Shown here piece by piece: positions 1 through 64,000 of a DNA stretch of 64,000 nt (within the stretch, counting starts at the first letter, position 1; every line of letters starts with the position of its first letter). The notes under the pieces were generated by a model. That model was not told the origin of the DNA. It made no database searches and saw only the letters and a list, made by a program, of their open reading frames with translations. Position numbers and translations under genes: made by a program. The stretch is from assembly GCF_000018365.1 (NCBI RefSeq), contig NC_011529.1, positions 248,001-312,000 of the forward strand. The letters are read 5' to 3'. This stretch comes from Thermococcus onnurineus NA1 (lineage in GTDB: Archaea > Methanobacteriota_B > Thermococci > Thermococcales > Thermococcaceae).

Positions 1-316
1 CGCACTTGTCCATTATCTTGTTGTACTCGTCTATCTTTGGAATGCCGAATGGACAGGCCAGACCGCACATGAGACAGCCGATACACTTGAGGGGATCGAG
101 AACGACTGCGCCATCATCGTCCTTGGAGAGCGCGTTAACTGGACACACTTCCATACATGGAGCCTTTTCACAGTGGCGGCAGTTGAAGGCGACGCTGGTC
201 AGATCGGGGAACTCAAAAACCCTAATCCTCGCTTCCCCGTGCTCCATTTCACAGGCGACTTCACAGGCCTTACAGGCAATGCAGCGCTTAAAATCGATAA
301 ATATCTTTTTGCTCAT
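1..316 (-). CDS. 4Fe-4S ferredoxin-type electron-transfer subunit, partial
   Basis: Starts at the ATG at 316 and runs off the left edge, so about 105 N-terminal residues are visible. They contain closely spaced cysteine clusters (CIACKACEVAC, CRHCEKAPCMEVCP, CIGCLMCGLACP), the pattern of HycB/CooF-like polyferredoxin subunits that carry several [4Fe-4S] clusters. It lies 5 bp downstream of the formate dehydrogenase catalytic gene on the same strand, so it is most likely the electron-transfer subunit that passes electrons from formate oxidation to a hydrogenase or other acceptor. The electron acceptor genes would lie outside the window. Confidence 0.85.
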   Translation of the reverse strand, partial: MSKKIFIDFKRCIACKACEVACEMEHGEARIRVFEFPDLTSVAFNCRHCEKAPCMEVCPVNALSKDDDGAVVLDPLKCIGCLMCGLACPFGIPKIDEYNKIMDKC

Positions 317-321
317 TTAAA

Positions 322-2385
322 TCACCCCTCAACCTTGGAGATCCTACACGCGGCCGTCTTCAACTCCGGCATCTTGGCGTATTCGTCGAGGACGTCCGTG
401 GTCAGGTAGTTGAAGTCCCAGTGCCACGGCGCGGCAACGACGCCCTCCCTGATGTGCGGTGTAACCTTGGCCCTGAGAACCAGCGCTGCCCTCCTGGTCT
501 CGACTCTCACGAGGTCGCCGTCCTTTATGCCGAGCCTCTTCGCGTCGTTCTCGTTGATCTCAATGTACTCCTCTGGCCACCTCTTGCTCAGGCTCTTGCT
601 CCTGTGGCTCATGGTTCCGGTGTGGAAGTGGCCAACGAACCTGTAGTTGGTGAGCCAGAACGGGTACTCCTCATCGGGGACTTCTCCAGGCTCTTTATAC
701 TCCACAGGAATAAGCTGGGCCTTTCCGTTTGGCGTGAGGAAGCCCTGGACAAAGAGCCTCGGAACCTCAGTGTTCTCGTCTGGGCAGGGTATCATACAGC
801 CTTTGAGGTTCTTCTTGAGCCTCTCGGGTGTCGCGCCAGCAAGGGGCGGAATGATTCTGTTTATTTCTCTCAGGATGTCGTCTGCATCAGAGTAGTTGAA
901 GTACTCTCCAAAGCCGAGCTCCTTAGCGAGCATAACAAGGATTTCCCAGTCAGGCTTGGCCTCTCCCGGTGCGTCAGCAGCCTTAAAGCTCCTCTGAACC
1001 CTTCTCTCGAAGCTTATGGCGGTTCCGTCCTTCTCAAACCATGCAGCCGCTGGAAGGACTATGTCGGCGTATTTCGCGGTCTCAGTAAGGAAGATATCCT
1101 GGACGACGAGGAACTCGATGTTCTTAAAGGCCTCCTCAGCCTTCTTGAGGTTCGGAAGGGCCTTGGCAGGGTTGGTTCCCATGACGTAGAGGGCCTTGAG
1201 CTTGCCCTCAAGGATTGCATCAATCATTTCAACGTAAGTGATTCCAGGCTTCTCTGGGATCTTGAAGCCCCATGCCTCCTCAATTCTCCTCTTGTGCTCC
1301 TCGGCGTGGAGCGGGAATCTTCCTGGCAGTTCGTGTGGTCCAATACCCATTAGACCAGCGCCCATACCGTTGTGGGCACCGGGTATAGCTCCAGACATGA
1401 CGCCCTCCTTTCCGAAGTAGCCGCAGAGAACCATCATCTCAGTGATAGCCATAACAGTCCTCGTTCCGTTGGCGTGCTGGTTCACTCCCTCGTTCGTCAG
1501 CAGGGCGGCAGTTCCAGCCGTTGCAAAGGTGATTGCGGCCTTCCTTATGAGCTCGGCAGGAACGCCGCTGACCTTCTCAGCCCATTCTGGAGTGTACTTT
1601 TCGACGGTCTTGGCGAGCTCCTCAAGGCCCTCCGCGCGCTCCGCCACGAAGTCCTTATCGTAGAGCTCCTCGGTGATTATGACGTTGAGCATAGCCAACG
1701 CAATGGCAAGGTCGGTTCCGGGATATGGCTGCAGGTGTATGTCTGCGTACTTGGCAGTCTTCGTTTTTCTTGGGTCAACGACAATGAGGGTGGCGTTGTT
1801 GTCGAGAATTGCCTTCTCAATGTACTGGCCGAAGAAGACCGGATTAGTTGCGGCTGGATTGTATCCCCAAAGGACGATAACTTTGGCCTTAAGAATGTCC
1901 TCGAAGGGGTTCGTCAGACCGGGGTGTCCAAGAACCATCCCCTTACCTGCAACAGCCGTTGACTGACACATCCTACACACATATTCAATGTTGTTGGTTC
2001 CCAAAGCCCTTGCCAGCTTCTGAAGAACGTAGTTCTCCTCTATGGAGCACCTTTCACTTCCGAGAAAAGCAAGAGCCTCCGAACCATACTTCTCCTTGAT
2101 TTCACTGAGCTTCTGTGCGATTTCCTTAATAGCCTCTTCCCAGCTTATTTCCTTGAACTTGCCTTCACCCCTCTCGCCAACCCTCTTAAGGGGCTTTTTA
2201 AGCCTGTCTGGATGCCTGAGATGCTGGAAGGCTGCGACACCCTTTGGACAGAGCTTGCCGTGGTTCCTGATGTCGTGGTCGTAGTCGAACTCGATCTTCT
2301 TTGGGTAGCCATTGACGTTTACTATGTAAAATCTACAACCAACGGAACACCACGGACACACCACTGATATGCGCTTTTCTGCCAT
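322..2385 (-). CDS. fdhA: formate dehydrogenase catalytic (alpha) subunit
   Basis: A protein of about 687 aa of the molybdopterin (Mo/W-bis-MGD) oxidoreductase family. The N-terminus carries the [4Fe-4S] ligands C10, C13, C17 and C46; the metal-ligand position is C140 in the CRMCQS motif, so this is a cysteine rather than a selenocysteine enzyme. The C-terminal third matches the molydopterin dinucleotide-binding domain. The family oxidises formate to CO2. I chose the third in-frame ATG (2385) because GGTGAT lies 4 nt upstream; starts at 2391 and 2397 are alternatives. It is followed by the iron-sulfur subunit and preceded by a TATA box and a palindromic candidate operator. Confidence 0.9.
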   Translation of the reverse strand: MAEKRISVVCPWCSVGCRFYIVNVNGYPKKIEFDYDHDIRNHGKLCPKGVAAFQHLRHPDRLKKPLKRVGERGEGKFKEISWEEAIKEIAQKLSEIKEKYGSEALAFLGSERCSIEENYVLQKLARALGTNNIEYVCRMCQSTAVAGKGMVLGHPGLTNPFEDILKAKVIVLWGYNPAATNPVFFGQYIEKAILDNNATLIVVDPRKTKTAKYADIHLQPYPGTDLAIALAMLNVIITEELYDKDFVAERAEGLEELAKTVEKYTPEWAEKVSGVPAELIRKAAITFATAGTAALLTNEGVNQHANGTRTVMAITEMMVLCGYFGKEGVMSGAIPGAHNGMGAGLMGIGPHELPGRFPLHAEEHKRRIEEAWGFKIPEKPGITYVEMIDAILEGKLKALYVMGTNPAKALPNLKKAEEAFKNIEFLVVQDIFLTETAKYADIVLPAAAWFEKDGTAISFERRVQRSFKAADAPGEAKPDWEILVMLAKELGFGEYFNYSDADDILREINRIIPPLAGATPERLKKNLKGCMIPCPDENTEVPRLFVQGFLTPNGKAQLIPVEYKEPGEVPDEEYPFWLTNYRFVGHFHTGTMSHRSKSLSKRWPEEYIEINENDAKRLGIKDGDLVRVETRRAALVLRAKVTPHIREGVVAAPWHWDFNYLTTDVLDEYAKMPELKTAACRISKVEG

Positions 2386-2406
2386 ACCCATCACCAACCC
2401 GTGATG

Positions 2407-2420
2407 ACTGACTAGTCAGT
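2407..2420. promoter_or_regulatory. perfect 14-bp palindrome in the fdhA leader, candidate operator
   Basis: The sequence ACTGACTAGTCAGT is self-complementary and lies about 22 bp upstream of the fdhA start. A TATA-like element (read on the minus strand as ATTATTTAAATGG, about 2442-2456) is upstream, so the palindrome sits near or just after the expected transcription start. This is a usual place for an archaeal repressor site. The adjacent TetR-type gene is the obvious candidate binder; its own leader carries the half-site ACTGACT at 3359-3365. Confidence 0.55.
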
Positions 2421-2785
2421 TTATTCAGATGGTGTGAGTAATGAACCATTTAAATAATTTTCTCTAACATTATGTTGTACACATAATTGATTTTCCAGTG
2501 TAAATTTATGATCATTTAGTAATATGGTGACTAAAAGTGTTGATTTTTTAGTCTATAGAAATCATAGTATTCAGATCAGCATGATAATGCTAAAATTCGT
2601 AACAATTCACATATGCATGACAACAATTTGAATACCAATTACTAGATGGACACGAAAAGGCACCAAAGTTAAACGAATATCTAATCAAGCGATATATTGT
2701 ATTTACTTTCGTTCGCACTTCCATTGGGATGCATAAAATAGTTCAATAACAAGCGAAATATCTAAAAAATTATTCATAAAAAGTG
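2421..2785. other. AT-rich intergenic region between tetR and fdhA
   Basis: About 365 bp with no credible coding sequence in any frame. The part next to fdhA holds its TATA box. The rest is AT-rich, and I see no further strong repeat or hairpin. It probably contains the end of the tetR transcript and upstream control sequence for fdh. Confidence 0.5.
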
Positions 2786-3337
2786 CTAGTTTTTCAAGCT
2801 TTTCTCTATAAGCTGGATGAGTTCCGAAACATAATCAACATCAGGGGTACACGAATACTCAGCAAAAACAAGTCTCGAAAATAAGGCTCCATAAAACGCC
2901 TTAAAAACAACCATGGCAGTTTTTTCATCCACGTTTGCGAGCTGTGATATCTTCTTGGCACCTTTGGAAATCGCCTCTGTGCAGAATTTCCTGTGAATTT
3001 CCTCAACCTCTCTTATCTTACCCTTAACAGCTAGTGTGTAGAAAAACAGGGATCTCAGAACAGGATCGCAGTAATATACGATGTACGCCTTTGCAATACT
3101 GTGCAGAAAATCAGCGAGGTTCTCATGCTCTTTTTCAAGCTCCTCTCGTATTGCTGAGTACGGCAGAGACTGGAGAGCAACGATTTTTATCAATTCCTCT
3201 TTACTCTTAAAGTAGTTGTAGAAAGTGCCCTTAGCAACTCTAGCTTTCTCAACGATTTCATCAACAGTGGTCTTATCGTAGCCCTTCTCGGCAAAGAGTT
3301 CTTCTGCAGCTTTCAATATCCGTTCCTTAGTGTCCAT
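2786..3337 (-). CDS. TetR/AcrR-family transcriptional regulator
   Basis: About 183 aa. The first 50 residues are a typical TetR helix-turn-helix (ERILKAAEELFAEKGYDKTT, then VDEIVEKARVAKGTFYNYFKSK); the rest is an all-helical ligand-binding and dimerisation domain. The ATG at 3337 is preferred because GGGGAG precedes it at good spacing; a GTG at 3346 is possible. It lies upstream of, and in the same direction as, the formate dehydrogenase genes, with a 400-bp gap. A half-site (ACTGACT, 3359-3365) matching the fdh palindrome overlaps its own expected transcription start, which suggests autoregulation. The effector ligand cannot be inferred. Confidence 0.88.
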   Translation of the reverse strand: MDTKERILKAAEELFAEKGYDKTTVDEIVEKARVAKGTFYNYFKSKEELIKIVALQSLPYSAIREELEKEHENLADFLHSIAKAYIVYYCDPVLRSLFFYTLAVKGKIREVEEIHRKFCTEAISKGAKKISQLANVDEKTAMVVFKAFYGALFSRLVFAEYSCTPDVDYVSELIQLIEKSLKN

Positions 3338-3358
3338 CCCCAGCACTCCCCGTATAGT

Positions 3359-3365
3359 ACTGACT
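3359..3365. promoter_or_regulatory. half-site of the fdh palindrome in the tetR leader
   Basis: ACTGACT occurs 22 bp upstream of the tetR ATG, close to where transcription should start given the TATA-like TTTATATAA on the minus strand near 3380. It equals one arm of the 14-bp palindrome in the fdhA leader. No clear second arm is present, so this is only a weak site. Confidence 0.3.
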
Positions 3366-3620
3366 GCGAGGTCATTGGCGTTATATAAAAAAGTTACGGC
3401 AATTTAAATAATTCAATTCACTCAATAGAATAATCATACATTCCTAAAAGGATATCAAATCCGCTATTCCTTGGGATTTTTGATTTGTGAGTGTCATCAG
3501 GCCTTAAGTTAGAACTAGAATTCGCAGTTAGAGAATCCTCCCTTTAGTTGAGGTTATATGAAATTCTTTTTTATGCAACATTTAAAAAGTCCCAGACAAA
3601 CCTAGAAACAGGTGAGAAAA

Positions 3621-3866
3621 ATGTGTCTGGCAGTTCCAGCTAAGGTTCTTGAGATCAACGGAAACGTTGCGATTGTTGATTTCGGGGGCGTAAAGAGGGA
3701 AGCTCGCCTTGATTTGCTTCCTGATGTTAAGGTTGGCGATTACGTGATCGTGCATACAGGCTTTGCAATAGAGAAGCTGGACGAGGAGCGCGCTAAAGAG
3801 ATACTCGAAGCATGGGACGAGGTGTTCAGAATAACTCGGGGCGAGGAACTCCCACGGGGGTATTGA
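3621..3866 (+). CDS. hypC: hydrogenase maturation chaperone HypC
   Basis: 81 aa, the normal HypC length. It begins MCLAVPAKV; the invariant Cys2 is the residue that HypC uses to carry the Fe(CN)2CO precursor and to contact HypD and the large hydrogenase subunit. The central GDYVIVHTGFAIEKLDEE stretch is also typical. A GTG start at 3612 would bury the essential cysteine, and GGTGAG lies just upstream of the ATG at 3621, so 3621 is the start. It is the first gene of a hypC-D-F-E cluster. Confidence 0.95.
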   Translation: MCLAVPAKVLEINGNVAIVDFGGVKREARLDLLPDVKVGDYVIVHTGFAIEKLDEERAKEILEAWDEVFRITRGEELPRGY

Positions 3867-3867
3867 G

Positions 3868-4970
3868 ATGCTCGAGAAGTTCAGGGATCGAGGACTGGCC
3901 CAGAAAATCGTTAAAAAAATCCACGAAGAGGCAAATGGTCTCGAAGAGGTCCGTTTCATGCACGTCTGCGGAACCCACGAGGACACTGTAACGAGAAGCG
4001 GAATCCGGTCACTACTTCCAGAGAATGTCAAAATCGTCAGTGGCCCCGGCTGTCCCGTCTGCATAACGCCAGTCGAAGACATAGTCAAGATGCAAGAGAT
4101 AATGCGCCAAGCTCATGAAGAAGGCGAGAGAATAATTCTCACGACATTTGGGGACATGTACAAGATACCAACCCCGAGAGGAAGCTTCGCCGACCTAAGA
4201 GCGAAGGCTATGACGTTAGGATAGTATATTCTATCTATGATGCATACAAACTTGCCAAGGAAAATCCCGACAAAACAGTGGTTCACTTTAGTCCAGGTTT
4301 TGAAACCACCACTGCACCGGCCGCTGGGATGCTCAACTCTGTTGTTGAGGAAGGGCTTGAGAACTTCAAAATATATTCCGTTCACCGCCTAACGCCCCCC
4401 GCAGTTGAAACTCTAGTGAAGCAGGGCACAAAGTTCCACGGATTAATAGATCCCGGCCACGTCTCAACGATAATTGGGGTCAAGGGATGGGAATATATAA
4501 CCACCGAGTATGGCATCCCGCAGGTTATAGCTGGTTTCGAACCAGTGGATATGTTACTTGCGATTCTGCTGCTCCTTAAGATGGTCAAAGCTGGTGAAGC
4601 AAGAATCATCAACGAGTACACCCGGGCTGTCAGATACGAGGGCAATGTTACAGCCCAGCGGCTTGTGGACAAGTTCTTTGAGGTTAAAGACGCCAGATGG
4701 CGTGCTCTAGGTGTGATGCCCAAGAGCGGACTCGAACTCAAGAAGGAGTGGAAAGAGCTGGAGATAAGGACATACTATGATCCAGAAGTCCCGAAGCTTC
4801 CCGACCTTGAAAAGGGTTGTCTTTGCGGTGCCATTCTGCGTGGATTGGCACTCCCTCCACAGTGTCCACACTTTGGGAAGACCTGCACTCCAAGACAGCC
4901 GATAGGGCCATGCATGGTGTCTTATGAGGGGACATGCAGCATCTTTTACAAATATGGGGCTTTGTTCTGA
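3868..4970 (+). pseudogene. hypD: hydrogenase maturation protein HypD, interrupted by a one-base frameshift
   Basis: HypD scaffolds assembly of the Fe(CN)2CO group. The reading frame opening at 3868 carries CGTHEDT and GPGCPVC, then stops at 4224. The family continues without a gap in the next frame, with GFETTT, and the C-terminal cysteine-rich part (CLCG, CPHFGKTC, GPCMVSYEGTC) to 4970. The frames join at about 4204-4208: GCGAAGGCTAT would read through if the GG were GGG (A-K-G-Y-D-V). Every known HypD motif is intact on both sides, so this is either a recent single-base deletion or a homopolymer error in the sequence. It lies directly after hypC. Confidence 0.9.
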
Positions 4971-5062
4971 CACCAAAGGTTCAAAACTCCTTCCAAGTTT
5001 TTAACTTTTGGTTTCAGAAACCTATAAAGACTGTAAAAACAAAGAAGAAAGCGGTGAGAGGA

Positions 5063-7375
5063 ATGAAGGCTTACAGACTTCACGTTCAGGGCATCGTTCA
5101 AGCGGTTGGATTCCGACCGTTCGTTTACAGGATAGCTCATGAGCATGGTTTAAGGGGCTACGTCAAAAATCTCGGCGATGCAGGTGTTGAGATCGTCGTT
5201 GAGGGTCCTGAGAAGGATATAGGTGCGTTTCTGCTAGATCTGAGAGAGAAGCTCCCCCCTTTAGCTAAGATCGAGAAGATTAAAAAGAGGGAGATTCCGA
5301 TTCAGGGCTTTGACCGCTTCTACATCGAGAAGAGCTCCCAAGGGGGAAGCGGAGGAGACTCGATAATCCCGCCGGACATAGCCATATGTGAGGATTGTCT
5401 AAGGGAGCTTTTCGACCCAACCAACAAGCGCTATATGTACCCATTCATCGTCTGCACTAACTGCGGCCCGAGGTTCACAATTATTGAGGATTTACCTTAT
5501 GATCGCGTGAACACAACAATGAGAGAGTTTCCGATGTGCGACTTCTGCGAGAGTGAGTACAAAGATCCCTTGAACAGGCGCTACCACGCCGAGCCCGTCT
5601 GCTGCCCGGTCTGCGGGCCGAGCTACCGGTTATATACCAACGACGGTGAGGAGCTCATAGGCGACCCGCTGAAAAAGGCCGCGGAGCTGATAGATAATGG
5701 CTACATCGTGGCCATCAAGGGGATCGGTGGAATACATTTAGCCTGCGACGCGACGAGGGAAGATGTGGTTGCCGAGCTAAGGAAGAGAATCCACAGGCCA
5801 CAGAAGCCCTTCGCAATAATGGCGAAGGACGTGGAAACTATAGAGGAGTTCGCCTTCATATCCCCGGAAGAGCTGGAGGAACTGAAGAGTTACAGAAGAC
5901 CCATCATGACGCTCCGCAAGAAGGAGCCCTTCCCGCTTCCGGAAAACCTCGCTCCCGGCTTGCACACCATCGGTGTGATGCTCCCCTATGCCGGCACCCA
6001 CTACATCCTCTTCCACTACTCCAAGACTCCTGTTTACGTCATGACCTCCGCCAACTATCCGGGCATGCCAATGGTCAAGGACAACGAGAGGGCCTTTGAG
6101 GAGCTGAAGGACGTTGCCGACTACTTCCTCCTCCACAACAGGAAGATACTCAACAGGGCCGACGACAGCGTTGTCAGGTTCGTCAACGGGAGGAGGGCGG
6201 TTATAAGGCGCTCCCGCGGCTTCGTCCCGCTTCCAATAGAGATTCCCTTCGACTACAGAGGATTGGCGGTCGGTGCAGAGCTCATGAACGCCTTCGGAGT
6301 GACCAAAAACGGTAAGATTTATCCGAGTCAGTACATAGGAAATACGTCGAAAGTGGAAGTCCTTGAGTTCATGCGCGAGGCGGTGGAGCACTTCAAGAGG
6401 ATTCTCAGGGTTAGGGACTTCGATTTAATCGTGGCCGATCTCCATCCAGGCTACAACACCACCAAGCTCGCCATGGAAATGGCCAACGAACTCGGCGTCG
6501 AGTTCCTGCAGGTCCAGCACCACTACGCCCACATAGCCTCGATCATGGCGGAGCACAACCTTGACGAAATAGTCGGCATAGCGGTCGATGGAGTCGGATA
6601 CGGAACGGACGGGCACACGTGGGGCGGCGAGGTGATCTACCTCTCCTACGAGGATGTTGAAAGGCTGGCGCACATAGATTACTATCCACTTCCCGGCGGT
6701 GATTTGGCGAGCTACTACCCACTGAGGGCTCTAATGGGAATTTTAAGCAAGGTATACGGCATAGAGGAGCTGGAAGAGGTAATAGAGAAGTGCTGTCCAA
6801 AGGCCATCGAAAGCCTCCGCTACGGAAAGGTTGAATTCAACGTCGTCCTCACCCAGCTGGCGAAAGAGGTAAACACGAGTTACGCATCATCTACGGGCAG
6901 GGTGCTCGATGCCTTCTCCGTTCTGCTCAATGTAGCCTACAGAAGGCACTACGAAGGCGAGCCGGCAATGAAGCTTGAAAGCTTCGCCATTCGCGGCAAG
7001 AACGACCTCGGCTTCAGCGTTCCCGTGGAGGGCGAGCTGATAAAGGTAGAAGAGCTCTTCCAGCAGGCACTAGAGATCAATGCCTCTCCTGCGGACGTGG
7101 CCTATTCAGTCCACCTGGCCCTCGGAAGGGCATTCGCAGAGATAGCAGTGGAGAAAGCCAAGGAATTCGGCGTCAAGAACGTAGGAATCAGCGGCGGTGT
7201 TGCGTTCAACGAACTTATCGTGAAGACGGTGAGGAAGATAGTGGAGGCCAATGGTCTGAGATTCTACTCGACCTACGAGGTGCCGAGGGGCGACAACGGA
7301 ATAAACGTCGGTCAAGCCTTCCTCGGTGGACTTTACCTGGAGGGATATCTAACGAAGGAAGACCTGATGCTGTGA
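5063..7375 (+). CDS. hypF: carbamoyltransferase HypF (hydrogenase maturation)
   Basis: About 770 aa with the complete HypF order: N-terminal acylphosphatase domain (VQGIVQAVGFRPFVYRIA), two zinc fingers (CEDC...CTNC and CDFC...CPVC), a YrdC-like domain, and a C-terminal Kae1-like carbamoyltransferase domain (QHHYAHIASIMAEH, VDGVGYGTDGHTWGGEV). HypF makes the carbamoyl group from carbamoyl phosphate and ATP and passes it to the C-terminal cysteine of HypE. The ATG at 5063, after GGTGAGAGGA, is chosen over an upstream in-frame start that would add a non-homologous leader of about 40 residues overlapping hypD. Confidence 0.95.
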   Translation: MKAYRLHVQGIVQAVGFRPFVYRIAHEHGLRGYVKNLGDAGVEIVVEGPEKDIGAFLLDLREKLPPLAKIEKIKKREIPIQGFDRFYIEKSSQGGSGGDSIIPPDIAICEDCLRELFDPTNKRYMYPFIVCTNCGPRFTIIEDLPYDRVNTTMREFPMCDFCESEYKDPLNRRYHAEPVCCPVCGPSYRLYTNDGEELIGDPLKKAAELIDNGYIVAIKGIGGIHLACDATREDVVAELRKRIHRPQKPFAIMAKDVETIEEFAFISPEELEELKSYRRPIMTLRKKEPFPLPENLAPGLHTIGVMLPYAGTHYILFHYSKTPVYVMTSANYPGMPMVKDNERAFEELKDVADYFLLHNRKILNRADDSVVRFVNGRRAVIRRSRGFVPLPIEIPFDYRGLAVGAELMNAFGVTKNGKIYPSQYIGNTSKVEVLEFMREAVEHFKRILRVRDFDLIVADLHPGYNTTKLAMEMANELGVEFLQVQHHYAHIASIMAEHNLDEIVGIAVDGVGYGTDGHTWGGEVIYLSYEDVERLAHIDYYPLPGGDLASYYPLRALMGILSKVYGIEELEEVIEKCCPKAIESLRYGKVEFNVVLTQLAKEVNTSYASSTGRVLDAFSVLLNVAYRRHYEGEPAMKLESFAIRGKNDLGFSVPVEGELIKVEELFQQALEINASPADVAYSVHLALGRAFAEIAVEKAKEFGVKNVGISGGVAFNELIVKTVRKIVEANGLRFYSTYEVPRGDNGINVGQAFLGGLYLEGYLTKEDLML

Positions 7376-7421
7376 AAAAGTTAAAGGTGTTCACCATCAA
7401 GATGAATATGGAGGGGTAGGC

Positions 7422-8432
7422 ATGAAAATCAAGCTCGAACACGGAGCCGGTGGAGAAATAATGGAGGAGCTTCTGAGAGACGTCATATTGAAGAACCTCA
7501 GCCTGAAATCTGCGGGTGGAATTGGCTTGGATGCCCTCGATGACGGGGCCACAATACCCTTCGGGGATAAACACATCGTTTTTACCATCGACGGCCACAC
7601 CGTGAAGCCCCTCTTCTTTCCGGGGGGAGACATAGGGCGACTGGCAGTTAGTGGAACGGTGAACGATTTGGCCGTTATGGGCGCAAAGCCCCTCGCGCTG
7701 GCGAACTCAATGATAATCGGGGAGGGCTTCGATGGGGAAGACCTGAAAAAAATCCTCCGTTCGATGGACAAAACCGCCAGTGAAGTGCCCGTTCCAATAG
7801 TCACAGGCGACACGAAGGTCGTCGAGGATGAGATAGGCATGTTCGTCATAACGGCAGGCATAGGAATCGCGGAGAGACCTATAAGCGACGCTGGGGCGAA
7901 GGTCGGCGACGCCGTCCTCATCAGCGGGACGATAGGCGACCACGGAATAGCACTGATGAGCCATCGTGAAGGGATAAGCTTCGAGACCGAGCTTAAGAGC
8001 GACGTGGCCCCAATCTGGGAGGTCGTTGAGGCCGTTGCAAAGGCCATCGGTTGGGAGAACATCCACGCCATGAAGGACCCCACGAGGGGTGGTTTAAGCA
8101 ACGCCCTCAACGAGATGGCCAGGAAGGCAAACGTTGGGATACTGATAAGGGAAGCCGACGTGCCGATAAGGCCCGAAGTCAGAGCTGCAAGTGAGATGCT
8201 CGGCATAAGCCCCTTCGATGTAGCAAATGAGGGCAAGGTCGTCATGATAGTTCCAAAAGAGCACGCCGAAGAAGCCCTAGAGGCTATGAGGAAAACGGAG
8301 AAAGGAAAGAACGCGGCGATAATCGGTGAGGTTATAGAGGACTACCGTGGAAAGGTCTTAGTTGAGACAGGCATAGGTGGAAAGAGATTCCTTGAGCCAC
8401 CTGCGGGAGACCCTGTTCCGAGGGTCTGCTGA
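7422..8432 (+). CDS. hypE: hydrogenase maturation dehydratase HypE
   Basis: 336 aa, PurM/SelD-like ATP-binding fold. It starts MKIKLEHGAGG after a GGAGGGG ribosome binding site and ends in PRVC; the final Cys336 is the residue that HypF carbamoylates and HypE then dehydrates to a thiocyanate, the cyanide source for NiFe hydrogenase. The glycine-rich NDLAVMGAKP and DPTRGG segments are typical. It is the last of the hyp genes here; hypA and hypB are not in the window. Confidence 0.95.
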   Translation: MKIKLEHGAGGEIMEELLRDVILKNLSLKSAGGIGLDALDDGATIPFGDKHIVFTIDGHTVKPLFFPGGDIGRLAVSGTVNDLAVMGAKPLALANSMIIGEGFDGEDLKKILRSMDKTASEVPVPIVTGDTKVVEDEIGMFVITAGIGIAERPISDAGAKVGDAVLISGTIGDHGIALMSHREGISFETELKSDVAPIWEVVEAVAKAIGWENIHAMKDPTRGGLSNALNEMARKANVGILIREADVPIRPEVRAASEMLGISPFDVANEGKVVMIVPKEHAEEALEAMRKTEKGKNAAIIGEVIEDYRGKVLVETGIGGKRFLEPPAGDPVPRVC

Positions 8433-8510
8433 TTTTCCCATTTTTGTCCTTAACCATCGGTTTGGGAAAGCTATAAATCATTCCTTCTCAAGCTCTCAAT
8501 TGGTGAGAGC

Positions 8511-8804
8511 ATGATAATTGCGAAGCCATGCGTAACCATGAAGGGAATAGTGATAAGCGGCTATTCTTGGGATAGAAAGGTCGAGGTGGATCTAACGAGA
8601 ACCGCGCAGTGCCTGAAGGAAAAAGGTTACGTCATCAAAAAGATTCTCCCCGGGATGATGCTGATCCTTGAGATGGAAGGCTATGAGGTCAGCGTCTATC
8701 CAAGCGGTAAGATAATCATCAAGCTCCTTGAGGACTCGAAAAAGGGTGAGGAGATGGCTAGAATCATATACGACTGCGCCGGAATATTGGAGGTGGTTTC
8801 ATGA
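8511..8804 (+). CDS. small conserved protein resembling half of a TATA-binding protein
   Basis: 97 aa with no assigned family that I can name with certainty. Its layout resembles one repeat of archaeal TBP: a strand with VISG, a stretch ending in PGMMLILE, then YPSGKIIIK followed by a helix (EEMARIIYDC), compared with FSG...FPGVIYR...FSSGKIV...helix in TBP. TBP has two such repeats; this has one, so any TBP-like fold would need to dimerise. It overlaps the cysteine desulfurase start by 4 bp and follows hypE, so it is co-transcribed with at least the desulfurase. The TBP likeness is by eye only. Confidence 0.7.
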   Translation: MIIAKPCVTMKGIVISGYSWDRKVEVDLTRTAQCLKEKGYVIKKILPGMMLILEMEGYEVSVYPSGKIIIKLLEDSKKGEEMARIIYDCAGILEVVS

Positions 8805-10000
8805 GGATTCCGGAGGATGTTAGGAAGGACATACCTCTTACAAATGAGGTGATTTACTTCGACAACACCGCCACTTCACTCACGCCGAAGCCAGTTGTTG
8901 AGGCCATGGACGAGTACTACCTGAAGTACCGCGCCAACGTTCACAGAGGCGTTCACAGGCTCTCCCAGATGGCGACTCACAAGTATGAGGAGTCCAGAAA
9001 GATCGTTGCGGACTTCATTGGAGCCAAGTTCGAAGAAATAGTCTTCACAAAGAACACGAGCGAGAGCCTTAATTTAGTTGCCCTTGGCCTGGGGCACATA
9101 TTCAAGAGGGGCGACAAAATCGTGACTACCCCCTACGAGCACCACTCCGATCTGCTCCCCTGGCAGCGTCTGGCCACGAAACTCGGCCTTAAGCTGGAGT
9201 TCATAGAAGGTGACGACGAAGGCAACCTTGATTTAAGCGATGCGGAAAAGAAGATAAAAGGAGCAAAGCTTGTCGCTGTTCAGCACGTCTCGAACGCGCT
9301 GGGAGTGATCCATGAGGTGGAAGAGCTTGGAAAGATCGCCAAGGATGAAGGCGCGATATTCGTAGTCGACGCCGCCCAGAGCGCCGGCCATATGGAGGTT
9401 AACGTTAAGAAGCTCCACGCGGACTTTTTGGCTTTCTCCGGCCACAAGGGACCCATGGGACCGACTGGAATAGGTGTGCTCTACATCAGGGAAGAGTTCT
9501 TTGATACATTCGAACCGCCCCTCATAGGCGGTGGGACTATTGAGGACGTTAGTCTAGACGGCTATAAGCTCACAGAGCCGCCAGAGCGCTTCGAGGCCGG
9601 GACGCCGAACATAGGTGGTGCTATAGGCCTCGCAGCAGGAATCCGCTACATCGAGAGGATTGGGCTGGGCAGAATCGAGAGGCAGGAGCACAAGCTTGTT
9701 AAGAGAACCACCGAAGGCCTCGACGAGCTCGAGGTCCCGTGGTATGGACCGAGGAACCTGAAGAAACATGCAGGAGTCGTAAGCTTCAATGTGCCTGGGC
9801 TTCACCCCCACGACGTCGCTGCTATACTCGATGACCACAGCATAATGGTCCGCTCCGGCCACCACTGTGCTTTGCCGGTGATGAAAAAGCTTGGAATAAA
9901 CGGGACGGTGAGGGCTTCATTCCATGTCTACAACAGCCTCGAAGAGGTCGAAACTTTCCTCGGAGTCATGGAGGAGCTGGTAAAAGGTCTGAAGACTTAA
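8801..10000 (+). CDS. cysteine desulfurase, SufS/CsdA type
   Basis: 399 aa PLP-dependent class V aminotransferase fold. The PLP lysine is K216 in SGHKGPMGPTG, and the persulfide-forming cysteine is C356 in RSGHHCALPV. It releases sulfur from cysteine for iron-sulfur clusters or thiolation. The SufS-like SGHK and RSGHHC motifs and the length fit group II enzymes. It is translationally coupled to the small TBP-like protein and lies next to the hyp genes; hydrogenase assembly also needs iron-sulfur clusters, which may explain the proximity. Confidence 0.92.
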   Translation: MRIPEDVRKDIPLTNEVIYFDNTATSLTPKPVVEAMDEYYLKYRANVHRGVHRLSQMATHKYEESRKIVADFIGAKFEEIVFTKNTSESLNLVALGLGHIFKRGDKIVTTPYEHHSDLLPWQRLATKLGLKLEFIEGDDEGNLDLSDAEKKIKGAKLVAVQHVSNALGVIHEVEELGKIAKDEGAIFVVDAAQSAGHMEVNVKKLHADFLAFSGHKGPMGPTGIGVLYIREEFFDTFEPPLIGGGTIEDVSLDGYKLTEPPERFEAGTPNIGGAIGLAAGIRYIERIGLGRIERQEHKLVKRTTEGLDELEVPWYGPRNLKKHAGVVSFNVPGLHPHDVAAILDDHSIMVRSGHHCALPVMKKLGINGTVRASFHVYNSLEEVETFLGVMEELVKGLKT

Positions 10001-10041
10001 TGCCCTTTCTCTATGTTTATTTCTATGCCTGAGAGACCTAT

Positions 10042-11178
10042 CTAAATAACCCTCACCATTCGTTCCATCCAGGGGCTTACACGAACCCTGATGTAACCCC
10101 TGAGCTTCTCATCGACCTCTTTATCACCGGTATATACCCTAATGGTACCTTTTTCAATCTTTGAAGGCGTCGCAACGACGATTATGTTCTCCTTTGGAAT
10201 GCGCCTCAGGACTTCTGGAGAAAACTGCTGGTTGCCCCTGCCAAAGAGGAATCCGAGACCTCCGATCACAGTGACAACTATCCTGGGATTTCTGTCAGCA
10301 AACTCCAGAAGGTCTTTCTCGGTGGCATCTTTAACTAAAAGCTCAGCCTCTCCGTCCTTCACCTGGACTACGTCGACACCAAGAAGGGTTCCCTCTATAC
10401 CGAGCTTCTCCTTTATCCTCTTTACCGTCGAGCCAGCACCGAGGAAGTAAATCCCATCACTTTCAAGGATTTCCTCGGCCAATGCCTCGGCTATAGCTTC
10501 AAGCTCTTCCTCCTCGTCGAGTGGGGTCGCTTCCTTGCTCCCCTGGACAAGGGTCTCGACGTAGGGGACGAGGGCCCTTCCATAGAGCCTTGCTTTAACC
10601 TCATCGTGGCGATAAGCGTTTTCGTCTATGTCATTAACTTCCCTCTCCACGAGCTTTGCCCGCCCCCTGAGCCACTCCACGAGAACCCTGGCGGCATCCT
10701 CCGGGGAGGTTGCAAAAACTCCCGAGTACATCTTGACGCCGGTAGGAATTCCTAGAATCGGAACCTTCTCATCGACGGCCGAGTGAACGTCCCTTGCCGT
10801 TCCATCTCCGCCAGCGAAGATTATGAGCTCAGCCTTCCCGAGCATGCGCTTGGCGAGCTCTCGCGTGTCTTCCGAACTTGTATCCGGTATCTTAACTCCA
10901 AGGATTTCACGAGGGCTTATTTCCCTGTGTTGTATCACCTCGAAGGGGAAGTTGAACTCCCTCAAAACATCCTCACCGAGACCATTTGGCCCGGTCAGGA
11001 ACTCTATCGAGCGGGCTTCTTCATAGTGGGAAAGCTCTCTCAGGAAAAGCCTGACCAGATCAGAAGCTACCGGTCTCGCACCGCGCTTAATCGCTTCCTC
11101 AACGACTCCGTCGGTGCCCTTCAGGGCAACCCTGCCTCCCATGCCTGCTATGGGGTTAATGATCAGTCCAACTTTCAT
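10042..11178 (-). CDS. ATP-NAD kinase family protein
   Basis: 378 aa. The N-terminus INPIAGMGGRVALKGTDG and the later FAGGDGTARDVHSAV (GGDG motif) place it in the NAD kinase/diacylglycerol kinase-like fold, in the archaeal/AcoX-like branch often annotated ATP-NAD kinase. It probably phosphorylates NAD or a related nucleotide, but the substrate is not fixed by the sequence. It lies 4 bp downstream of the potassium channel gene in the same direction, so the two are likely co-transcribed. Confidence 0.82.
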   Translation of the reverse strand: MKVGLIINPIAGMGGRVALKGTDGVVEEAIKRGARPVASDLVRLFLRELSHYEEARSIEFLTGPNGLGEDVLREFNFPFEVIQHREISPREILGVKIPDTSSEDTRELAKRMLGKAELIIFAGGDGTARDVHSAVDEKVPILGIPTGVKMYSGVFATSPEDAARVLVEWLRGRAKLVEREVNDIDENAYRHDEVKARLYGRALVPYVETLVQGSKEATPLDEEEELEAIAEALAEEILESDGIYFLGAGSTVKRIKEKLGIEGTLLGVDVVQVKDGEAELLVKDATEKDLLEFADRNPRIVVTVIGGLGFLFGRGNQQFSPEVLRRIPKENIIVVATPSKIEKGTIRVYTGDKEVDEKLRGYIRVRVSPWMERMVRVI

Positions 11179-11182
11179 AGAC

Positions 11183-12628
11183 TCACCTCATGTACTTCCT
11201 GGCAAAGACTGTAAGGAACACTGCCCACATGAACATTCCGAACAGCGCCTCGACAGACGCTATAATCCTGCCCACTCCCACTGGATGGTAGTCGCCATAG
11301 CCAAGAGTGGTGGCGGTCACAACGCTGAAGTACTCATAGTCAAGGAACCCCATGTTACCTGAAACGCCTTCCACGCTCTGGGTTAAGAAGAAGAGGAGTG
11401 GGAAGAAGACGTTAACGGCCGCGAGCCATATCAGTATCGGCCTTTTCCAGTCCATTCCGTACTTGCATGTCAAATCGGCGAAGAGCCATTCAAAGGTCGC
11501 TTCCAGCTTCAGCAGGACCTTCTTAATTCCCCTCACCCTCGCTGTGAGGCGAGACTGCCTTCTGGAAACCATTTCTTTGTAATAGTACTCATCGGCACGC
11601 TCTAGATCACCGTTCCGTTCCCAGCTAGTTCTTGCTATCCTGTAGAATATCTCCGCCATCCTTGGGTTGCTGAAGCGGCAGTCCTCAACGACGACGAAGC
11701 CTTGAACGCTTAGCTCGAGGGGAAGGTGGGGCAGAACCGTCACGTTCCAGGTGGCATCGCCGTAGAAGCCAACCCTTCTGAAAATGAAGTTACCCATCAC
11801 GGTGACGTGAACGAACTCGGGGGACTTTATCCTGCCGCCAAGAATTTCAGCGTGACCAAAGACGTTGAGGTTTTCAAGGACGAGCTGGCCGTGGAAGTGT
11901 CTCACGCTCAGCCTGACCTGCCTCTTAAAGCGCGCGGATTGGTCAAACCTGACGTTCCTGAAGGCGAGTACCGTTGCCTTTACACTCCTCTCCGACGAGC
12001 CAGAGGGCGTTATGCCATGCTCCTCGAGGATACGCCTCATAAGTGGATACCTGACGTTCACACCTATTCTGCGAATGTTATCCAGATTGCTAAGCTCTAT
12101 CCTGCCCGTTGCCGTCTTTCTCTCACCGTATTCCTCCTCACTCTTCTCAGCCTTTCCAACGTACTCTGTCGAATTAATCATTAGATACCTGACACTCGAG
12201 TTCCTGACATACATCGAGTTCGAGAACTTTACGCGGAGGATGTTGAGGCCAAAGACATTGGAACTATGGACAAGGAGCGTTCCGACCTTACTCTCAAAGA
12301 CGACTATTCTACCTGCGTAGGAGTTGTAGAAAGTAATTCCCGGAACTGTGACGTCGTCAAATAGGATTGTCTTAATCCGCGAGTTTTTGAAGACTATCGG
12401 TTTTTCAGCCCGGAAATTACTTATTTTAGCTTCATACAGGTAGACACTCTCAAAGTATGTCTGACCCTCCTTCAACCTCTTGAGAAAGGCTTCCTCTTTG
12501 ATGCGCTTTATATCCTCCCCGAACAGGCGTTCGCCCTCGTCGTAGGAGATATGGAGGGCGCAGTACTTAGAGCCTTCAAGGGATTTCAACCTGCACTTTT
12601 TACCGTTTTCGTAGGTATACTCGCACAT
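11183..12628 (-). CDS. two-TM potassium channel with zinc-finger and beta-repeat N-terminus
   Basis: About 481 aa. The C-terminal 110 residues form a minimal K+ channel: TM1 (PILIWLAAVNVFFPLLFFL), a pore loop with the selectivity filter TTLGYGDYHP, and TM2. The N-terminus has a cysteine/histidine cluster (CEYTYENGKKC, then CALH) like a short zinc finger. Between these, about 250 residues of short repeating beta-type segments (FKNSRIKTILFDDV, VHSSNVFGLNIL and similar) look like a pentapeptide-like or right-handed beta-helix domain, probably cytoplasmic. The ATG at 12628 is preferred because GGGGGAG is just upstream. The gating ligand is unknown. Confidence 0.82.
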   Translation of the reverse strand: MCEYTYENGKKCRLKSLEGSKYCALHISYDEGERLFGEDIKRIKEEAFLKRLKEGQTYFESVYLYEAKISNFRAEKPIVFKNSRIKTILFDDVTVPGITFYNSYAGRIVVFESKVGTLLVHSSNVFGLNILRVKFSNSMYVRNSSVRYLMINSTEYVGKAEKSEEEYGERKTATGRIELSNLDNIRRIGVNVRYPLMRRILEEHGITPSGSSERSVKATVLAFRNVRFDQSARFKRQVRLSVRHFHGQLVLENLNVFGHAEILGGRIKSPEFVHVTVMGNFIFRRVGFYGDATWNVTVLPHLPLELSVQGFVVVEDCRFSNPRMAEIFYRIARTSWERNGDLERADEYYYKEMVSRRQSRLTARVRGIKKVLLKLEATFEWLFADLTCKYGMDWKRPILIWLAAVNVFFPLLFFLTQSVEGVSGNMGFLDYEYFSVVTATTLGYGDYHPVGVGRIIASVEALFGMFMWAVFLTVFARKYMR

Positions 12629-12692
12629 GGCTCCCCCAAATAAACTCATCTGGCAACTAATTAAGTTTTCTCCTGCTTTCCATAGTTCTCAT

Positions 12693-13037
12693 CTAGAACT
12701 TCTTCCCGTTATAGTCCAGCTCTATCAGCAGACTTCTCCTCAAAAGCTCCTCAACGACGCTCCAGTCAGCATGGGCCTTTCTCAGGAGTTCCCTAACGGC
12801 CTCCTCACGCATAGGATGAACAGTGGTGATGCTCAGTATGTCCTCCTCAACGTTGCCCGGGAAAGCGAAAGCGTTGCCTTCGTGGTCTATGAGTATCCCA
12901 CAGGATTCAGCGGGGGCCTCGTGGGAATAGCTATGTAAGCTTTGTCCGGATCTAGCCCCCAGGAACTCGGCGATTCCCCTGGACTCATCACTGTAATCCA
13001 CGTTGGTTTGGCCTAAAAGCGTATAAACTTTGCTCAC
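12693..13037 (-). CDS. conserved hypothetical protein
   Basis: 114 aa, not recognised. It has no signal peptide or membrane segment. The N-terminal half contains a Ser/His-rich stretch (SLHSYSHEAPAESCG) and the C-terminal part looks helical, ending in a short beta hairpin (LLIELDYNGKKF) that could belong to a small winged helix. Its start overlaps the stop of the upstream DUF4405 gene by 4 bp, so the two are translationally coupled, and its role is probably linked to that membrane protein. Confidence 0.65.
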   Translation of the reverse strand: MSKVYTLLGQTNVDYSDESRGIAEFLGARSGQSLHSYSHEAPAESCGILIDHEGNAFAFPGNVEEDILSITTVHPMREEAVRELLRKAHADWSVVEELLRRSLLIELDYNGKKF

Positions 13038-13276
13038 GAACGGAGCTTCCTGAAGTAGGCCTTCATCGCGGACCAGTTGAGGGCTATGTGGACAAACGAC
13101 AGCCCGAAGAAGGCAAAGCCTAGGTATGTGTGGAGGGTATCGGCCAGACTAACCGGCAAGGTTAGCCCGAATTGAGCTGCCAGTGGAGCAATCAGAAGTA
13201 TTATTCCCGTTATTCCTGTAATTAACCATAGGGCAAAGAGGGTGAGTGAAACCCACATCCTCAGCTTATAGCTCAT
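13034..13276 (-). CDS. small membrane protein, DUF4405-like
   Basis: 80 aa with two or three hydrophobic helices. Two histidines lie in the membrane part (TLHTYLGFAFF and LSFVHIALNW), the arrangement seen in DUF4405 proteins, which resemble small cytochrome b-type haem-binding membrane proteins. Haem binding is an inference and is uncertain in a Thermococcales cell. It sits between a secreted protein gene and a soluble hypothetical in a three-gene leftward operon. Confidence 0.7.
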   Translation of the reverse strand: MSYKLRMWVSLTLFALWLITGITGIILLIAPLAAQFGLTLPVSLADTLHTYLGFAFFGLSFVHIALNWSAMKAYFRKLRS

Positions 13277-13280
13277 GACG

Positions 13281-14072
13281 CTACCCCCTTACAAACCTCT
13301 GGCCATTTATGATTATGATGTCGGCCTTCAGCTCGCCATTTTCATAGCTCGCGAAGACTTCAACCCTATCCCCAACGTGGAGAAGGAGAAGCATGTCTTT
13401 CCAGTTGTATTCAGCCCCATCTGGTCCCGTCCACTTACCCCTCACCGCTATCGTCTGCCCCTCCACGACAAAATAGCGGTCAACCAAGTTGACCTCCTCA
13501 ACGATGCCTGTGATGTTCAAAGTCGTGACGTTGAGCACTTCCTCGGGATTCGTCACGGTGAGATTGATATCCTCAGGGGGCTGTCCTATGTAGAACCCGA
13601 TGGTTACCCTTTCCTCAGTACCGTAAGGACAGCCACTGCCGTATTTAAACACAACGTCAAGGGTGCCGTTGCCGAGAACTCTGACGGTGTACTGCCTGAA
13701 AGCTGTGTACGGATCAAGGAGCTCCGTCTCAGTCTCGTTGATGACCTCAACGTTTTCGGGATTCTCCGTAACTATCTCCCAATCAGAGTACGGACAGGGC
13801 TGGGCGTGCTTGAACTTGACGGTGACGTTAAGGAGGACTTCAGTCCCAGGCTCAGGAACGTAGGCTTCAGCTGGAATCACGCACAGCAGGTCCGAGCCCT
13901 CATGAGAAACTGCAGATCCGGCGTAGATGACTCCGTTTGATGCGATTATCGAGGAATTAGACGGAAGAACTGAGGTGGTGCTCGAGAGCTTTCCCTCTCC
14001 CCATTTAACCACGAAGGGCAGAGCCGTAAAGAGGATGCACAGGATGAATGCCGCGATAAGTTTCCGCTCCAT
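13281..14072 (-). CDS. exported protein of unknown function
   Basis: 263 aa. It begins with a signal or anchor helix (LIAAFILCILFTALPFVV), followed by a Ser/Thr/Asn-rich linker and beta-rich segments with several NxT/NxS sites, as expected for a protein on the outer face. The last 80 residues (LNVTTLNITGIVEEVNLVDRYFVVEG...) look like an OB-fold domain. No enzyme motif is visible. It is the first gene of the leftward operon with the DUF4405 protein and is divergent from the metal-uptake cluster at 14215. Confidence 0.72.
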   Translation of the reverse strand: MERKLIAAFILCILFTALPFVVKWGEGKLSSTTSVLPSNSSIIASNGVIYAGSAVSHEGSDLLCVIPAEAYVPEPGTEVLLNVTVKFKHAQPCPYSDWEIVTENPENVEVINETETELLDPYTAFRQYTVRVLGNGTLDVVFKYGSGCPYGTEERVTIGFYIGQPPEDINLTVTNPEEVLNVTTLNITGIVEEVNLVDRYFVVEGQTIAVRGKWTGPDGAEYNWKDMLLLLHVGDRVEVFASYENGELKADIIIINGQRFVRG

Positions 14073-14132
14073 ACAGTGAAATCTTACATATGAAAGAGGA
14101 TTTAAGCTTTTCGATCATGACCTAATTTTCGC

Positions 14133-14146
14133 AAACATTAGTGTTT
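14133..14146. promoter_or_regulatory. inverted repeat AAACA-N4-TGTTT in the divergent promoter region
   Basis: Two 5-bp complementary arms separated by TTAG lie between the divergent genes at 14072 and 14215. A second inverted repeat, CCCA-TATG-TGGG, is at 14183-14194, just upstream of the start of the lipoprotein gene. These are candidate operators for a metal- or redox-responsive regulator of the uptake cluster. There is no direct evidence for binding. Confidence 0.3.
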
Positions 14147-14214
14147 AACTTTAACATTTTTATTTACGCAAACGTTTAAATTCCCATATGTGGGTAATCC
14201 TCCGGTGAGCCTTA

Positions 14215-15825
14215 ATGAGAAAGTACCTAGCCCCGCTTTTAATTGGAGTTTTGTTGCTCAGCGTGATTTCAAGCGGATGTATCGGAGAAAAGAATATCAC
14301 AGCCTCAAATACAAGCCCCACTTCGGCAACCCCCACCCCGTCTGAAAACAGCGAGGTTGTGCTGACACTGATTGGGCCTAGTGGAGAAAAGAGCCTGACG
14401 CTCGAAGGCCTCAAAAGCCTGCCTCAGATCGAAGGCAAAGGCGGATACAAAACAAAGATGGGCTCGATAAGAGGAGTTGGCACTTATAAGGGTGTTTCCC
14501 TAAAAGAGCTGCTCGAGCTCGTTGGTGGCCTCTCACCGGACTACAACGTTAGGATAGTTGCCGCCGATGGCTACTCCGTTGTAGTGAGCTACGATTTTGT
14601 CCTTGGAAAGGGAATTGACACCATGGACGAAAATGGAAACCCCACAGAGGGAAGCGTCGTACCCATAATAGCCTACGAGTTCAACGGAGAGCCAATAACC
14701 TTTGAGCTCGATGGGAAAGTTTACCCCATACAGATCGCTCTTGTCGGCGATGATGGATGCATAACTCCGGGCAACCTATGGGTTAAAGCAGTTACAAGGA
14801 TAGAAGTAATTAAACCATCGTATGTCAGCACCGGGACTAACGAAGAACCGAAAACCGGGTATATAACTGTCACCGATTTTAGAGGGAAGGAAGTAAAAGT
14901 CTCACAGCCAGTAAACAGAATCGTTGCCATTTACGGACTCGCTGCACAAATGGTCTACCTAATAGGCGAAGGTGAAAAAATCGTTGGCGGAACTCCGATG
15001 GTTGTGAGCGACAGCTTCATTCAGCTGATTGATCCAGATGCAAAGGACAGAGTAATCTTAGCGGGTGACCCAACGAGTGCCAACGTGGAGGAAATTAAAA
15101 AGCTCAATCCAGACGTTGTTTTTACCGCGGCTTGGGGAGATGAGCGGGTCAACGAGCAGATAGAAAGTCTCGGTATCCCAGTCATAGCCCTTGATCTGGA
15201 AACCGTTGAGAGCTACCTTAAGAGCCTCGAGATAATTGGCAAGGTTCTCGGAAAGAGGAACGAAGTCAAGGAGATAACAAAATACTACGTAAACGCTATG
15301 GAGCGGATAACAAACAAAACGTCAAAGTTCAGCGAAGACCAGAAGCCAAGGGTTCTCCTGGTCATGTACAGCATGAAGAGCAAGGCCTTTAAGGCTCCAG
15401 GTCAGGAATACTTCCAGAACAGGTTAATCGAGATGGCCGGAGGAATAAGCGTTTCCAAGGAACTGCCGGGAGGGTGGAACGTAATAAACATTGAGCAGGT
15501 TGCGGAGTGGAACCCCGACGTTATAATAGTCGTAGGTTACTCTCCAGTTTACCCGAGCACGAAGATAAAGGAAGACATCCTCAATGACCCAGCATGGGGG
15601 CAGATAAGGGCCGTGAAAGAGGGTAAAATCTACGCTATGCCAAACGACGGGGAGAGCTGGGACTACCCGGCTCCAAAGTGGATTCTCGGCCTCTACTGGA
15701 CGGCAAAAGTTCTGCATCCAGAACTTTTCAGCGACTTGGACATAATGAAAGAAGCCAACGACTTCTACGAGAGGTTCTTCGGGATAAGCATCAACGATGT
15801 ATCGCTGGTTGGTGATATAAGTTGA
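14215..15825 (+). CDS. lipoprotein: molybdopterin-oxidoreductase-like domain fused to ABC substrate-binding domain
   Basis: 536 aa. The signal peptide ends in a lipobox (VISSGC), so it is anchored outside the membrane. Residues about 45-200 (LTLEGLKSLPQIEG, VSLKELLELVG, VRIVAADGYSVVVSYDFVL, GNLWVKAVTRIEV) resemble the sulfite-oxidase-type Oxidored_molyb fold, without the cofactor-binding cysteine. Residues about 220-530 are a BtuF/FhuD-type periplasmic-binding domain (VTDFRGKEVKVSQPVNRIVAIYG, EQVAEWNPDVIIVVGY). The following permease and ATPase complete an importer of the vitamin B12/iron-siderophore type. The true ligand may be a metal chelate; the extra domain may help to capture it. Confidence 0.85.
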   Translation: MRKYLAPLLIGVLLLSVISSGCIGEKNITASNTSPTSATPTPSENSEVVLTLIGPSGEKSLTLEGLKSLPQIEGKGGYKTKMGSIRGVGTYKGVSLKELLELVGGLSPDYNVRIVAADGYSVVVSYDFVLGKGIDTMDENGNPTEGSVVPIIAYEFNGEPITFELDGKVYPIQIALVGDDGCITPGNLWVKAVTRIEVIKPSYVSTGTNEEPKTGYITVTDFRGKEVKVSQPVNRIVAIYGLAAQMVYLIGEGEKIVGGTPMVVSDSFIQLIDPDAKDRVILAGDPTSANVEEIKKLNPDVVFTAAWGDERVNEQIESLGIPVIALDLETVESYLKSLEIIGKVLGKRNEVKEITKYYVNAMERITNKTSKFSEDQKPRVLLVMYSMKSKAFKAPGQEYFQNRLIEMAGGISVSKELPGGWNVINIEQVAEWNPDVIIVVGYSPVYPSTKIKEDILNDPAWGQIRAVKEGKIYAMPNDGESWDYPAPKWILGLYWTAKVLHPELFSDLDIMKEANDFYERFFGISINDVSLVGDIS

Positions 15826-16766
15826 AGCGCTTCGTTTTTCTTTATTTCATTGTTTTCATTAGTTCCTTGTTCGTGGGAAGATTCGCATTCAGTCCCTTCA
15901 ACATGGACGAGCTAGCCAAGACCATACTAGTTGACGTGAGGCTGCCAAGGATCGTGGCGGCTTCCCTCGTCGGCGCTTCGCTCTCCTTGGCTGGACTGGC
16001 CTTCCAGAACGTCTTCAGGAACTATCTCGCCGGCCCGAACATTCTGGGCGTGACCAGCGGTGCAGCCTTCGGTGCCGTCGTCGCGATAATGCTCTTCTCA
16101 TTCAATCCATATTTCGTCCAGATGTTCGCCTTCGTTTTTGGCATTGCCGCCGTCTTCGTTGCCTACAAAATGAGCAGACTTGTTGGAAACGGCATAGTTG
16201 GGCTTCTACTGGCGGGAATAGCCGTTTCAGCTTTCTTCTCAGCACTCGTCGGCATGGCAAAGTATCTGGCGGATCCATACGACCAGCTCCCCACCATAGT
16301 GTTCTGGCTCCTCGGGAGCTTCGCTGGAATCAGATGGGTTGACTTGAGGTTCTTCTCCATCCCAATGATTATCGGGATAGCCGGTCTTATCCTCCTCCGC
16401 TGGGCGTTTAATGTACTCTCTCTGGGGGAAGAGGAAGCAAAAGCCCTCGGAATGAACGTCTCCCTATATAAAAAGCTCGTGATTGGACTGGCAGCGCTGG
16501 CAGTTTCGGCTGCAACAGCCGTGAGTGGGATAATCAGCTGGGTCGGTCTCGTCTCACCCCATATAGCCAGGCTCTTAGTCGGCTACGACAACAGGAAGCT
16601 TGTTCCAGCGTCGGCATTTACAGGTGCGATACTGCTCGTGATCTGCGACGACATAGCAAGAACACTGACTCCAGCAGAGCTTCCCTTGGGCGTTGTGACT
16701 TCACTGATTGGAGCACCGATTCTGGTGGCAATACTCGCCAGGAGGAGAGAGCATGCTAAGGGTTGA
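15822..16766 (+). CDS. ABC transporter permease, FecCD/BtuC family
   Basis: 314 aa, highly hydrophobic with about nine or ten membrane helices. Typical FecCD motifs are LAGLAFQNVFRNYLAGPNILG, GAAFGAVVAI, and the ATPase-contact region near EEAKALGMNV. The start overlaps the end of the binding-protein gene by 4 bp, and the end overlaps the ATPase start by 14 bp, so the three are translated as one unit. It forms the membrane channel of a metal-chelate importer. Confidence 0.93.
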   Translation: MKRFVFLYFIVFISSLFVGRFAFSPFNMDELAKTILVDVRLPRIVAASLVGASLSLAGLAFQNVFRNYLAGPNILGVTSGAAFGAVVAIMLFSFNPYFVQMFAFVFGIAAVFVAYKMSRLVGNGIVGLLLAGIAVSAFFSALVGMAKYLADPYDQLPTIVFWLLGSFAGIRWVDLRFFSIPMIIGIAGLILLRWAFNVLSLGEEEAKALGMNVSLYKKLVIGLAALAVSAATAVSGIISWVGLVSPHIARLLVGYDNRKLVPASAFTGAILLVICDDIARTLTPAELPLGVVTSLIGAPILVAILARRREHAKG

Positions 16767-17532
16767 GAACCTGGAATTCTCCTACCGCAACGGCAAGGTA
16801 CTCAAAGGGGTCACACTTGAACTCGAAAAAGGCGTTGGATGTCTCCTCGGGCCCAATGGGGCAGGAAAATCAACGCTCCTGAAGTGCATCGCGGGGATTT
16901 TAAGGCCGCAGTCCGGAAAGATAGAGCTCGATGGAACCGACTTAGTCGGCCTGAGCTTCAGAGAGCGGGCAAGGCTCGTTTCATACGCTCCCCAAGAGTT
17001 CTCAATAAACTTCCCCTACACGGTTTTTGAGGTCGTACTCATGGGACGCAGCCCCCACGCGAACCTGCTCACTGGGCCGGGGGACGAAGATGAGGAGAAG
17101 ACCATGAAGGCCCTCAGAGCTCTTGGAATCGAAGAGCTGAAGGACAGACCGTTTACCTCGCTGAGCGGAGGTCAGAAGAGGCTGGTGCTCATAGCCAGGG
17201 CCCTCGCACAGGGAGGAAGGCTAATCATATTTGACGAGCCAACGTCGTTCCTTGACTTCAAAAATCAGCTCCTCGTTCTTTCGGTCATTGAAAAAATCGC
17301 CAAAAAGCTTGGAAAGCTGGTTCTCCTATCACTCCACGATCCGAACCTGGCTCTTCTGTTCTGCGATGAGGTATTCCTGATGAAGGAGGGCAAGGTTCTG
17401 ATGCACGGCAAAGCCGAAGATGTCATCAACGAGGATACGATGAGCATCCTCTACAACCTACGGGTCAGGCTTGTAAATGTTGACGGACAGCCAATCGTCG
17501 TTCCAGAGAAAGAAAAGCACGGCAAGATTTAA
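16753..17532 (+). CDS. ABC transporter ATP-binding protein, FepC/BtuD type
   Basis: About 259 aa. Walker A GPNGAGKST, signature LSGGQKRLVLIARAL, Walker B LIIFDEPTSFLD, and a switch histidine in SLHDPNLAL are all present. The ATG at 16753 gives a normal N-terminus (MLRVENLEFSYRNGK). It powers the adjacent FecCD-type permease. Confidence 0.94.
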   Translation: MLRVENLEFSYRNGKVLKGVTLELEKGVGCLLGPNGAGKSTLLKCIAGILRPQSGKIELDGTDLVGLSFRERARLVSYAPQEFSINFPYTVFEVVLMGRSPHANLLTGPGDEDEEKTMKALRALGIEELKDRPFTSLSGGQKRLVLIARALAQGGRLIIFDEPTSFLDFKNQLLVLSVIEKIAKKLGKLVLLSLHDPNLALLFCDEVFLMKEGKVLMHGKAEDVINEDTMSILYNLRVRLVNVDGQPIVVPEKEKHGKI

Positions 17533-17570
17533 AGCTGAATTCAAGAAGCCCTCGTAGGGAGAGGAGCGCG

Positions 17571-18404
17571 ATGAAGATAGCGACCGTCAGAGGCATGAAT
17601 TTTGAAGTCCCCAACGACGCGTGGTGGAGCTTCTACAACAGTCCATATCCAGCTCACAAACTCGGGACGGCAGTTGATGTGTACTTTCCCGAGAAGGCGC
17701 TGTTTCCCCTTGAGGAGGGCATCGTTGAGGGCATCAAAAAGGTCAGAACTCCCGCTCACGTACCCATAAGGGAGGACTACGTTATGATTTTCCGCATTGG
17801 GGAATTCTGCCTCAAAGTTCTCCACGTTAAACCCACGGTTAAGGTAGGGGAGAAAGTTGCCCTTGGGGACGAAATTGGGGAAATGACAGTGTCGGGATTT
17901 TACATGCCGTGGAGCGACAGACACGTGCACTTCGAGCTTCGCTCCTGCGAGAATCCCTATCGCGCGAGGGGTGCTTTTCAAATTCGGCCGGAGCTTTTGA
18001 GGCTAGTCCCCACGGCGGAAGGACGGGAATTCGAGGTCGTCGAACGCCGTGAAAACTACTGCTGGATAGTGCCCACAAGACGGGGAAAGGAAAACCTGAC
18101 ACCAATTGCTTTTAATGACCATCCCATTGAAGGGGGCCTGCCGCACTATCACTACGGGGCGGTTTTTGGAAACACAGAAAAGGTTAGGGTACTTAATGTT
18201 GAGCTGCCAGCCCAGCAAATCTCTTCAGGGGCTTCGATTTTTAGAGCTGATTTCGAGATTATGGCAAATGGAGAAAAAGCTATAGGAGTGGGAATATACT
18301 GCAATCAGGAAAAGCTAAAGCTCGTTGGAGGTAATTTTGAAGAAGGGGAGATTATTGTGCTCACCGTGTTTCCAAAGACCCGGAAAAGTCGGAGAGTGTA
18401 TTGA
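17571..18404 (+). CDS. M23-peptidase-like protein of unknown function
   Basis: 277 aa without a signal peptide or membrane helix. The first 130 residues resemble the duplicated-hybrid/LytM (M23) fold: H29 and D36 (AHKLGTAVDVYFP) and H118-x-H120 (SDRHVHFELR) match the zinc-ligand pattern, though the H-to-D spacing is longer than the usual HxxxD. The remainder is a beta-rich domain. Archaea of this group have no murein, so a cell-wall hydrolase role is unlikely; metal binding fits better with the uptake genes just upstream. The function is not established. Confidence 0.72.
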   Translation: MKIATVRGMNFEVPNDAWWSFYNSPYPAHKLGTAVDVYFPEKALFPLEEGIVEGIKKVRTPAHVPIREDYVMIFRIGEFCLKVLHVKPTVKVGEKVALGDEIGEMTVSGFYMPWSDRHVHFELRSCENPYRARGAFQIRPELLRLVPTAEGREFEVVERRENYCWIVPTRRGKENLTPIAFNDHPIEGGLPHYHYGAVFGNTEKVRVLNVELPAQQISSGASIFRADFEIMANGEKAIGVGIYCNQEKLKLVGGNFEEGEIIVLTVFPKTRKSRRVY

Positions 18405-18870
18405 AACACCTCACTACATCTTTCCAGACCCACTCTCTGTTTTCAAGTGTGACCTCGAAAAGGGCATCGAATTTTACCTTTCCACTCATTTCGTTGAGGA
18501 GATCCTTCCTAACTATAAAAATGCAGTCCCCTTTGATATATCTGAAAACATCAAAGTAGCCGAGCATCTCTAGGTACCCGATTTCGTCGTACACCATTAT
18601 CTTTCCATCTCTCTGGAGCGCCCGCTTTATGAACTCAGGGGCATCTGGATTGAAGTAGAACTTCCCGAATTTGAAGTCTATTTTCCCGTTCAGATGCCAG
18701 GACGACTTTCTCGCCAGTTTTGAGGTCTTCAACGTAAAAACCACTATCAAAACGCTCGCTTATTATTCCATATATATCGTCCAGCTCTCTGATAGCCTTT
18801 CGACTATCATAATTCCAAATGAGAAGCACGCCAATAAATTTTTCTATTTAACAGATAGCAAATTTGTTTA
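18361..18870 (-). pseudogene. decayed THEP1-like nucleoside-triphosphatase
   Basis: Two overlapping minus-strand frames together match the archaeal THEP1/DUF2478 NTPase pattern: LDDIYGIISERFDSGFYVEDLKTGEKVVLAS in one frame (to about 18690), then KIDFKFGKFYFNPDAPEFIKRAL and KIMVYDEIGYLEML in the next, ending at 18361. A one-base indel near 18683-18690 separates them. The expected N-terminal P-loop is gone: upstream bases give only scraps such as IVERLSE in a third frame. With a frameshift and a lost Walker A motif, this is a remnant. It converges on, and overlaps by 44 bp, the M23-like gene. Confidence 0.65.
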
Positions 18871-18919
18871 ACGGAAGTGTTATATATAAATCAATTTTCA
18901 TGTTTGGTGGTGATTCCCA

Positions 18920-19771
18920 ATGAAAAAGTTTGTGGCAGTACTGTTGATTTTAACAGTGTTCATTTGTGGGTGTATAAACCAGGAAACAACAAGCCCTACC
19001 CCAACACAGTCCTCAGCTACAACATCCTCACTTCAAGCGTCGTTTGCTATAAAGGTCAGCGGACTTACAACTGGAGAGATAACACCGGAAGAACTTCAGT
19101 CCCTGGGAGGCGTGGAGTTCAATGCAACCCTCGTAAAGTCAACTGGGGCCAAGATAAACAACACATACGTGGGAGTTCCACTCAAGAAAGTGTTTGAAAA
19201 GCTGGGAATTGATGAGAGCAAGGTCAAATGGGTCAGGTTCAGGGCGGAGGATGGCTACGAGATAACGTTGAGCATGGACGATTTAAAGAACGCCTACCTC
19301 TGCTGGGAGGAGAACGGAGAGCCTCTCGGCCCCGACAACGGCGGCCCCATCAAACTCGTCATACCCGACCAGCCTGGAAAGCTGTGGCTCAAGTGGCTGA
19401 GCGAAATTAAGCTGATCGGGGACGAGAACGCAGTGGTGATACACGGGAAGACCAAGGTAACGGTTGTGGTGACCCGGGAAGATATCGACGAGCTGATGAA
19501 GTCCTTCGGAATGGAAGTGACTGTAGAGCTGAGAGGAGAGAACGTGACCTTCAGTGGAGTTCCGCTAAAGCTCTTCCTTGACAAAGCCCGCCCCGATGAC
19601 GATGCAGTAAATATAACCTTCATAGCAAAGGATGGATACAGCGCCACGCTAGATTTCATGGCAGTCTATGAGAACGATAAAGCAATACTCACCCCAGACT
19701 TCAGGGTGGTAATCCCCGGCGAGCCGAGCAGGACTTGGGTAAAGGACCTGAAGGAAATCGTGATAGGGTGA
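18920..19771 (+). CDS. lipoprotein with two molybdopterin-oxidoreductase-like domains
   Basis: 283 aa. Signal peptide with lipobox (VFICGC), a Thr/Ser/Pro linker, then two tandem copies of a domain with the same pattern as the N-terminal domain of the 14215 protein: VPLKKVFEKLG...VRFRAEDGYEITLSMDDL...GKLWLKWLSEIKLIG and VPLKLFLDKA...ITFIAKDGYSATLDF...SRTWVKDLKEIVIG. The fold is that of the Oxidored_molyb family but no catalytic cysteine is visible. It is likely an extracellular binding module that works with the upstream importer. A TATA-like TTATATATAAAT is about 40 bp upstream of the start. Confidence 0.8.
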   Translation: MKKFVAVLLILTVFICGCINQETTSPTPTQSSATTSSLQASFAIKVSGLTTGEITPEELQSLGGVEFNATLVKSTGAKINNTYVGVPLKKVFEKLGIDESKVKWVRFRAEDGYEITLSMDDLKNAYLCWEENGEPLGPDNGGPIKLVIPDQPGKLWLKWLSEIKLIGDENAVVIHGKTKVTVVVTREDIDELMKSFGMEVTVELRGENVTFSGVPLKLFLDKARPDDDAVNITFIAKDGYSATLDFMAVYENDKAILTPDFRVVIPGEPSRTWVKDLKEIVIG

Positions 19772-19775
19772 TTCC

Positions 19776-20567
19776 ATGAAGCGGGCCGTTCTTGCAATCA
19801 TCATCCTTCTCACATTTTCCCTCGGCTGCATAAGTCAGGGGAACACCAGAGAAACGACGACTCCCGCGTTAGTGTCCCTCAATGTATCAACCGAAGATTA
19901 TTCGAACTGGACAGTCTATGTCACAAACGGCGAGAACGTTACGGAATATACCCTCGACGAGCTCAAGGGGATGCCCATGGAAGAGATGCTTGACAAGGAT
20001 CTATCCATCGGAAAAACACTGGTGTGGAAGGGCGTCCCACCCCAAAAGCTCGGAAAAGGCGACGTCATAAATTTCGTTTCCGATGATCTGTATCTGGTGA
20101 GCATTCCGTACTACACGAAGATGATTCTGGCCCTATACGTGGATGGAAATCCACTCCAGGGAAACGACGCGCCGATAAAGCTCATCGTCGATCTGAGCTA
20201 TGGCTGCCGCTGCAACTGGATTAAAAAGATTCGCGTCGTCGAGTTCGTAAGGAAGAGTGAGTGCTTCTCCGTTTACGGAGAGGTGTTCAACATACTCTAC
20301 TTCTCGCCAAGAACCCTCAACATCTTCCGGGGGATAGATTCCATAGTGAAAAACGAGAGCAACTCAGCAAGGCTCAAAGACGTCCTCGATAAGGCGATCC
20401 TTAAAGAGACCGCAAAGAAAGTCGTTTTTGTGACCGGAGAGGGAAGATTCGAGTATTCTCTGGAGGAAGTGCTCGAAAAAGACCCAACGATTGTCTATGA
20501 AGACGGAGAATTCAAAATCCCAGAGCTCGGAATAAATGACCTTAAAGGTATTAACATCGAAAAGTGA
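19776..20567 (+). CDS. lipoprotein related to the preceding gene
   Basis: 263 aa with a signal peptide and lipobox (SLGCIS). The body again has the short molybdopterin-oxidoreductase-like domain pattern (YTLDELKGMPMEEM, LVWKGVPPQKLG, CNWIKKIRVVEF) followed by a more divergent second copy (RLKDVLDKA...FVTGEGRFEYSLEEVLEKD). It begins 4 bp after its neighbour ends and appears to be a diverged paralogue. Role as for the preceding lipoprotein; inferred from position and fold only. Confidence 0.75.
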   Translation: MKRAVLAIIILLTFSLGCISQGNTRETTTPALVSLNVSTEDYSNWTVYVTNGENVTEYTLDELKGMPMEEMLDKDLSIGKTLVWKGVPPQKLGKGDVINFVSDDLYLVSIPYYTKMILALYVDGNPLQGNDAPIKLIVDLSYGCRCNWIKKIRVVEFVRKSECFSVYGEVFNILYFSPRTLNIFRGIDSIVKNESNSARLKDVLDKAILKETAKKVVFVTGEGRFEYSLEEVLEKDPTIVYEDGEFKIPELGINDLKGINIEK

Positions 20568-20576
20568 GGGATTCTC

Positions 20577-21317
20577 ATGCTACTGAGGAAATTTAAGAAA
20601 AAGGCCCTAAAACTAGTTGACGAGGATTTCAGAGTCTTAGATTTTTCATTTGGCCTGCCGTATACCTACGTCCTCATCGAGGGCAGAAGGGGAAAGGCCC
20701 TTGGAGTCGCAATGACCCTGCCGGAGGAGGTACAAAGGTACGAGAACTCCATCGAGGAGCCCTCTCTGGAGGCGTTCATAGAAAAAGCCGACAGCCTGAA
20801 CATCATCGAGAGAGCCTTCGGCTTAGCAGCGATAAACGCCGTCTCTCAATATCACATCGACCTGAGCGATGCAAAGTGGATCGACGCCGTGGAGTTGCTC
20901 GATGAGAGTATTGAAAAGGTCGCAGTTATTGGAAACATGCCTCCCATAGTCAAAGCCCTGCGTGAAAGGGGCTTTGAGCTCTACATCTTCGAGCGCAACC
21001 CGAAGCTCTGGGACAGGAACACCTTCAGCGATGCCCTTGAGTACTGGCTTCTGCCAGAAGTCGATGCAGTAATGGCAAGTGCAACCTGCATCCTGAACGG
21101 AACCATCGACATGCTGCTTGACAGGGCTAAAAACGCCAGAATCTTCCTCTTGACCGGTCCAACGGGCCAGGTTCTTCCAGAGTTCTTTAAGGGCACAGGG
21201 GTAACGCACATAGCCTCGATGAAGGTTGTGAACGTCGAAAATGCAATACTCCAGCTGAAACTTGGCTGCTTCAGGGGATTCTCCAACGAGAGCAAGAAGT
21301 ACGTCGTTGAACCTTGA
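20577..21317 (+). CDS. DUF364 putative heavy-metal chelation protein
   Basis: 246 aa, cytoplasmic. The pattern matches DUF4213/DUF364: an N-terminal enolase-like part (GLAAINAVSQYH) and a Rossmann-like C-terminal part (VAVIGNMPPIVKALRERGFELYIFERNP, VDAVMASATCILNGTID, LLTGPTGQVLPEFFKGTGVTHIAS). This family often sits with iron-siderophore-type ABC transporters and is thought to bind or process metal chelates. As the last gene of the cluster, it supports a metal-chelate function for the upstream importer. Confidence 0.85.
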   Translation: MLLRKFKKKALKLVDEDFRVLDFSFGLPYTYVLIEGRRGKALGVAMTLPEEVQRYENSIEEPSLEAFIEKADSLNIIERAFGLAAINAVSQYHIDLSDAKWIDAVELLDESIEKVAVIGNMPPIVKALRERGFELYIFERNPKLWDRNTFSDALEYWLLPEVDAVMASATCILNGTIDMLLDRAKNARIFLLTGPTGQVLPEFFKGTGVTHIASMKVVNVENAILQLKLGCFRGFSNESKKYVVEP

Positions 21318-21320
21318 GGG

Positions 21321-21336
21321 TTTTTCTTCTTTTGTC
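21321..21336 (+). terminator. T-rich transcription terminator
   Basis: A run rich in T (TTTTTCTTCTTTTG) directly follows the DUF364 stop codon. Thermococcales terminate at such oligo-T tracts without needing a hairpin. It separates the uptake cluster from the MFS gene, which has its own TATA-like element upstream. Confidence 0.45.
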
Positions 21337-21442
21337 GTTTCTTCCACACATATTCAATGAACAATTCCGAACATCATAGCCTTCTCCGCGTCACAAATCT
21401 TTTTAAACCGAAAGCGACTCCCGAAGGCCTCAAGGTGAGAAA

Positions 21443-22687
21443 ATGAGTCAGAGAGTTTCGGTTGCGGTTAGAAACGCAATGGTCTCGAACCGCTACCGCT
21501 ACGTCCCCAGGATGCCGCGGTGGTTTTACTCTTTCGTGCCCTTCAAGGTAGCCACAGGTGGAAGCTCCGCCTTGGTCAGCCTCTACCTCCTTGAGCTGGG
21601 TGGGAATGCCTCGACCGTCGGTCTTACTTTCGCACTGGCGAGCTTGGCATCGATGCTCGGCGCTCTCTTCTGGGGAAAGCTCAGCGATAGGACTCTGAGG
21701 AGGAAACCCTTTATACTGCTCGGCTTCGCGAGCGTGCCGCTCTTCCTAACGCTGATGGCACTGGCGAGAACTCCTGCACAGCTCATAGCAATAAACACCG
21801 CCTACGCATTCTTCCTTGCATCGACGCTTTCCGTGCCGATAGCCCTGGTTTTAAGAAGCGTCAGAAAGCACAGCTGGGACTACGGTATAGGGAAGTTTAA
21901 CGAGATAAGCGGCTGGGGCTGGGTGCTCGGTCTAGTTCTCGGCTTTGGCCTGTCAAGGTTTCTCACGATTCCCCAGCTGTTCGTGGCATTCGCCCTCTTC
22001 GGTCTGCCATCTGTGTTCATGGCCCAGAGGATGATACGGGAGGTCCCGATATATGTCAACAGAAAAGCCATAAGAGTATTCGGCAACTATGTCATCGAGA
22101 AGGCTCGCTACTTCCCTAGCTTCATCCTCCACACCAATTTCAGCCTTCCAGAGGGTCTGAAAAGGTTCTACATATCGTTTCTGCTCTTCTGGATAGCGGC
22201 AGGACTGTATTTCCCGCAGGTCCCCGTGCTCCTTACGGAGAACGGCTTCACTAGGGAAATCATTTACCTTGCCCTGATCGTCAACTCCACCATAGCGGCC
22301 CTCAACTACACCAGCGTCGGGACGAGTATGGGTGAAAACAAGGAAGGAACGCTTAGAAAAGGCCTCCTTATCAGAACAGGGGCGTTCGTAGCAATCACCG
22401 TCGGCGCGCTGATCTCTCCGGCACTGCTCCCCCTGGCGTTCGTCTCATACGCCCTGGCTGGCTACTCCTGGACCTTCATAGGTGTTTCATCGACGGCCAT
22501 AGTTAGTGAAAATGCCGGTGAAAAGGAAAATGGAAGCGCTATGGGGACCTACAACGTTGTAAGCTCTGCTGGTTACATCACGGGAAGCGCCCTCGGCGGC
22601 TGGATTGTAGCCACTGCAGGCTTTGGAACAGCTTTTGGCCTTGGCTTAGTGCTCCTTGGGGGAAGCATCGCGCTATTGAGGAAATGA
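21443..22687 (+). CDS. MFS transporter
   Basis: 414 aa with about twelve hydrophobic helices. The major-facilitator loop 2-3 motif is visible as GKLSDRTLRRKP. The N-terminal half contains GGSSALVSLYLLELGG and the C-terminal half a typical VVSSAGYITGSALGG helix. The substrate is unknown; the archaeal relatives are general efflux or uptake carriers. It stands alone, convergent with the sulfur oxidoreductase gene 8 bp away. Confidence 0.85.
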   Translation: MSQRVSVAVRNAMVSNRYRYVPRMPRWFYSFVPFKVATGGSSALVSLYLLELGGNASTVGLTFALASLASMLGALFWGKLSDRTLRRKPFILLGFASVPLFLTLMALARTPAQLIAINTAYAFFLASTLSVPIALVLRSVRKHSWDYGIGKFNEISGWGWVLGLVLGFGLSRFLTIPQLFVAFALFGLPSVFMAQRMIREVPIYVNRKAIRVFGNYVIEKARYFPSFILHTNFSLPEGLKRFYISFLLFWIAAGLYFPQVPVLLTENGFTREIIYLALIVNSTIAALNYTSVGTSMGENKEGTLRKGLLIRTGAFVAITVGALISPALLPLAFVSYALAGYSWTFIGVSSTAIVSENAGEKENGSAMGTYNVVSSAGYITGSALGGWIVATAGFGTAFGLGLVLLGGSIALLRK

Positions 22688-22695
22688 AAAGAGAG

Positions 22696-24021
22696 TCAGA
22701 ACTTCAGAACCCTAGCTAGGACTATCAGAGGGTCCCACACGGGAGCGAAGGGTGGCGCGTAGGCCAGATCCGTGAAGAAAACATCCTTCGTGGTGAATCC
22801 AGCCTGAATCATGGCCGCTGCAGCGTCAATCCTTGGCAGTATCTCCCCACCGACGGCCTGAACGCCAAGCAGCCTGTTGGTCTCGTTGTCAACGACGCCC
22901 TTGAGATGGATTTCCTTAGCCCCAGGATAGTAGTGCGGTCTTGTCTTCGCCTTTATGAAGGCGGTTCTAACGTCGTAGCCCTCTTTTATGGCCTCGGCCT
23001 CGGTGAGACCGGTCTTACCTATCTCAAGGTCAAGGAACTTGGTTATGCTGGTACCAAGGACACCCGGGAAGGTTATTTCCTTGCCGGCGATGTTGCTCCC
23101 GGCCACGTAGCCCATCTTATTGCCTGACGGAGCCAGTGGAATCCACACGCGCCTGCCGGTTATGATATGCCGAGTCTCTGCTACATCTCCAGCGGCATAG
23201 ACGTTCTCAACACTGGTCTGCATCTTTTCGTTCGTCCAGATTGCCCCAGTTTCGCCTGTTCTAACTCCAAGCTGTTTGGCTAGTTCAGTGTTGGGTTTTA
23301 TGCCCGTCGCGATTATAACAAGGTCAGCGGGATACTCGGAGGCGTCGGTGACTACCTTTTCGACCCTTCCGTCACCCTCTATCCTCATCGTCAGCTCCTG
23401 CAGGCGGAGGTTGAGGTGGGCTTTGAGTTTCTCCTCCACAATGTCAGTGATCTCCTTGTCGAAGGTCTTTCTAAGAACGCGCTCACTCCTGCCGATGAGC
23501 GTTACGTTCTTGCCCTGGGCGACAAAGGCCTCGGCCATCTCGATGGCTATGTAGCCCGTTCCAATGATGACGACGTTTTCAACCTTGTTCTTCTCAATGT
23601 AATCTCTTATCGCAACGGCATCCGGAGGGAGATCTGCAGTGAAAACTCCCTCTAGCTCGAGTCCCTCTATGGGTGGAACATGAGGAGAAGCACCGTTGGC
23701 GAAGACGAGGTAATCCCACTCGTAGGTGTGTTCCCCGTCTTCCTCGCGAACCCTCACAGAACCCTCTTCGACCTCTATTACCTCTGCCTTCATGTGAAGG
23801 TCTATGCCACGCTTCTTAATGAAAACCTCCGGTGGATAGTGCATGAGCTTCTCCTTCGGCGAGATTCCTTCTACCACGTATGGAACTCCGCAGGGAGCGT
23901 GGCTGACCCATTCTGTTGCTTCAAAGACCTTAACGTCCCATTCCGGCTTCAGGCGCTTGATGCGAGATGCAGCGCTCATTCCAGCTGCTCCACCACCTAT
24001 GATAACGACTGTCTTCTTCAT
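22696..24021 (-). CDS. nsr: CoA-dependent NAD(P)H sulfur oxidoreductase / CoA-disulfide reductase
   Basis: 441 aa flavoprotein of the pyridine nucleotide-disulfide family. FAD-binding [12 protein letters not shown], the single redox cysteine C44 in [13 protein letters not shown](P)H-binding [13 protein letters not shown], and the second FAD motif [10 protein letters not shown] are present. Length and motifs match the Pyrococcus furiosus Nsr/CoADR enzyme, which reduces elemental sulfur or CoA disulfide with NAD(P)H. The ATG at 24021, after GGTGAT, is chosen over an upstream in-frame start that adds non-homologous residues. An exact extended SurR operator lies 18-34 bp upstream, as expected for this known SurR target. 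Confidence 0.92.
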
Positions 24022-24038
24022 AAGAATCACCAAAAGAG

Positions 24039-24055
24039 GTTCAAAACCTACGGTT
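24039..24055. promoter_or_regulatory. SurR operator upstream of nsr
   Basis: GTTCAAAACCTACGGTT on the plus strand fits the extended SurR consensus GTTn3AACn5GTT with every fixed base matched. It lies between the nsr start codon and the T/A-rich candidate TATA of the nsr promoter, a position that would block transcription. In P. furiosus SurR represses nsr without sulfur and releases DNA when its CxxC pair is oxidised; surR itself is encoded at 44438-45148. Confidence 0.85.
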
Positions 24056-24080
24056 AAAAAAGTTGGCGGACAAAAGCGGA

Positions 24081-25247
24081 TCACTCCTTCTTCCTAAGGA
24101 AGTACTTCCTGCCCCTGACCTCCACCATGCGGTATATCTCACCTTCCCTCAGATCAATGCCTGGCTTGTCAAGCTCATACGTCTCATAGGTTTCCATATC
24201 CATCAGCTGAACTTCGTTTGGGGTTATGCTTGTCACCATTGCCTCGCTTTTCTCGTACTCCACCCAATCTATACCCTCCCTCTTCACGGTCTTCCAGTCC
24301 CTGTGCTCACTTTCGTTGGTCGAAAGGTTCCTGAGGCTCATGCCCTTCCCATCGACCCTCTCAACTTCATAGACGTTGCCGCGCCTATCTTCAACTATGT
24401 CCCCTTTCTGGAACTTCGGGATTCTAATGCTTACGCTCGTGCGGTAGACTTCCTTACTCGTCAGCCTGTCCATGCCCACGAGTTCATAGGCCTCACTTAT
24501 TGTTCCGCCGAAGCGTTCCTTTATTGCCTGGGCAAGCTTTCTGGCACTCGAAGTCGAACCCATGTAGAAGTCCAAGCCTTCCTCCTTCTCTATAGTATCT
24601 TGAATGAAGCCCATCCTGTCCTTGCGCATTATCTCGTCAACCTTCTCCTCCACGAGCTTGCCTATGGCCTTCCTTTCCGCCTCTGTTAATGGCCTATCTT
24701 CCGCCCTGACCTGAAGGATAGCCTCAAAGTAACCGCCGAGGAACTTCTGACAGCGGGGACATACCGTCTGGCGGACGTAGACCGTCACGTACTTGACCTC
24801 ATCGTGGAGCTCGCGCTGGAGCTCGTGGATTCTGGCTTTAACACGAACTTCATAGGTTATTATGGCAGGGAAGTACTCGATGTGCCAGTCCACCGGCTGG
24901 AAGGCTACTACTGCCGCTCCAACCGGGAGATCGTTTATTTCTCCAAGTTCTTCCATTGAAACTACTTCAAAGCTCCTCACGCGTTCATCGAGGGAATCCC
25001 CGAGCTCCTCAAGGAGAGCACCCTCAGCAACTTCAAAAATAAGCTCCTCAAGCTCGTAGGTGCTCGGGTCAACCCACACCCCTCGCTTCTTGTAGCTCCC
25101 ACAGTTTTGACAGAGCTCTGTGTTTATCTCTCTTTCGATGAGCAGGACAGGGTTCTCTTTACGGAAGCACACCTGGCAGAGACCAACCACTAGAGGCCCA
25201 CCCTCGCTCTCGCTTATTCCACACCTGTAGCAGAACCTCTCACTCAT
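24081..25247 (-). CDS. archaeal NMD3-related zinc-ribbon protein
   Basis: About 388 aa. The N-terminus has repeated CxxC pairs (CYRCG, CQVCF, CQNCG, CPRCQKF) as in the treble zinc region of NMD3, followed by an OB-like C-terminal half ([22 protein letters not shown]). In eukaryotes NMD3 exports the 60S ribosomal subunit; the archaeal homologue probably acts on the large ribosomal subunit or as a translation factor. The ATG at 25247 sits 4 nt after GGTGAG. It is upstream of nsr but nsr has its own promoter. Confidence 0.88.
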
Positions 25248-25300
25248 AGTTCTCACCGGAGAAGAAGTGAGAAGGGATGTTTAAAAAATCTCTGATTTCC

Positions 25301-25600
25301 TCAGAGGAACATCTTGGCCATTTGGGCATGTGGAATTCCCTGGATCCTCAGGACTCTATCCTCGTCCACATAGCCCAGCTCTATAGCCTTTCTAACGCAT
25401 CTTTCGCCCGTGAGGTTAGCTATCGTGGCTTCCTCGAGAAGGCTTTCCAGGGCATCTTCCTCAACTAATTCTCCTTTGTAAAAGCGTTCCTTTACTTCTA
25501 ATTTGAGTTCTCCTTCTCTGAAGGTCTTTCCAAGAAGCTCCTCGTCGCATGCTGCTAACAGAACTTCTCCCTGAACGCGATAGACCTTGATGTATATCAT
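25301..25600 (-). CDS. DUF424 family protein
   Basis: 99 aa, small soluble protein beginning MIYIKVYRVQGEVLLAACDEELLGK. The sequence pattern (CDEELLGKTFREGELKLEV, then ANLTGERCVRKAIELG) matches the archaeal DUF424 family, which is found with RNA-processing and translation genes. The ATG at 25600 gives the usual N-terminus. It lies upstream of the Nmd3-like gene in the same direction, so a shared operon is likely. Confidence 0.85.
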   Translation of the reverse strand: MIYIKVYRVQGEVLLAACDEELLGKTFREGELKLEVKERFYKGELVEEDALESLLEEATIANLTGERCVRKAIELGYVDEDRVLRIQGIPHAQMAKMFL

Positions 25601-25677
25601 GAGCGCCACCGAGAAGAGAAACATCTGGTGGTTTAAAAGCATTGGGTAGAAAAATCAAGAGAGAAGAAAAGAGGGCA

Positions 25678-28600
25678 TCAGCCCTCGGAACCTTCAATCT
25701 CGTTAACTGCCTCCTCGAGCAGTGTGTAGGCCTTGAGGATGTTGAGATAGGCCTTCCTGACGTACGGAAGTGCCGCAACGGCGAGGTTCTCTCTGTACGG
25801 GTTCATGTACTTCTTTGCCTCTGCGTAGTACTCGTCGGCGAGCTCCTTGTAGCGCATGGCCTCCTGAAGGGTCTTGTTGTCAACACCGAGTTCGACGGCC
25901 TTCTGGTAGAGCGGATCAAATTTCTGGTTGTACCTCCAGTAGAGCATGTACCAGACATAGTTCCAGGTGCTGACGATGTAGCGGGCGGTCTTGTACTCGA
26001 TGGTGACGGTGACCGGTGAGGCATACTTTACCTTGATGACAGCATAGAGCGCGTTCTTACCCTCGATGGTATAGTAGTCAATGATGTGGTCGCCGGTTAT
26101 CTTAATGTAGCTTGTATCCACAGGCAAAGTGACGAAAATGTAGTCTTCGGCACCGCTCGGCCCGTTAGCGGTTATCGTGAGCATGGTCTCGTCGGTGGTG
26201 ACTCCAGTGACCTCACCGACTCCAACCGCCACGTATGGCTCGAGGATGGTCGGCGAGTACACCTCATTTTCGACTGGCTCCTTGGCCCTAACAGTGATCT
26301 CCGTGTAGGTGTCCTTGTAATAGTCGCTTATCACCTGTATCCTGAAAGTCTCTGTACGGTGCAATGGGACATAGCTAATGTCAAGTACTCCTGTACTGGT
26401 ATAGTACTCTTGGCCATTTATACTAACAGCAACTGGAACCGCTATGGGGTCCATAGTAGCAAGGTCCAGGAGCCTAATCTTAAGCACTGAAGGTTTACCA
26501 AGGGTCGCCTCGGGATAGGCAACTATCACCATTTCAGGCTGGCCTACTTGGAACATCGTTGGAGCATATGTTATTCCCTCACCAGTATCTGCATTAATGA
26601 GGCCAAGGATACCTAGATACGTGCCGTTAGCGCTGAACTCTATTGTTGCATTTATAGTCCTGTTAGTACCCATTTCGAACAGGAATGGGCTTTCTCCTGT
26701 GGAGATATCCCCATTATCTCCAAGTATCTGGTAGTAGAAGACGTATTGCAACTGGTCGTATCCCACAGTATCATAGCCATGGACATTCACCACATAGTAC
26801 CCTGGCGCCGGCATGAACTGTTCAAAAACTTCATCGCTAGTTGGGCCTATCTGGTAGTCATAGATAGTGTAGTTGGTAAAGTTAAGGAGATCCTCATAGG
26901 TCGGGAAGTAGAACACGTACAAGTCGAGGTCAGCGGTGGGGTCTTTGGGCTGGGTTATTCCGAACCTGATGAAGTAGGTAGTTGGATCAGCGTAGAAGGC
27001 TCCAATGAGGTCCCACTCATCCTGGCCAACGTTTCTGACCATAACGTCATTGGTGTCAAGCCTACCAAGACCGTAGCCGACGGCGGTGGCGTTGAAGTTA
27101 TCATAGTTGTTCTCAACTATGGCACTAACGCTAATGTTTGTGGGGGTCGTGAGATATCCAGAAATAAGTTCAGGAGTAATTGTAACTGATGATATATTAA
27201 CCTCAATCTCGTACTGGGAAGTGTCGTAGCCGCTGAAGTACTTGGTGAATACGCTCGAGTAGGCGGTTATCTCCCAGGTTCCCTCGACCGGGTCAGGGAT
27301 AACCCAGGTGTACTCGTAGACGTTTCCGGCAGGGTTGGCTCCGACGTAGTAGTAGCCCGGAACGTACGCTGCAACGACCTCACCGAGTGGCCTGGCGATG
27401 AGAAGGGTCGTTCTGCCAATCGGGTTGCCCTCGGCGTCGGTTGCGATGCGGAGGGTGACGCGGAGCTCCTTGGTGCCGCGCGGAACCTTAACGAAGTAGT
27501 GCTTGGCTTCTCCAGGCTTCTCGGTGTCGGAGAGCTTGGCATAGCTTTCACCGTTCGGGTTCACCGGAATGTCGACGGTGACAGCTATGTAGCCGTCGAT
27601 GTAGCTGGTGTCGGGGTCGTCGATGTAAACGAGTCCAACGTAGGTGCCGCTCTTCTGGAGCTTGGAGTAGTCGATGTTAATTAAGAACTGTCCTATGAGG
27701 TCGTCTATGCTCTGAGCACCGGCGCCGTCGATCGTGACCTCTGTGGTGTTGGGAATGATCCAATTAACGTTGGTGCTTATCCTGTAGGTCTTGTTCTGGA
27801 AGACGTACCAGAGTCCCCAACCTGGCTCATAGACGAGCGGTGAGAAGTATATCGGAACGCTTCCCGGATACTCGTTCCTTATGTAGACTCCCCTGTAAAG
27901 GTACGGGAAGCCAAAGGCGTTCTGGAAGTAGCCGTTGAAGTCCACATAGGCCTGTGATATCGGGATCATCGGAACGCCTATCGGGTTCTTGAAGCCGGTG
28001 TAGGTGGTTCCGGCGAAGATGTAGGTGGTCGGCTCCTGGCTGAGCTTCTCAAGCTCCTCGATGGCCTTGTCCACCTGTATGAGGCCGAAGCCCTGATCTA
28101 TAAGGGTCCCATTGACGGGCTTGGCGCTGAGTTCGAGGGCGCGCTTTATCATTATGGGATCATAGGTCAGGTTGTGCTGCTTGGCGTAGCTAATCATCAG
28201 GGCAACGGCACCGCTGACATGCGGAGTGGCCATTGAGGTACCGCTCCATATTCCATAGTATCTGTTGGAGTCGTTGTAAACGATAGTGTACCACATCGGC
28301 AGGCTCGAGAATATGTCGGTACCCGGAGCCATGACGTCGGGGTCGAGCATACCGTCGTCCCTCGGTCCCCTGCTGGAGCTCATAGCTGGACCGGAGATTA
28401 TGCCCATATCAACCCCGTACCAGAAGGACTCCCTCTCGTTGTCTACGTAGTTGCCGACGGTTATGGCGAGGTCGCTGTCACCCGGTGAGTGGACGGTGTT
28501 GGTGGTCGGGCCCTCGTTTCCTGCGGCTATGGCAAATGTAACACCGTACCAGTCGGTTAGCAGGTTAACGTAGAAGTTCTCCGGGCTCTCTATACCGTCG

Positions 28601-29922
28601 TTTATCTCGCCTCCACCACCTAGGGACATGCTTATGACGTCCGCACCGTTGAGGGTGGCGTATATCATTCCGCCGATGATCCAGCTAGTCCTTCCAAATC
28701 CAAACTCACCCGGAAGAACCTTGACCTCCATGAGCTGGGCGTTGGGGGCAACTCCATACACACCGCCGAAAAGCGGGTCGTCTGGAAGGCCAACGCCGGC
28801 AACGGTACCGCTGACGTGAGTTCCGTGACCGTGAGCGTCCCACATGAACATTGCGTAGTATGGAGCCATGAACTCGGCAAACGCAACGTTAACGAGGCTG
28901 GTGTTGAAGGTGAAGTACTCACCTGTCTCAGTATAGAGGCCAACCCCAGTATCATCAGTAAAGTTATTGTTCATATTGATATCCATGTATGCGGTGTAAG
29001 TGCCATTGTTGTCAACGACGAGAATCGGGTAAACATCGTTCTTATCACCATCAAAGTTCAAGTCAAAGTACCTCTCCGGGAGGAGTCCTATATAGTACAT
29101 GTCACCGGTTATGTTGCCGATGTAATAGGTTCCCATGGTGTAGTTCGTGTAATATGCATCGTGGCCGTAGTACGGCGCATAAACACCCCAGAACAGGGTG
29201 ACGTTCTTATCGACTGTTATGTAGCCACTAGACGTGGTGTTGGTGGAGTAGTATATCTCCGCGAGCCCCTCATCACTGGCGTCGTATATGTTCACAATCT
29301 TAGGCCTTCCATCGAGGGTGACCTGGAGGAACGGGTGGCCGACGTCAATTCCAGTGTCAAGAACGGCAACGGTGACATTGTCTCCGAGGACGCCATAATT
29401 AACCCATGTGTCGTAAGCGTGAATCGTGAAGATGCTCATGAACATGTCCGGGTGAGTGGGGAAGCTGGCATCTGGAGAAACATCTCCTGCCCCGGCCTCA
29501 GGGGCAACGGGCTCCTCGAGCTTGACCATCTCGTCCTTCCAGACGTGGAGTATTCCGGGTATTTCAGCGAGCTTTTCAACGTTGGAAACCGGCATTTCAA
29601 CAACTATGAACTGCAGCTCAGGTTTGCTGATGGGGTCAATCTTACCAAGGCTCTTAAGGGCGTTGTAAACCTCAGTCCTGTGATCCCTATCCGGTGCCAC
29701 TATGAGGCGCACCGTCTTACCGCTGCTCTCCAGAACCTTCTGGATTTCCTTCTGAAGGACTTCCCCTGGTATGAAATTGCTGGGCTTCTCCACCTCGATC
29801 TGCTGGGGGCTCTCGGACTGCTGTACTGGAGTCGCCGTTACTGCTAGCACTGATACTGCCGCTGGGATCGCAGAGAGTAGCATCACTACCACGACTAAAA
29901 GGCTCAGAGCCTTTTTGTTCAT
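25678..29922 (-). CDS. pyrolysin-like subtilisin-family protease
   Basis: 1414 aa, close to the length of pyrolysin. Signal peptide at 1-28, propeptide to about residue 149, then an S8 catalytic domain with D189 (VAVLDTGID), H366 (GHGTHVSG) and S563 (GTSMATPHVSG). A long insertion between Asp and His is characteristic of pyrolysin. The C-terminal 800 residues are beta-rich Ig-like domains with many Tyr, Asn and NxT sites, ending in a helical stretch. It is an extracellular, probably cell-envelope-bound peptide-supplying protease. A TATA-like element at 29972-29981 and GGAGGTG precede the start. Confidence 0.93.
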   Translation of the reverse strand: MNKKALSLLVVVVMLLSAIPAAVSVLAVTATPVQQSESPQQIEVEKPSNFIPGEVLQKEIQKVLESSGKTVRLIVAPDRDHRTEVYNALKSLGKIDPISKPELQFIVVEMPVSNVEKLAEIPGILHVWKDEMVKLEEPVAPEAGAGDVSPDASFPTHPDMFMSIFTIHAYDTWVNYGVLGDNVTVAVLDTGIDVGHPFLQVTLDGRPKIVNIYDASDEGLAEIYYSTNTTSSGYITVDKNVTLFWGVYAPYYGHDAYYTNYTMGTYYIGNITGDMYYIGLLPERYFDLNFDGDKNDVYPILVVDNNGTYTAYMDINMNNNFTDDTGVGLYTETGEYFTFNTSLVNVAFAEFMAPYYAMFMWDAHGHGTHVSGTVAGVGLPDDPLFGGVYGVAPNAQLMEVKVLPGEFGFGRTSWIIGGMIYATLNGADVISMSLGGGGEINDGIESPENFYVNLLTDWYGVTFAIAAGNEGPTTNTVHSPGDSDLAITVGNYVDNERESFWYGVDMGIISGPAMSSSRGPRDDGMLDPDVMAPGTDIFSSLPMWYTIVYNDSNRYYGIWSGTSMATPHVSGAVALMISYAKQHNLTYDPIMIKRALELSAKPVNGTLIDQGFGLIQVDKAIEELEKLSQEPTTYIFAGTTYTGFKNPIGVPMIPISQAYVDFNGYFQNAFGFPYLYRGVYIRNEYPGSVPIYFSPLVYEPGWGLWYVFQNKTYRISTNVNWIIPNTTEVTIDGAGAQSIDDLIGQFLINIDYSKLQKSGTYVGLVYIDDPDTSYIDGYIAVTVDIPVNPNGESYAKLSDTEKPGEAKHYFVKVPRGTKELRVTLRIATDAEGNPIGRTTLLIARPLGEVVAAYVPGYYYVGANPAGNVYEYTWVIPDPVEGTWEITAYSSVFTKYFSGYDTSQYEIEVNISSVTITPELISGYLTTPTNISVSAIVENNYDNFNATAVGYGLGRLDTNDVMVRNVGQDEWDLIGAFYADPTTYFIRFGITQPKDPTADLDLYVFYFPTYEDLLNFTNYTIYDYQIGPTSDEVFEQFMPAPGYYVVNVHGYDTVGYDQLQYVFYYQILGDNGDISTGESPFLFEMGTNRTINATIEFSANGTYLGILGLINADTGEGITYAPTMFQVGQPEMVIVAYPEATLGKPSVLKIRLLDLATMDPIAVPVAVSINGQEYYTSTGVLDISYVPLHRTETFRIQVISDYYKDTYTEITVRAKEPVENEVYSPTILEPYVAVGVGEVTGVTTDETMLTITANGPSGAEDYIFVTLPVDTSYIKITGDHIIDYYTIEGKNALYAVIKVKYASPVTVTIEYKTARYIVSTWNYVWYMLYWRYNQKFDPLYQKAVELGVDNKTLQEAMRYKELADEYYAEAKKYMNPYRENLAVAALPYVRKAYLNILKAYTLLEEAVNEIEGSEG

Positions 29923-29971
29923 CCTAACACCTCCTAATCGTAATGCTCACCTATACAGTGAAAATCGCATG

Positions 29972-29981
29972 GATATAAATA
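29972..29981 (-). promoter_or_regulatory. TATA box of the pyrolysin-like gene
   Basis: Read on the minus strand this is ATATTTATAT, about 50-60 bp upstream of the protease ATG and followed by a GGAGGTG ribosome binding site. Its spacing leaves a 5' leader of about 25 bases. Confidence 0.5.
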
Positions 29982-30164
29982 TTTCGTTCTATGGAGTAAC
30001 CATATCCCCTCTACTATCCCGGTAACACCAGCAGTGACTCTTTTTGAACATTAGAATGCTAGTCTGTCAATCTCAGTAGAACAGAAAGTTAATACTGATA
30101 CAGAGCGATGTGACTCCGACACCCTTCTTAGAATCCACCTTGACTCGGATAGGAACGGCACCGG

Positions 30165-31202
30165 TTACTCCTTTAGAAACAGCAGTGCCCCCAGAAGGAA
30201 TATCAGCAGGAAGGCATCGATTCCAGGATCGAGGGCGTATATCATAATGGCAAGCACAAATGCAAAACTTTTTGTGTTTTTCTCGCTTTCCCTCAGGAGA
30301 AAACCTAACAAATAAGCCTCCAGAAGTCCAAAAAATCCAAAATCGGCAATTGCCTGTCCGAAAAAGAAATATGTGTAGTTGCCGCTCGCCCCAAAGAGCC
30401 CCGCAATCATATGTCTAGGATTGTCGCTGAATAGCAGACTCCCATGGAAGATGCCAGTCGGAAGGGAAAGACGAACCAAGTTGTGAAACACTAAAAAAGT
30501 AAAGCCAATCCTAATCAGAATTGCTTCGATGCTACCGCTGAGCCATATCACCAAAAGGCCCAAGAGGAGACCACTTCCCAGAGTTTTTGTATCAACTCTG
30601 AAAATCCCGCGGGAGTACATGTCAAATACGTAGGCGAGATACATCAGCACTATAAGGGAGCGGAACGTTCCGAGGAAGAAGATGAAGGTAAAGATCAGGA
30701 ATAGTAGAGTCTTCACTTTGGTGCTGGTGTCTGTATACACAATACTGAGGGCTCCCAAAAGCGCAGAAAAGACAAGTGGTCCAACCAGCTCATACCTCAG
30801 GTGTTTTTCAAATAGAGGAACACCCACGACCAGATAAAGACCAATCGGGATAAGAAGGGCAATGACCAAGGCATGAACTGCAAATCTGTTGTACACATTG
30901 ATACGGAGATAATAAGCCACAATGAGCAAGGTGGCCAACAGCGGGCCGAGGGGATATTCGAGGAATGAAAGCACAAATATTCCCAGAGCGTAGAACCAAG
31001 GATTTACCTTGAATCTGGTTGAATATCCGAGGGCAAATACTGCAAAGAACGCCAGAGCATAAACCACGCCCAACAGTAGCATCGAAGGAGAAAGACCTTT
31101 AGCATAAATTAGCTCTCTTAACTCGCCGTCAAAGTAGTTGGAATAGAGGGAGATGAGGAGATAACTGAAAAAGGCGAGGCTAAAGATTTTTAACCCCCTC
31201 AC
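30165..31202 (-). CDS. polytopic membrane protein of unknown function
   Basis: 345 aa, almost entirely hydrophobic, with about ten predicted membrane helices and few conserved polar motifs. A histidine-containing loop (DNPRHMIAGLFGASGNYTYFFFG) lies in the C-terminal third. The layout recalls wzy-like polymerases or the O-antigen ligase type but no diagnostic motif is visible. It is divergent from the STT3-like gene with 57 bp between starts, so the two may share a promoter region and a role in surface glycans. Confidence 0.65.
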   Translation of the reverse strand: MRGLKIFSLAFFSYLLISLYSNYFDGELRELIYAKGLSPSMLLLGVVYALAFFAVFALGYSTRFKVNPWFYALGIFVLSFLEYPLGPLLATLLIVAYYLRINVYNRFAVHALVIALLIPIGLYLVVGVPLFEKHLRYELVGPLVFSALLGALSIVYTDTSTKVKTLLFLIFTFIFFLGTFRSLIVLMYLAYVFDMYSRGIFRVDTKTLGSGLLLGLLVIWLSGSIEAILIRIGFTFLVFHNLVRLSLPTGIFHGSLLFSDNPRHMIAGLFGASGNYTYFFFGQAIADFGFFGLLEAYLLGFLLRESEKNTKSFAFVLAIMIYALDPGIDAFLLIFLLGALLFLKE

Positions 31203-31259
31203 TTTACCACCAACAAATGTTAAAGGGAGAGCTTAAAAGGTTTGAGGGGTGCCGGTGAG

Positions 31260-33725
31260 ATGAAAACTGGGACTGAAAAGCGTTACCTTTCACTGCTCCT
31301 CGTTGCGTCTTTTATCATTAGGCTGATACCTCACAGGACTCTTCTGCTGGCGACCTACGACGAGTACCTTCACAGAGACATAACACTGAGGCTCGCCGAG
31401 CAGGGATTAAGTGCGATATCAAAAGATATCCCATCCCTTCTCGGTCTGAGGGCCTACAGCTACCCACCGCTCTTCCACATCATCGGAGCAGCAGTGTATA
31501 AGCTGTTTCCCTCGGATTACATATTCTTCATACTCCCACCCATCTACGGCACCATAGCCGTGTTTGGCTTCTATCTAGCCTTTAAAGAGCTCATGGAAGA
31601 TAGAAAGCGCGCACTCCTTGCGACGGCGCTTTTAGCTTTCGCTCCGAACTTCATATACAGGACTGGGCTCTACATCCCTGAGAACCTCGGACTGGCAATG
31701 TTCTCCTTCAGCCTGCTGTTCCTGATAAAGTTCCTGAAGACCAGGCGTCTCAAGTATCTGATAGTCCTCGGCGTTCTGCTTGGGGTGTACATGCTCACCC
31801 ACAGGGGATGGATATTCTTCATGATGGCGGCCGCACTGATAGTTTTCTCGTACCTGTGGCCAACGGTAAAGAGGAACCTCCACTACTTCCTCGCCCTGCT
31901 AGTTCTGGCGTACATAGCATACCTCCAGGTCGAGTTCATTAACTCCCTTGTTGCAGACTTCTTCCTGAGGCTGCAGAAGACGGAAGTCAGCTTCTTGGGC
32001 TACTTCAAGTGGATAGGGATCATCCAGCTCGTATTTGGCGCTCTCGGAACGAGATATTACCTCGAAAAGGATCCCATAAGTAGGGGCTTTGCCCTTTGGG
32101 CCTGGGCATTTATGCTCGCCGGCGGTATCTCCTTCCGCTTCCGTGACCCCTACGCGACGATACCTCTCGCTGCCATGGCCACCGATTTCCTAATGGACGA
32201 AGTATTCCCAAGGGTGGCGTTACTCCTCAGGAAATCCTTTGAGGATATCCGGGGATTCGGAGCGGGCTGGATCAGGAAGATCACAGCAAAGAAGAGCTTC
32301 GCAACGGCAGTTATCATATTGATGCTCCTCGTTCCTTTCGCCCAGGGAACCTACGGTGCCTTCAATTACATCAACCCACCGACCATTAGCGACAAGGAGG
32401 CCTATCAGTGGGTTATCGACAACACCCCCGAGAACGCCACCATACTCGTCTGGTGGGACATGGGATATCTCATCATAGGCAACACCCATAGGAAGGATGT
32501 TGTCATCTGGAAAAAGGTCTACCAGGGCTTCTTTGGTGAGGCGCCAACAGCAATGGAAGCGAGCCGGGCGTACAACGACCACGTTGTGATGTTCAGCTCC
32601 AATCAGAGGGAGCGTGTCTATTTCCTCATGAAGAAATACAACGTGAGCTACATCTTCGTGGACAGGACAAGACTGAGCTACGGCCTTATCAAGTATGGCC
32701 TCATGGAGTACGCCCCCTATGATACCCACTTCAAGCTGGAGTTCTGCAACGGCAACGCCCAGATATACAGCTTCATTCCGGAGCCTGAACTGAAGCCGGT
32801 GGATCCCTTCCCGCTGAACTACACCGGAACCTATGAGCCTCTCGTGAACTTCCTGGAAAAGTTCTGGACTGGCTACAACTACGCTGACTTCGATGACCGC
32901 TACAAGGCCTACTTCAACCTCAACGCTTGGATGGTGGAGCTCTACACGAGGCTTTACGAGAAGACGGGAGATACGGCATTCAAGGAACGCACCGACTGGC
33001 TCCTACAATGGCTCTCTTACAAGCAGATGGACAACGGAGCCTTCCCGTGGGGCGTTCCACCGAATGATTTCACGCTCTACACGGCGTACACCCTTGAACC
33101 TCTGAGGGACATCAATTTCGATGGTAAAGAGAAGTCAATTGAGCTCCTCGAGAGCCGGGAGATGGAAGACTACTTCATGACGACGCCGAAGGACGAGAAG
33201 GGGTCACTTGTCGTCAACGCCATGTTACTTCCTCTCTACAAGGAGCTGGGAATACTCAACGAGACCACTGAGAAAAACGTGCTTGAGGGGATACTTAAAG
33301 AGCAGAAGAGGGGGGGCAGCTGGAACGATAACGTGGGAACGACCGTGGCGATAGCCTCAGGCCTCGCTAGGTACTATCAACTGACGGGCAATGAGACAGT
33401 TCTCGAGTCGATAAAGAAGGCCGCGGAGTGGCTGAGGGATCAGCAGGAAGAGAGTGGAAAGCTAAAGGCTGAGAAGTTTGAGTACGCCTACTCGCGCGCC
33501 ACCTACGCTCAAATGGCCTATATATACCACATCGCTGGATTCACTGAGGATGAAAACAGGACGATACAGTTCATCTTCAACACCTTTGATCCCAACAGGG
33601 AAGTTCACCCACTAGACGCCGTTTTAACTATGTACCGCCACTTCAGTTACGCCTACGGCTGGGATAAAGCCATAGGGATGCTAAACGAACTGCTAGAGCT
33701 TCATTCGTTGATTAAATTTAATTAA
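31260..33725 (+). CDS. STT3/GT-C-like membrane glycosyltransferase with C-terminal alpha/alpha-toroid domain
   Basis: About 821 aa. The N-terminal half is a membrane domain with an STT3-like first-loop acidic motif (YDEYLHRDITLRLAEQG) and, after the last helix, TPENATILVWWDMGYLI, which aligns with the WWDYGY catalytic-region motif of oligosaccharyltransferase STT3. The last 300 residues are soluble helices with QMDNGAFPWG, QKRGGSWND and QQEESGKLKAE, a repeat spacing like that of prenyltransferase/terpene-cyclase-type alpha/alpha toroids. This fusion differs from standard STT3 and the acceptor is unknown. The start is set at 31260, with GAGGGGTG upstream. Confidence 0.75.
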   Translation: MKTGTEKRYLSLLLVASFIIRLIPHRTLLLATYDEYLHRDITLRLAEQGLSAISKDIPSLLGLRAYSYPPLFHIIGAAVYKLFPSDYIFFILPPIYGTIAVFGFYLAFKELMEDRKRALLATALLAFAPNFIYRTGLYIPENLGLAMFSFSLLFLIKFLKTRRLKYLIVLGVLLGVYMLTHRGWIFFMMAAALIVFSYLWPTVKRNLHYFLALLVLAYIAYLQVEFINSLVADFFLRLQKTEVSFLGYFKWIGIIQLVFGALGTRYYLEKDPISRGFALWAWAFMLAGGISFRFRDPYATIPLAAMATDFLMDEVFPRVALLLRKSFEDIRGFGAGWIRKITAKKSFATAVIILMLLVPFAQGTYGAFNYINPPTISDKEAYQWVIDNTPENATILVWWDMGYLIIGNTHRKDVVIWKKVYQGFFGEAPTAMEASRAYNDHVVMFSSNQRERVYFLMKKYNVSYIFVDRTRLSYGLIKYGLMEYAPYDTHFKLEFCNGNAQIYSFIPEPELKPVDPFPLNYTGTYEPLVNFLEKFWTGYNYADFDDRYKAYFNLNAWMVELYTRLYEKTGDTAFKERTDWLLQWLSYKQMDNGAFPWGVPPNDFTLYTAYTLEPLRDINFDGKEKSIELLESREMEDYFMTTPKDEKGSLVVNAMLLPLYKELGILNETTEKNVLEGILKEQKRGGSWNDNVGTTVAIASGLARYYQLTGNETVLESIKKAAEWLRDQQEESGKLKAEKFEYAYSRATYAQMAYIYHIAGFTEDENRTIQFIFNTFDPNREVHPLDAVLTMYRHFSYAYGWDKAIGMLNELLELHSLIKFN

Positions 33726-33960
33726 ATATTCCTTAGTTTCTTCTCTGTTTATTGTGCTCGGCAATTACAAATGGTATTGTCGCATTAGGAGATCTGTGGG
33801 AATGGGCGAAAAATATAAAAATTCAAGAAACATTTTCAGAAAAAACTTCGTGAGCTCCGCAAAAAGGAATAAAGAATTATGGTGCCTTTATCCATCCAAT
33901 GCGTACATTTGGAGTTTCTATCATTTCTGTACGCCACCGAACATCACTGGATAGTTAATT

Positions 33961-33970
33961 TTAAATATAG
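33961..33970 (+). promoter_or_regulatory. TATA box of PEP synthase gene
   Basis: TTAAATATAG, preceded by TTAATT, is the clearest TATA element in the gap upstream of the gene at 34016. Transcription would start about 25 bp downstream near the TATATATCACC stretch, leaving a short leader with GGAGGG. The rest of the 290-bp gap holds no credible gene. Confidence 0.6.
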
Positions 33971-34015
33971 ACTTTCTATATATCACCCGCAGTAAACAAC
34001 TGTGGAGGGATTTGT

Positions 34016-36364
34016 ATGAGCGAATACAAGTTTATAAAGTGGTTTGAGGAGCTTGGAAAGAAGGACGTTGCCCTTGTAGGTGGAAAGGGTGCAAACCTTG
34101 GTGAACTTACCAACGCAGGTATTCCGGTTCCACCCGGGTTCTGTGTTACTGCTGAGGCCTACAAGTACTTTGTTGAGAACGTCCGCGTTGAGGATGGTAG
34201 AACCCTTCAGGAGTGGATTCTGGACATCATCACCCAAACCAACGTTGATGACTCCAAGCAGCTCCAGGAGAACACCGCTAAGATAAGGGAGAAGATCATC
34301 TCCATGGAGATGCCCGCGGAGATAGCCAAGGAGATTGTTGACGCCTACAAGAAGCTCAGCCAGCGCTTCAACAAGGACGCCGTTTACGTTGCCGTCCGCT
34401 CTTCTGCCACCGCTGAGGACCTCCCAGAGGCTTCCTTCGCCGGCCAGCAGGAGACCTACCTCGACGTCTACGGCGAGGACGACGTTCTCGACAAGGTCAA
34501 GCGCTGCTGGGCCAGCCTCTGGACTGCAAGGGCCACCTTCTACAGGGCCAAGCAGGGCTTTGACCACAGCAAGGTCTACCTCAGCGCCGTCGTCCAGAAG
34601 ATGGTCAACAGCGAGACCAGCGGTGTCATGTTCACTGCCAACCCGGTCACCAACGACAGGAGCGAGATCATGATCAACGCCGCCTGGGGCCTCGGTGAGG
34701 CCGTCGTCAGCGGTGCCGTTTCTCCGGACGAATACATCGTTGAGAAGGGTACCTGGAAGATTAAGGAGAAGTACATCGCCAAGAAGGAGATAATGATTGT
34801 CAAGAACCCCGAGACCGGCAAGGGAACCGTCACCGTTAAGACCGCCGAGTATCTCGGTCCAGAGTACGTCGAGAAGCAGGTCCTCACCGACGAGCAGATA
34901 CTCGAGGTCGCCAAGATCGGTGCCAGGATCGAGGAGCACTATGGCTGGCCGCAGGATATCGAGTGGGCCTACGACAAGGACGACGGCAAGCTCTACATCG
35001 TCCAGTCCAGGCCGATTACGACCCTTAAGGAGGAGGTTAAGGCGGAGGAGGCCGAGATGACCGAGGAGATGAAGGTTCTCCTCAAGGGTCTTGGAGCCTC
35101 ACCGGGCATTGGTGCCGGTAAGGTTGTCGTCATCTTCGACGCGAATGACATAGACAAGGTCAAAGAAGGCGATGTCCTCGTCACCACCATGACCAACCCG
35201 GACATGGTTCCGGCCATGAAGAGGGCCAGCGCTATCGTCACCGACGAGGGCGGAAGAACATGCCACGCCGCCATCGTTAGTAGGGAGCTTGGCATCCCAG
35301 CCGTCGTCGGTACCAAGGAGGCCACCAAGGTCCTCAAGGACGGCATGCTCGTTACCGTCGACGGTACCAGGGGTGTCGTCTACGAGGGCATAGTCAAGAG
35401 CCTCGTTAAGAGCGAAGAAGAGAAGGCCGAGGGTAAGGTCGTCGTTGCCGGTGCTCCACTCATCACCGCCACCGAGGTCAAGGTCAACGTCTCCATGCCG
35501 GAGGTCGCCGAGAGGGCCGCCGCCACCGGCGCCGACGGAGTTGGCCTCCTCAGGGCCGAGCACATGATCCTCGGCATCGGTGCCCACCCGATCAAGTTCA
35601 TCAAGGAAGGCAGGGAGGAAGAGCTCGTTGAGAAGCTCGTCGAGGGCATCAGGAAGGTCGTTGAGGCCTTCTACCCGAGGAGGGTCTGGTACAGAACCCT
35701 TGACGCTCCGACCAACGAGTTCCGCGAGCTCCCAGGTGGCGAGGACGAGCCAGAAGAGAGGAACCCGATGCTTGGCTGGAGAGGCATCAGGCGCGGTCTC
35801 GACCAGCCTGAGCTCCTTAAGGCCGAGTTCAAGGCCATCAAGAGGCTCGTTGACGAGGGCTACGACAACATCGGTGTCATGCTCCCGCTCGTCAGCCACC
35901 CAGAGCAGATAAGGAAGGCCAAGGAGATAGCCATGGAGGTTGGCCTCATTCCGCACAAGGACGTCGAGTGGGGCGTCATGATCGAGACCCCGGCTTCAGC
36001 CCTCATCATCGAGGACCTCATCAAGGAGGGCCTTGACTTCGTCAGCTTCGGTACCAACGACCTCACCCAGTACACCCTCGCCATCGACAGGGACAACGAG
36101 CGCGTCTTCAAGCTCTACGACGAGAAGCACCCGGCCGTTCTCAAGCTCATCGAGAACGTCATAAAGACCTGCAAGAAATACGGCGTTGAGACCAGCATCT
36201 GTGGCCAGGCCGGCAGCGACCCGAAGATGGTCAAGCTCCTCGTCAGGATGGGCATCGACAGCGTCAGCGCCAACCCAGATGCTGTCGAGCTCGTCAGGAA
36301 GACCGTCGCCAGGGAAGAGCAGAAGCTCATGCTTGAGGCCGCCAGGAAGAGGCTCTTCGAGTGA
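34016..36364 (+). CDS. ppsA: phosphoenolpyruvate synthase
   Basis: 782 aa with the three PEP synthase domains: N-terminal ATP-grasp (VGGKGANLGELTNAGIPVPPGF), the central swivelling domain with the phosphorylated histidine in GGRTCHAAIVSRELG, and a C-terminal TIM-barrel PEP/pyruvate domain ending with the CGQAGSDP motif. It interconverts pyruvate and PEP using ATP/AMP/Pi, the key gluconeogenic step, and in Thermococcales also contributes to glycolytic ATP. Codon use is strongly biased to C-ending codons, as for a highly expressed gene. Confidence 0.96.
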   Translation: MSEYKFIKWFEELGKKDVALVGGKGANLGELTNAGIPVPPGFCVTAEAYKYFVENVRVEDGRTLQEWILDIITQTNVDDSKQLQENTAKIREKIISMEMPAEIAKEIVDAYKKLSQRFNKDAVYVAVRSSATAEDLPEASFAGQQETYLDVYGEDDVLDKVKRCWASLWTARATFYRAKQGFDHSKVYLSAVVQKMVNSETSGVMFTANPVTNDRSEIMINAAWGLGEAVVSGAVSPDEYIVEKGTWKIKEKYIAKKEIMIVKNPETGKGTVTVKTAEYLGPEYVEKQVLTDEQILEVAKIGARIEEHYGWPQDIEWAYDKDDGKLYIVQSRPITTLKEEVKAEEAEMTEEMKVLLKGLGASPGIGAGKVVVIFDANDIDKVKEGDVLVTTMTNPDMVPAMKRASAIVTDEGGRTCHAAIVSRELGIPAVVGTKEATKVLKDGMLVTVDGTRGVVYEGIVKSLVKSEEEKAEGKVVVAGAPLITATEVKVNVSMPEVAERAAATGADGVGLLRAEHMILGIGAHPIKFIKEGREEELVEKLVEGIRKVVEAFYPRRVWYRTLDAPTNEFRELPGGEDEPEERNPMLGWRGIRRGLDQPELLKAEFKAIKRLVDEGYDNIGVMLPLVSHPEQIRKAKEIAMEVGLIPHKDVEWGVMIETPASALIIEDLIKEGLDFVSFGTNDLTQYTLAIDRDNERVFKLYDEKHPAVLKLIENVIKTCKKYGVETSICGQAGSDPKMVKLLVRMGIDSVSANPDAVELVRKTVAREEQKLMLEAARKRLFE

Positions 36365-36521
36365 ACCTCTTCAAGCAGCGCTCTGCGCTTCCTTCTTTTC
36401 TATCCCCTTTGATTTCTATCTTCCGTGACTTAAGCATTCTCCAGTTTTCTGAAAAACAGAGATGGATTCTTTATCCACAGCAAGGCTTTTATATTAGCGT
36501 TTCGACACCCGTTTGATTGAC

Positions 36522-37907
36522 ATGGATGGCGACAAAAGGGACAAAATAGATGCGATGAGGCAGCAAATCGTCGAGGGACACGTGGAGAAGACCCTCATCA
36601 AGTTAGCTTCCCCGCTCATAATCAACAACTTAGTGCAGGTTCTTTACAACCTCACGGATACCTTCTGGCTCGGCAAGCTCGGCAGGGAAGAGCTCTCCGC
36701 ACCGGGGACCGCGTGGCCCCTCGTGTGGTTCTTTATGAGCATAGGGATGGGCTTCGCCATAGCAGGCTTTGCCTTCGTGAGCCAGTACGTGGGAGCCAAG
36801 AGGTACGACGAAGCAAACAGGGCGGCGGGCTCCCTCTATTCCCTCATGATGATATTCTCTGCCATTGTGGCGGTCGTCGGTGTTCTGATAGCGCCTCTGG
36901 CGATGGATTTCATGAACGTCACGCCTGAGGTTTATGACTATGCCCTAAGCTACACGAGGATAGTCTTCATCGGAATACCCTTCTCTTTTACGCTCTTCGC
37001 TTTCAACTTCCTCCTGAGGGCTATAGGAGACACCAAGACGCCAATGAAGATAAACGCATTCACGGTCTTTCTTAACATAGTCCTAGACCCGTTTCTAATC
37101 TTTGGCTGGCTTGGCTTTCCGGAGCTGGGCGTCGTCGGAGCGGCTGTGGCTACGATGGTCTCAAACAGCATCGGCTCGCTCATAGGCGGCTACCTGCTCT
37201 TCACAGGCAAGGTTGGAATCCACCTAACGCTGGAAAACCTGAAGCCGAACTGGGACTTCTACAAGCGTATCTTCAGGGTGGGCATTCCATCAAGCGTTGG
37301 TTTCTCCACGGATGCTCTAGGCTTTGTTGTGCTTACAAGGATTATATACGGTTATGGAACTGTAGCCTTCGCAACGTACAGCATAGCCAACAGGCTGATC
37401 AACTTCATGTTCGCCTTTGCCAACGGCATAAGCCAGGCCATGGGTACGATGGTAGGTCAGAACGTTGGGGCAGAGAAGTACGAGAGGGCCAAGAAGATAG
37501 CCGAAAAAGCGATGCTCATCAACTTCATAATCCTGAGTGCTGGAACGGCCATAGTCATAATTTTCAGGCCGCAGATATTCGGCTTCTTCCTAGAGGACCC
37601 AGAAGTTTTAGCGGAGAGCGTTAAGTTCGTGAAGTACTTCGCGGTCTCGCTGCCCTTCTTCGGCATACTCTCCGCGGTAAGCAACGTCTTTCAGAGCGCT
37701 GGCCACACTAAGAAGGCCATGGTGCTTGGCATGATAAGGCTCTGGATCCTGAGAATTCCTCTCGCTTACGGTCTCGGGCTGTTCCTGAATGACACCATTG
37801 GAGTCTGGCTCGGTATGGGGCTAAGCAACATCCTTAGCGCGCTGTTTGCCCTCGCTTGGTTCCTCCAGGGAAGCTGGATGAGAAAAATAATAGAAAAAGC
37901 ACCATAA
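36522..37907 (+). CDS. MATE-family multidrug/drug-sodium antiporter (copy 1)
   Basis: 461 aa with about twelve membrane helices. The N-terminus (LIKLASPLIINNLVQVLYNLTDTFWLGKLG) and the two-fold repeat of the MATE fold are clear, including VGQNVGAEKYERAKKIAEKA at the start of the second half. MATE proteins export cationic compounds against Na+ or H+. The ATG at 36522 is chosen. It is followed by a second MATE gene with a very similar promoter (TTTTATATNANCGTTTCGA), and a 51-bp stretch is identical between them. Confidence 0.92.
   Translation: MDGDKRDKIDAMRQQIVEGHVEKTLIKLASPLIINNLVQVLYNLTDTFWLGKLGREELSAPGTAWPLVWFFMSIGMGFAIAGFAFVSQYVGAKRYDEANRAAGSLYSLMMIFSAIVAVVGVLIAPLAMDFMNVTPEVYDYALSYTRIVFIGIPFSFTLFAFNFLLRAIGDTKTPMKINAFTVFLNIVLDPFLIFGWLGFPELGVVGAAVATMVSNSIGSLIGGYLLFTGKVGIHLTLENLKPNWDFYKRIFRVGIPSSVGFSTDALGFVVLTRIIYGYGTVAFATYSIANRLINFMFAFANGISQAMGTMVGQNVGAEKYERAKKIAEKAMLINFIILSAGTAIVIIFRPQIFGFFLEDPEVLAESVKFVKYFAVSLPFFGILSAVSNVFQSAGHTKKAMVLGMIRLWILRIPLAYGLGLFLNDTIGVWLGMGLSNILSALFALAWFLQGSWMRKIIEKAP
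36618..36668. repeat. 51-bp exact direct repeat shared by the tandem MATE genes (copy 1)
   Basis: The segment from ATAATCAACAACTTAGTGCA to ACCTTCTGG is identical to 38034-38084. It codes for the conserved first helix (IINNLVQVLYNLTDTFW). The flanking codons differ freely at the third position, so identity of every wobble base here suggests recent gene conversion. Confidence 0.8.
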
Positions 37908-37946
37908 CCCTTTTATATCAACGTTTCGATTGCGGTCTGATTGAAC

Positions 37947-39371
37947 ATGGGGGGCAAGAAAGTTCAGAAAATGCGCGAGGAGATACTCCAAGGGCCCATC
38001 GAGAAGACGCTTTTTGCGCTCTCATTTCCCCTAATAATCAACAACTTAGTGCAGGTTCTTTACAACCTCACGGATACCTTCTGGTTAGGACGCCTTGGTA
38101 GGGCAGAACTTTCAGCTCCTGGAACGGCATGGCCAATGATAGGGACTCTCATGGCTTTAGGCATGGGCTTTGCAACTGCCGGCTTTGCTCTGGTAGGCCA
38201 GTACGTTGGGGCCGGAAGATACGACAAGGCCAACAATGCAGCTGGCTCGCTTTACTCCCTTGTCCTCATATTTGCGACAATCGTTGGCGTATTCGGCTAC
38301 TTCGTGACCCCCTATGCGCTTCATTTCATGAAGGTCTCGGAGAGCGTCTATCCCTACGCCCTGGCCTACACCCGAATAATCTTCCTCGGCATACCCTTTG
38401 CATTCACCAGCTTCGCCTTCAGCTTCCTTCTGAGGGCGGTTGGTGACACCAAAACGCCAATGAAGCTCAATCTTTTAACGGTTGCCATAAACGTAATTCT
38501 TGATCCGATACTTATCTTCGGCTGGCTCGGCCTTCCGGAGATGGGAATAAAGGGAGCCGCTCTGGCAACGATAACGGCCAACAGCGTCGGCTCACTCATC
38601 GGGGTGTATCTCCTCTTCAGCGGTAGGGTTGGGGTTCACCTGACACTTGAAAGCCTCAAGCCCAATCTGGAGTTCTACGGCAAGATATTCCGCATAGGAC
38701 TACCCTCGAGTGTCGGGCAGTCGGCAAATAATTTTGGCTTCGTAGTTCTGACGAGGATTATATTTGGCTTCGGCGATGTAGCTTACGCTGCCTATATAAT
38801 CACCACTCGCCTAGTGAACGTCCTCACGAGTATAGCAAGGGGAATAGGAATGGGAATGGGCACAATGGTCGCCCAGAACGTCGGTGCGGAGCAGTACGAA
38901 AGGGCCAAAAAGATAGCCGAGAGGACAATGATGGTGAACTTCGCGATAGCCTCGCTTTCAGTCCTCCTGATAGGGATCTTCCGGGAGGATATTTTCCGCA
39001 TCTTCCTCAATGATCCAGCCGTTATAGCAGAGAGTGAGATAGTGCTCAAGTACTTCCTCATCTCAGTCCCATTTTTCAATGGCATCTTTGTCGTCGTGAC
39101 CAACGTCTTTAGGAGTGCCGGCCATACCAAAAAGAGCATGACGCTGAGCATACTGCGCCTCTGGGGGCTCAGAGTACCTCTTAGCTACGCCTTTGGATAT
39201 ATACCGGCGATAACAATACTCGGACTCACGATACCCCTTGCCGAGTTCTTTGACTTCACCAGCAAGGGCGTCTTCTTCGGCATGGGATTGAGCAACTTTA
39301 TAGCCGCAGGTGTTGCATTAATATGGTTCGTGCGGGGCACATGGATGAAAAGGATCATTGAAAGATGGTAA
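37947..39371 (+). CDS. MATE-family multidrug/drug-sodium antiporter (copy 2)
   Basis: 474 aa. It is a tandem paralogue of the preceding gene, with the same N-terminal motif (LSFPLIINNLVQVLYNLTDTFWLGRLG) and the same fold. The gap between the genes is 39 bp and contains its own TATA-like element (CTTTTATATC). The C-terminal helices have an insertion (PLAEFFDFTSKGVF) absent from copy 1. Substrates may differ; none can be assigned. Confidence 0.92.
   Translation: MGGKKVQKMREEILQGPIEKTLFALSFPLIINNLVQVLYNLTDTFWLGRLGRAELSAPGTAWPMIGTLMALGMGFATAGFALVGQYVGAGRYDKANNAAGSLYSLVLIFATIVGVFGYFVTPYALHFMKVSESVYPYALAYTRIIFLGIPFAFTSFAFSFLLRAVGDTKTPMKLNLLTVAINVILDPILIFGWLGLPEMGIKGAALATITANSVGSLIGVYLLFSGRVGVHLTLESLKPNLEFYGKIFRIGLPSSVGQSANNFGFVVLTRIIFGFGDVAYAAYIITTRLVNVLTSIARGIGMGMGTMVAQNVGAEQYERAKKIAERTMMVNFAIASLSVLLIGIFREDIFRIFLNDPAVIAESEIVLKYFLISVPFFNGIFVVVTNVFRSAGHTKKSMTLSILRLWGLRVPLSYAFGYIPAITILGLTIPLAEFFDFTSKGVFFGMGLSNFIAAGVALIWFVRGTWMKRIIERW
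38034..38084. repeat. 51-bp exact direct repeat shared by the tandem MATE genes (copy 2)
   Basis: Identical to 36618-36668, in the same direction, 1416 bp apart. Recombination between the copies would delete one gene and fuse the two. Confidence 0.8.
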
Positions 39372-39593
39372 TACCCTCCTATTTTGCCCCCCAAAGGGTA
39401 GGGCCTGAAAAGTCGTTAAGTAAAGATGTTCGTGAAAAGTTTCCTGCCTTCACGAGTAAGAACCGATAATTTTTTAAACTTTCTTGCGAATTATAAGTAA
39501 ATATTCGAATCTAAAATCATGGGGGTAAAATCAGCAGCTCAAATCAGGAGTCAGACTAATAAACCCCCTCCCCAACCCCCTTTTGGTGATGGC

Positions 39594-40262
39594 ATGATCA
39601 GGGACGAACGCTGGGAAGGTGTCTACTCTTTTGAGGACTCCCCATTCATTATGGAGATTTTGACTGAGCTGAGAGATGAGAACACAGGCCCGATAGCCTT
39701 CAGGAAGGGTCTTGTCAAGCTTGGCAGATACATGGCCTACGAGATAACCAAGACAATGGAGACGGAGAGGATCAAGATAAAGACGCCCCTCGAAGAGACC
39801 GACGGGATCCTCATTGCCGACAGGCGTAACGTTGTCATAATAACCGTTCTGAGGGCAGCAATACCTCTTATGGAGGGACTCATTAAGGTCCTCGACCACG
39901 CCCGCGTGGGCATTGTCTCAGCCTCCCGCGGCAAGGCTCCGAAGTTCGAAATAGAGATGAAATACGTCAAGGTGCCCCAAATAACTGAGAAAGACACAGT
40001 CATCATAGCCGACCCTATGATAGCGACAGGCTCGACGCTGATTAAGGTTCTCGACGAGGTCAAGAAGTACGGAAAGGCTAAGCGCTACGTCATCGTCGGC
40101 GTCCTGGCCGCTCCAGAGGGAATAAGCAGGATAAAGGAAGCTCACCCCGACGTGGAGATGTTCGTCGCGGCGATAGACAGGGAGCTCAACGAAAAAGGCT
40201 ACATCCTGCCGGGCCTTGGCGATGCTGGAGACAGAGCATTTGGGGCGCCGATTAAGGTCTGA
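39594..40262 (+). CDS. upp: uracil phosphoribosyltransferase
   Basis: 222 aa. The PRPP-binding motif is [20 protein letters not shown] and the uracil-binding C-terminus is [16 protein letters not shown]; both match UPRT. It salvages uracil to UMP. The ATG at 39594, after GGTGATGGC, is taken as the start; an upstream in-frame ATG would add a proline-rich leader of 25 residues not seen in the family. A TATA-like TTATAAGTAAA lies near 39493. Confidence 0.94.
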
Positions 40263-40354
40263 GATGCGTTTCTTTCCTTTTTCGATTTCCCAAGATGCAC
40301 GACCTACGTTAAATTTATAAGTTCGCGCCTGGTTATTCCTTTTGACCCGTAGAC

Positions 40355-40442
40355 GCGGGGGTTGCCGAGCCTGGTCAAAGGCGGTGGACTCAAGATCCAC
40401 TCCCGCAGGGGTTCCGGGGTTCAAATCCCCGCCCCCGCACCA
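40355..40442 (+). tRNA. tRNA-Leu (anticodon CAA)
   Basis: The acceptor arms GCGGGGG (40355-40361) and CCCCCGC (40432-40438) pair perfectly, followed by discriminator A and an encoded CCA. The anticodon stem GTGGA/TCCAC encloses the loop CTCAAGA, giving anticodon CAA, which reads TTG. The long variable arm (after TCCAC) and the TTCAAAT T-loop are typical for leucine tRNA. A TATA-like AAATTTATAAG is about 40 bp upstream. No intron is visible. Confidence 0.97.
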
Positions 40443-40508
40443 TTCTAACAAACTCCACCTTCGCGAGATTTGATCGGGGTTCGCATGTGGGTTCCAGAAT
40501 GGCTGGTT

Positions 40509-40842
40509 CTTAAGTGAGTTTACTCATTAAGTTGTCAGTTTCTCAGTGTTTACTTCAAAATAACGCCTGAATTGGCGTTGAGAGAGGATAAACCGCCTAA
40601 CTTGCTTGTTCCTTGTTAAACCCTCGTTGAACTTGCAGTCTTAAGATGACATGCAAACTCCTTCAGCCGATTGGGGGAGTTTACCACTTGATCAGACTTT
40701 GCAGAGCGAAGTTCGCTTGCTGGCGCATGTTGAGACGCAGTCTCAACATGTCGGGAAGCTTCGCTTCCCATGAAGCGTTGACGGGAAACTTGAGTACAGT
40801 CCTAAAAGTGCTTGTTCTCAAGGGGTTAACTTTTTGATTAAC
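40509..40842. ncRNA. hairpin-rich intergenic region, possible structured RNA or element remnant
   Basis: No credible gene lies between the tRNA-Leu and topoisomerase I. The stretch holds a series of stem-loops: 40509-40531 (9 bp, one bulge), 40562-40579 (AACGCC/GGCGTT), 40655-40682 (AAACTCC/GGAGTTT), 40705-40717 (AGCGAA/TTCGCT), 40726-40750 (perfect 11-bp stem CATGTTGAGAC, loop GCA), 40753-40769 (GGGAAGC, loop TTC, GCTTCCC), and 40825-40842 (GTTAA/TTAAC). This density suggests a folded RNA or the relic of a palindromic mobile element next to a tRNA. The strand and ends are not known. Confidence 0.4.
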
Positions 40843-40909
40843 TTTGCCCATCAAAGCTTGTTCCGCAGAATTTTTATACGGCCGTCCCGTAGGGAGTAGA
40901 GGTGTCGTC

Positions 40910-43063
40910 ATGGTCACGCTCATTATCGCCGAGAAGCCTAACGTCGCGAGAAAGATAGCCTATGCCCTGGCAGAGGGTAGGCCGGTCAGGAAGACCATCG
41001 GTAAGGTTCCTTACTATGAGTTCACGCGCGACGGGAAGAGAATAATCGTAGCTCCGGCAGTTGGCCACCTCTTCTCGCTCGCCCCAAAGACGAAGACTTA
41101 CGGTTATCCGGTCTTTGATATTGAATGGGTTCCTGTCTATGTTGCCGAGAAGGGCAAGAGTTACGCTAAAGACTACATCAAGGCTCTGGCAACTCTAGCC
41201 AAACGCGCCGACGAGTTTGTAGTTGCCTGCGACTACGATACCGAGGGTGAGGTTATCGGCTATACAGCCCTCAAATACGCCTGCGGCGTTGACCCCTCAA
41301 AGGCCAAGCGCATGAAGTTCTCCGCCTTAACGAAGAAGGACCTCCTAAAGGCCTGGTACAACCTGGAATCGACCATAAACTTTGGAATGGCCGACGCGGG
41401 AATAGCACGCCATGTCCTCGACTGGTACTGGGGAGTGAACCTCTCTCGCGCCCTAACCTCTGCGATAAAGCGCGCCAGTGGCAAGTGGATGGTTCTGAGC
41501 ACCGGTAGAGTCCAGGGGCCCACTCTTAAGTTCCTCGTGGACAGGGAGAAGGAGATCCAGAACTTCAAACCCACGCCATACTGGGTCATTAAAATGGTTT
41601 TAGAGAAGAACGGCCAGCAGTACACGGCCGTTTACGAAAAGGAGCGCATCCTTGATGAAAATGAGGCCAAGCGCATCGTTGAAGAGGCCAAGAAGGGGCC
41701 GGCCTTCGTCGAGAAGGTTGATGTGAAGCAGCAGAACAGACATCCTCCGGTTCCCTTCGACCTCGGAACGCTCCAGAGGGAAGCATATTCAGCCTTTGGA
41801 TACTCACCTAAAAAGACATTAGAGCTCGCACAGAAGCTGTATGAGCGCGGATTAACGAGCTATCCAAGGACAAGCTCGCAGAAACTCCCAAAGAACCTCA
41901 ACTTCCGCTCCATACTCCAGAACCTGGCTAAGCTTCCGGAGTACAAGCCCTTTGCCCATGAGCTTCTGGGTAAGGAGAGGCTCAAACCTGTCGAAGGCAA
42001 GAAGGACGACCCAGCCCATCCTGCCATTTACCCTACAGGCGAGCTTCCAAAGCCGGGAGAGCTGACTAAAGACGAGGCCAATCTCTACGACCTAATCGTG
42101 AGGCGCTTTTTGGCTCTCTTTATGGAGCCGGCCGTTAGGGAGATAATGAAGGTCATTATAAACTCAAACGGTCACCGCTTCATTCTGAGCGGAGCCAGAA
42201 CGATTAAGGAAGGGTGGCTCAAGGTTTATGGAAAGTATGTCAAGTTTGATGAGGCTATCCTGCCCGCCTTTAAGGAGGGCGAGCCTGTTAAGGTCCTCCA
42301 GATAAAGCGTGAGAAGAAGAAAACCAAGCCGCCGGCAAGATACTCTCCCGCAGCCGTAATCAAGAGGATGGAGGACCTCGGAATCGGAACCAAGGCAACG
42401 AGAGCTCAGATACTCGAAACGCTCTACAGTAGAGGCTACATCGAGGGTAAGAAGAAGATAAAGGTAACTCCCCTCGGCATGCGAGTCGTCGAGGCCTTGG
42501 AGCGGAACGTCCCGGACATAGTGAGCGTCGAGCTGACAAGGGCCTTCGAGGAGAAGATGGAGGAGATAATGGCTGGCAAGGCCGATAAAGACAGGGTTAT
42601 AGAAGAGAGCAAGGAGCAGCTCATCAAGATTCTTCAGCAGTTCAAAGAAAAGGAGCTGGACATCGGAAAGGTCCTCATGGAAACTACGGGCACCGGTGTA
42701 ACAACGAGCAAGGAAAATGCCAAGCGCGCTGGGACGGTGAAGGAACTCAGTGAGACCGAGGAAAAAGATGTGAAGAAGACCATTGAAAAGGGAGAAAAGA
42801 CGCCCCTTGTCGTTGGCAAATGCCCTAAATGTGGCGGCGATTTGGTCGTCCGCTACAACAGAAAGACGGGGAAGAGATTCGTTGGCTGCTCGAACTGGCC
42901 GAAGTGCAACGTTACGTACCCACTCCTCCAGCGCGGGCGGATAATCCCAACGAACAAGACCTGCTGTGATGGTGCCCCTGTTGTCAAAATCCGCGAAAAG
43001 GGCAGGGAGTATGAGATTTGCCTGGATATGAACTGCAAGGACTGGAAGAAGGGAAAGAAGTGA
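40910..43063 (+). CDS. topA: DNA topoisomerase IA
   Basis: About 717 aa. The N-terminal TOPRIM domain ([26 protein letters not shown]) and the active-site tyrosine Y318 ([11 protein letters not shown]) are present. A C-terminal zinc finger (CPKCGG...CSNWPKC) and a final cysteine cluster (KTCCDG...CLDMNC) complete the archaeal topoisomerase I/III type. It relaxes negative supercoils, counteracting the reverse gyrase encoded at 57268. The ATG at 40910 is preferred: GGTG lies 5 nt upstream, and the TTTTTATAC TATA box is at about 40869-40878. Confidence 0.94.
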
Positions 43064-44254
43064 TTAGAGCAACTCCTTTAGGAGGCTCAGCCTCCTCTTG
43101 CTCATGAGCACCTTGGGGTGCTTGAGGAGGGCCTTTACAACCTCTCCATAGTCGCCGCTGGCTATCTTTTCGGCATCCGCACCACTGAGTATCTGGATGA
43201 AGAGGTCAAGGTCTTCGTCGGTGAGCTTCTCCGTGACGCGCCTGACCCTTAGGACCTTCTCAAGCCTCTTTCCGTCGGTCCCCCACCATTCGGTCGTGTA
43301 GTTCTTGAGAAGTTCCGGGTTTTCCTCTTCCAGAGCCTTGACTATCCACTTGCTGGCTATGGTTCCGGCTTCCATTGCCTCGGCCATTCCGCCTCCGTGC
43401 ATGGGGTTGACCTGCCTTGCTGCGTCGCCGACAACGATAACGTTGTCCTTGGCGAGCTCTTTGACGAAGCCGCCAACCGGAACGACGCCGACGTTTATCT
43501 CCAGAAGCTTCTTGACAGGGATGTTATTCTCCTTTAGCCACTTGTCGAGGTAGTACTTGGCCGTCCGGGGATTGTCGGAGTTTATGCCTATTCCGACGTT
43601 GGCTCTATCCTCATCCTTGGGGAAGACCCAGACGTAGCCCCTCGGCGCTATCTCGTTCCCGAACCAGAGGTGGATTAGGTCAGGGTCAAAGCCCTCGATG
43701 AGCATCTCGTACTCGTAGCTAGAATCGAACTCGTGCGGCGGAGCGTAGGTGTTTATGCCGGCCTTCCTCGCTATGGTACTCTCCACGCCATCGGCAGCAA
43801 CGATGATATCAGCATAAATCTCAATGGGCTCGTCCTCGTGCTTGGCCTTTATTCCTGCTATCTTTCCGTCCTTTCTTATGACATCCATTGCCTCAGTTCT
43901 AGCCAGGACGTCGGCCCCAGCTTTGGCGGCGTAATAAGCAAGCATTTTGTCAAAGACCTTCCTCTCGAGGATTACACCGCTGACTTCCTTGTATCTGAGC
44001 TCGAGCTCGTAGCCGCTTGGGGAGTAGAGTTTGGCACCGTAAATTTCACGGTTGATGAAGCGTCTGTCGTAGGGTATGTCGTACTTCTCAAAGACCGTCT
44101 TGCTGATTCCCTCGGCGCACTGCTTTGGAGTGCCTATCGCGGACTTCTTATCGATGAGCAGGACGGAAAAGCCAGCTTTAGCAACGTTTCTCGCGACGAT
44201 TGGGCCGGCGATTCCTGCGCCGACAACCACTACATCGTACTTCATCTCGGTCAT
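43064..44254 (-). CDS. geranylgeranyl reductase family protein
   Basis: 396 aa flavoprotein. The N-terminal FAD motif [20 protein letters not shown] and the second motif [23 protein letters not shown] match archaeal digeranylgeranylglycerophospholipid reductases, which saturate the isoprenoid chains of membrane lipids. The start overlaps the ferredoxin stop by 4 bp, and the ferredoxin in turn overlaps SurR, so all three form one operon. In methanogens the ferredoxin next to this enzyme is its electron donor; the same is likely here. Confidence 0.9.
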
Positions 44255-44454
44255 TCGGACACCCCCAGGGGTTCAGCGGTTAGGGCGCCAACCGGGCAGG
44301 CGTTGATGCATATGCGGCAGGATATGCACTTGTCTTGGAAGAACTCCCACCTTGAGGAGCCTACTTTTATGGCCAGCGTTGGGCAGACGCCTGCACAGCC
44401 GCCGCAGAGGTAGCACCTGTCTTCGTTAACGACGACTTTAATCTTCTCCGGCAT
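44251..44454 (-). CDS. 2x[4Fe-4S] ferredoxin
   Basis: 67 aa with two classic cluster motifs, [12 protein letters not shown] and [12 protein letters not shown]. The ATG at 44454 follows GGCGGTG, which lies within the end of the SurR gene. It is coupled at both ends: it overlaps SurR by 17 bp and the geranylgeranyl reductase by 4 bp. It probably supplies electrons to the reductase. Confidence 0.9.
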
Positions 44455-45148
44455 CTTCGACACCGCCAAGCTTTTGTTTGAGCCTTTCCTCGTCGATTTT
44501 GACGATTCCGTCTTTTATTCTTAACGGTATAAACTTGTCCAGCTCTTGGGCTTTGGCGATGACTTCCCTCTCCTTGAGGTTCAGCCTGTCGCTCAGGCCT
44601 TCGATAGTGGCCTCACCGTTGAGGAGTAAGTAATGGAGTATCGCCATTTGAGTCATGTCGCCGATTTCCTCTAGGTAGCGCTCTTTTATCTCCTTCATCA
44701 GCCTATCCCTTCTGCTCTCAACTGCTTGAAGGGCCTGGAGAATCTTCTCGAGCTCTTCGGTAAGCTCAAGGAATGAGGCAACCATACTGATGAGTGTTTC
44801 GTGCTCGAGGGGTATGCGGGAGAGGTCTATCTCGGCTTTTTCTATCAAAGATCCGCCCAGGTCAAGGCCGCGGTACCAGAATAGGTTGGGGGTTACCGTG
44901 GTGACGTAAGTTCTGGATATGGCTATGTCATAGTACTTCCTCGCGGGCCCAATGAATGGGCCTTCCCTCTCGTAGGACTTGAGTATGCCTTCGCGCTCCA
45001 TGATTTTAAGGTGCTTGGCAACTGCCGTTGAGGAAACGTTTACTTTACTGCTGAGGAAGCTAAAGTAGCATTCCGTACAGGTGAGATGGCTGAGCAGATC
45101 GCGCCTCACCTTGTTTCCTAATATGTAAAAGATGTCCGGTTCAGTCAT
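44438..45148 (-). CDS. surR: sulfur-response transcriptional regulator SurR
   Basis: 236 aa. An ArsR-type winged helix at residues 1-80 (LLSHLTCTECYFSFLSSKVNVSSTAVAKHLKIMEREG) is followed by a helical region with a second winged-helix-like motif. The C24-x-x-C27 pair is the redox switch described for P. furiosus SurR: the reduced form binds GTTn3AAC sites, and elemental sulfur oxidises the pair and releases DNA. It is divergent from pdo, as in Pyrococcus. An extended SurR site lies between them (45198-45214). The ATG at 45148 is chosen over longer upstream starts. Confidence 0.94.
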   Translation of the reverse strand: MTEPDIFYILGNKVRRDLLSHLTCTECYFSFLSSKVNVSSTAVAKHLKIMEREGILKSYEREGPFIGPARKYYDIAISRTYVTTVTPNLFWYRGLDLGGSLIEKAEIDLSRIPLEHETLISMVASFLELTEELEKILQALQAVESRRDRLMKEIKERYLEEIGDMTQMAILHYLLLNGEATIEGLSDRLNLKEREVIAKAQELDKFIPLRIKDGIVKIDEERLKQKLGGVEDAGED

Positions 45149-45197
45149 GACCCACACCACCCAGATCTGTGACGCAAAGCTTATATAGTGAACATTC

Positions 45198-45214
45198 AAC
45201 CTTAGGTTGCAAAC
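45198..45214. promoter_or_regulatory. SurR operator between surR and pdo
   Basis: The top strand reads AACCTTAGGTTGCAAAC, i.e. AAC-n5-GTT-n3-AAC, which is the reverse complement of the extended SurR consensus GTTn3AACn5GTT with all nine fixed bases matched. It lies just upstream of the surR TATA box (TATATAAGC on the minus strand, about 45180), so it can govern both surR and the divergent pdo. Confidence 0.85.
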
Positions 45215-45283
45215 CTGGAGATTAAGCCTCACCAGGTATTGTGCTCAAAGCGTTATAAACCTTTAGCTATGGAGGTGTTGAGA

Positions 45284-45964
45284 ATGGGATTGATTAGCGA
45301 TGGAGATAAGAAGGTCATCAGGGAGGAGTTCTTCTCCAAGATGACGAACCCAGTCAAGATTATCGGATTCATCGGCAAGGATCACTGCCAGTACTGTGAC
45401 CAGCTGAAGCAGCTCGTCCAGGAACTCTCAGAGCTCAGCGACAAGCTCAGCTACGAGTTCTATGACTTCGACAGTGAGGATGGCAGGAAGCTCGCCGAGC
45501 AGTATGGTATCGACCGCGCCCCGGCTATTACCATAACCCAGGACGGCAAGGACATGGGCGTAAGGTTCTTCGGCCTTCCTGCCGGCCACGAGTTCGGTGC
45601 CTTCCTTGAGGACATCGTCGATGTCAGCAACGCCCAGACTGACCTCATGCCTGATACGAAGGAGGAGCTTGCCAAGGTCGACAGGGACGTCAGGATACTC
45701 GTCTTCGTCACCCCGACCTGCCCATACTGCCCGCTCGCGGTCAGGATGGCCCACAAGTTCGCCATCGAGAACACCAACGCCGGCAAGGGCAAGATCAGGG
45801 GAGACATGGTTGAGGCCATCGAGTATCCGGAATGGGCTGACCAGTACAGCGTCATGGCCGTCCCGAAGATCGTCATCCAGGTGGACGGCGAGGACAAGGT
45901 TCAGTTCGAGGGAGCTTACCCGGAGAAGATGTTCATGGAGAAGCTTTTGGCTGCCCTCGAGTGA
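45284..45964 (+). CDS. pdo: protein disulfide oxidoreductase (glutaredoxin-like, two thioredoxin folds)
   Basis: 226 aa, nearly identical in pattern to P. furiosus PDO. There are two thioredoxin units, each with a CxxC: C35-Q-Y-C38 and C146-P-Y-C149. It catalyses disulfide exchange in the cytoplasm and, with a thioredoxin reductase-like partner, takes part in the sulfur response. It is divergent from surR and shares its operator region. The ATG at 45284 after GGAGGTG is used. Confidence 0.95.
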   Translation: MGLISDGDKKVIREEFFSKMTNPVKIIGFIGKDHCQYCDQLKQLVQELSELSDKLSYEFYDFDSEDGRKLAEQYGIDRAPAITITQDGKDMGVRFFGLPAGHEFGAFLEDIVDVSNAQTDLMPDTKEELAKVDRDVRILVFVTPTCPYCPLAVRMAHKFAIENTNAGKGKIRGDMVEAIEYPEWADQYSVMAVPKIVIQVDGEDKVQFEGAYPEKMFMEKLLAALE

Positions 45965-45970
45965 GGGCGA

Positions 45971-45993
45971 TTTTGTTCCTTTTCTGTTTCTTT
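45971..45993 (+). terminator. T-rich terminator after pdo
   Basis: TTTTGTTCCTTTTCTGTTTC follows the pdo stop within 10 bp. T-rich tracts of this kind terminate transcription in Thermococcales. It also separates pdo from the trailer end of the CRISPR array. Confidence 0.45.
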
Positions 45994-46115
45994 GGGTTTC
46001 ATAGTGCCTTCCACTTAACGCTAATTTGCTGCGATTTCCCTCCAGATCTATCTTTGCACAATTAGATTATTGGTTTATTGTAGAATTATGTAATTAATTC
46101 CTTCCCAGAAGAACT

Positions 46116-47760
46116 TCTAGAATTCTCCTAGAGTCTTATTGCAACCATTGGTTGGAGCAACACTTGGGAAGGTGAGTATCCCCGTTTCAATTCTCCTAGA
46201 GTCTTATTGCAACAAGGCTACGAGGCAAAGTATAAAGTGGAAGTCAGTAAGTTTCAATTCTCCTAGAGTCTTATTGCAACCCAAACATTTCCATCCACCT
46301 CCATCTTTTTGCTTTTTGTTTCAATTCTCCTAGAGTCTTATTGCAACTTGAAGAGATAACTACAGACATGGAGATGTTAGGGGTAGTTTCAATTCTCCTA
46401 GAGTCTTATTGCAACATATCGCCGCCCCATTCGACGACATAAGGGCGTATAAAGTTTCAATTCTCCTAGAGTCTTATTGCAACGAGGGAGAGCCATGAAC
46501 ACCTTCGGTCATTTTTTTGTGGGTTTCAATTCTCCTAGAGTCTTATTGCAACCCCGATGTCGGTCAGGTCAGCAGCCCCGATGTCGTGTTTCAATTCTCC
46601 TAGAGTCTTATTGCAACGCACTCGGTTGATGGATTCGCCGAGCTCATGGCCGACATGTTTCAATTCTCCTAGAGTCTTATTGCAACCTTGGAAATCTCCA
46701 TTATGGGTTGATTGTAGTATTCAGTTTCAATTCTCCTAGAGTCTTATTGCAACCCGTTCGTGGTGTTCTTGAAGAGGCCCTTAATGAGTAGTTTCAATTC
46801 TCCTAGAGTCTTATTGCAACTGAGGTCGAGCTCGCCGACGAGGCGGTCATTAAGTCTTGTTTCAATTCTCCTAGAGTCTTATTGCAACGCTACTACGACC
46901 GCAGGGATGGCTTTGCCGTGGAATTCGTTTCAATTCTCCTAGAGTCTTATTGCAACCGGGCCTCACCTCCATAGTACGCTTTTTCGATAGTTACGTTTCA
47001 ATTCTCCTAGAGTCTTATTGCAACGCGCTGGAAGCCGCCCGATACGTCTATGGCCCAATAGTTTCAATTCTCCTAGAGTCTTATTGCAACAGTTCCTGCT
47101 CCCACTTCTTGAGCCGGGCCTCGCGCTGTTTCAATTCTCCTAGAGTCTTATTGCAACAGAACTCACCCGCGACCGCCTTCGGGTCCTTCCTCTTGTTTCA
47201 ATTCTCCTAGAGTCTTATTGCAACATGCTAGTATTCCTGCAAAGTTTATAAACACAGAATAGTTTCAATTCTCCTAGAGTCTTATTGCAACCTGCTTATT
47301 GGGGCTGCTGGGGCTGCCCTGGTTCTAGGTTTCAATTCTCCTAGAGTCTTATTGCAACGGCCGGTAGTCTCCAGATCCAGGACTATCTCTCCCTCGTTTC
47401 AATTCTCCTAGAGTCTTATTGCAACCTGTCCAGCAGGTCTTTCACCGTACCCTGCACAAACAGGTTTCAATTCTCCTAGAGTCTTATTGCAACGCGAGAT
47501 ATGCCAGGACAAGGCCGAACGCAGCCGCGAGTTTCAATTCTCCTAGAGTCTTATTGCAACACCCCTTCGTCGTCCTCGCTTTCGCTTTCGAGGGTCGTTT
47601 CAATTCTCCTAGAGTCTTATTGCAACAGGATGGCGTCGGAGTTTAAGGCGGTGGTGAGCCGTGTTTCAATTCTCCTAGAGTCTTATTGCAACGAGATGCT
47701 AAAGGGAAAGGCCCCTGAACTCGCCGCGAAGTTTCAATTCTCCTAGAGTCTTATTGCAAC
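46116..47760 (-). CRISPR. CRISPR array, 25 repeats and 24 spacers, transcribed leftwards
   Basis: A 30-bp repeat recurs 25 times with 35-39-bp spacers. In crRNA orientation (minus strand) it begins GTTGCAATAAGACTC and ends GGAGAATTGAAAC, which gives the Thermococcales-type 8-nt tag ATTGAAAC. Repeats 2-25 appear identical. The first on the plus strand (46116-46145) has its outer five bases altered, the usual sign of the trailer end, so the leader is at the right. Read starts on the plus strand include 46184, 46251, 46318, 46386, 46454 and so on to 47731. No spacer has an evident full match in this window. The repeat family is the one processed by Cas6 in this order. Confidence 0.98.
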
Positions 47761-47840
47761 AGGGCGGCTTTTTCCTTCTTCTGCCTAACAAAAGATTATG
47801 AGAGCTTAGTTTTTATAAGCCTTTCTCCGGAGGTCTGCTA
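47761..47840 (-). promoter_or_regulatory. CRISPR leader
   Basis: The sequence flanking the intact end of the array contains, on the minus strand, a TATA-like CTTATAAAAAC (about 47810-47820) preceded by purines, placed about 50 bp before the first repeat. This is the expected promoter for the pre-crRNA and the region where new spacers are added. The right-hand limit of the leader is not clear. Confidence 0.7.
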
Positions 47841-48279
47841 ATGCGTATCTATGTGGCCTTGGAAATCTCCGGATTAAAATGATCAATTGGAGAATAGAAA
47901 GCTCCAAGACGTCTTTCTGGTGTTGTGTGTGGTAATCCTTGCAAGTTCCGGAGGATAGAGATCGCTGTGATTGACTTAACGAGCAATTGGACCCTTTGGG
48001 TTATAAAAACGCCGAGTTTAAACAGGTTGCTAACTTTTTGGGGGCCCATGAAGTTTCATCTTAACTTTCAGAAAAATTTCGTTACATCAAATATCTTTGA
48101 TGCAACATTAAGTTTGATAATTACTTTATGTTACTAAAGACTTCCCATCCGACGACAGTGCCATGTTTTTCCTTTTAAATCCTCAGAGTACGCCAGTTCC
48201 AAAATGTGCCCCTCCAAACTTGATACTGCCTTCCAAAATCCCTAAAAGACCTTATTCAGTATTTCTTTTAGGTGAGCTC
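47841..48279. other. non-coding region between CRISPR leader and cas2
   Basis: About 440 bp without a credible gene. A hairpin at 48081-48105 has arms CATCAAA and TTTGATG around TATC, extended by GTT/AAC after one mismatch. The cas2 start is preceded by complementary CCTAAAA (48241) and TTTTAGG (48266-48272), which flank its probable promoter. The motif TCCGGA occurs three times (around 47826, 47869 and 47950). Confidence 0.4.
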
Positions 48280-49219
<940 letters not shown>

Positions 49220-49242
49220 CTACCAGCGGCTGGTGATTTCTG

Positions 49243-50135
49243 CTACGAAACTTGGAACAGGGCAGATTTGATGACTAGATGTCTTCTCCAGTAAGGTGGT
49301 TTTTCGGCACCGTATCCAATTTTGGAGTCTAAGAGGGAAAATTTCCTGTATTGGGTCATTCTTCGTGATCCTTTTACTAGCTCTGCGATTTTTTCTGGAG
49401 ACCATGGCCTCCAAGTTTCCAAGAATTTTTTGTTATGGATAATATACTCAGAAGTTATTGCACTTCTACTATTGCGGTCTAGGGGATAGATATGGTAATC
49501 CAAAAGATCCCCCCACCCCATATTGCGTTTTTTACCCATACCAAACTTCCTCAAGATAGAAAGCAGTTCTTCAAGCTTCTCTTTAGATGTTCCTTCAACA
49601 ACTGAAACCCACATTAAATTGGGAGTGTGTATTTTAACCAAATAATCAACGGCCTTATACGGGCCACTTTGAGAACTTGGAAGCGCTTTGATTTTTCTTG
49701 TGAGCTCAATGCCCAGAGACTTACGTAGAATCTCGACTTTAATAATGTCATCTCGTCGCCCAAGCCGAAGCAATATCTGAGAGGATTCCATCCGTCTAGG
49801 ATACTGACTTTGTGAAAGCTCATAATGAGCCTTGATACCAACGGTAAATATTGCTTTAAAGCCCATTGGAGTCGTTACTACGAGGTTCTTGCCATCCATA
49901 ATGGTGGGTAACAGGTAAGAACTCTGGATTTTAGATCTCCATTCGACTTCTTTTGAAGTCAACATGTCTTCTAATATTGCATCCTCCAATCCGAATCGGT
50001 GGATAGTTTAATTTTGTAGTATTCTGCGAATGCCAATGCACCATCCAAGGGCGTTAGTTCTTGGGAAAGTTCATTAGGATTAGAAAGGGATAATGAAAGA
50101 GGATAAGTCCTGAATTTTAGAGTCACCAAGTACAT
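49243..50135 (-). CDS. Cas5/Csf3-like RAMP subunit, apparent frameshift
   Basis: Starts at the ATG at 50135 (GGAGG upstream), reading MYLVTLKFRTYPLSLSLSNP then PLDGALAFAEYYKIKLSTDSD, and stops at 49971. The protein continues in the next frame from about 49989 (EDAILEDMLTSKEVEWRSKI) to 49243. One extra T in GATTGG (about 49986) would join them as SDLEDAI. The C-terminal half has the glycine-rich loop GMGKKRNMGWG of Cas5-type RAMPs; the PLDGALA start resembles Csf3. It should cap the 5' end of the crRNA in the effector. If the indel is real, this subunit is lost; if it is an error, the protein is about 297 aa. Confidence 0.7.
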
Positions 50136-50164
50136 TACTGCAACCTCCTATGATCTATTTCAAA

Positions 50165-51160
50165 TTATTGAGCTTTTGGGGCCTGCTCACTAGTCTCTGA
50201 ATCATTATGGGACTTTTTGAAAAAGTCGTTGGGGTTAGTCTTCAGTGCGGTTAGTATGCTGTCTAGGTTATCCTTGATGTAATCATCGTAAGCTTTGATG
50301 AATTTGTCTGTTGAAACTCCTTGAATGTCGACTTTTACCTTACCAAGTCCCCCTGCAACACGGCCACCAACTTTGTTCAAGCGTTTAAGGGTCTTTAGAA
50401 CAAGCCCCCACTCAGCGTCAGTCATTGGTATTACATCCTCGATGTAGCTGTAGAATACTGTACCTGGCACGACCACTTGTCGATACAGTCTTTGCTGAAT
50501 TGCACTATCACTCGCTTTTGCTTCTTCAGGATCACCTTCAACATCCAAGAGTTCTCTCAACTGCATTACTTTGTTAGTATCATCCTTGCGGGTTATTAAG
50601 ACTGAAGAATGGGTAATCTCTTGTAAAGAGGGAGTGTTTCCTTCTGGATTAACTCCGAGGTCTATCAGTAGGGATTTGGTCTCCTCTGTAAGTGGATATC
50701 CAATACCCACTTTGATTTTCCCGGGTATAATTATTTTTTTGAGGGCAACGCCCATTATCGAAAGTGGCAGGAGGGGATAGATGTAGGTGTCCATGATTTC
50801 TTTGATATTGGGGGTACTTCCTCCCTTTTCTTCACCGCTGAGTATGCCCCCGCTAAAGAGCGACAAGAGTGTCCCAATGTTGGCGGTTAGAGAATCGTAA
50901 TCTGCTAAATCTTTTTTGTCCTCACCCCCATTATGATTTTTGCCCTTGGCTACGATGGTGGATTTCACATCTTCAAGGAACTGGAGTGCCATCTGATCTC
51001 TTAAAACTCCTCTAAGGCTGTTACCAGGAAGTATTGGAACATCAATGGCCGTACCATCCTCCTTTACTATGGGCAATGAATAGAGTAAGGTTTCTATGCC
51101 TATGGACTCGTATCCTACACTTATGGGCTCAAGAGCTTTCATTTTTAATATTACTTTCAT
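50165..51160 (-). CDS. Cas7-type backbone subunit (Csf2/Csc2-like)
   Basis: 331 aa RAMP protein. It begins MKVILKMKALEPISVGYESIG, has IPGNSLRGVLRDQM (the GxSxRG-type loop of Cas7 proteins that contact the crRNA), and the glycine-rich GGRVAGGLGKVKVDI near the end. Cas7 copies polymerise along the spacer. The start overlaps the small-subunit stop by 4 bp (ATGA). Csf2 (type IV) and Csc2 (type I-D) both have this layout, and the sequence alone does not decide between them by eye. Confidence 0.78.
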   Translation of the reverse strand: MKVILKMKALEPISVGYESIGIETLLYSLPIVKEDGTAIDVPILPGNSLRGVLRDQMALQFLEDVKSTIVAKGKNHNGGEDKKDLADYDSLTANIGTLLSLFSGGILSGEEKGGSTPNIKEIMDTYIYPLLPLSIMGVALKKIIIPGKIKVGIGYPLTEETKSLLIDLGVNPEGNTPSLQEITHSSVLITRKDDTNKVMQLRELLDVEGDPEEAKASDSAIQQRLYRQVVVPGTVFYSYIEDVIPMTDAEWGLVLKTLKRLNKVGGRVAGGLGKVKVDIQGVSTDKFIKAYDDYIKDNLDSILTALKTNPNDFFKKSHNDSETSEQAPKAQ

Positions 51161-51496
51161 TTTTTGTCACCTCCTAGTCCTTCAACATAGGCAGCGTATA
51201 GAACTGTGCTTAAGTAGGGGTAGTCTTTTAAGAATTGAAGAACGTCCTTTTCTTGCTTTTTTGCCACTAGATAGATTTTTCTAAACTTTTTGCCCTTTTC
51301 CTTAGAAACAAAAAGAGAATCTCCAGCTATCTGGCTTAGCAGTTTTTCAACAAATTCGTTAAGGTTGTTTGAACTCTTAGCTACTACTGCTATCCTCTTT
51401 GCTAGGATCGAGTATTTCTTTCTGTGTACTTTGTCCCCCATTGAACTCCAGTCCACGAGGCCATCTATAGCTCCCAACAGGGAAACAACCAAATCT

Positions 51497-51519
<23 letters not shown>
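51157..51519 (-). CDS. Cas11-like small subunit
   Basis: About 120 aa, all-helical, with a GTG start at 51519 after GGAGGTG. It overlaps the large-subunit gene by 23 bp and Cas7 by 4 bp, so translation is coupled. Charge-rich helices (EDLVVSLLGAIDGLVDWSSM, FVEKLLSQIAGD, DVLQFLKDYPYLSTVLYAAY) and the size fit Cas11 (Csm2/Cmr5/Csa5-like) proteins, which bind along the target strand. There is no direct motif for the family; the call rests on size, fold and position between the large subunit and Cas7. Confidence 0.65.
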
Positions 51520-54062
<2,543 letters not shown>

Positions 54063-54215
54063 TCATCCATTGGTACAATAAAATATACAGACGCACGGAA
54101 AGATACGACTTCAAACCTTATAACTTTTTCTCACGGTTTGGAGTACAAAGAGAAGTTCACCGAAAACTCTTCCACTCAAACAAAACATGAGTAATAGAAG
54201 AAAAGGGCCGAAAGC

Positions 54216-54914
54216 TCAGAGAAGCATCCTCGCGTCAACGGCAACCGCGCTGTCCTCGTAGGCGAAGATCGGGTTGATGTCGAGCTCCTTGATCTCCGGA
54301 AGCTCAAGGGCGAGCTCGCCGACCTTGACGATTATGTCCGCGAGAGTATCGATGTCCACCGGCTTCTCACCACGGGCTCCGGCGAGGATCGGGTAAGCCT
54401 TGATCTCCTTTATCATGTCGAGGGCTTCCTCCTTGGTTATCGGGGCAACACGGAAGCTGACATCCTTAAGGATCTCAACAAAAATTCCACCGAGACCGAA
54501 CATGATGGCCGGGCCGAACTGTGGGTCGCGGATCATACCGACGATGACCTCCTTGCCGAGCGGGAGCATCTTGTAGACGATGACGCCCCAGAGGTCGGCG
54601 TCCGGCTTGTAGTTCTTAGCGTTCTCCATGATGGTTCTGAAGGCCTGTCTGGCCTCCTCATCGTTCTTGATGTTGACCTTAACTCCACCCGCGTCGCTCT
54701 TGTGGATGATCTGCGGAGAAACGATCTTCATAACGACCGGATAGCCGATTTCCCTTGCGAACTGAACGGCCTCCTCCTCGTTGGTGGCGACTTTGAAGTC
54801 CGGAACGGGGACACCGTAGAGCTTGAGTATCTCCTTGGCTTCCGGCTCGACGAGCTGCCTGTTTTCAGCCTTCGCCTTCTCGATTATCTCCCTAGCCTTT
54901 GCAATCCTGTCCAT
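54216..54914 (-). CDS. acdB: acetyl-CoA synthetase (ADP-forming) beta subunit
   Basis: 232 aa, the length of the P. furiosus ACD beta subunit. ATP-grasp domain motifs PVVMKIVSPQIIHKSDAGGVK and GLGGIFVEILKDVSFRVAP are present, as is the terminal ELDINPI. With the alpha subunit it converts acetyl-CoA, ADP and Pi to acetate, CoA and ATP, the main energy-conserving step in peptide and sugar fermentation. The alpha gene is not adjacent, as is usual in Thermococcales. The ATG at 54914, after GAGGTG, is used. Confidence 0.94.
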   Translation of the reverse strand: MDRIAKAREIIEKAKAENRQLVEPEAKEILKLYGVPVPDFKVATNEEEAVQFAREIGYPVVMKIVSPQIIHKSDAGGVKVNIKNDEEARQAFRTIMENAKNYKPDADLWGVIVYKMLPLGKEVIVGMIRDPQFGPAIMFGLGGIFVEILKDVSFRVAPITKEEALDMIKEIKAYPILAGARGEKPVDIDTLADIIVKVGELALELPEIKELDINPIFAYEDSAVAVDARMLL

Positions 54915-55060
54915 ACCAATCACCTCATCAGCTTGACAGTTGTGAATCTCTCGGGAGAGTTAAAAGGGTTTCCATTTGCCAACCTTTCGTTATCGGCTCG
55001 GTTTGAAGCGATAACCGGGGTATAAATACTATGCCGCCGAAAGGGATATAGGTGATTGCG

Positions 55061-56359
55061 ATGAATAGAAAAATGATCGCTGGACTCGGAGGAATTTTAA
55101 TTCTGATTCTGGCGGTTTTCTCGTTTCAGGGGGAGAAGGCCATGGATGCCAACACCACGGTTGTCCTCTACAATTCTGTCCGGATTGGGGTTATTGAAGA
55201 GACCATTGAGCTCGACCTGAATGAGGGGATTAACGATGTTCCCCTTGAGGAACTGGCCGGGCTGAACATAGCAGAGGTCACGATAAGGCCTCTCGACGAG
55301 GGAGTTAGAGTCTTAGGGATTTTCAGTAAGAGCTCCACTGGAGACGTTTACAGCGCCAACGTTGGAAGCGATGTTGAGGTCAAGCTGGGGAGCGGCGATA
55401 CCGTTACCGGAAAGTTCCTTGGCATCAAGAACGGCAAGCTTGCCATTCAGGGCGATGCATACTACCTTATTAACCCGAACGAGGTGGTTTACTTCAAAGC
55501 TGAGACCTGGGGGGCCTTGAGCGTTTATGCTGCTATTCAGGCTGATGCAGCCGGCAAGTACCGCTTCGACGTAATATACCGTGTGGCAAACATGAGCTGG
55601 TCCTCTCGCTACAAGCTCTACATTGGGGATACCGCCAAGCTCTACGGTTATATCGTGATAGACAACCCCACTGCCCAGGCTTTTGAGGGTGCGAGGGTTC
55701 TCCTCGTTGCCGGTGATGTTCAGCTTTATCAGCAGGCCTTCCCGCAGCCGAGGGTTCTCTACGAAAAGGCCGAGATTGGTGTGGTAGAGCCGGGTGAACC
55801 TGAGAAGATAGAGGCATTTTATCTGTACAAGCTCGGTATAGTCGACCTGAGCCCTTCGAGCAAAATGGTCTTCCCGTACATCAGCTTCGAGGCCCCCTTC
55901 GAGAGGGAGTACCTCTACGAGAGCTACACATACTGTGGAGAGGGTGCAGTTTACGAGTCAATCTCCTTTAAGACGGATGACGTTCTTCCGGCTGGAGTCG
56001 TTGAGATTTACAGGGAGACCGAAGACGGGACGCTCTTGATAGGTGAGAGAATGATAGAGCACACGCCTGAGGGCGACATGCTCAGAATAGGGATCGGCAG
56101 AGACTACGACCTGAAGGGAAGCACCGTTCTCCTCGAGGAGAGGCACGCAGAGAGCTACTACTATTACAAGGTGAAGGTCACGCTCGAGAACTTCGGGGAA
56201 AAGACGAAAACCATAATAGCTAGGCACTACAAGTGGGGCAAGATAATTAGCTCGAGCATCGAGCCGATAAGCGAAAGGGCCAACTACGTCGAGTTCAAGG
56301 TTACGCTGAAGCCGGGAGAAAGGAAAGAGATAACCTCTGACTATGAGAGCCGCTATTAG
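55061..56359 (+). CDS. DUF4139 domain protein with N-terminal membrane anchor
   Basis: 432 aa. An N-terminal helix (MIAGLGGILILILAVFSF) acts as a signal or anchor. The rest is beta-rich and follows the DUF4139 pattern (ELDLNEGINDVPLEEL, VIYRVANMSWSSRYKLYIGD, GYIVIDNPTAQAFEGARVLLVAGDV), ending with a repeat-like Ig fold (VEFKVTLKPGERKEITSDYE). It is probably an extracellular structural or adhesive protein. The ATG at 55061 follows GGTGAT. It stands alone, divergent from acdB. Confidence 0.82.
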   Translation: MNRKMIAGLGGILILILAVFSFQGEKAMDANTTVVLYNSVRIGVIEETIELDLNEGINDVPLEELAGLNIAEVTIRPLDEGVRVLGIFSKSSTGDVYSANVGSDVEVKLGSGDTVTGKFLGIKNGKLAIQGDAYYLINPNEVVYFKAETWGALSVYAAIQADAAGKYRFDVIYRVANMSWSSRYKLYIGDTAKLYGYIVIDNPTAQAFEGARVLLVAGDVQLYQQAFPQPRVLYEKAEIGVVEPGEPEKIEAFYLYKLGIVDLSPSSKMVFPYISFEAPFEREYLYESYTYCGEGAVYESISFKTDDVLPAGVVEIYRETEDGTLLIGERMIEHTPEGDMLRIGIGRDYDLKGSTVLLEERHAESYYYYKVKVTLENFGEKTKTIIARHYKWGKIISSSIEPISERANYVEFKVTLKPGERKEITSDYESRY

Positions 56360-56589
56360 GACTTCCTCAGCGTTATCTCGAACCTTTTTTCTCCTTTTGT
56401 CACGTCCAGCACGAGGCCCTTGTCGTAGTCTATGAACTTAGTCCCAACGAGGGCGTAGCCTTCCTCCTTGAGGAACTCCACCATCTTCAGTCCAAGCTCA
56501 TCGAACAGCTCCGCAGCCATTGTGGCCATACTGGGATCTTTTATGCCCAGCTCGTCGTGATACTTCCTTGCAAGTTCAAAAACGTCCAT
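56356..56589 (-). CDS. small conserved hypothetical protein
   Basis: 77 aa, soluble, of mixed helix and strand. No family recognised. The first half is helical (VFELARKYHDELGIKDPSMATMAAELFDELG) and the second a beta hairpin (YALVGTKFIDYDKGLVLDVTKGEKRFEITLR). It has a GGTGGTGA ribosome binding site, coding-like codon use and overlaps the DUF4139 stop by 4 bp in the opposite direction, so it is probably real. Confidence 0.65.
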   Translation of the reverse strand: MDVFELARKYHDELGIKDPSMATMAAELFDELGLKMVEFLKEEGYALVGTKFIDYDKGLVLDVTKGEKRFEITLRKS

Positions 56590-56685
56590 AACTCACCACC
56601 ATATTTACTCCTCGCGAAGGGATAAAACAGTTGCGGTCGAAAGGCTTAAAACTGCCAACAATTACCACATTAAGAAGTGGTGAAC

Positions 56686-57216
56686 ATGGAAGAAAAGACC
56701 CTTAAGAAAGGGGAGCGATATTACAAAGCTGGAAAGGTTCTCTGGGTGGTTAAACAGGGGGATACTCTCTTCTCCAAGGTTCTCGGTACTTATCCCTATT
56801 ACGCTGAACTCACCCTCTCAACCGGCGAAAACCGTTGCACCTGCCCTCTCGGAGGGGACTGCAAACACGTCGCTGCCACGCTGAAGGCCTATGAGAACGG
56901 CTTCTACTTTGAAGCCCTGGAAAAGCACGCCGAACTCTACCCCGAGGCGGTGGCGATGGAGTTCCTCGCCGAAGTCCCCGAGCTGGCCCTCGACGTAACT
57001 CTGAAGGAGCTCCGCTTCGCCATGAGCACCGATGAGAGCGGCAGTGAAGCGGCGAGGATCTTCCGGAGGGCACTGAAGCTCGTAGGGATTACCAAACGGA
57101 CCGAAGCCCTTCACGTCCTCGAGGAGGTTCTCGACGAGTACGGGCACATCTTCAGCGATTATGAACTCGCTTTAAAGCTGGAGGATGAGCTGAGGGAGCT
57201 TGAGGCCGGTCTCTAA
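56686..57216 (+). CDS. SWIM zinc-finger protein
   Basis: 176 aa. The SWIM motif CxCxnCxH appears as CTCPLGGDCKHVAATLKAYENG, after a KGERYYKAGKV start typical of this family. The C-terminal part is helical. SWIM domains bind DNA or proteins; the partner is unknown. It lies just upstream of the reverse gyrase gene in the same direction with a 51-bp gap containing a TATA-like element, so a functional link is possible but not shown. Confidence 0.85.
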   Translation: MEEKTLKKGERYYKAGKVLWVVKQGDTLFSKVLGTYPYYAELTLSTGENRCTCPLGGDCKHVAATLKAYENGFYFEALEKHAELYPEAVAMEFLAEVPELALDVTLKELRFAMSTDESGSEAARIFRRALKLVGITKRTEALHVLEEVLDEYGHIFSDYELALKLEDELRELEAGL

Positions 57217-57267
57217 AAAGCCTTATAAATCCCCCAAACACCAAATAGAGACTTAGAGGGTGGGAAA

Positions 57268-60200
57268 ATGAAGGCCGTTTATCGGGAGATGTGCCCAAAC
57301 TGCCTCGGTAGAATCTCGGACGAGAGGCTCTGTCTGAAGAATCCCTGTAATGAGTGTCTCGACGAAACCGCTCACGCTGACTCTTATTTTGAGCTCATAA
57401 CTGCCGTAAGAAATGCCCTTCAGCTGAAGGGCACGCTTAAGGAGTGGGAGAGAATATACGAACTTGAAAGTGGTGTGAGGGAAGTCGAAGCATTCTTCGA
57501 GAATGCAACCGGCTTCACCTTCTGGAGCGCCCAAAGGACGTGGGTCAAGAGGCTCCTCAAAGGAAGGAGCTTCTCGATAATAGCTCCGACTGGAATGGGC
57601 AAGAGCACCTTTGGCGCTTTCATGGCCCTCTGGCACGCCACCAAGGGCAAGAAGAGCTACATAGTGGTTCCGACTACCCCGCTCGTCATCCAGACTGTCA
57701 AGAAAATCCAGGCAATAGCTGAGAAATCAGGCGTCCAAATCAACCTCGCCTACTATCACGGCAACCTACGGAAGAAGGAAAAGGAAGAAATGCTGGCTAA
57801 AATCGAGAATGATGACTACCAGATACTCGTAACAAGCGCTCAATGGCTTGCAAGGAACTTCGACGAGAAGCTCAAAGGCAGGCGCTTCGACTTCATATTC
57901 GTTGACGACGTCGATGCCTTCCTAAAGGCGAGCAAGAACATAGACCGCTCGCTCCTCCTTCTGGGCTTCACGGAGGAGGTAATTAACAAGGCTTGGGAGA
58001 TAATAAGACTCAAGAAGAGCATGGCCAAATACATCAACGGCCGTGCTGAGGATAGAGACGAACGCTTGAAGGAGCTCAATAGGGAGATTGAAAAGCTCCA
58101 GCGCGAGATCGAGGAGTTTAAAGAGAAGAACGGCGTCGGCATAATGATCATAGCATCAGCCACCGGAAGCGCCCGCGGCGATAGAATAAAGCTCTACCGC
58201 GAGCTGCTCGGCTTTGAGGTCGGAAGCGGCCGTTCAGCTTTGAGAAATGTTGTGGATAGTTATCTGATGCCTACCAAGGACATCAAGGAACACGTTGAGG
58301 AACTCCTAACCCGGCTCGGAAAGGGTGGAATCATTTTCACACCCATTGACCAGGGACTGGCCTACGCCGAGGAGCTGGTGAACTATCTAAGGGGGAAGGG
58401 CTTCCGCATCGAGCTGGTCTCTTCAAAGAACAAGAAGGCGATAGAGAGGTTTGAGAAAGGCGAGGCTGACTACCTCATCGGCTCGGCCACATACTACGGC
58501 TCCCTCGTTAGGGGTCTTGATATGCCACATCTCATACGTTACGCGGTTTTCACAGGCGTTCCGAAGTTCCGCTTCTCAATAGACCTTGAGAGGCCGACTA
58601 TCTACCGTGCGCTTGGTCTGCTGACAGAGGTGATGGACTTTCTGAATGACGAGCAGAGGAGAGAAGCAGAAAAGCTCCACGCGAGACTTAGAAGGCTCAT
58701 AAGGAACATCCCTCAGTTCGAGCTCCTCAAGATTGAGGAAGCTTTGGCCGAAGGCCTTCCGATAGACAACTCCTTCCACAACCACGTTCTCAACGTCTTC
58801 CGCGAGCTGGTGGAGTTTCTGAGGAAGGTTCTTCGCGACGAAGAAGTCCTCAGGAAGCTTGCCGAAGATCCGTTCATAAGCCTGAAGGAAGAGGGTGGGA
58901 AGTGGTACATTGAGATTCCCGACGTGAGAACTTACATACAGGCAACTGGAAGGACCAGCAGACTCTTTGCGGGTGGAATTACCAAGGGTCTCAGCGTCCT
59001 CATAGTGGACAACGAGAAAGTCTTCAACGGCTTAGTGAGGCAGATGCGCTGGCGCTTCACGGAGTTCAAGATGACTCCCTTTGAGGAGCTGAACCTCGAT
59101 GAAATCCTCAGGCAGATAGACGAGGACAGGGAGAAGGTCAGGCTCGTCATGGAGGGCAAGATAAGCGCCAAGGTTAAAGACCTCGTTAAGTCGGCCCTCA
59201 TGATTGTCGAGAGTCCTAACAAGGCAAGGACGATAGCCAACTTCTTCGGCCAGCCCAGTAAGAGGCGCATTGGAGATTTGGTGGCCTACGAGGTGAGCAT
59301 AGGCAACAGAATGCTCACCATTCTGGCCAGCGGTGGGCACATGTTCGACCTCGTTACGAACGAAGGCTACCACGGCGTTCTGATTGAGGAAAAAGATGAC
59401 ATGCTCAAGTTCATCCCGGTTTACGACACCATCAAGCGCTGCCGCGACTGTGGACATCAGTTCGTTGACTGGGAGGAGAAAGGCATCTGTCCTCGCTGCG
59501 GCTCGACCAACGTCCGCGATGCCCTGGAGAATGTGAAGGCGATGCGCGAGATTGCCCAGGAGGTTGACGAGATACTAATCGCCACGGACCCAGATACCGA
59601 GGGAGAGAAAATAGCCTGGGATATCAGGAACGTTCTCTCGCCCTATACACCCAATATCAAGCGCATAGAGTTCCACGAGGTTACGAGGCCAGCCATACTT
59701 AGGGCAATTGAAGAGGCGCGCGAGGTAAACGAGGGCCGCGTCAATGCCCAGCTTGTGAGGCGCATAGAGGACAGGTGGATAGGCTTCGAGCTGAGCCAGG
59801 AACTCCAGAGGGTCTTCGAGAACCGCAACCTCTCTGCCGGAAGGGTTCAGACTCCTGTTCTTGGGTGGATAATCGAGCGTTATAAGGAGTTCACGGAAAG
59901 CGAAACTTACTTCCTTGGTTTGACCCTCGAGAACGAGCTCAGTGTAACAATCGAACTCGGCAAAGATGCAAAAGAAGTTGAACCGCCGGAAGAGGTTCTC
60001 GTTGAAGATGTAAGCCTCGAGGAGCGCGAGCTGAATCCTGCTCCACCGTACACAACCGATGCCATGCTCAAGGATGCGTCAACATTCCTCAAGCTCTCTG
60101 CCTCTGAGACGATGCGCCTCGCTCAGGATCTCTTCGAGCTCGGTCTTATCACATACCACAGAACAGACTCAACCCACGTCAGCAACACGGGAATTGAGGT

Positions 60201-60933
60201 TGCCAAGGAATACATCACCCAGGAAGTTGGCGAGGAGTACTTCAGGCCGAGACCGTGGGGGGAGGAGGGAACCCACGAGGCCATAAGGCCAACGCGGCCG
60301 ATAGACACAGGTCGCTTGATGCAACTCATCCGCGACGGCATAATCCAGCTCTCCAAGAACCTCACCAGGAACCATTACCGGCTCTACGACATGATATTCA
60401 AGCGCTTCATGACAAGCCAGATGAAGTCGGCAAAAGTTCTCTATGAGAAGGCAATAATCGATGCAAAAGTTGGAAAGGCCGAGATCGAAGGTTATGTGGA
60501 AGTAATTGAGGACGGCTGGACCAAGCTCAGAAGTCCTCCCATGAGGCAGCTCCCGAGACTTGAAAAGGGAGTCAGTCTCAAGGTCGTTGAGGCAAAGAAG
60601 TGGAAGGCACCTAAGGTTCCACTCTACACCCAGGGAGACATAATAGCCCTCATGAAGGAGCGCAAGATTGGTAGGCCTTCGACTTACGCCAAAATCGTTC
60701 AGACACTCCTCCAGCGCTACTACGTCATAGAAACCCGTGGAAGAAAGAAGCTCGTACCAACCGATCAGGGTATCAAGGTCTATCACTATCTCATAAGTAA
60801 ATATAAGGAACTAGTCGGCGAGGAGAAGACAAGGGAACTGGAGGAGATAATGGACATGATAGAGGAGAACAAGACAGACTATCAGGAAGTGCTCAGGGGA
60901 CTATACAGTGAGATACGGGAGTACTTGAAATGA
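57268..60933 (+). CDS. rgy: reverse gyrase
   Basis: 1221 aa. N-terminal zinc finger (CPNC...CNEC), helicase half with Walker [10 protein letters not shown] (about residue 110) and DDVD box, then a complete topoisomerase IA half with TOPRIM ([30 protein letters not shown]), a second zinc finger (CRDC...CPRC) and the catalytic Y963 ([11 protein letters not shown]). It introduces positive supercoils using ATP and is a marker of hyperthermophiles. No intein is present, unlike in some relatives. Confidence 0.98.
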
Positions 60934-61335
60934 GTCTGCATTAGATAATACCAAACTTTTCCTCCCGTTTTATAGGTTTTATTTTTGTACCTATTTTCTA
61001 ATCATGGTTTAAATTTTGAAATCCAATATATTCTAGATTGATGTATATACGAATTATTGTAGATTCTGCAAAAATATTACATTATGATATATTTTTGACT
61101 ATAGTTGTCACATTTGATACTCAATTATTGGCTGTAGATTTGCTCTTTAGTAAAACCAAAAATTTTAAAATCTCTTTGTAGTAATAGATTTGCATGTACA
61201 TGCAACGGCCATAATATCCAGTGAAGTCATTGCCGAATAATTTTCGGTGCAAACTGGGAGCACTAACAGAATGTGGAAAAAATTTATATGGGGCCAAACC
61301 CAAACAATAAAATAGGAAAAATGGTGGTGGTAAAG
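60934..61335. other. AT-rich intergenic region with palindromes
   Basis: About 400 bp, no credible gene. It contains a perfect 16-bp palindrome TTGCATGTACATGCAA (61190-61205) and an inverted repeat CCGAA-N5-TTCGG (61233-61247). The TATA box of the downstream TrmB-family gene, AATTTATATG, is at 61281-61290. The rgy-proximal part is strongly AT-rich and probably ends the rgy transcript. Confidence 0.5.
61190..61205. promoter_or_regulatory. 16-bp perfect palindrome upstream of the TrmB-family gene
   Basis: TTGCATGTACATGCAA is completely self-complementary and lies about 80 bp upstream of the TATA box at 61281. Thermococcales regulators of the TrmB and Lrp types bind such sites. It could be an upstream activator or autoregulatory site for the gene at 61336. 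Confidence 0.4.
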
Positions 61336-62130
61336 ATGGTTAAGGATAGGATGGTTGAGCTCCTTCAGGAGCACTTTGAGTTGAACCTCTACGAGGCCAG
61401 AGCGTACGTGGCACTGGTTGGCTTCGGTGTTCTTACCCCAGCTGAGCTGGCCAGCGTTTCAGAGGTCCCGGCTCCAAGAACCTATGACGTTCTCAGGAGC
61501 CTCGAGAAGAAGGGTTTTGCCATAAGCCAGCCCGGTAAGGTCAACAAGTACAGGCCGGTTCACCCCCAGAACATTCTCGAGAAGTTCATCGAGGAGTGGC
61601 AGGAGCGCGTCGCTGAGGAGCTTGAGGCCAAGAAGAAGGCGAAGGAGGAGCTCCTCGAGCTCATGAGCCCGCTTATTGAGACCGAGATTCCTAAGTACGG
61701 CGTCGAGAAGGTCTGGGTCGTTAGGGGTATAAGGAACGCCACCCTCAAGACCAAGGAGATGTTTGAGGAAGTCAAGGAGCAGATCCTTCTGGCTGACGAC
61801 GGCTACATCGCCATCAACCTCGAGAGCGACATCCTCAAGGCCATCGACAACGGCGCCAAGGCCAAGATAATCGTCACCGAGAACATCTATCACAGGCTTA
61901 GCACTTCAAAGATACTCGACTACTACAAGGCCGGCAAGCTTGAGCTCAAGGTCATCGACAAGCTTGAGCTTCCGATGCTCATCTGCGACGACGAGGTCTT
62001 CTTCGCCCTTGAGGATATGGCTGCTAGGTACTTCAACTACGAGACCCAGATCTGGATCAAGGACTTCCGCGTCAAGGCCCTCTTCGAGAACAAGTTCAAC
62101 GAGTACTGGGAGAAGGCCAAGAAGGCCTGA
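61336..62130 (+). CDS. TrmB-family transcriptional regulator
   Basis: 264 aa. An N-terminal winged helix (LNLYEARAYVALVGFGVLTPAELASVSEVPAPRTYDVLRSLEKKGF) is followed by a coiled coil (residues about 90-135) and a C-terminal PLD-like TrmB domain (VWVVRGIRNATLKTKEMFEEV...). It probably dimerises through the coiled coil and senses a small molecule. It is not clearly TrmB or TrmBL1 itself: the sugar-binding C-terminal domain of those is missing. Codon use suggests high expression. The ATG at 61336 after GGTGG is used. Confidence 0.88.
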   Translation: MVKDRMVELLQEHFELNLYEARAYVALVGFGVLTPAELASVSEVPAPRTYDVLRSLEKKGFAISQPGKVNKYRPVHPQNILEKFIEEWQERVAEELEAKKKAKEELLELMSPLIETEIPKYGVEKVWVVRGIRNATLKTKEMFEEVKEQILLADDGYIAINLESDILKAIDNGAKAKIIVTENIYHRLSTSKILDYYKAGKLELKVIDKLELPMLICDDEVFFALEDMAARYFNYETQIWIKDFRVKALFENKFNEYWEKAKKA

Positions 62131-62156
62131 TATCTTTTCTCTTTTCTCTACGTTTT
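62131..62156 (+). terminator. T-rich terminator after the TrmB-family gene
   Basis: TATCTTTTCTCTTTTCTC and TTTTCC directly after the stop codon form an oligo-T-rich stretch of the type used for termination in this order. Confidence 0.4.
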
Positions 62157-62205
62157 CCTGATCAACCCAGTGTCAATTTTCTGCGTCAGAAGAGAAAAGA
62201 AGGGC

Positions 62206-62418
62206 TCAGACGTACTTGAACTCTTCCTCTTTTTCGTCCTTCTCTTTAATCTTCCAGAAGAGTTTTCCGTTTTTCTGGTAACTCTCGACCTTACCTTGCT
62301 CGAGGAAGCGGAGCAGATATCGTCTCACTTCCATTTTTGGGAGCTTGGTGATCTCTGCTATCTCCTCGATGGTTTTAGGCCCGTCCTCAAGAGCCTTCAT
62401 AACCCTGACGTTCTTCAT
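62206..62418 (-). CDS. small winged-helix DNA-binding protein
   Basis: 70 aa. MKNVRVMKALEDGPKTIEEIAEITKLPKMEVRRYLLRFLEQGKVESYQKNGKLFWKI is a minimal winged helix with a recognition helix and a beta wing, followed by a charged tail. It overlaps the upstream zinc-finger protein by 4 bp, so both are translated together. It may regulate nearby genes; the target is unknown. Confidence 0.8.
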   Translation of the reverse strand: MKNVRVMKALEDGPKTIEEIAEITKLPKMEVRRYLLRFLEQGKVESYQKNGKLFWKIKEKDEKEEEFKYV

Positions 62419-62744
62419 TCTCCTCCCCCCAGTTTCCGGTATCTCTCTAACAGTTCGATTATCTTCTCCATAACTCTTAAGTGTTTTTCAAGTTCGATAA
62501 GATCTTCGGGCATGGAATTTGCCAGCTCGTTAAGTTTCTCCATGAGCCTCTCCTCGATGCCTTCCATCTCAGCCTTCCTCTGCTTTGCCCTGTGTTCGCA
62601 TATCGGGCAGAAAACCCTTCCATCCTTTTCAAAGAGCGGAGAGCCACACTTGGAGCAGTGTCTGTCGAGCATCTTTGCCCCGGAAAGCATCAGTGGCATA
62701 AGAACGGTTCTCATTTCTTCCTCAGTGGGCCCTTTCAATACCAT
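62415..62744 (-). CDS. Sjogren's syndrome/autoantigen p27-like zinc-ribbon protein (UPF0148)
   Basis: 109 aa. A single zinc ribbon (HCSKCGSPLFEKDGRVFCPICEHR) is followed by a long helical, probably coiled-coil tail (EGIEERLMEKLNELANSMPEDLIELEKHLRVMEKIIELLERY). The pattern PLMLSGAKMLDRHCSKCGSPLF is that of the UPF0148 / autoantigen p27 family, of unknown function. It lies between an arginase-fold gene and the winged-helix gene in a tight operon. Confidence 0.87.
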   Translation of the reverse strand: MVLKGPTEEEMRTVLMPLMLSGAKMLDRHCSKCGSPLFEKDGRVFCPICEHRAKQRKAEMEGIEERLMEKLNELANSMPEDLIELEKHLRVMEKIIELLERYRKLGGGE

Positions 62745-62748
62745 CCAA

Positions 62749-63474
62749 TCACCCCATTAGCAGCTGGAAGACCTCAATGAAGGCTTTTTTTCCGAGGCGA
62801 GAACGCCTTATTCTGTCAGACACCTCGGCTATGTCGAAAGCAACTATCTTGAATCTCCTCTTTATTTCCTCAAGGATTTCCAAGAGTTCCTCGAGGCTCA
62901 GTTCCCCGTGTTGGAAGCGGGCTATCTTGTACTCCGGCTTCAGGACGTCCATGTCAATGGTCAGGTAAATCTCATCGCCGAGATATTTCTTAGTCTCAGC
63001 CAGTATCTCGTCGAGTGAGTTAGTCTGTAGGTTTTTGTATGCCCTCCACTTCCCGCGGACCTTCCTGCTCCTTAGCAAAGCCGGGAAGATTTTAACCCTC
63101 CTCGTCCAGAGCTGGGTTCTCTCCGTTGTCGGAATCATCAAAACCGGGGCAAGAACAACGGCCCGGTTAAGGATGTGCTCCTCGAGGGCATAAGCGAGCC
63201 ACGAGCCGTGGTCAAGGTAGTCGTGCATCAGATCGGTATGAGCGTCGAGACTTATCAGAGAGCCCGGCTTGAGCTTCTCCACAATGCCATATGTGGCAAG
63301 ATGATCCCCTATTATGTAAGCCTTGTCTTGAGGTATCCTTTCAGCCAGAAGTTCGACTCTGCTCGATTCGACTATCATGTAATCCTCTATGAGCTTGTTC
63401 CTTCTAAGAAGTTGCAGAACGTAGAGAACACCGTCGCGGTTAGGCTTCTCGCCGAAGGGGATGAACGTTACCAT
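62749..63474 (-). CDS. arginase/agmatinase-fold (ureohydrolase) protein
   Basis: 241 aa, shorter than typical agmatinases (about 300 aa). Metal-ligand motifs are recognisable: SLDAHTDLMHDYLDHGSW (DAHxD) and TIDMDVLKPEY (DxDxxxP), and a late acidic FDIAEVSD. The N-terminal IIGDHLATYG replaces the usual GGDHS. It probably hydrolyses a guanidino or formimino compound, or a related amide; the substrate is not certain because several usual ligands are shifted. It is the first gene of a three-gene operon. Confidence 0.8.
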   Translation of the reverse strand: MVTFIPFGEKPNRDGVLYVLQLLRRNKLIEDYMIVESSRVELLAERIPQDKAYIIGDHLATYGIVEKLKPGSLISLDAHTDLMHDYLDHGSWLAYALEEHILNRAVVLAPVLMIPTTERTQLWTRRVKIFPALLRSRKVRGKWRAYKNLQTNSLDEILAETKKYLGDEIYLTIDMDVLKPEYKIARFQHGELSLEELLEILEEIKRRFKIVAFDIAEVSDRIRRSRLGKKAFIEVFQLLMG

Positions 63475-63612
63475 GATTCCACCCCCCGAGAGTTGGCCTC
63501 CTCCCTTTTAAACCTTGGTAAGGTCTTTCGACAAAATCATGTTAAATTTTGACGCCAAACTTTAAAAAGTAGACCTCTAAGATTAAAACGAAAACTCCTT
63601 GGAGGCGAGGAG

Positions 63613-64000
63613 ATGATACTCCAGGTTGCCCTTGACCTGACTGACATTGAGCAGGCAATTTCTATCGCTGAGAAGGCCGCTAAAGGTGGCGCTCACTGGC
63701 TTGAGGTTGGAACTCCCCTCATTAAGAAGGAAGGCATGCGCGCCGTCGAGCTTCTCAAGAGGCGCTTTCCGGACAGGAAGATCGTCGCGGACCTAAAGAC
63801 CATGGACACCGGTGCCCTGGAAGTCGAGATGGCAGCCAGGCACGGTGCTGATGTTGTTTCTATTCTTGGCGTAGCCGACGACAAGACCATCAAGGACGCT
63901 GTCGACGTCGCCAGGAGATATGGAATCCGGATCATGGTGGATTTAATCGGCGTTAAGGACAAGGTCAAGCGCGCCAAGGAACTTGAGAAGATGGGCGTTC
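63613..64000 (+). CDS. 3-hexulose-6-phosphate synthase, partial (5' part)
   Basis: Starts at the ATG at 63613 (GGAGGCGAGGAG upstream) and runs off the right edge. The first 129 residues (ILQVALDLTDIEQAISIAEKAAKGGAHWLEVGTPLIKKEG, IVADLKTMDTGALEVEMAARHGADVVSILG) match the OMP-decarboxylase-like HPS family. In Thermococcales this enzyme runs the ribulose-monophosphate pathway in reverse to make pentoses, and it is often fused to 6-phospho-3-hexuloisomerase. Whether the fusion exists here cannot be seen. A TATA-like CTTTAAAAAG is at about 63560. Confidence 0.93.
   Translation, partial: MILQVALDLTDIEQAISIAEKAAKGGAHWLEVGTPLIKKEGMRAVELLKRRFPDRKIVADLKTMDTGALEVEMAARHGADVVSILGVADDKTIKDAVDVARRYGIRIMVDLIGVKDKVKRAKELEKMGV

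Follow-up and report, generated by a model that had tools for sequence, protein, structure and literature searches.

A dispersed family of fold-back repeat units beside small-RNA genes of Thermococcus and its coincidence with chromosomal inversion junctions

Introduction

Several mobile elements prefer the neighbourhood of tRNA genes, among them Ty3 of yeast, the TRE elements of Dictyostelium, and casposons, which are found at tRNA 3' ends. REP/BIME palindromic repeats, which go together with the REP-family transposase RAYT, are dispersed, extragenic, and thought to act through folded DNA. REP sequences measure 20-40 bp (PMC3733652) and Galileo of Drosophila is a fold-back/MITE-type element that generates inversions (PMC2775673). 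Closer to the organisms considered here, Pyrococcus abyssi carries the repeated ncRNAs sRk48/sRk52 and sRkB/sRkC, which are tied to IS607/IS605 orfB ends and occur in few copies per genome (PMC3124441). A dRNA-seq study of T. onnurineus counts 57 intergenic ncRNAs and reports that tRNA reads were removed (PMC5316973).

Inversions are frequent in Thermococcus and scramble its chromosomes, and several of them end at tRNA genes. Cossu et al. (2017) described two inversions between T. onnurineus and T. sp. 4557 with endpoints assigned to tRNA genes, one of 139/143 kb (Leu/Thr) and one of 102/74 kb (Leu/Gly), and found that Int-pTN3 failed to invert tRNA-Leu against tRNA-Thr in vitro; pTN3 itself integrates in a tRNA-Leu (PMC5495485). 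The published model failed on the natural tRNA-Leu/tRNA-Thr exchange because those tRNA genes are unlike each other.

In this paper we describe a family of hairpin-rich repeat units, two of which follow tRNA-Leu(CAA) in T. onnurineus NA1. The units share a preference for tRNA gene flanks with Ty3, TRE and casposons, from which they differ in being too short and non-coding, in having no integrase, reverse transcriptase or Cas1, and in lying also beside C/D and H/ACA genes. With REP/BIME they have in common that they are dispersed extragenic palindromes; unlike the REP/RAYT system, no transposase was seen near unit copies, and the GTAG or CGTC foot is absent from our end alignment (A2). At about 240-265 bp, with nested outer and inner arms, they also depart from the 20-40 bp given for REPs (PMC3733652). 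Fold-back/MITE-type elements such as Galileo (PMC2775673) are likewise non-coding, dispersed and of fixed length, have long terminal inverted repeats, and coincide with natural chromosomal inversions; in contrast to them, our units are archaeal, sit directly 3' of tRNA and guide-RNA genes, form tandem arrays with two-armed hairpin tips, and showed no obvious target duplication and, at the loci examined, no autonomous partner. The P. abyssi sequences are, like the units, repeated structured intergenic sequences of Thermococcales (PMC3124441), but the units are bound to small-RNA genes and their end model has no matches in genus g3, which is probably Pyrococcus (inferred).

Methods

The window analysed, that is, the whole stretch of 64,000 nt, covers positions 248,001 to 312,000 of the forward strand of T. 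onnurineus NA1 (NC_011529.1). G026, whose topA is 96% identical, was the nearest relative among the genomes compared. Rearrangements of NA1 were compared at tRNA loci and at loci matched by the covariance model, a design that breakpoints elsewhere would escape. In R1, the covariance model of the A-type unit end, only pairs 1-24, 8-17 and 9-16 count as evidence of covariation because the first regular expression used for ends forced six stem pairs.

Results

The feature, first delimited as 40509-40842, is slightly wider (40449-40860); it starts 7 nt past tRNA-Leu(CAA) and stops about 11 nt short of a TATA-like box of topA, and an ORF check found no credible gene in the interval between the two genes. 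The first-pass annotation had listed at least seven inverted repeats. Its perfect 11-bp and 7-bp stems, each with a 3-nt loop, lie exactly where it had placed them (Table 1), and the hairpins are all real, although most of them are imperfect or long-looped. Perfect stems (at least 6 bp, loop of 3-8 nt) number 3 in 40509-40842 against a mean of 0.47 per 334-nt segment, and 2 of 318 such segments reach 3. Only two stems of at least 9 bp occur in the 64 kb, the 11-bp stem and a perfect 10-bp stem with a 4-nt loop at 15705-15728 (AAAAGTTCTGCATCCAGAACTTTT). Fold prediction, proposed with the original observation, gave z = -3.83 on the forward and -3.89 on the reverse strand for 40509-40842, and none of 100 shuffles folded as well. 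A known Rfam ncRNA was considered and rejected, since the region had no match at gathering level and the best hit of a permissive scan, tfoR, scored 18.4 bits where 70 are needed. Further along the window, on the reverse strand, a CRISPR array of 24 CRISPR-DR6 repeats of 30 nt each occupies 46184-47760.

Table 1. Features of the tRNA-Leu(CAA)-topA region, in window positions
Feature	Position	Strand	Basis or remark
tRNA-Leu(CAA)	40355..40442	+	small-RNA gene with units in its 3' flank; ARAGORN, Rfam RF00005
Decayed tRNA-side terminal hairpin, unit 1	40449..40478	+	CAAACTCCACCTTCGCGAGATTTGATCGGG; family form CAAACTTCGCCTTCGCGAAGTTTGATCAAGG
Unit 1, full-length F1-class fold-back unit, about 238 bp	40463..40699	-	end-to-end alignment A4
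Central hairpin, unit 1	40562..40579	+	AACGCCtgaattGGCGTT; covarying central pairs (A4, A3)
Far terminal hairpin and conserved [GC]ATCAA box, unit 1	40674..40715	-	model R1, 17.6 bits
B-type terminal hairpin with two-armed tip, linking unit 1 to unit 2	40716..40790	+	
Tip arm 1, perfect 11-bp stem, GCA loop	40726..40750	+	covariation
Tip arm 2, perfect 7-bp stem, TTC loop	40753..40769	+	
B-type end core	40773..40784	+	AAGCGTTGACGG; sole copy in window
Truncated unit 2, B-type left part fused to topA-side right end	40785..40860	+	
Further hairpins, imperfect or long-looped	40509-40531; 40562-40579 (6 bp); 40654-40681; 40705-40717; 40789-40822; 40825-40837		
topA (DNA topoisomerase I)	40910..43063	+	ORF, relatives; start ATG at 40910; adjoins tRNA-Pro(TGG) in most relatives

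Among the explanations offered at the outset were a candidate undescribed structured RNA, for which Rfam had no family, and a palindromic repeat element; the searches suggested along with them bear out the latter. A plain DNA search placed pieces of the stretch at 5 dispersed places in the NA1 genome (E<1e-3) and found copies in 42 of 61 Thermococcus genomes, while the covariance model R1 matched in 76 of 94 Thermococcaceae genomes. NA1 holds 40 R1 matches (E<0.01), or about 40 unit ends, and the number per Thermococcaceae genome runs from 0 to 47, as in a dispersed multicopy family with copy-number polymorphism. R1 had no match in the 9 genomes of g3 or in a few Thermococcus genomes (G022 and G060, for example), and the tRNA flanks inspected in G022 and in the g3 genome G066 are plain. 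A scan for the end pattern over 84,980 prokaryote species genomes matched 113 stretches, and among the matches listed (80 of the 113) all belong to Thermococcus, Thermococcaceae or Thermococci. Phage, plasmid and viral collections contained no copies of the units, and an origin from any of the three was rejected on that ground.

The family has two kinds of end, which in the 3' flanks of NA1 tRNA genes come right after the CCA, mostly within about a dozen nt. The A-type end is a small hairpin followed by a [GC]ATCAAAG box (as in CAAACTTCGCCTTCGCGAAGTTTGATCAAGG), and the B-type end a small hairpin followed by a GCGYTGRCGG box (as in CTTGCTTGCGCAAGCGCTGGCGG). A unit is the span from one end to its mirror image and forms an imperfect palindrome: its left and right halves repeat each other, inverted and with mismatches, on either side of a GC-rich hairpin in the middle (median z of 3.2 relative to dinucleotide-shuffled sequence). 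Units fall into two length classes, F1 of about 238 bp and F2 of about 265 bp, and these discrete lengths, together with matched terminal inverted repeats such as GATCAAGGTTCGTGATTCTT / AAGAATCACGAACTTTGATGAAAC, are those of a MITE or fold-back element. The ends are palindromic and contain GATC, the terminal hairpin tips frequently carry two extra arms, paralogous units differ by 25-40%, and units join head to tail into tandem arrays.

The terminal arms covary as matched sets (GTGATTC/GAATCAC, GTAGCTC/GAGCTAC, GTGGTTC/GAACCAC). At pair one of the end hairpin, 25 of 37 sequences have C-G and 11 have G-C, which leaves a single exception, and arm 1 has 28 cells altered on both sides in 21 distinct sequences, a value reached by 0 of 500 shuffles. 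On these alignments, the covariation points to selection for intrastrand pairing or to regular repair that restores it; RNA and single-stranded DNA are not told apart by it as the folded form, and template-switch repair of quasi-palindromes could be an alternative source of it.

The stretch behind tRNA-Leu(CAA) is one full unit of about 238 bp and one truncated unit of this family. The terminal hairpin that joins them has the 11-bp and 7-bp stems as the arms of its tip, and the same two-armed tip is present in many loci. Unit 1 aligns end to end with F1 units of 16 other loci, and its genome matches (74-76% identity) adjoin tRNA-Pro(CGG) and tRNA-Gly(CCC). Its decayed tRNA-side hairpin was assigned by comparison with the 3' flanks of other NA1 tRNAs and with G026. 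The B-type end core recurs in NA1 behind tRNA-Pro(TGG), Arg(TCG), Met and Leu(TAG). The left part of unit 2 matches the unit behind tRNA-Pro(TGG) in G001, and its right end, with an R1 match of 21.3 bits at 40820-40860, matches the topA-side end in G026. This match and the one in unit 1 are the only two R1 matches within the 64-kb window.

In NA1, 24 of 44 tRNA genes have a unit end within 110 nt on the 3' side, 23 of them by motif (52%; 19 A, 4 B) and Gly-CCC by eye, while 0.17% (A) and 0.08% (B) of random 110-nt windows contain an end motif. The copies adjoin varied tRNA genes, including Gly, Pro, Ala, Arg, Met, Glu, His, Gln and Val. Of 138 ends in an independent set collected by pattern, 100 have a tRNA within 700 bp, and 52 directly adjoin the 3' end of a tRNA in sense orientation; many of the remaining ends are truncated at the edge of a contig or neighbour guide-RNA genes or intron-containing tRNA genes that the tRNA finder had missed. 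Other small-RNA neighbours are the C/D gene sR36 and a second C/D-like gene, and the H/ACA gene Pab160 and one H/ACA-like gene. Where small-RNA genes converge, the gap between them can be spanned by a single unit or by an array. A few unit ends come after protein genes.

Two particular arrangements were noted. A two-unit array at NA1 1406791-1407485 (L092:892-1586) separates a convergent pair of C/D box-type sRNA genes, of which sR36 is one, with each unit end abutting one sRNA 3' end. In two genomes a unit end that is not beside a small-RNA gene directly follows the same protein-coding gene at its stop codon (L132:7044, L149:7408).

Gene order also shows the locus to be the breakpoint of a 142-kb inversion, which the first-pass annotation had not recognised. 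In G026, a different unit comes after tRNA-Leu(CAA) and the rpiA region comes next, while tRNA-Thr, tRNA-Pro(TGG) and a unit precede topA. In NA1 the neighbours are swapped, the rpiA region coming after tRNA-Pro(TGG) at 146.6 kb and topA after tRNA-Leu at 288.4 kb, and 142 kb have therefore been inverted. The NA1 arrangement is the derived one because tRNA-Pro(TGG) stands beside topA in most other relatives, and G021 has the same ancestral order as G026 at topA/rpiA. Comparison of the NA1, G026 and G021 junctions puts the joint within the B-type terminal hairpin, where the crossover is a zone and not placeable to the base; truncated unit 2 was left behind.

A second inversion, between NA1 and G021, has its junction in the units behind tRNA-Gly(TCC) and tRNA-Leu(TAG), which are 73 kb apart in NA1, and a third rearrangement, between NA1 and G026, lies between the tRNA-Arg(TCT) and tRNA-Lys(TTT) units, in a sample that is biased towards tRNA loci. 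By endpoint tRNAs and approximate length, the first two are the inversions that Cossu et al. attributed to Int-pTN3 (PMC5495485). On this match of tRNA identity and approximate size, both published inversions would have their junctions in units 3' of the tRNAs, whereas the earlier work placed the endpoints in the tRNA gene pairs themselves.

Units are also gained or lost in place. The interval between tRNA-Val(CAC) and tRNA-Arg(CCG) has 2 units in NA1 and 1 in G026, NA1 has two more units behind tRNA-Met than G026, and the units behind tRNA-Leu(CAA) and Val(GAC) differ between the two. Where a unit has stayed in place, its identity between NA1 and G026 is often above that of third codon positions nearby (mostly 77-92%). 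The tRNA-Ala(CGC) unit (NA1 1340564-1340836, L104) is 100% identical over 271 nt to its G026 counterpart, against 89% for third codon positions in the gene that follows; the sR36 array is 99% identical over 693 nt and the tRNA-Gly(TCC) unit 96% over 474 nt. At the larger distance between NA1 and G021, the Leu-TAG tRNA plus its unit are just 68% identical. Conservation above third positions suggests a function rather than a decaying selfish element; it is unexpected for junk, and leaves room for an RNA, terminator or architectural function.

Discussion

We consider the units to be, probably, a non-autonomous fold-back DNA element that settles by preference just 3' of small-RNA genes, serves as a hot spot of recombination, and is moved by a putative mobilising enzyme. 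The observed steps are the family itself, its anatomy and location, the covariation of its stems, the gain or loss of units, and the coincidence with inversion breakpoints. Beyond these, a recombinase or transposase supplied in trans would place the units by acting on folded ends, either single-stranded or cruciform, and the tRNA-side end would be the entry point of new units. Ectopic recombination between terminal hairpins at different tRNA genes would then swap units and flip chromosome segments. At the present locus, an exchange between the tRNA-Leu(CAA) and tRNA-Pro(TGG) units may have flipped the 142 kb and left the fused, truncated unit 2. Among the loci compared, which offered no closely related pair, there was no obvious target-site duplication and no clean pair of empty and filled sites, and at the loci examined no long transposase-like ORF lay between paired ends, as an autonomous copy would have. 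More tentatively, and with less confidence than in the element itself, we propose that the units are unrecognised mobile or exchangeable cassettes, that their T-shaped folded ends are putative recombinase substrates, that they colonise small-RNA 3' flanks, and that they may be the actual crossover sites behind the scrambling attributed to tRNA genes.

The main rival, which we judge unlikely, is that tRNA and guide-RNA genes have the units as functional 3' modules, acting as folded RNA or as bidirectional terminators or insulators that block read-through, shield the 3' end or keep convergent transcription apart, with the palindrome serving both sides. Their sense-specific position, the bridging of convergent genes, the slower evolution of orthologous units than of third codon positions, and the covarying stems would all fit, as would the lack of any T run of at least 4 from tRNA-Leu(CAA) to the middle of unit 2. 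However, G022 and the g3 genomes do without units, with plain 3' flanks at the tRNAs inspected, about half of the NA1 tRNA genes have none, and paralogous units are as divergent as described above. T runs are not enriched at a consistent position either: their positions after unit-bearing and unit-free tRNAs gave no clear pattern of a termination signal. It is more improbable still that the units are chromosome-architecture or protein-binding sites, for example boundaries or loading sites for condensin at small genes with high transcription, with inversions a side effect of open, hairpin-prone DNA. The restriction to small-RNA genes, the palindromic ends with their GATC, and the coinciding breakpoints are consistent with such sites, but the arms change in matched pairs so that no single binding sequence is kept, copy number is patchy (0 to 47), and there is no known protein partner.

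A scar of a plasmid or virus integrated at tRNA-Leu by a tyrosine integrase of the pTN3/SSV type, which had been among the initial proposals, is very improbable. It would account for a position directly 3' of a tRNA, and a tRNA-Leu is where pTN3 integrates. In its usual sense the proposal is wrong, and largely refuted, because the tRNA-Leu-topA interval has no integrase ORF or remnant and the same unit type recurs behind many tRNA types and guide-RNA genes; repeats of the tRNA 3' end in the interval are no longer than 8-nt matches, and phage, plasmid and viral sets are empty of the unit. That the hairpins arose by chance in an AT-richer intergenic stretch has a negligible probability: most of the seven are imperfect, as chance would have them, but the fold z below -3.8, the compensatory changes, and above all the homologous copies in dozens of genomes, which refute it, speak against this.

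Returning to the fold-back element, dispersed elements of this kind are already known, and what is new here is the tie to genes for tRNAs and guide RNAs, the ends with two arms, and the role where archaeal inversions join; a search of the open-access full-text literature found no description of the family. The hairpin units behind the tRNA-Leu and tRNA-Thr partners are alike and hold the junctions of both published inversions, and the units thus offer concrete, testable DNA sites for the problem of Thermococcus rearrangement. In a well-studied archaeon, over half of the tRNA genes bear a 3' module that is conserved and apparently unannotated, and its role is open to test in T. kodakarensis or T. 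onnurineus.

Smaller changes around the same tRNA genes were also seen. In G001 it is tRNA-Leu(CAA) itself whose orientation to upp is reversed (L266/L267), and in most relatives that of tRNA-Pro(TGG) to topA is reversed, so that small tRNA-bearing segments invert too. Behind tRNA-Val(TAC) and tRNA-Gly(CCC) of G026, unrelated sequence replaces the units (L115, L105), and perhaps represents integrated elements or other rearrangements.
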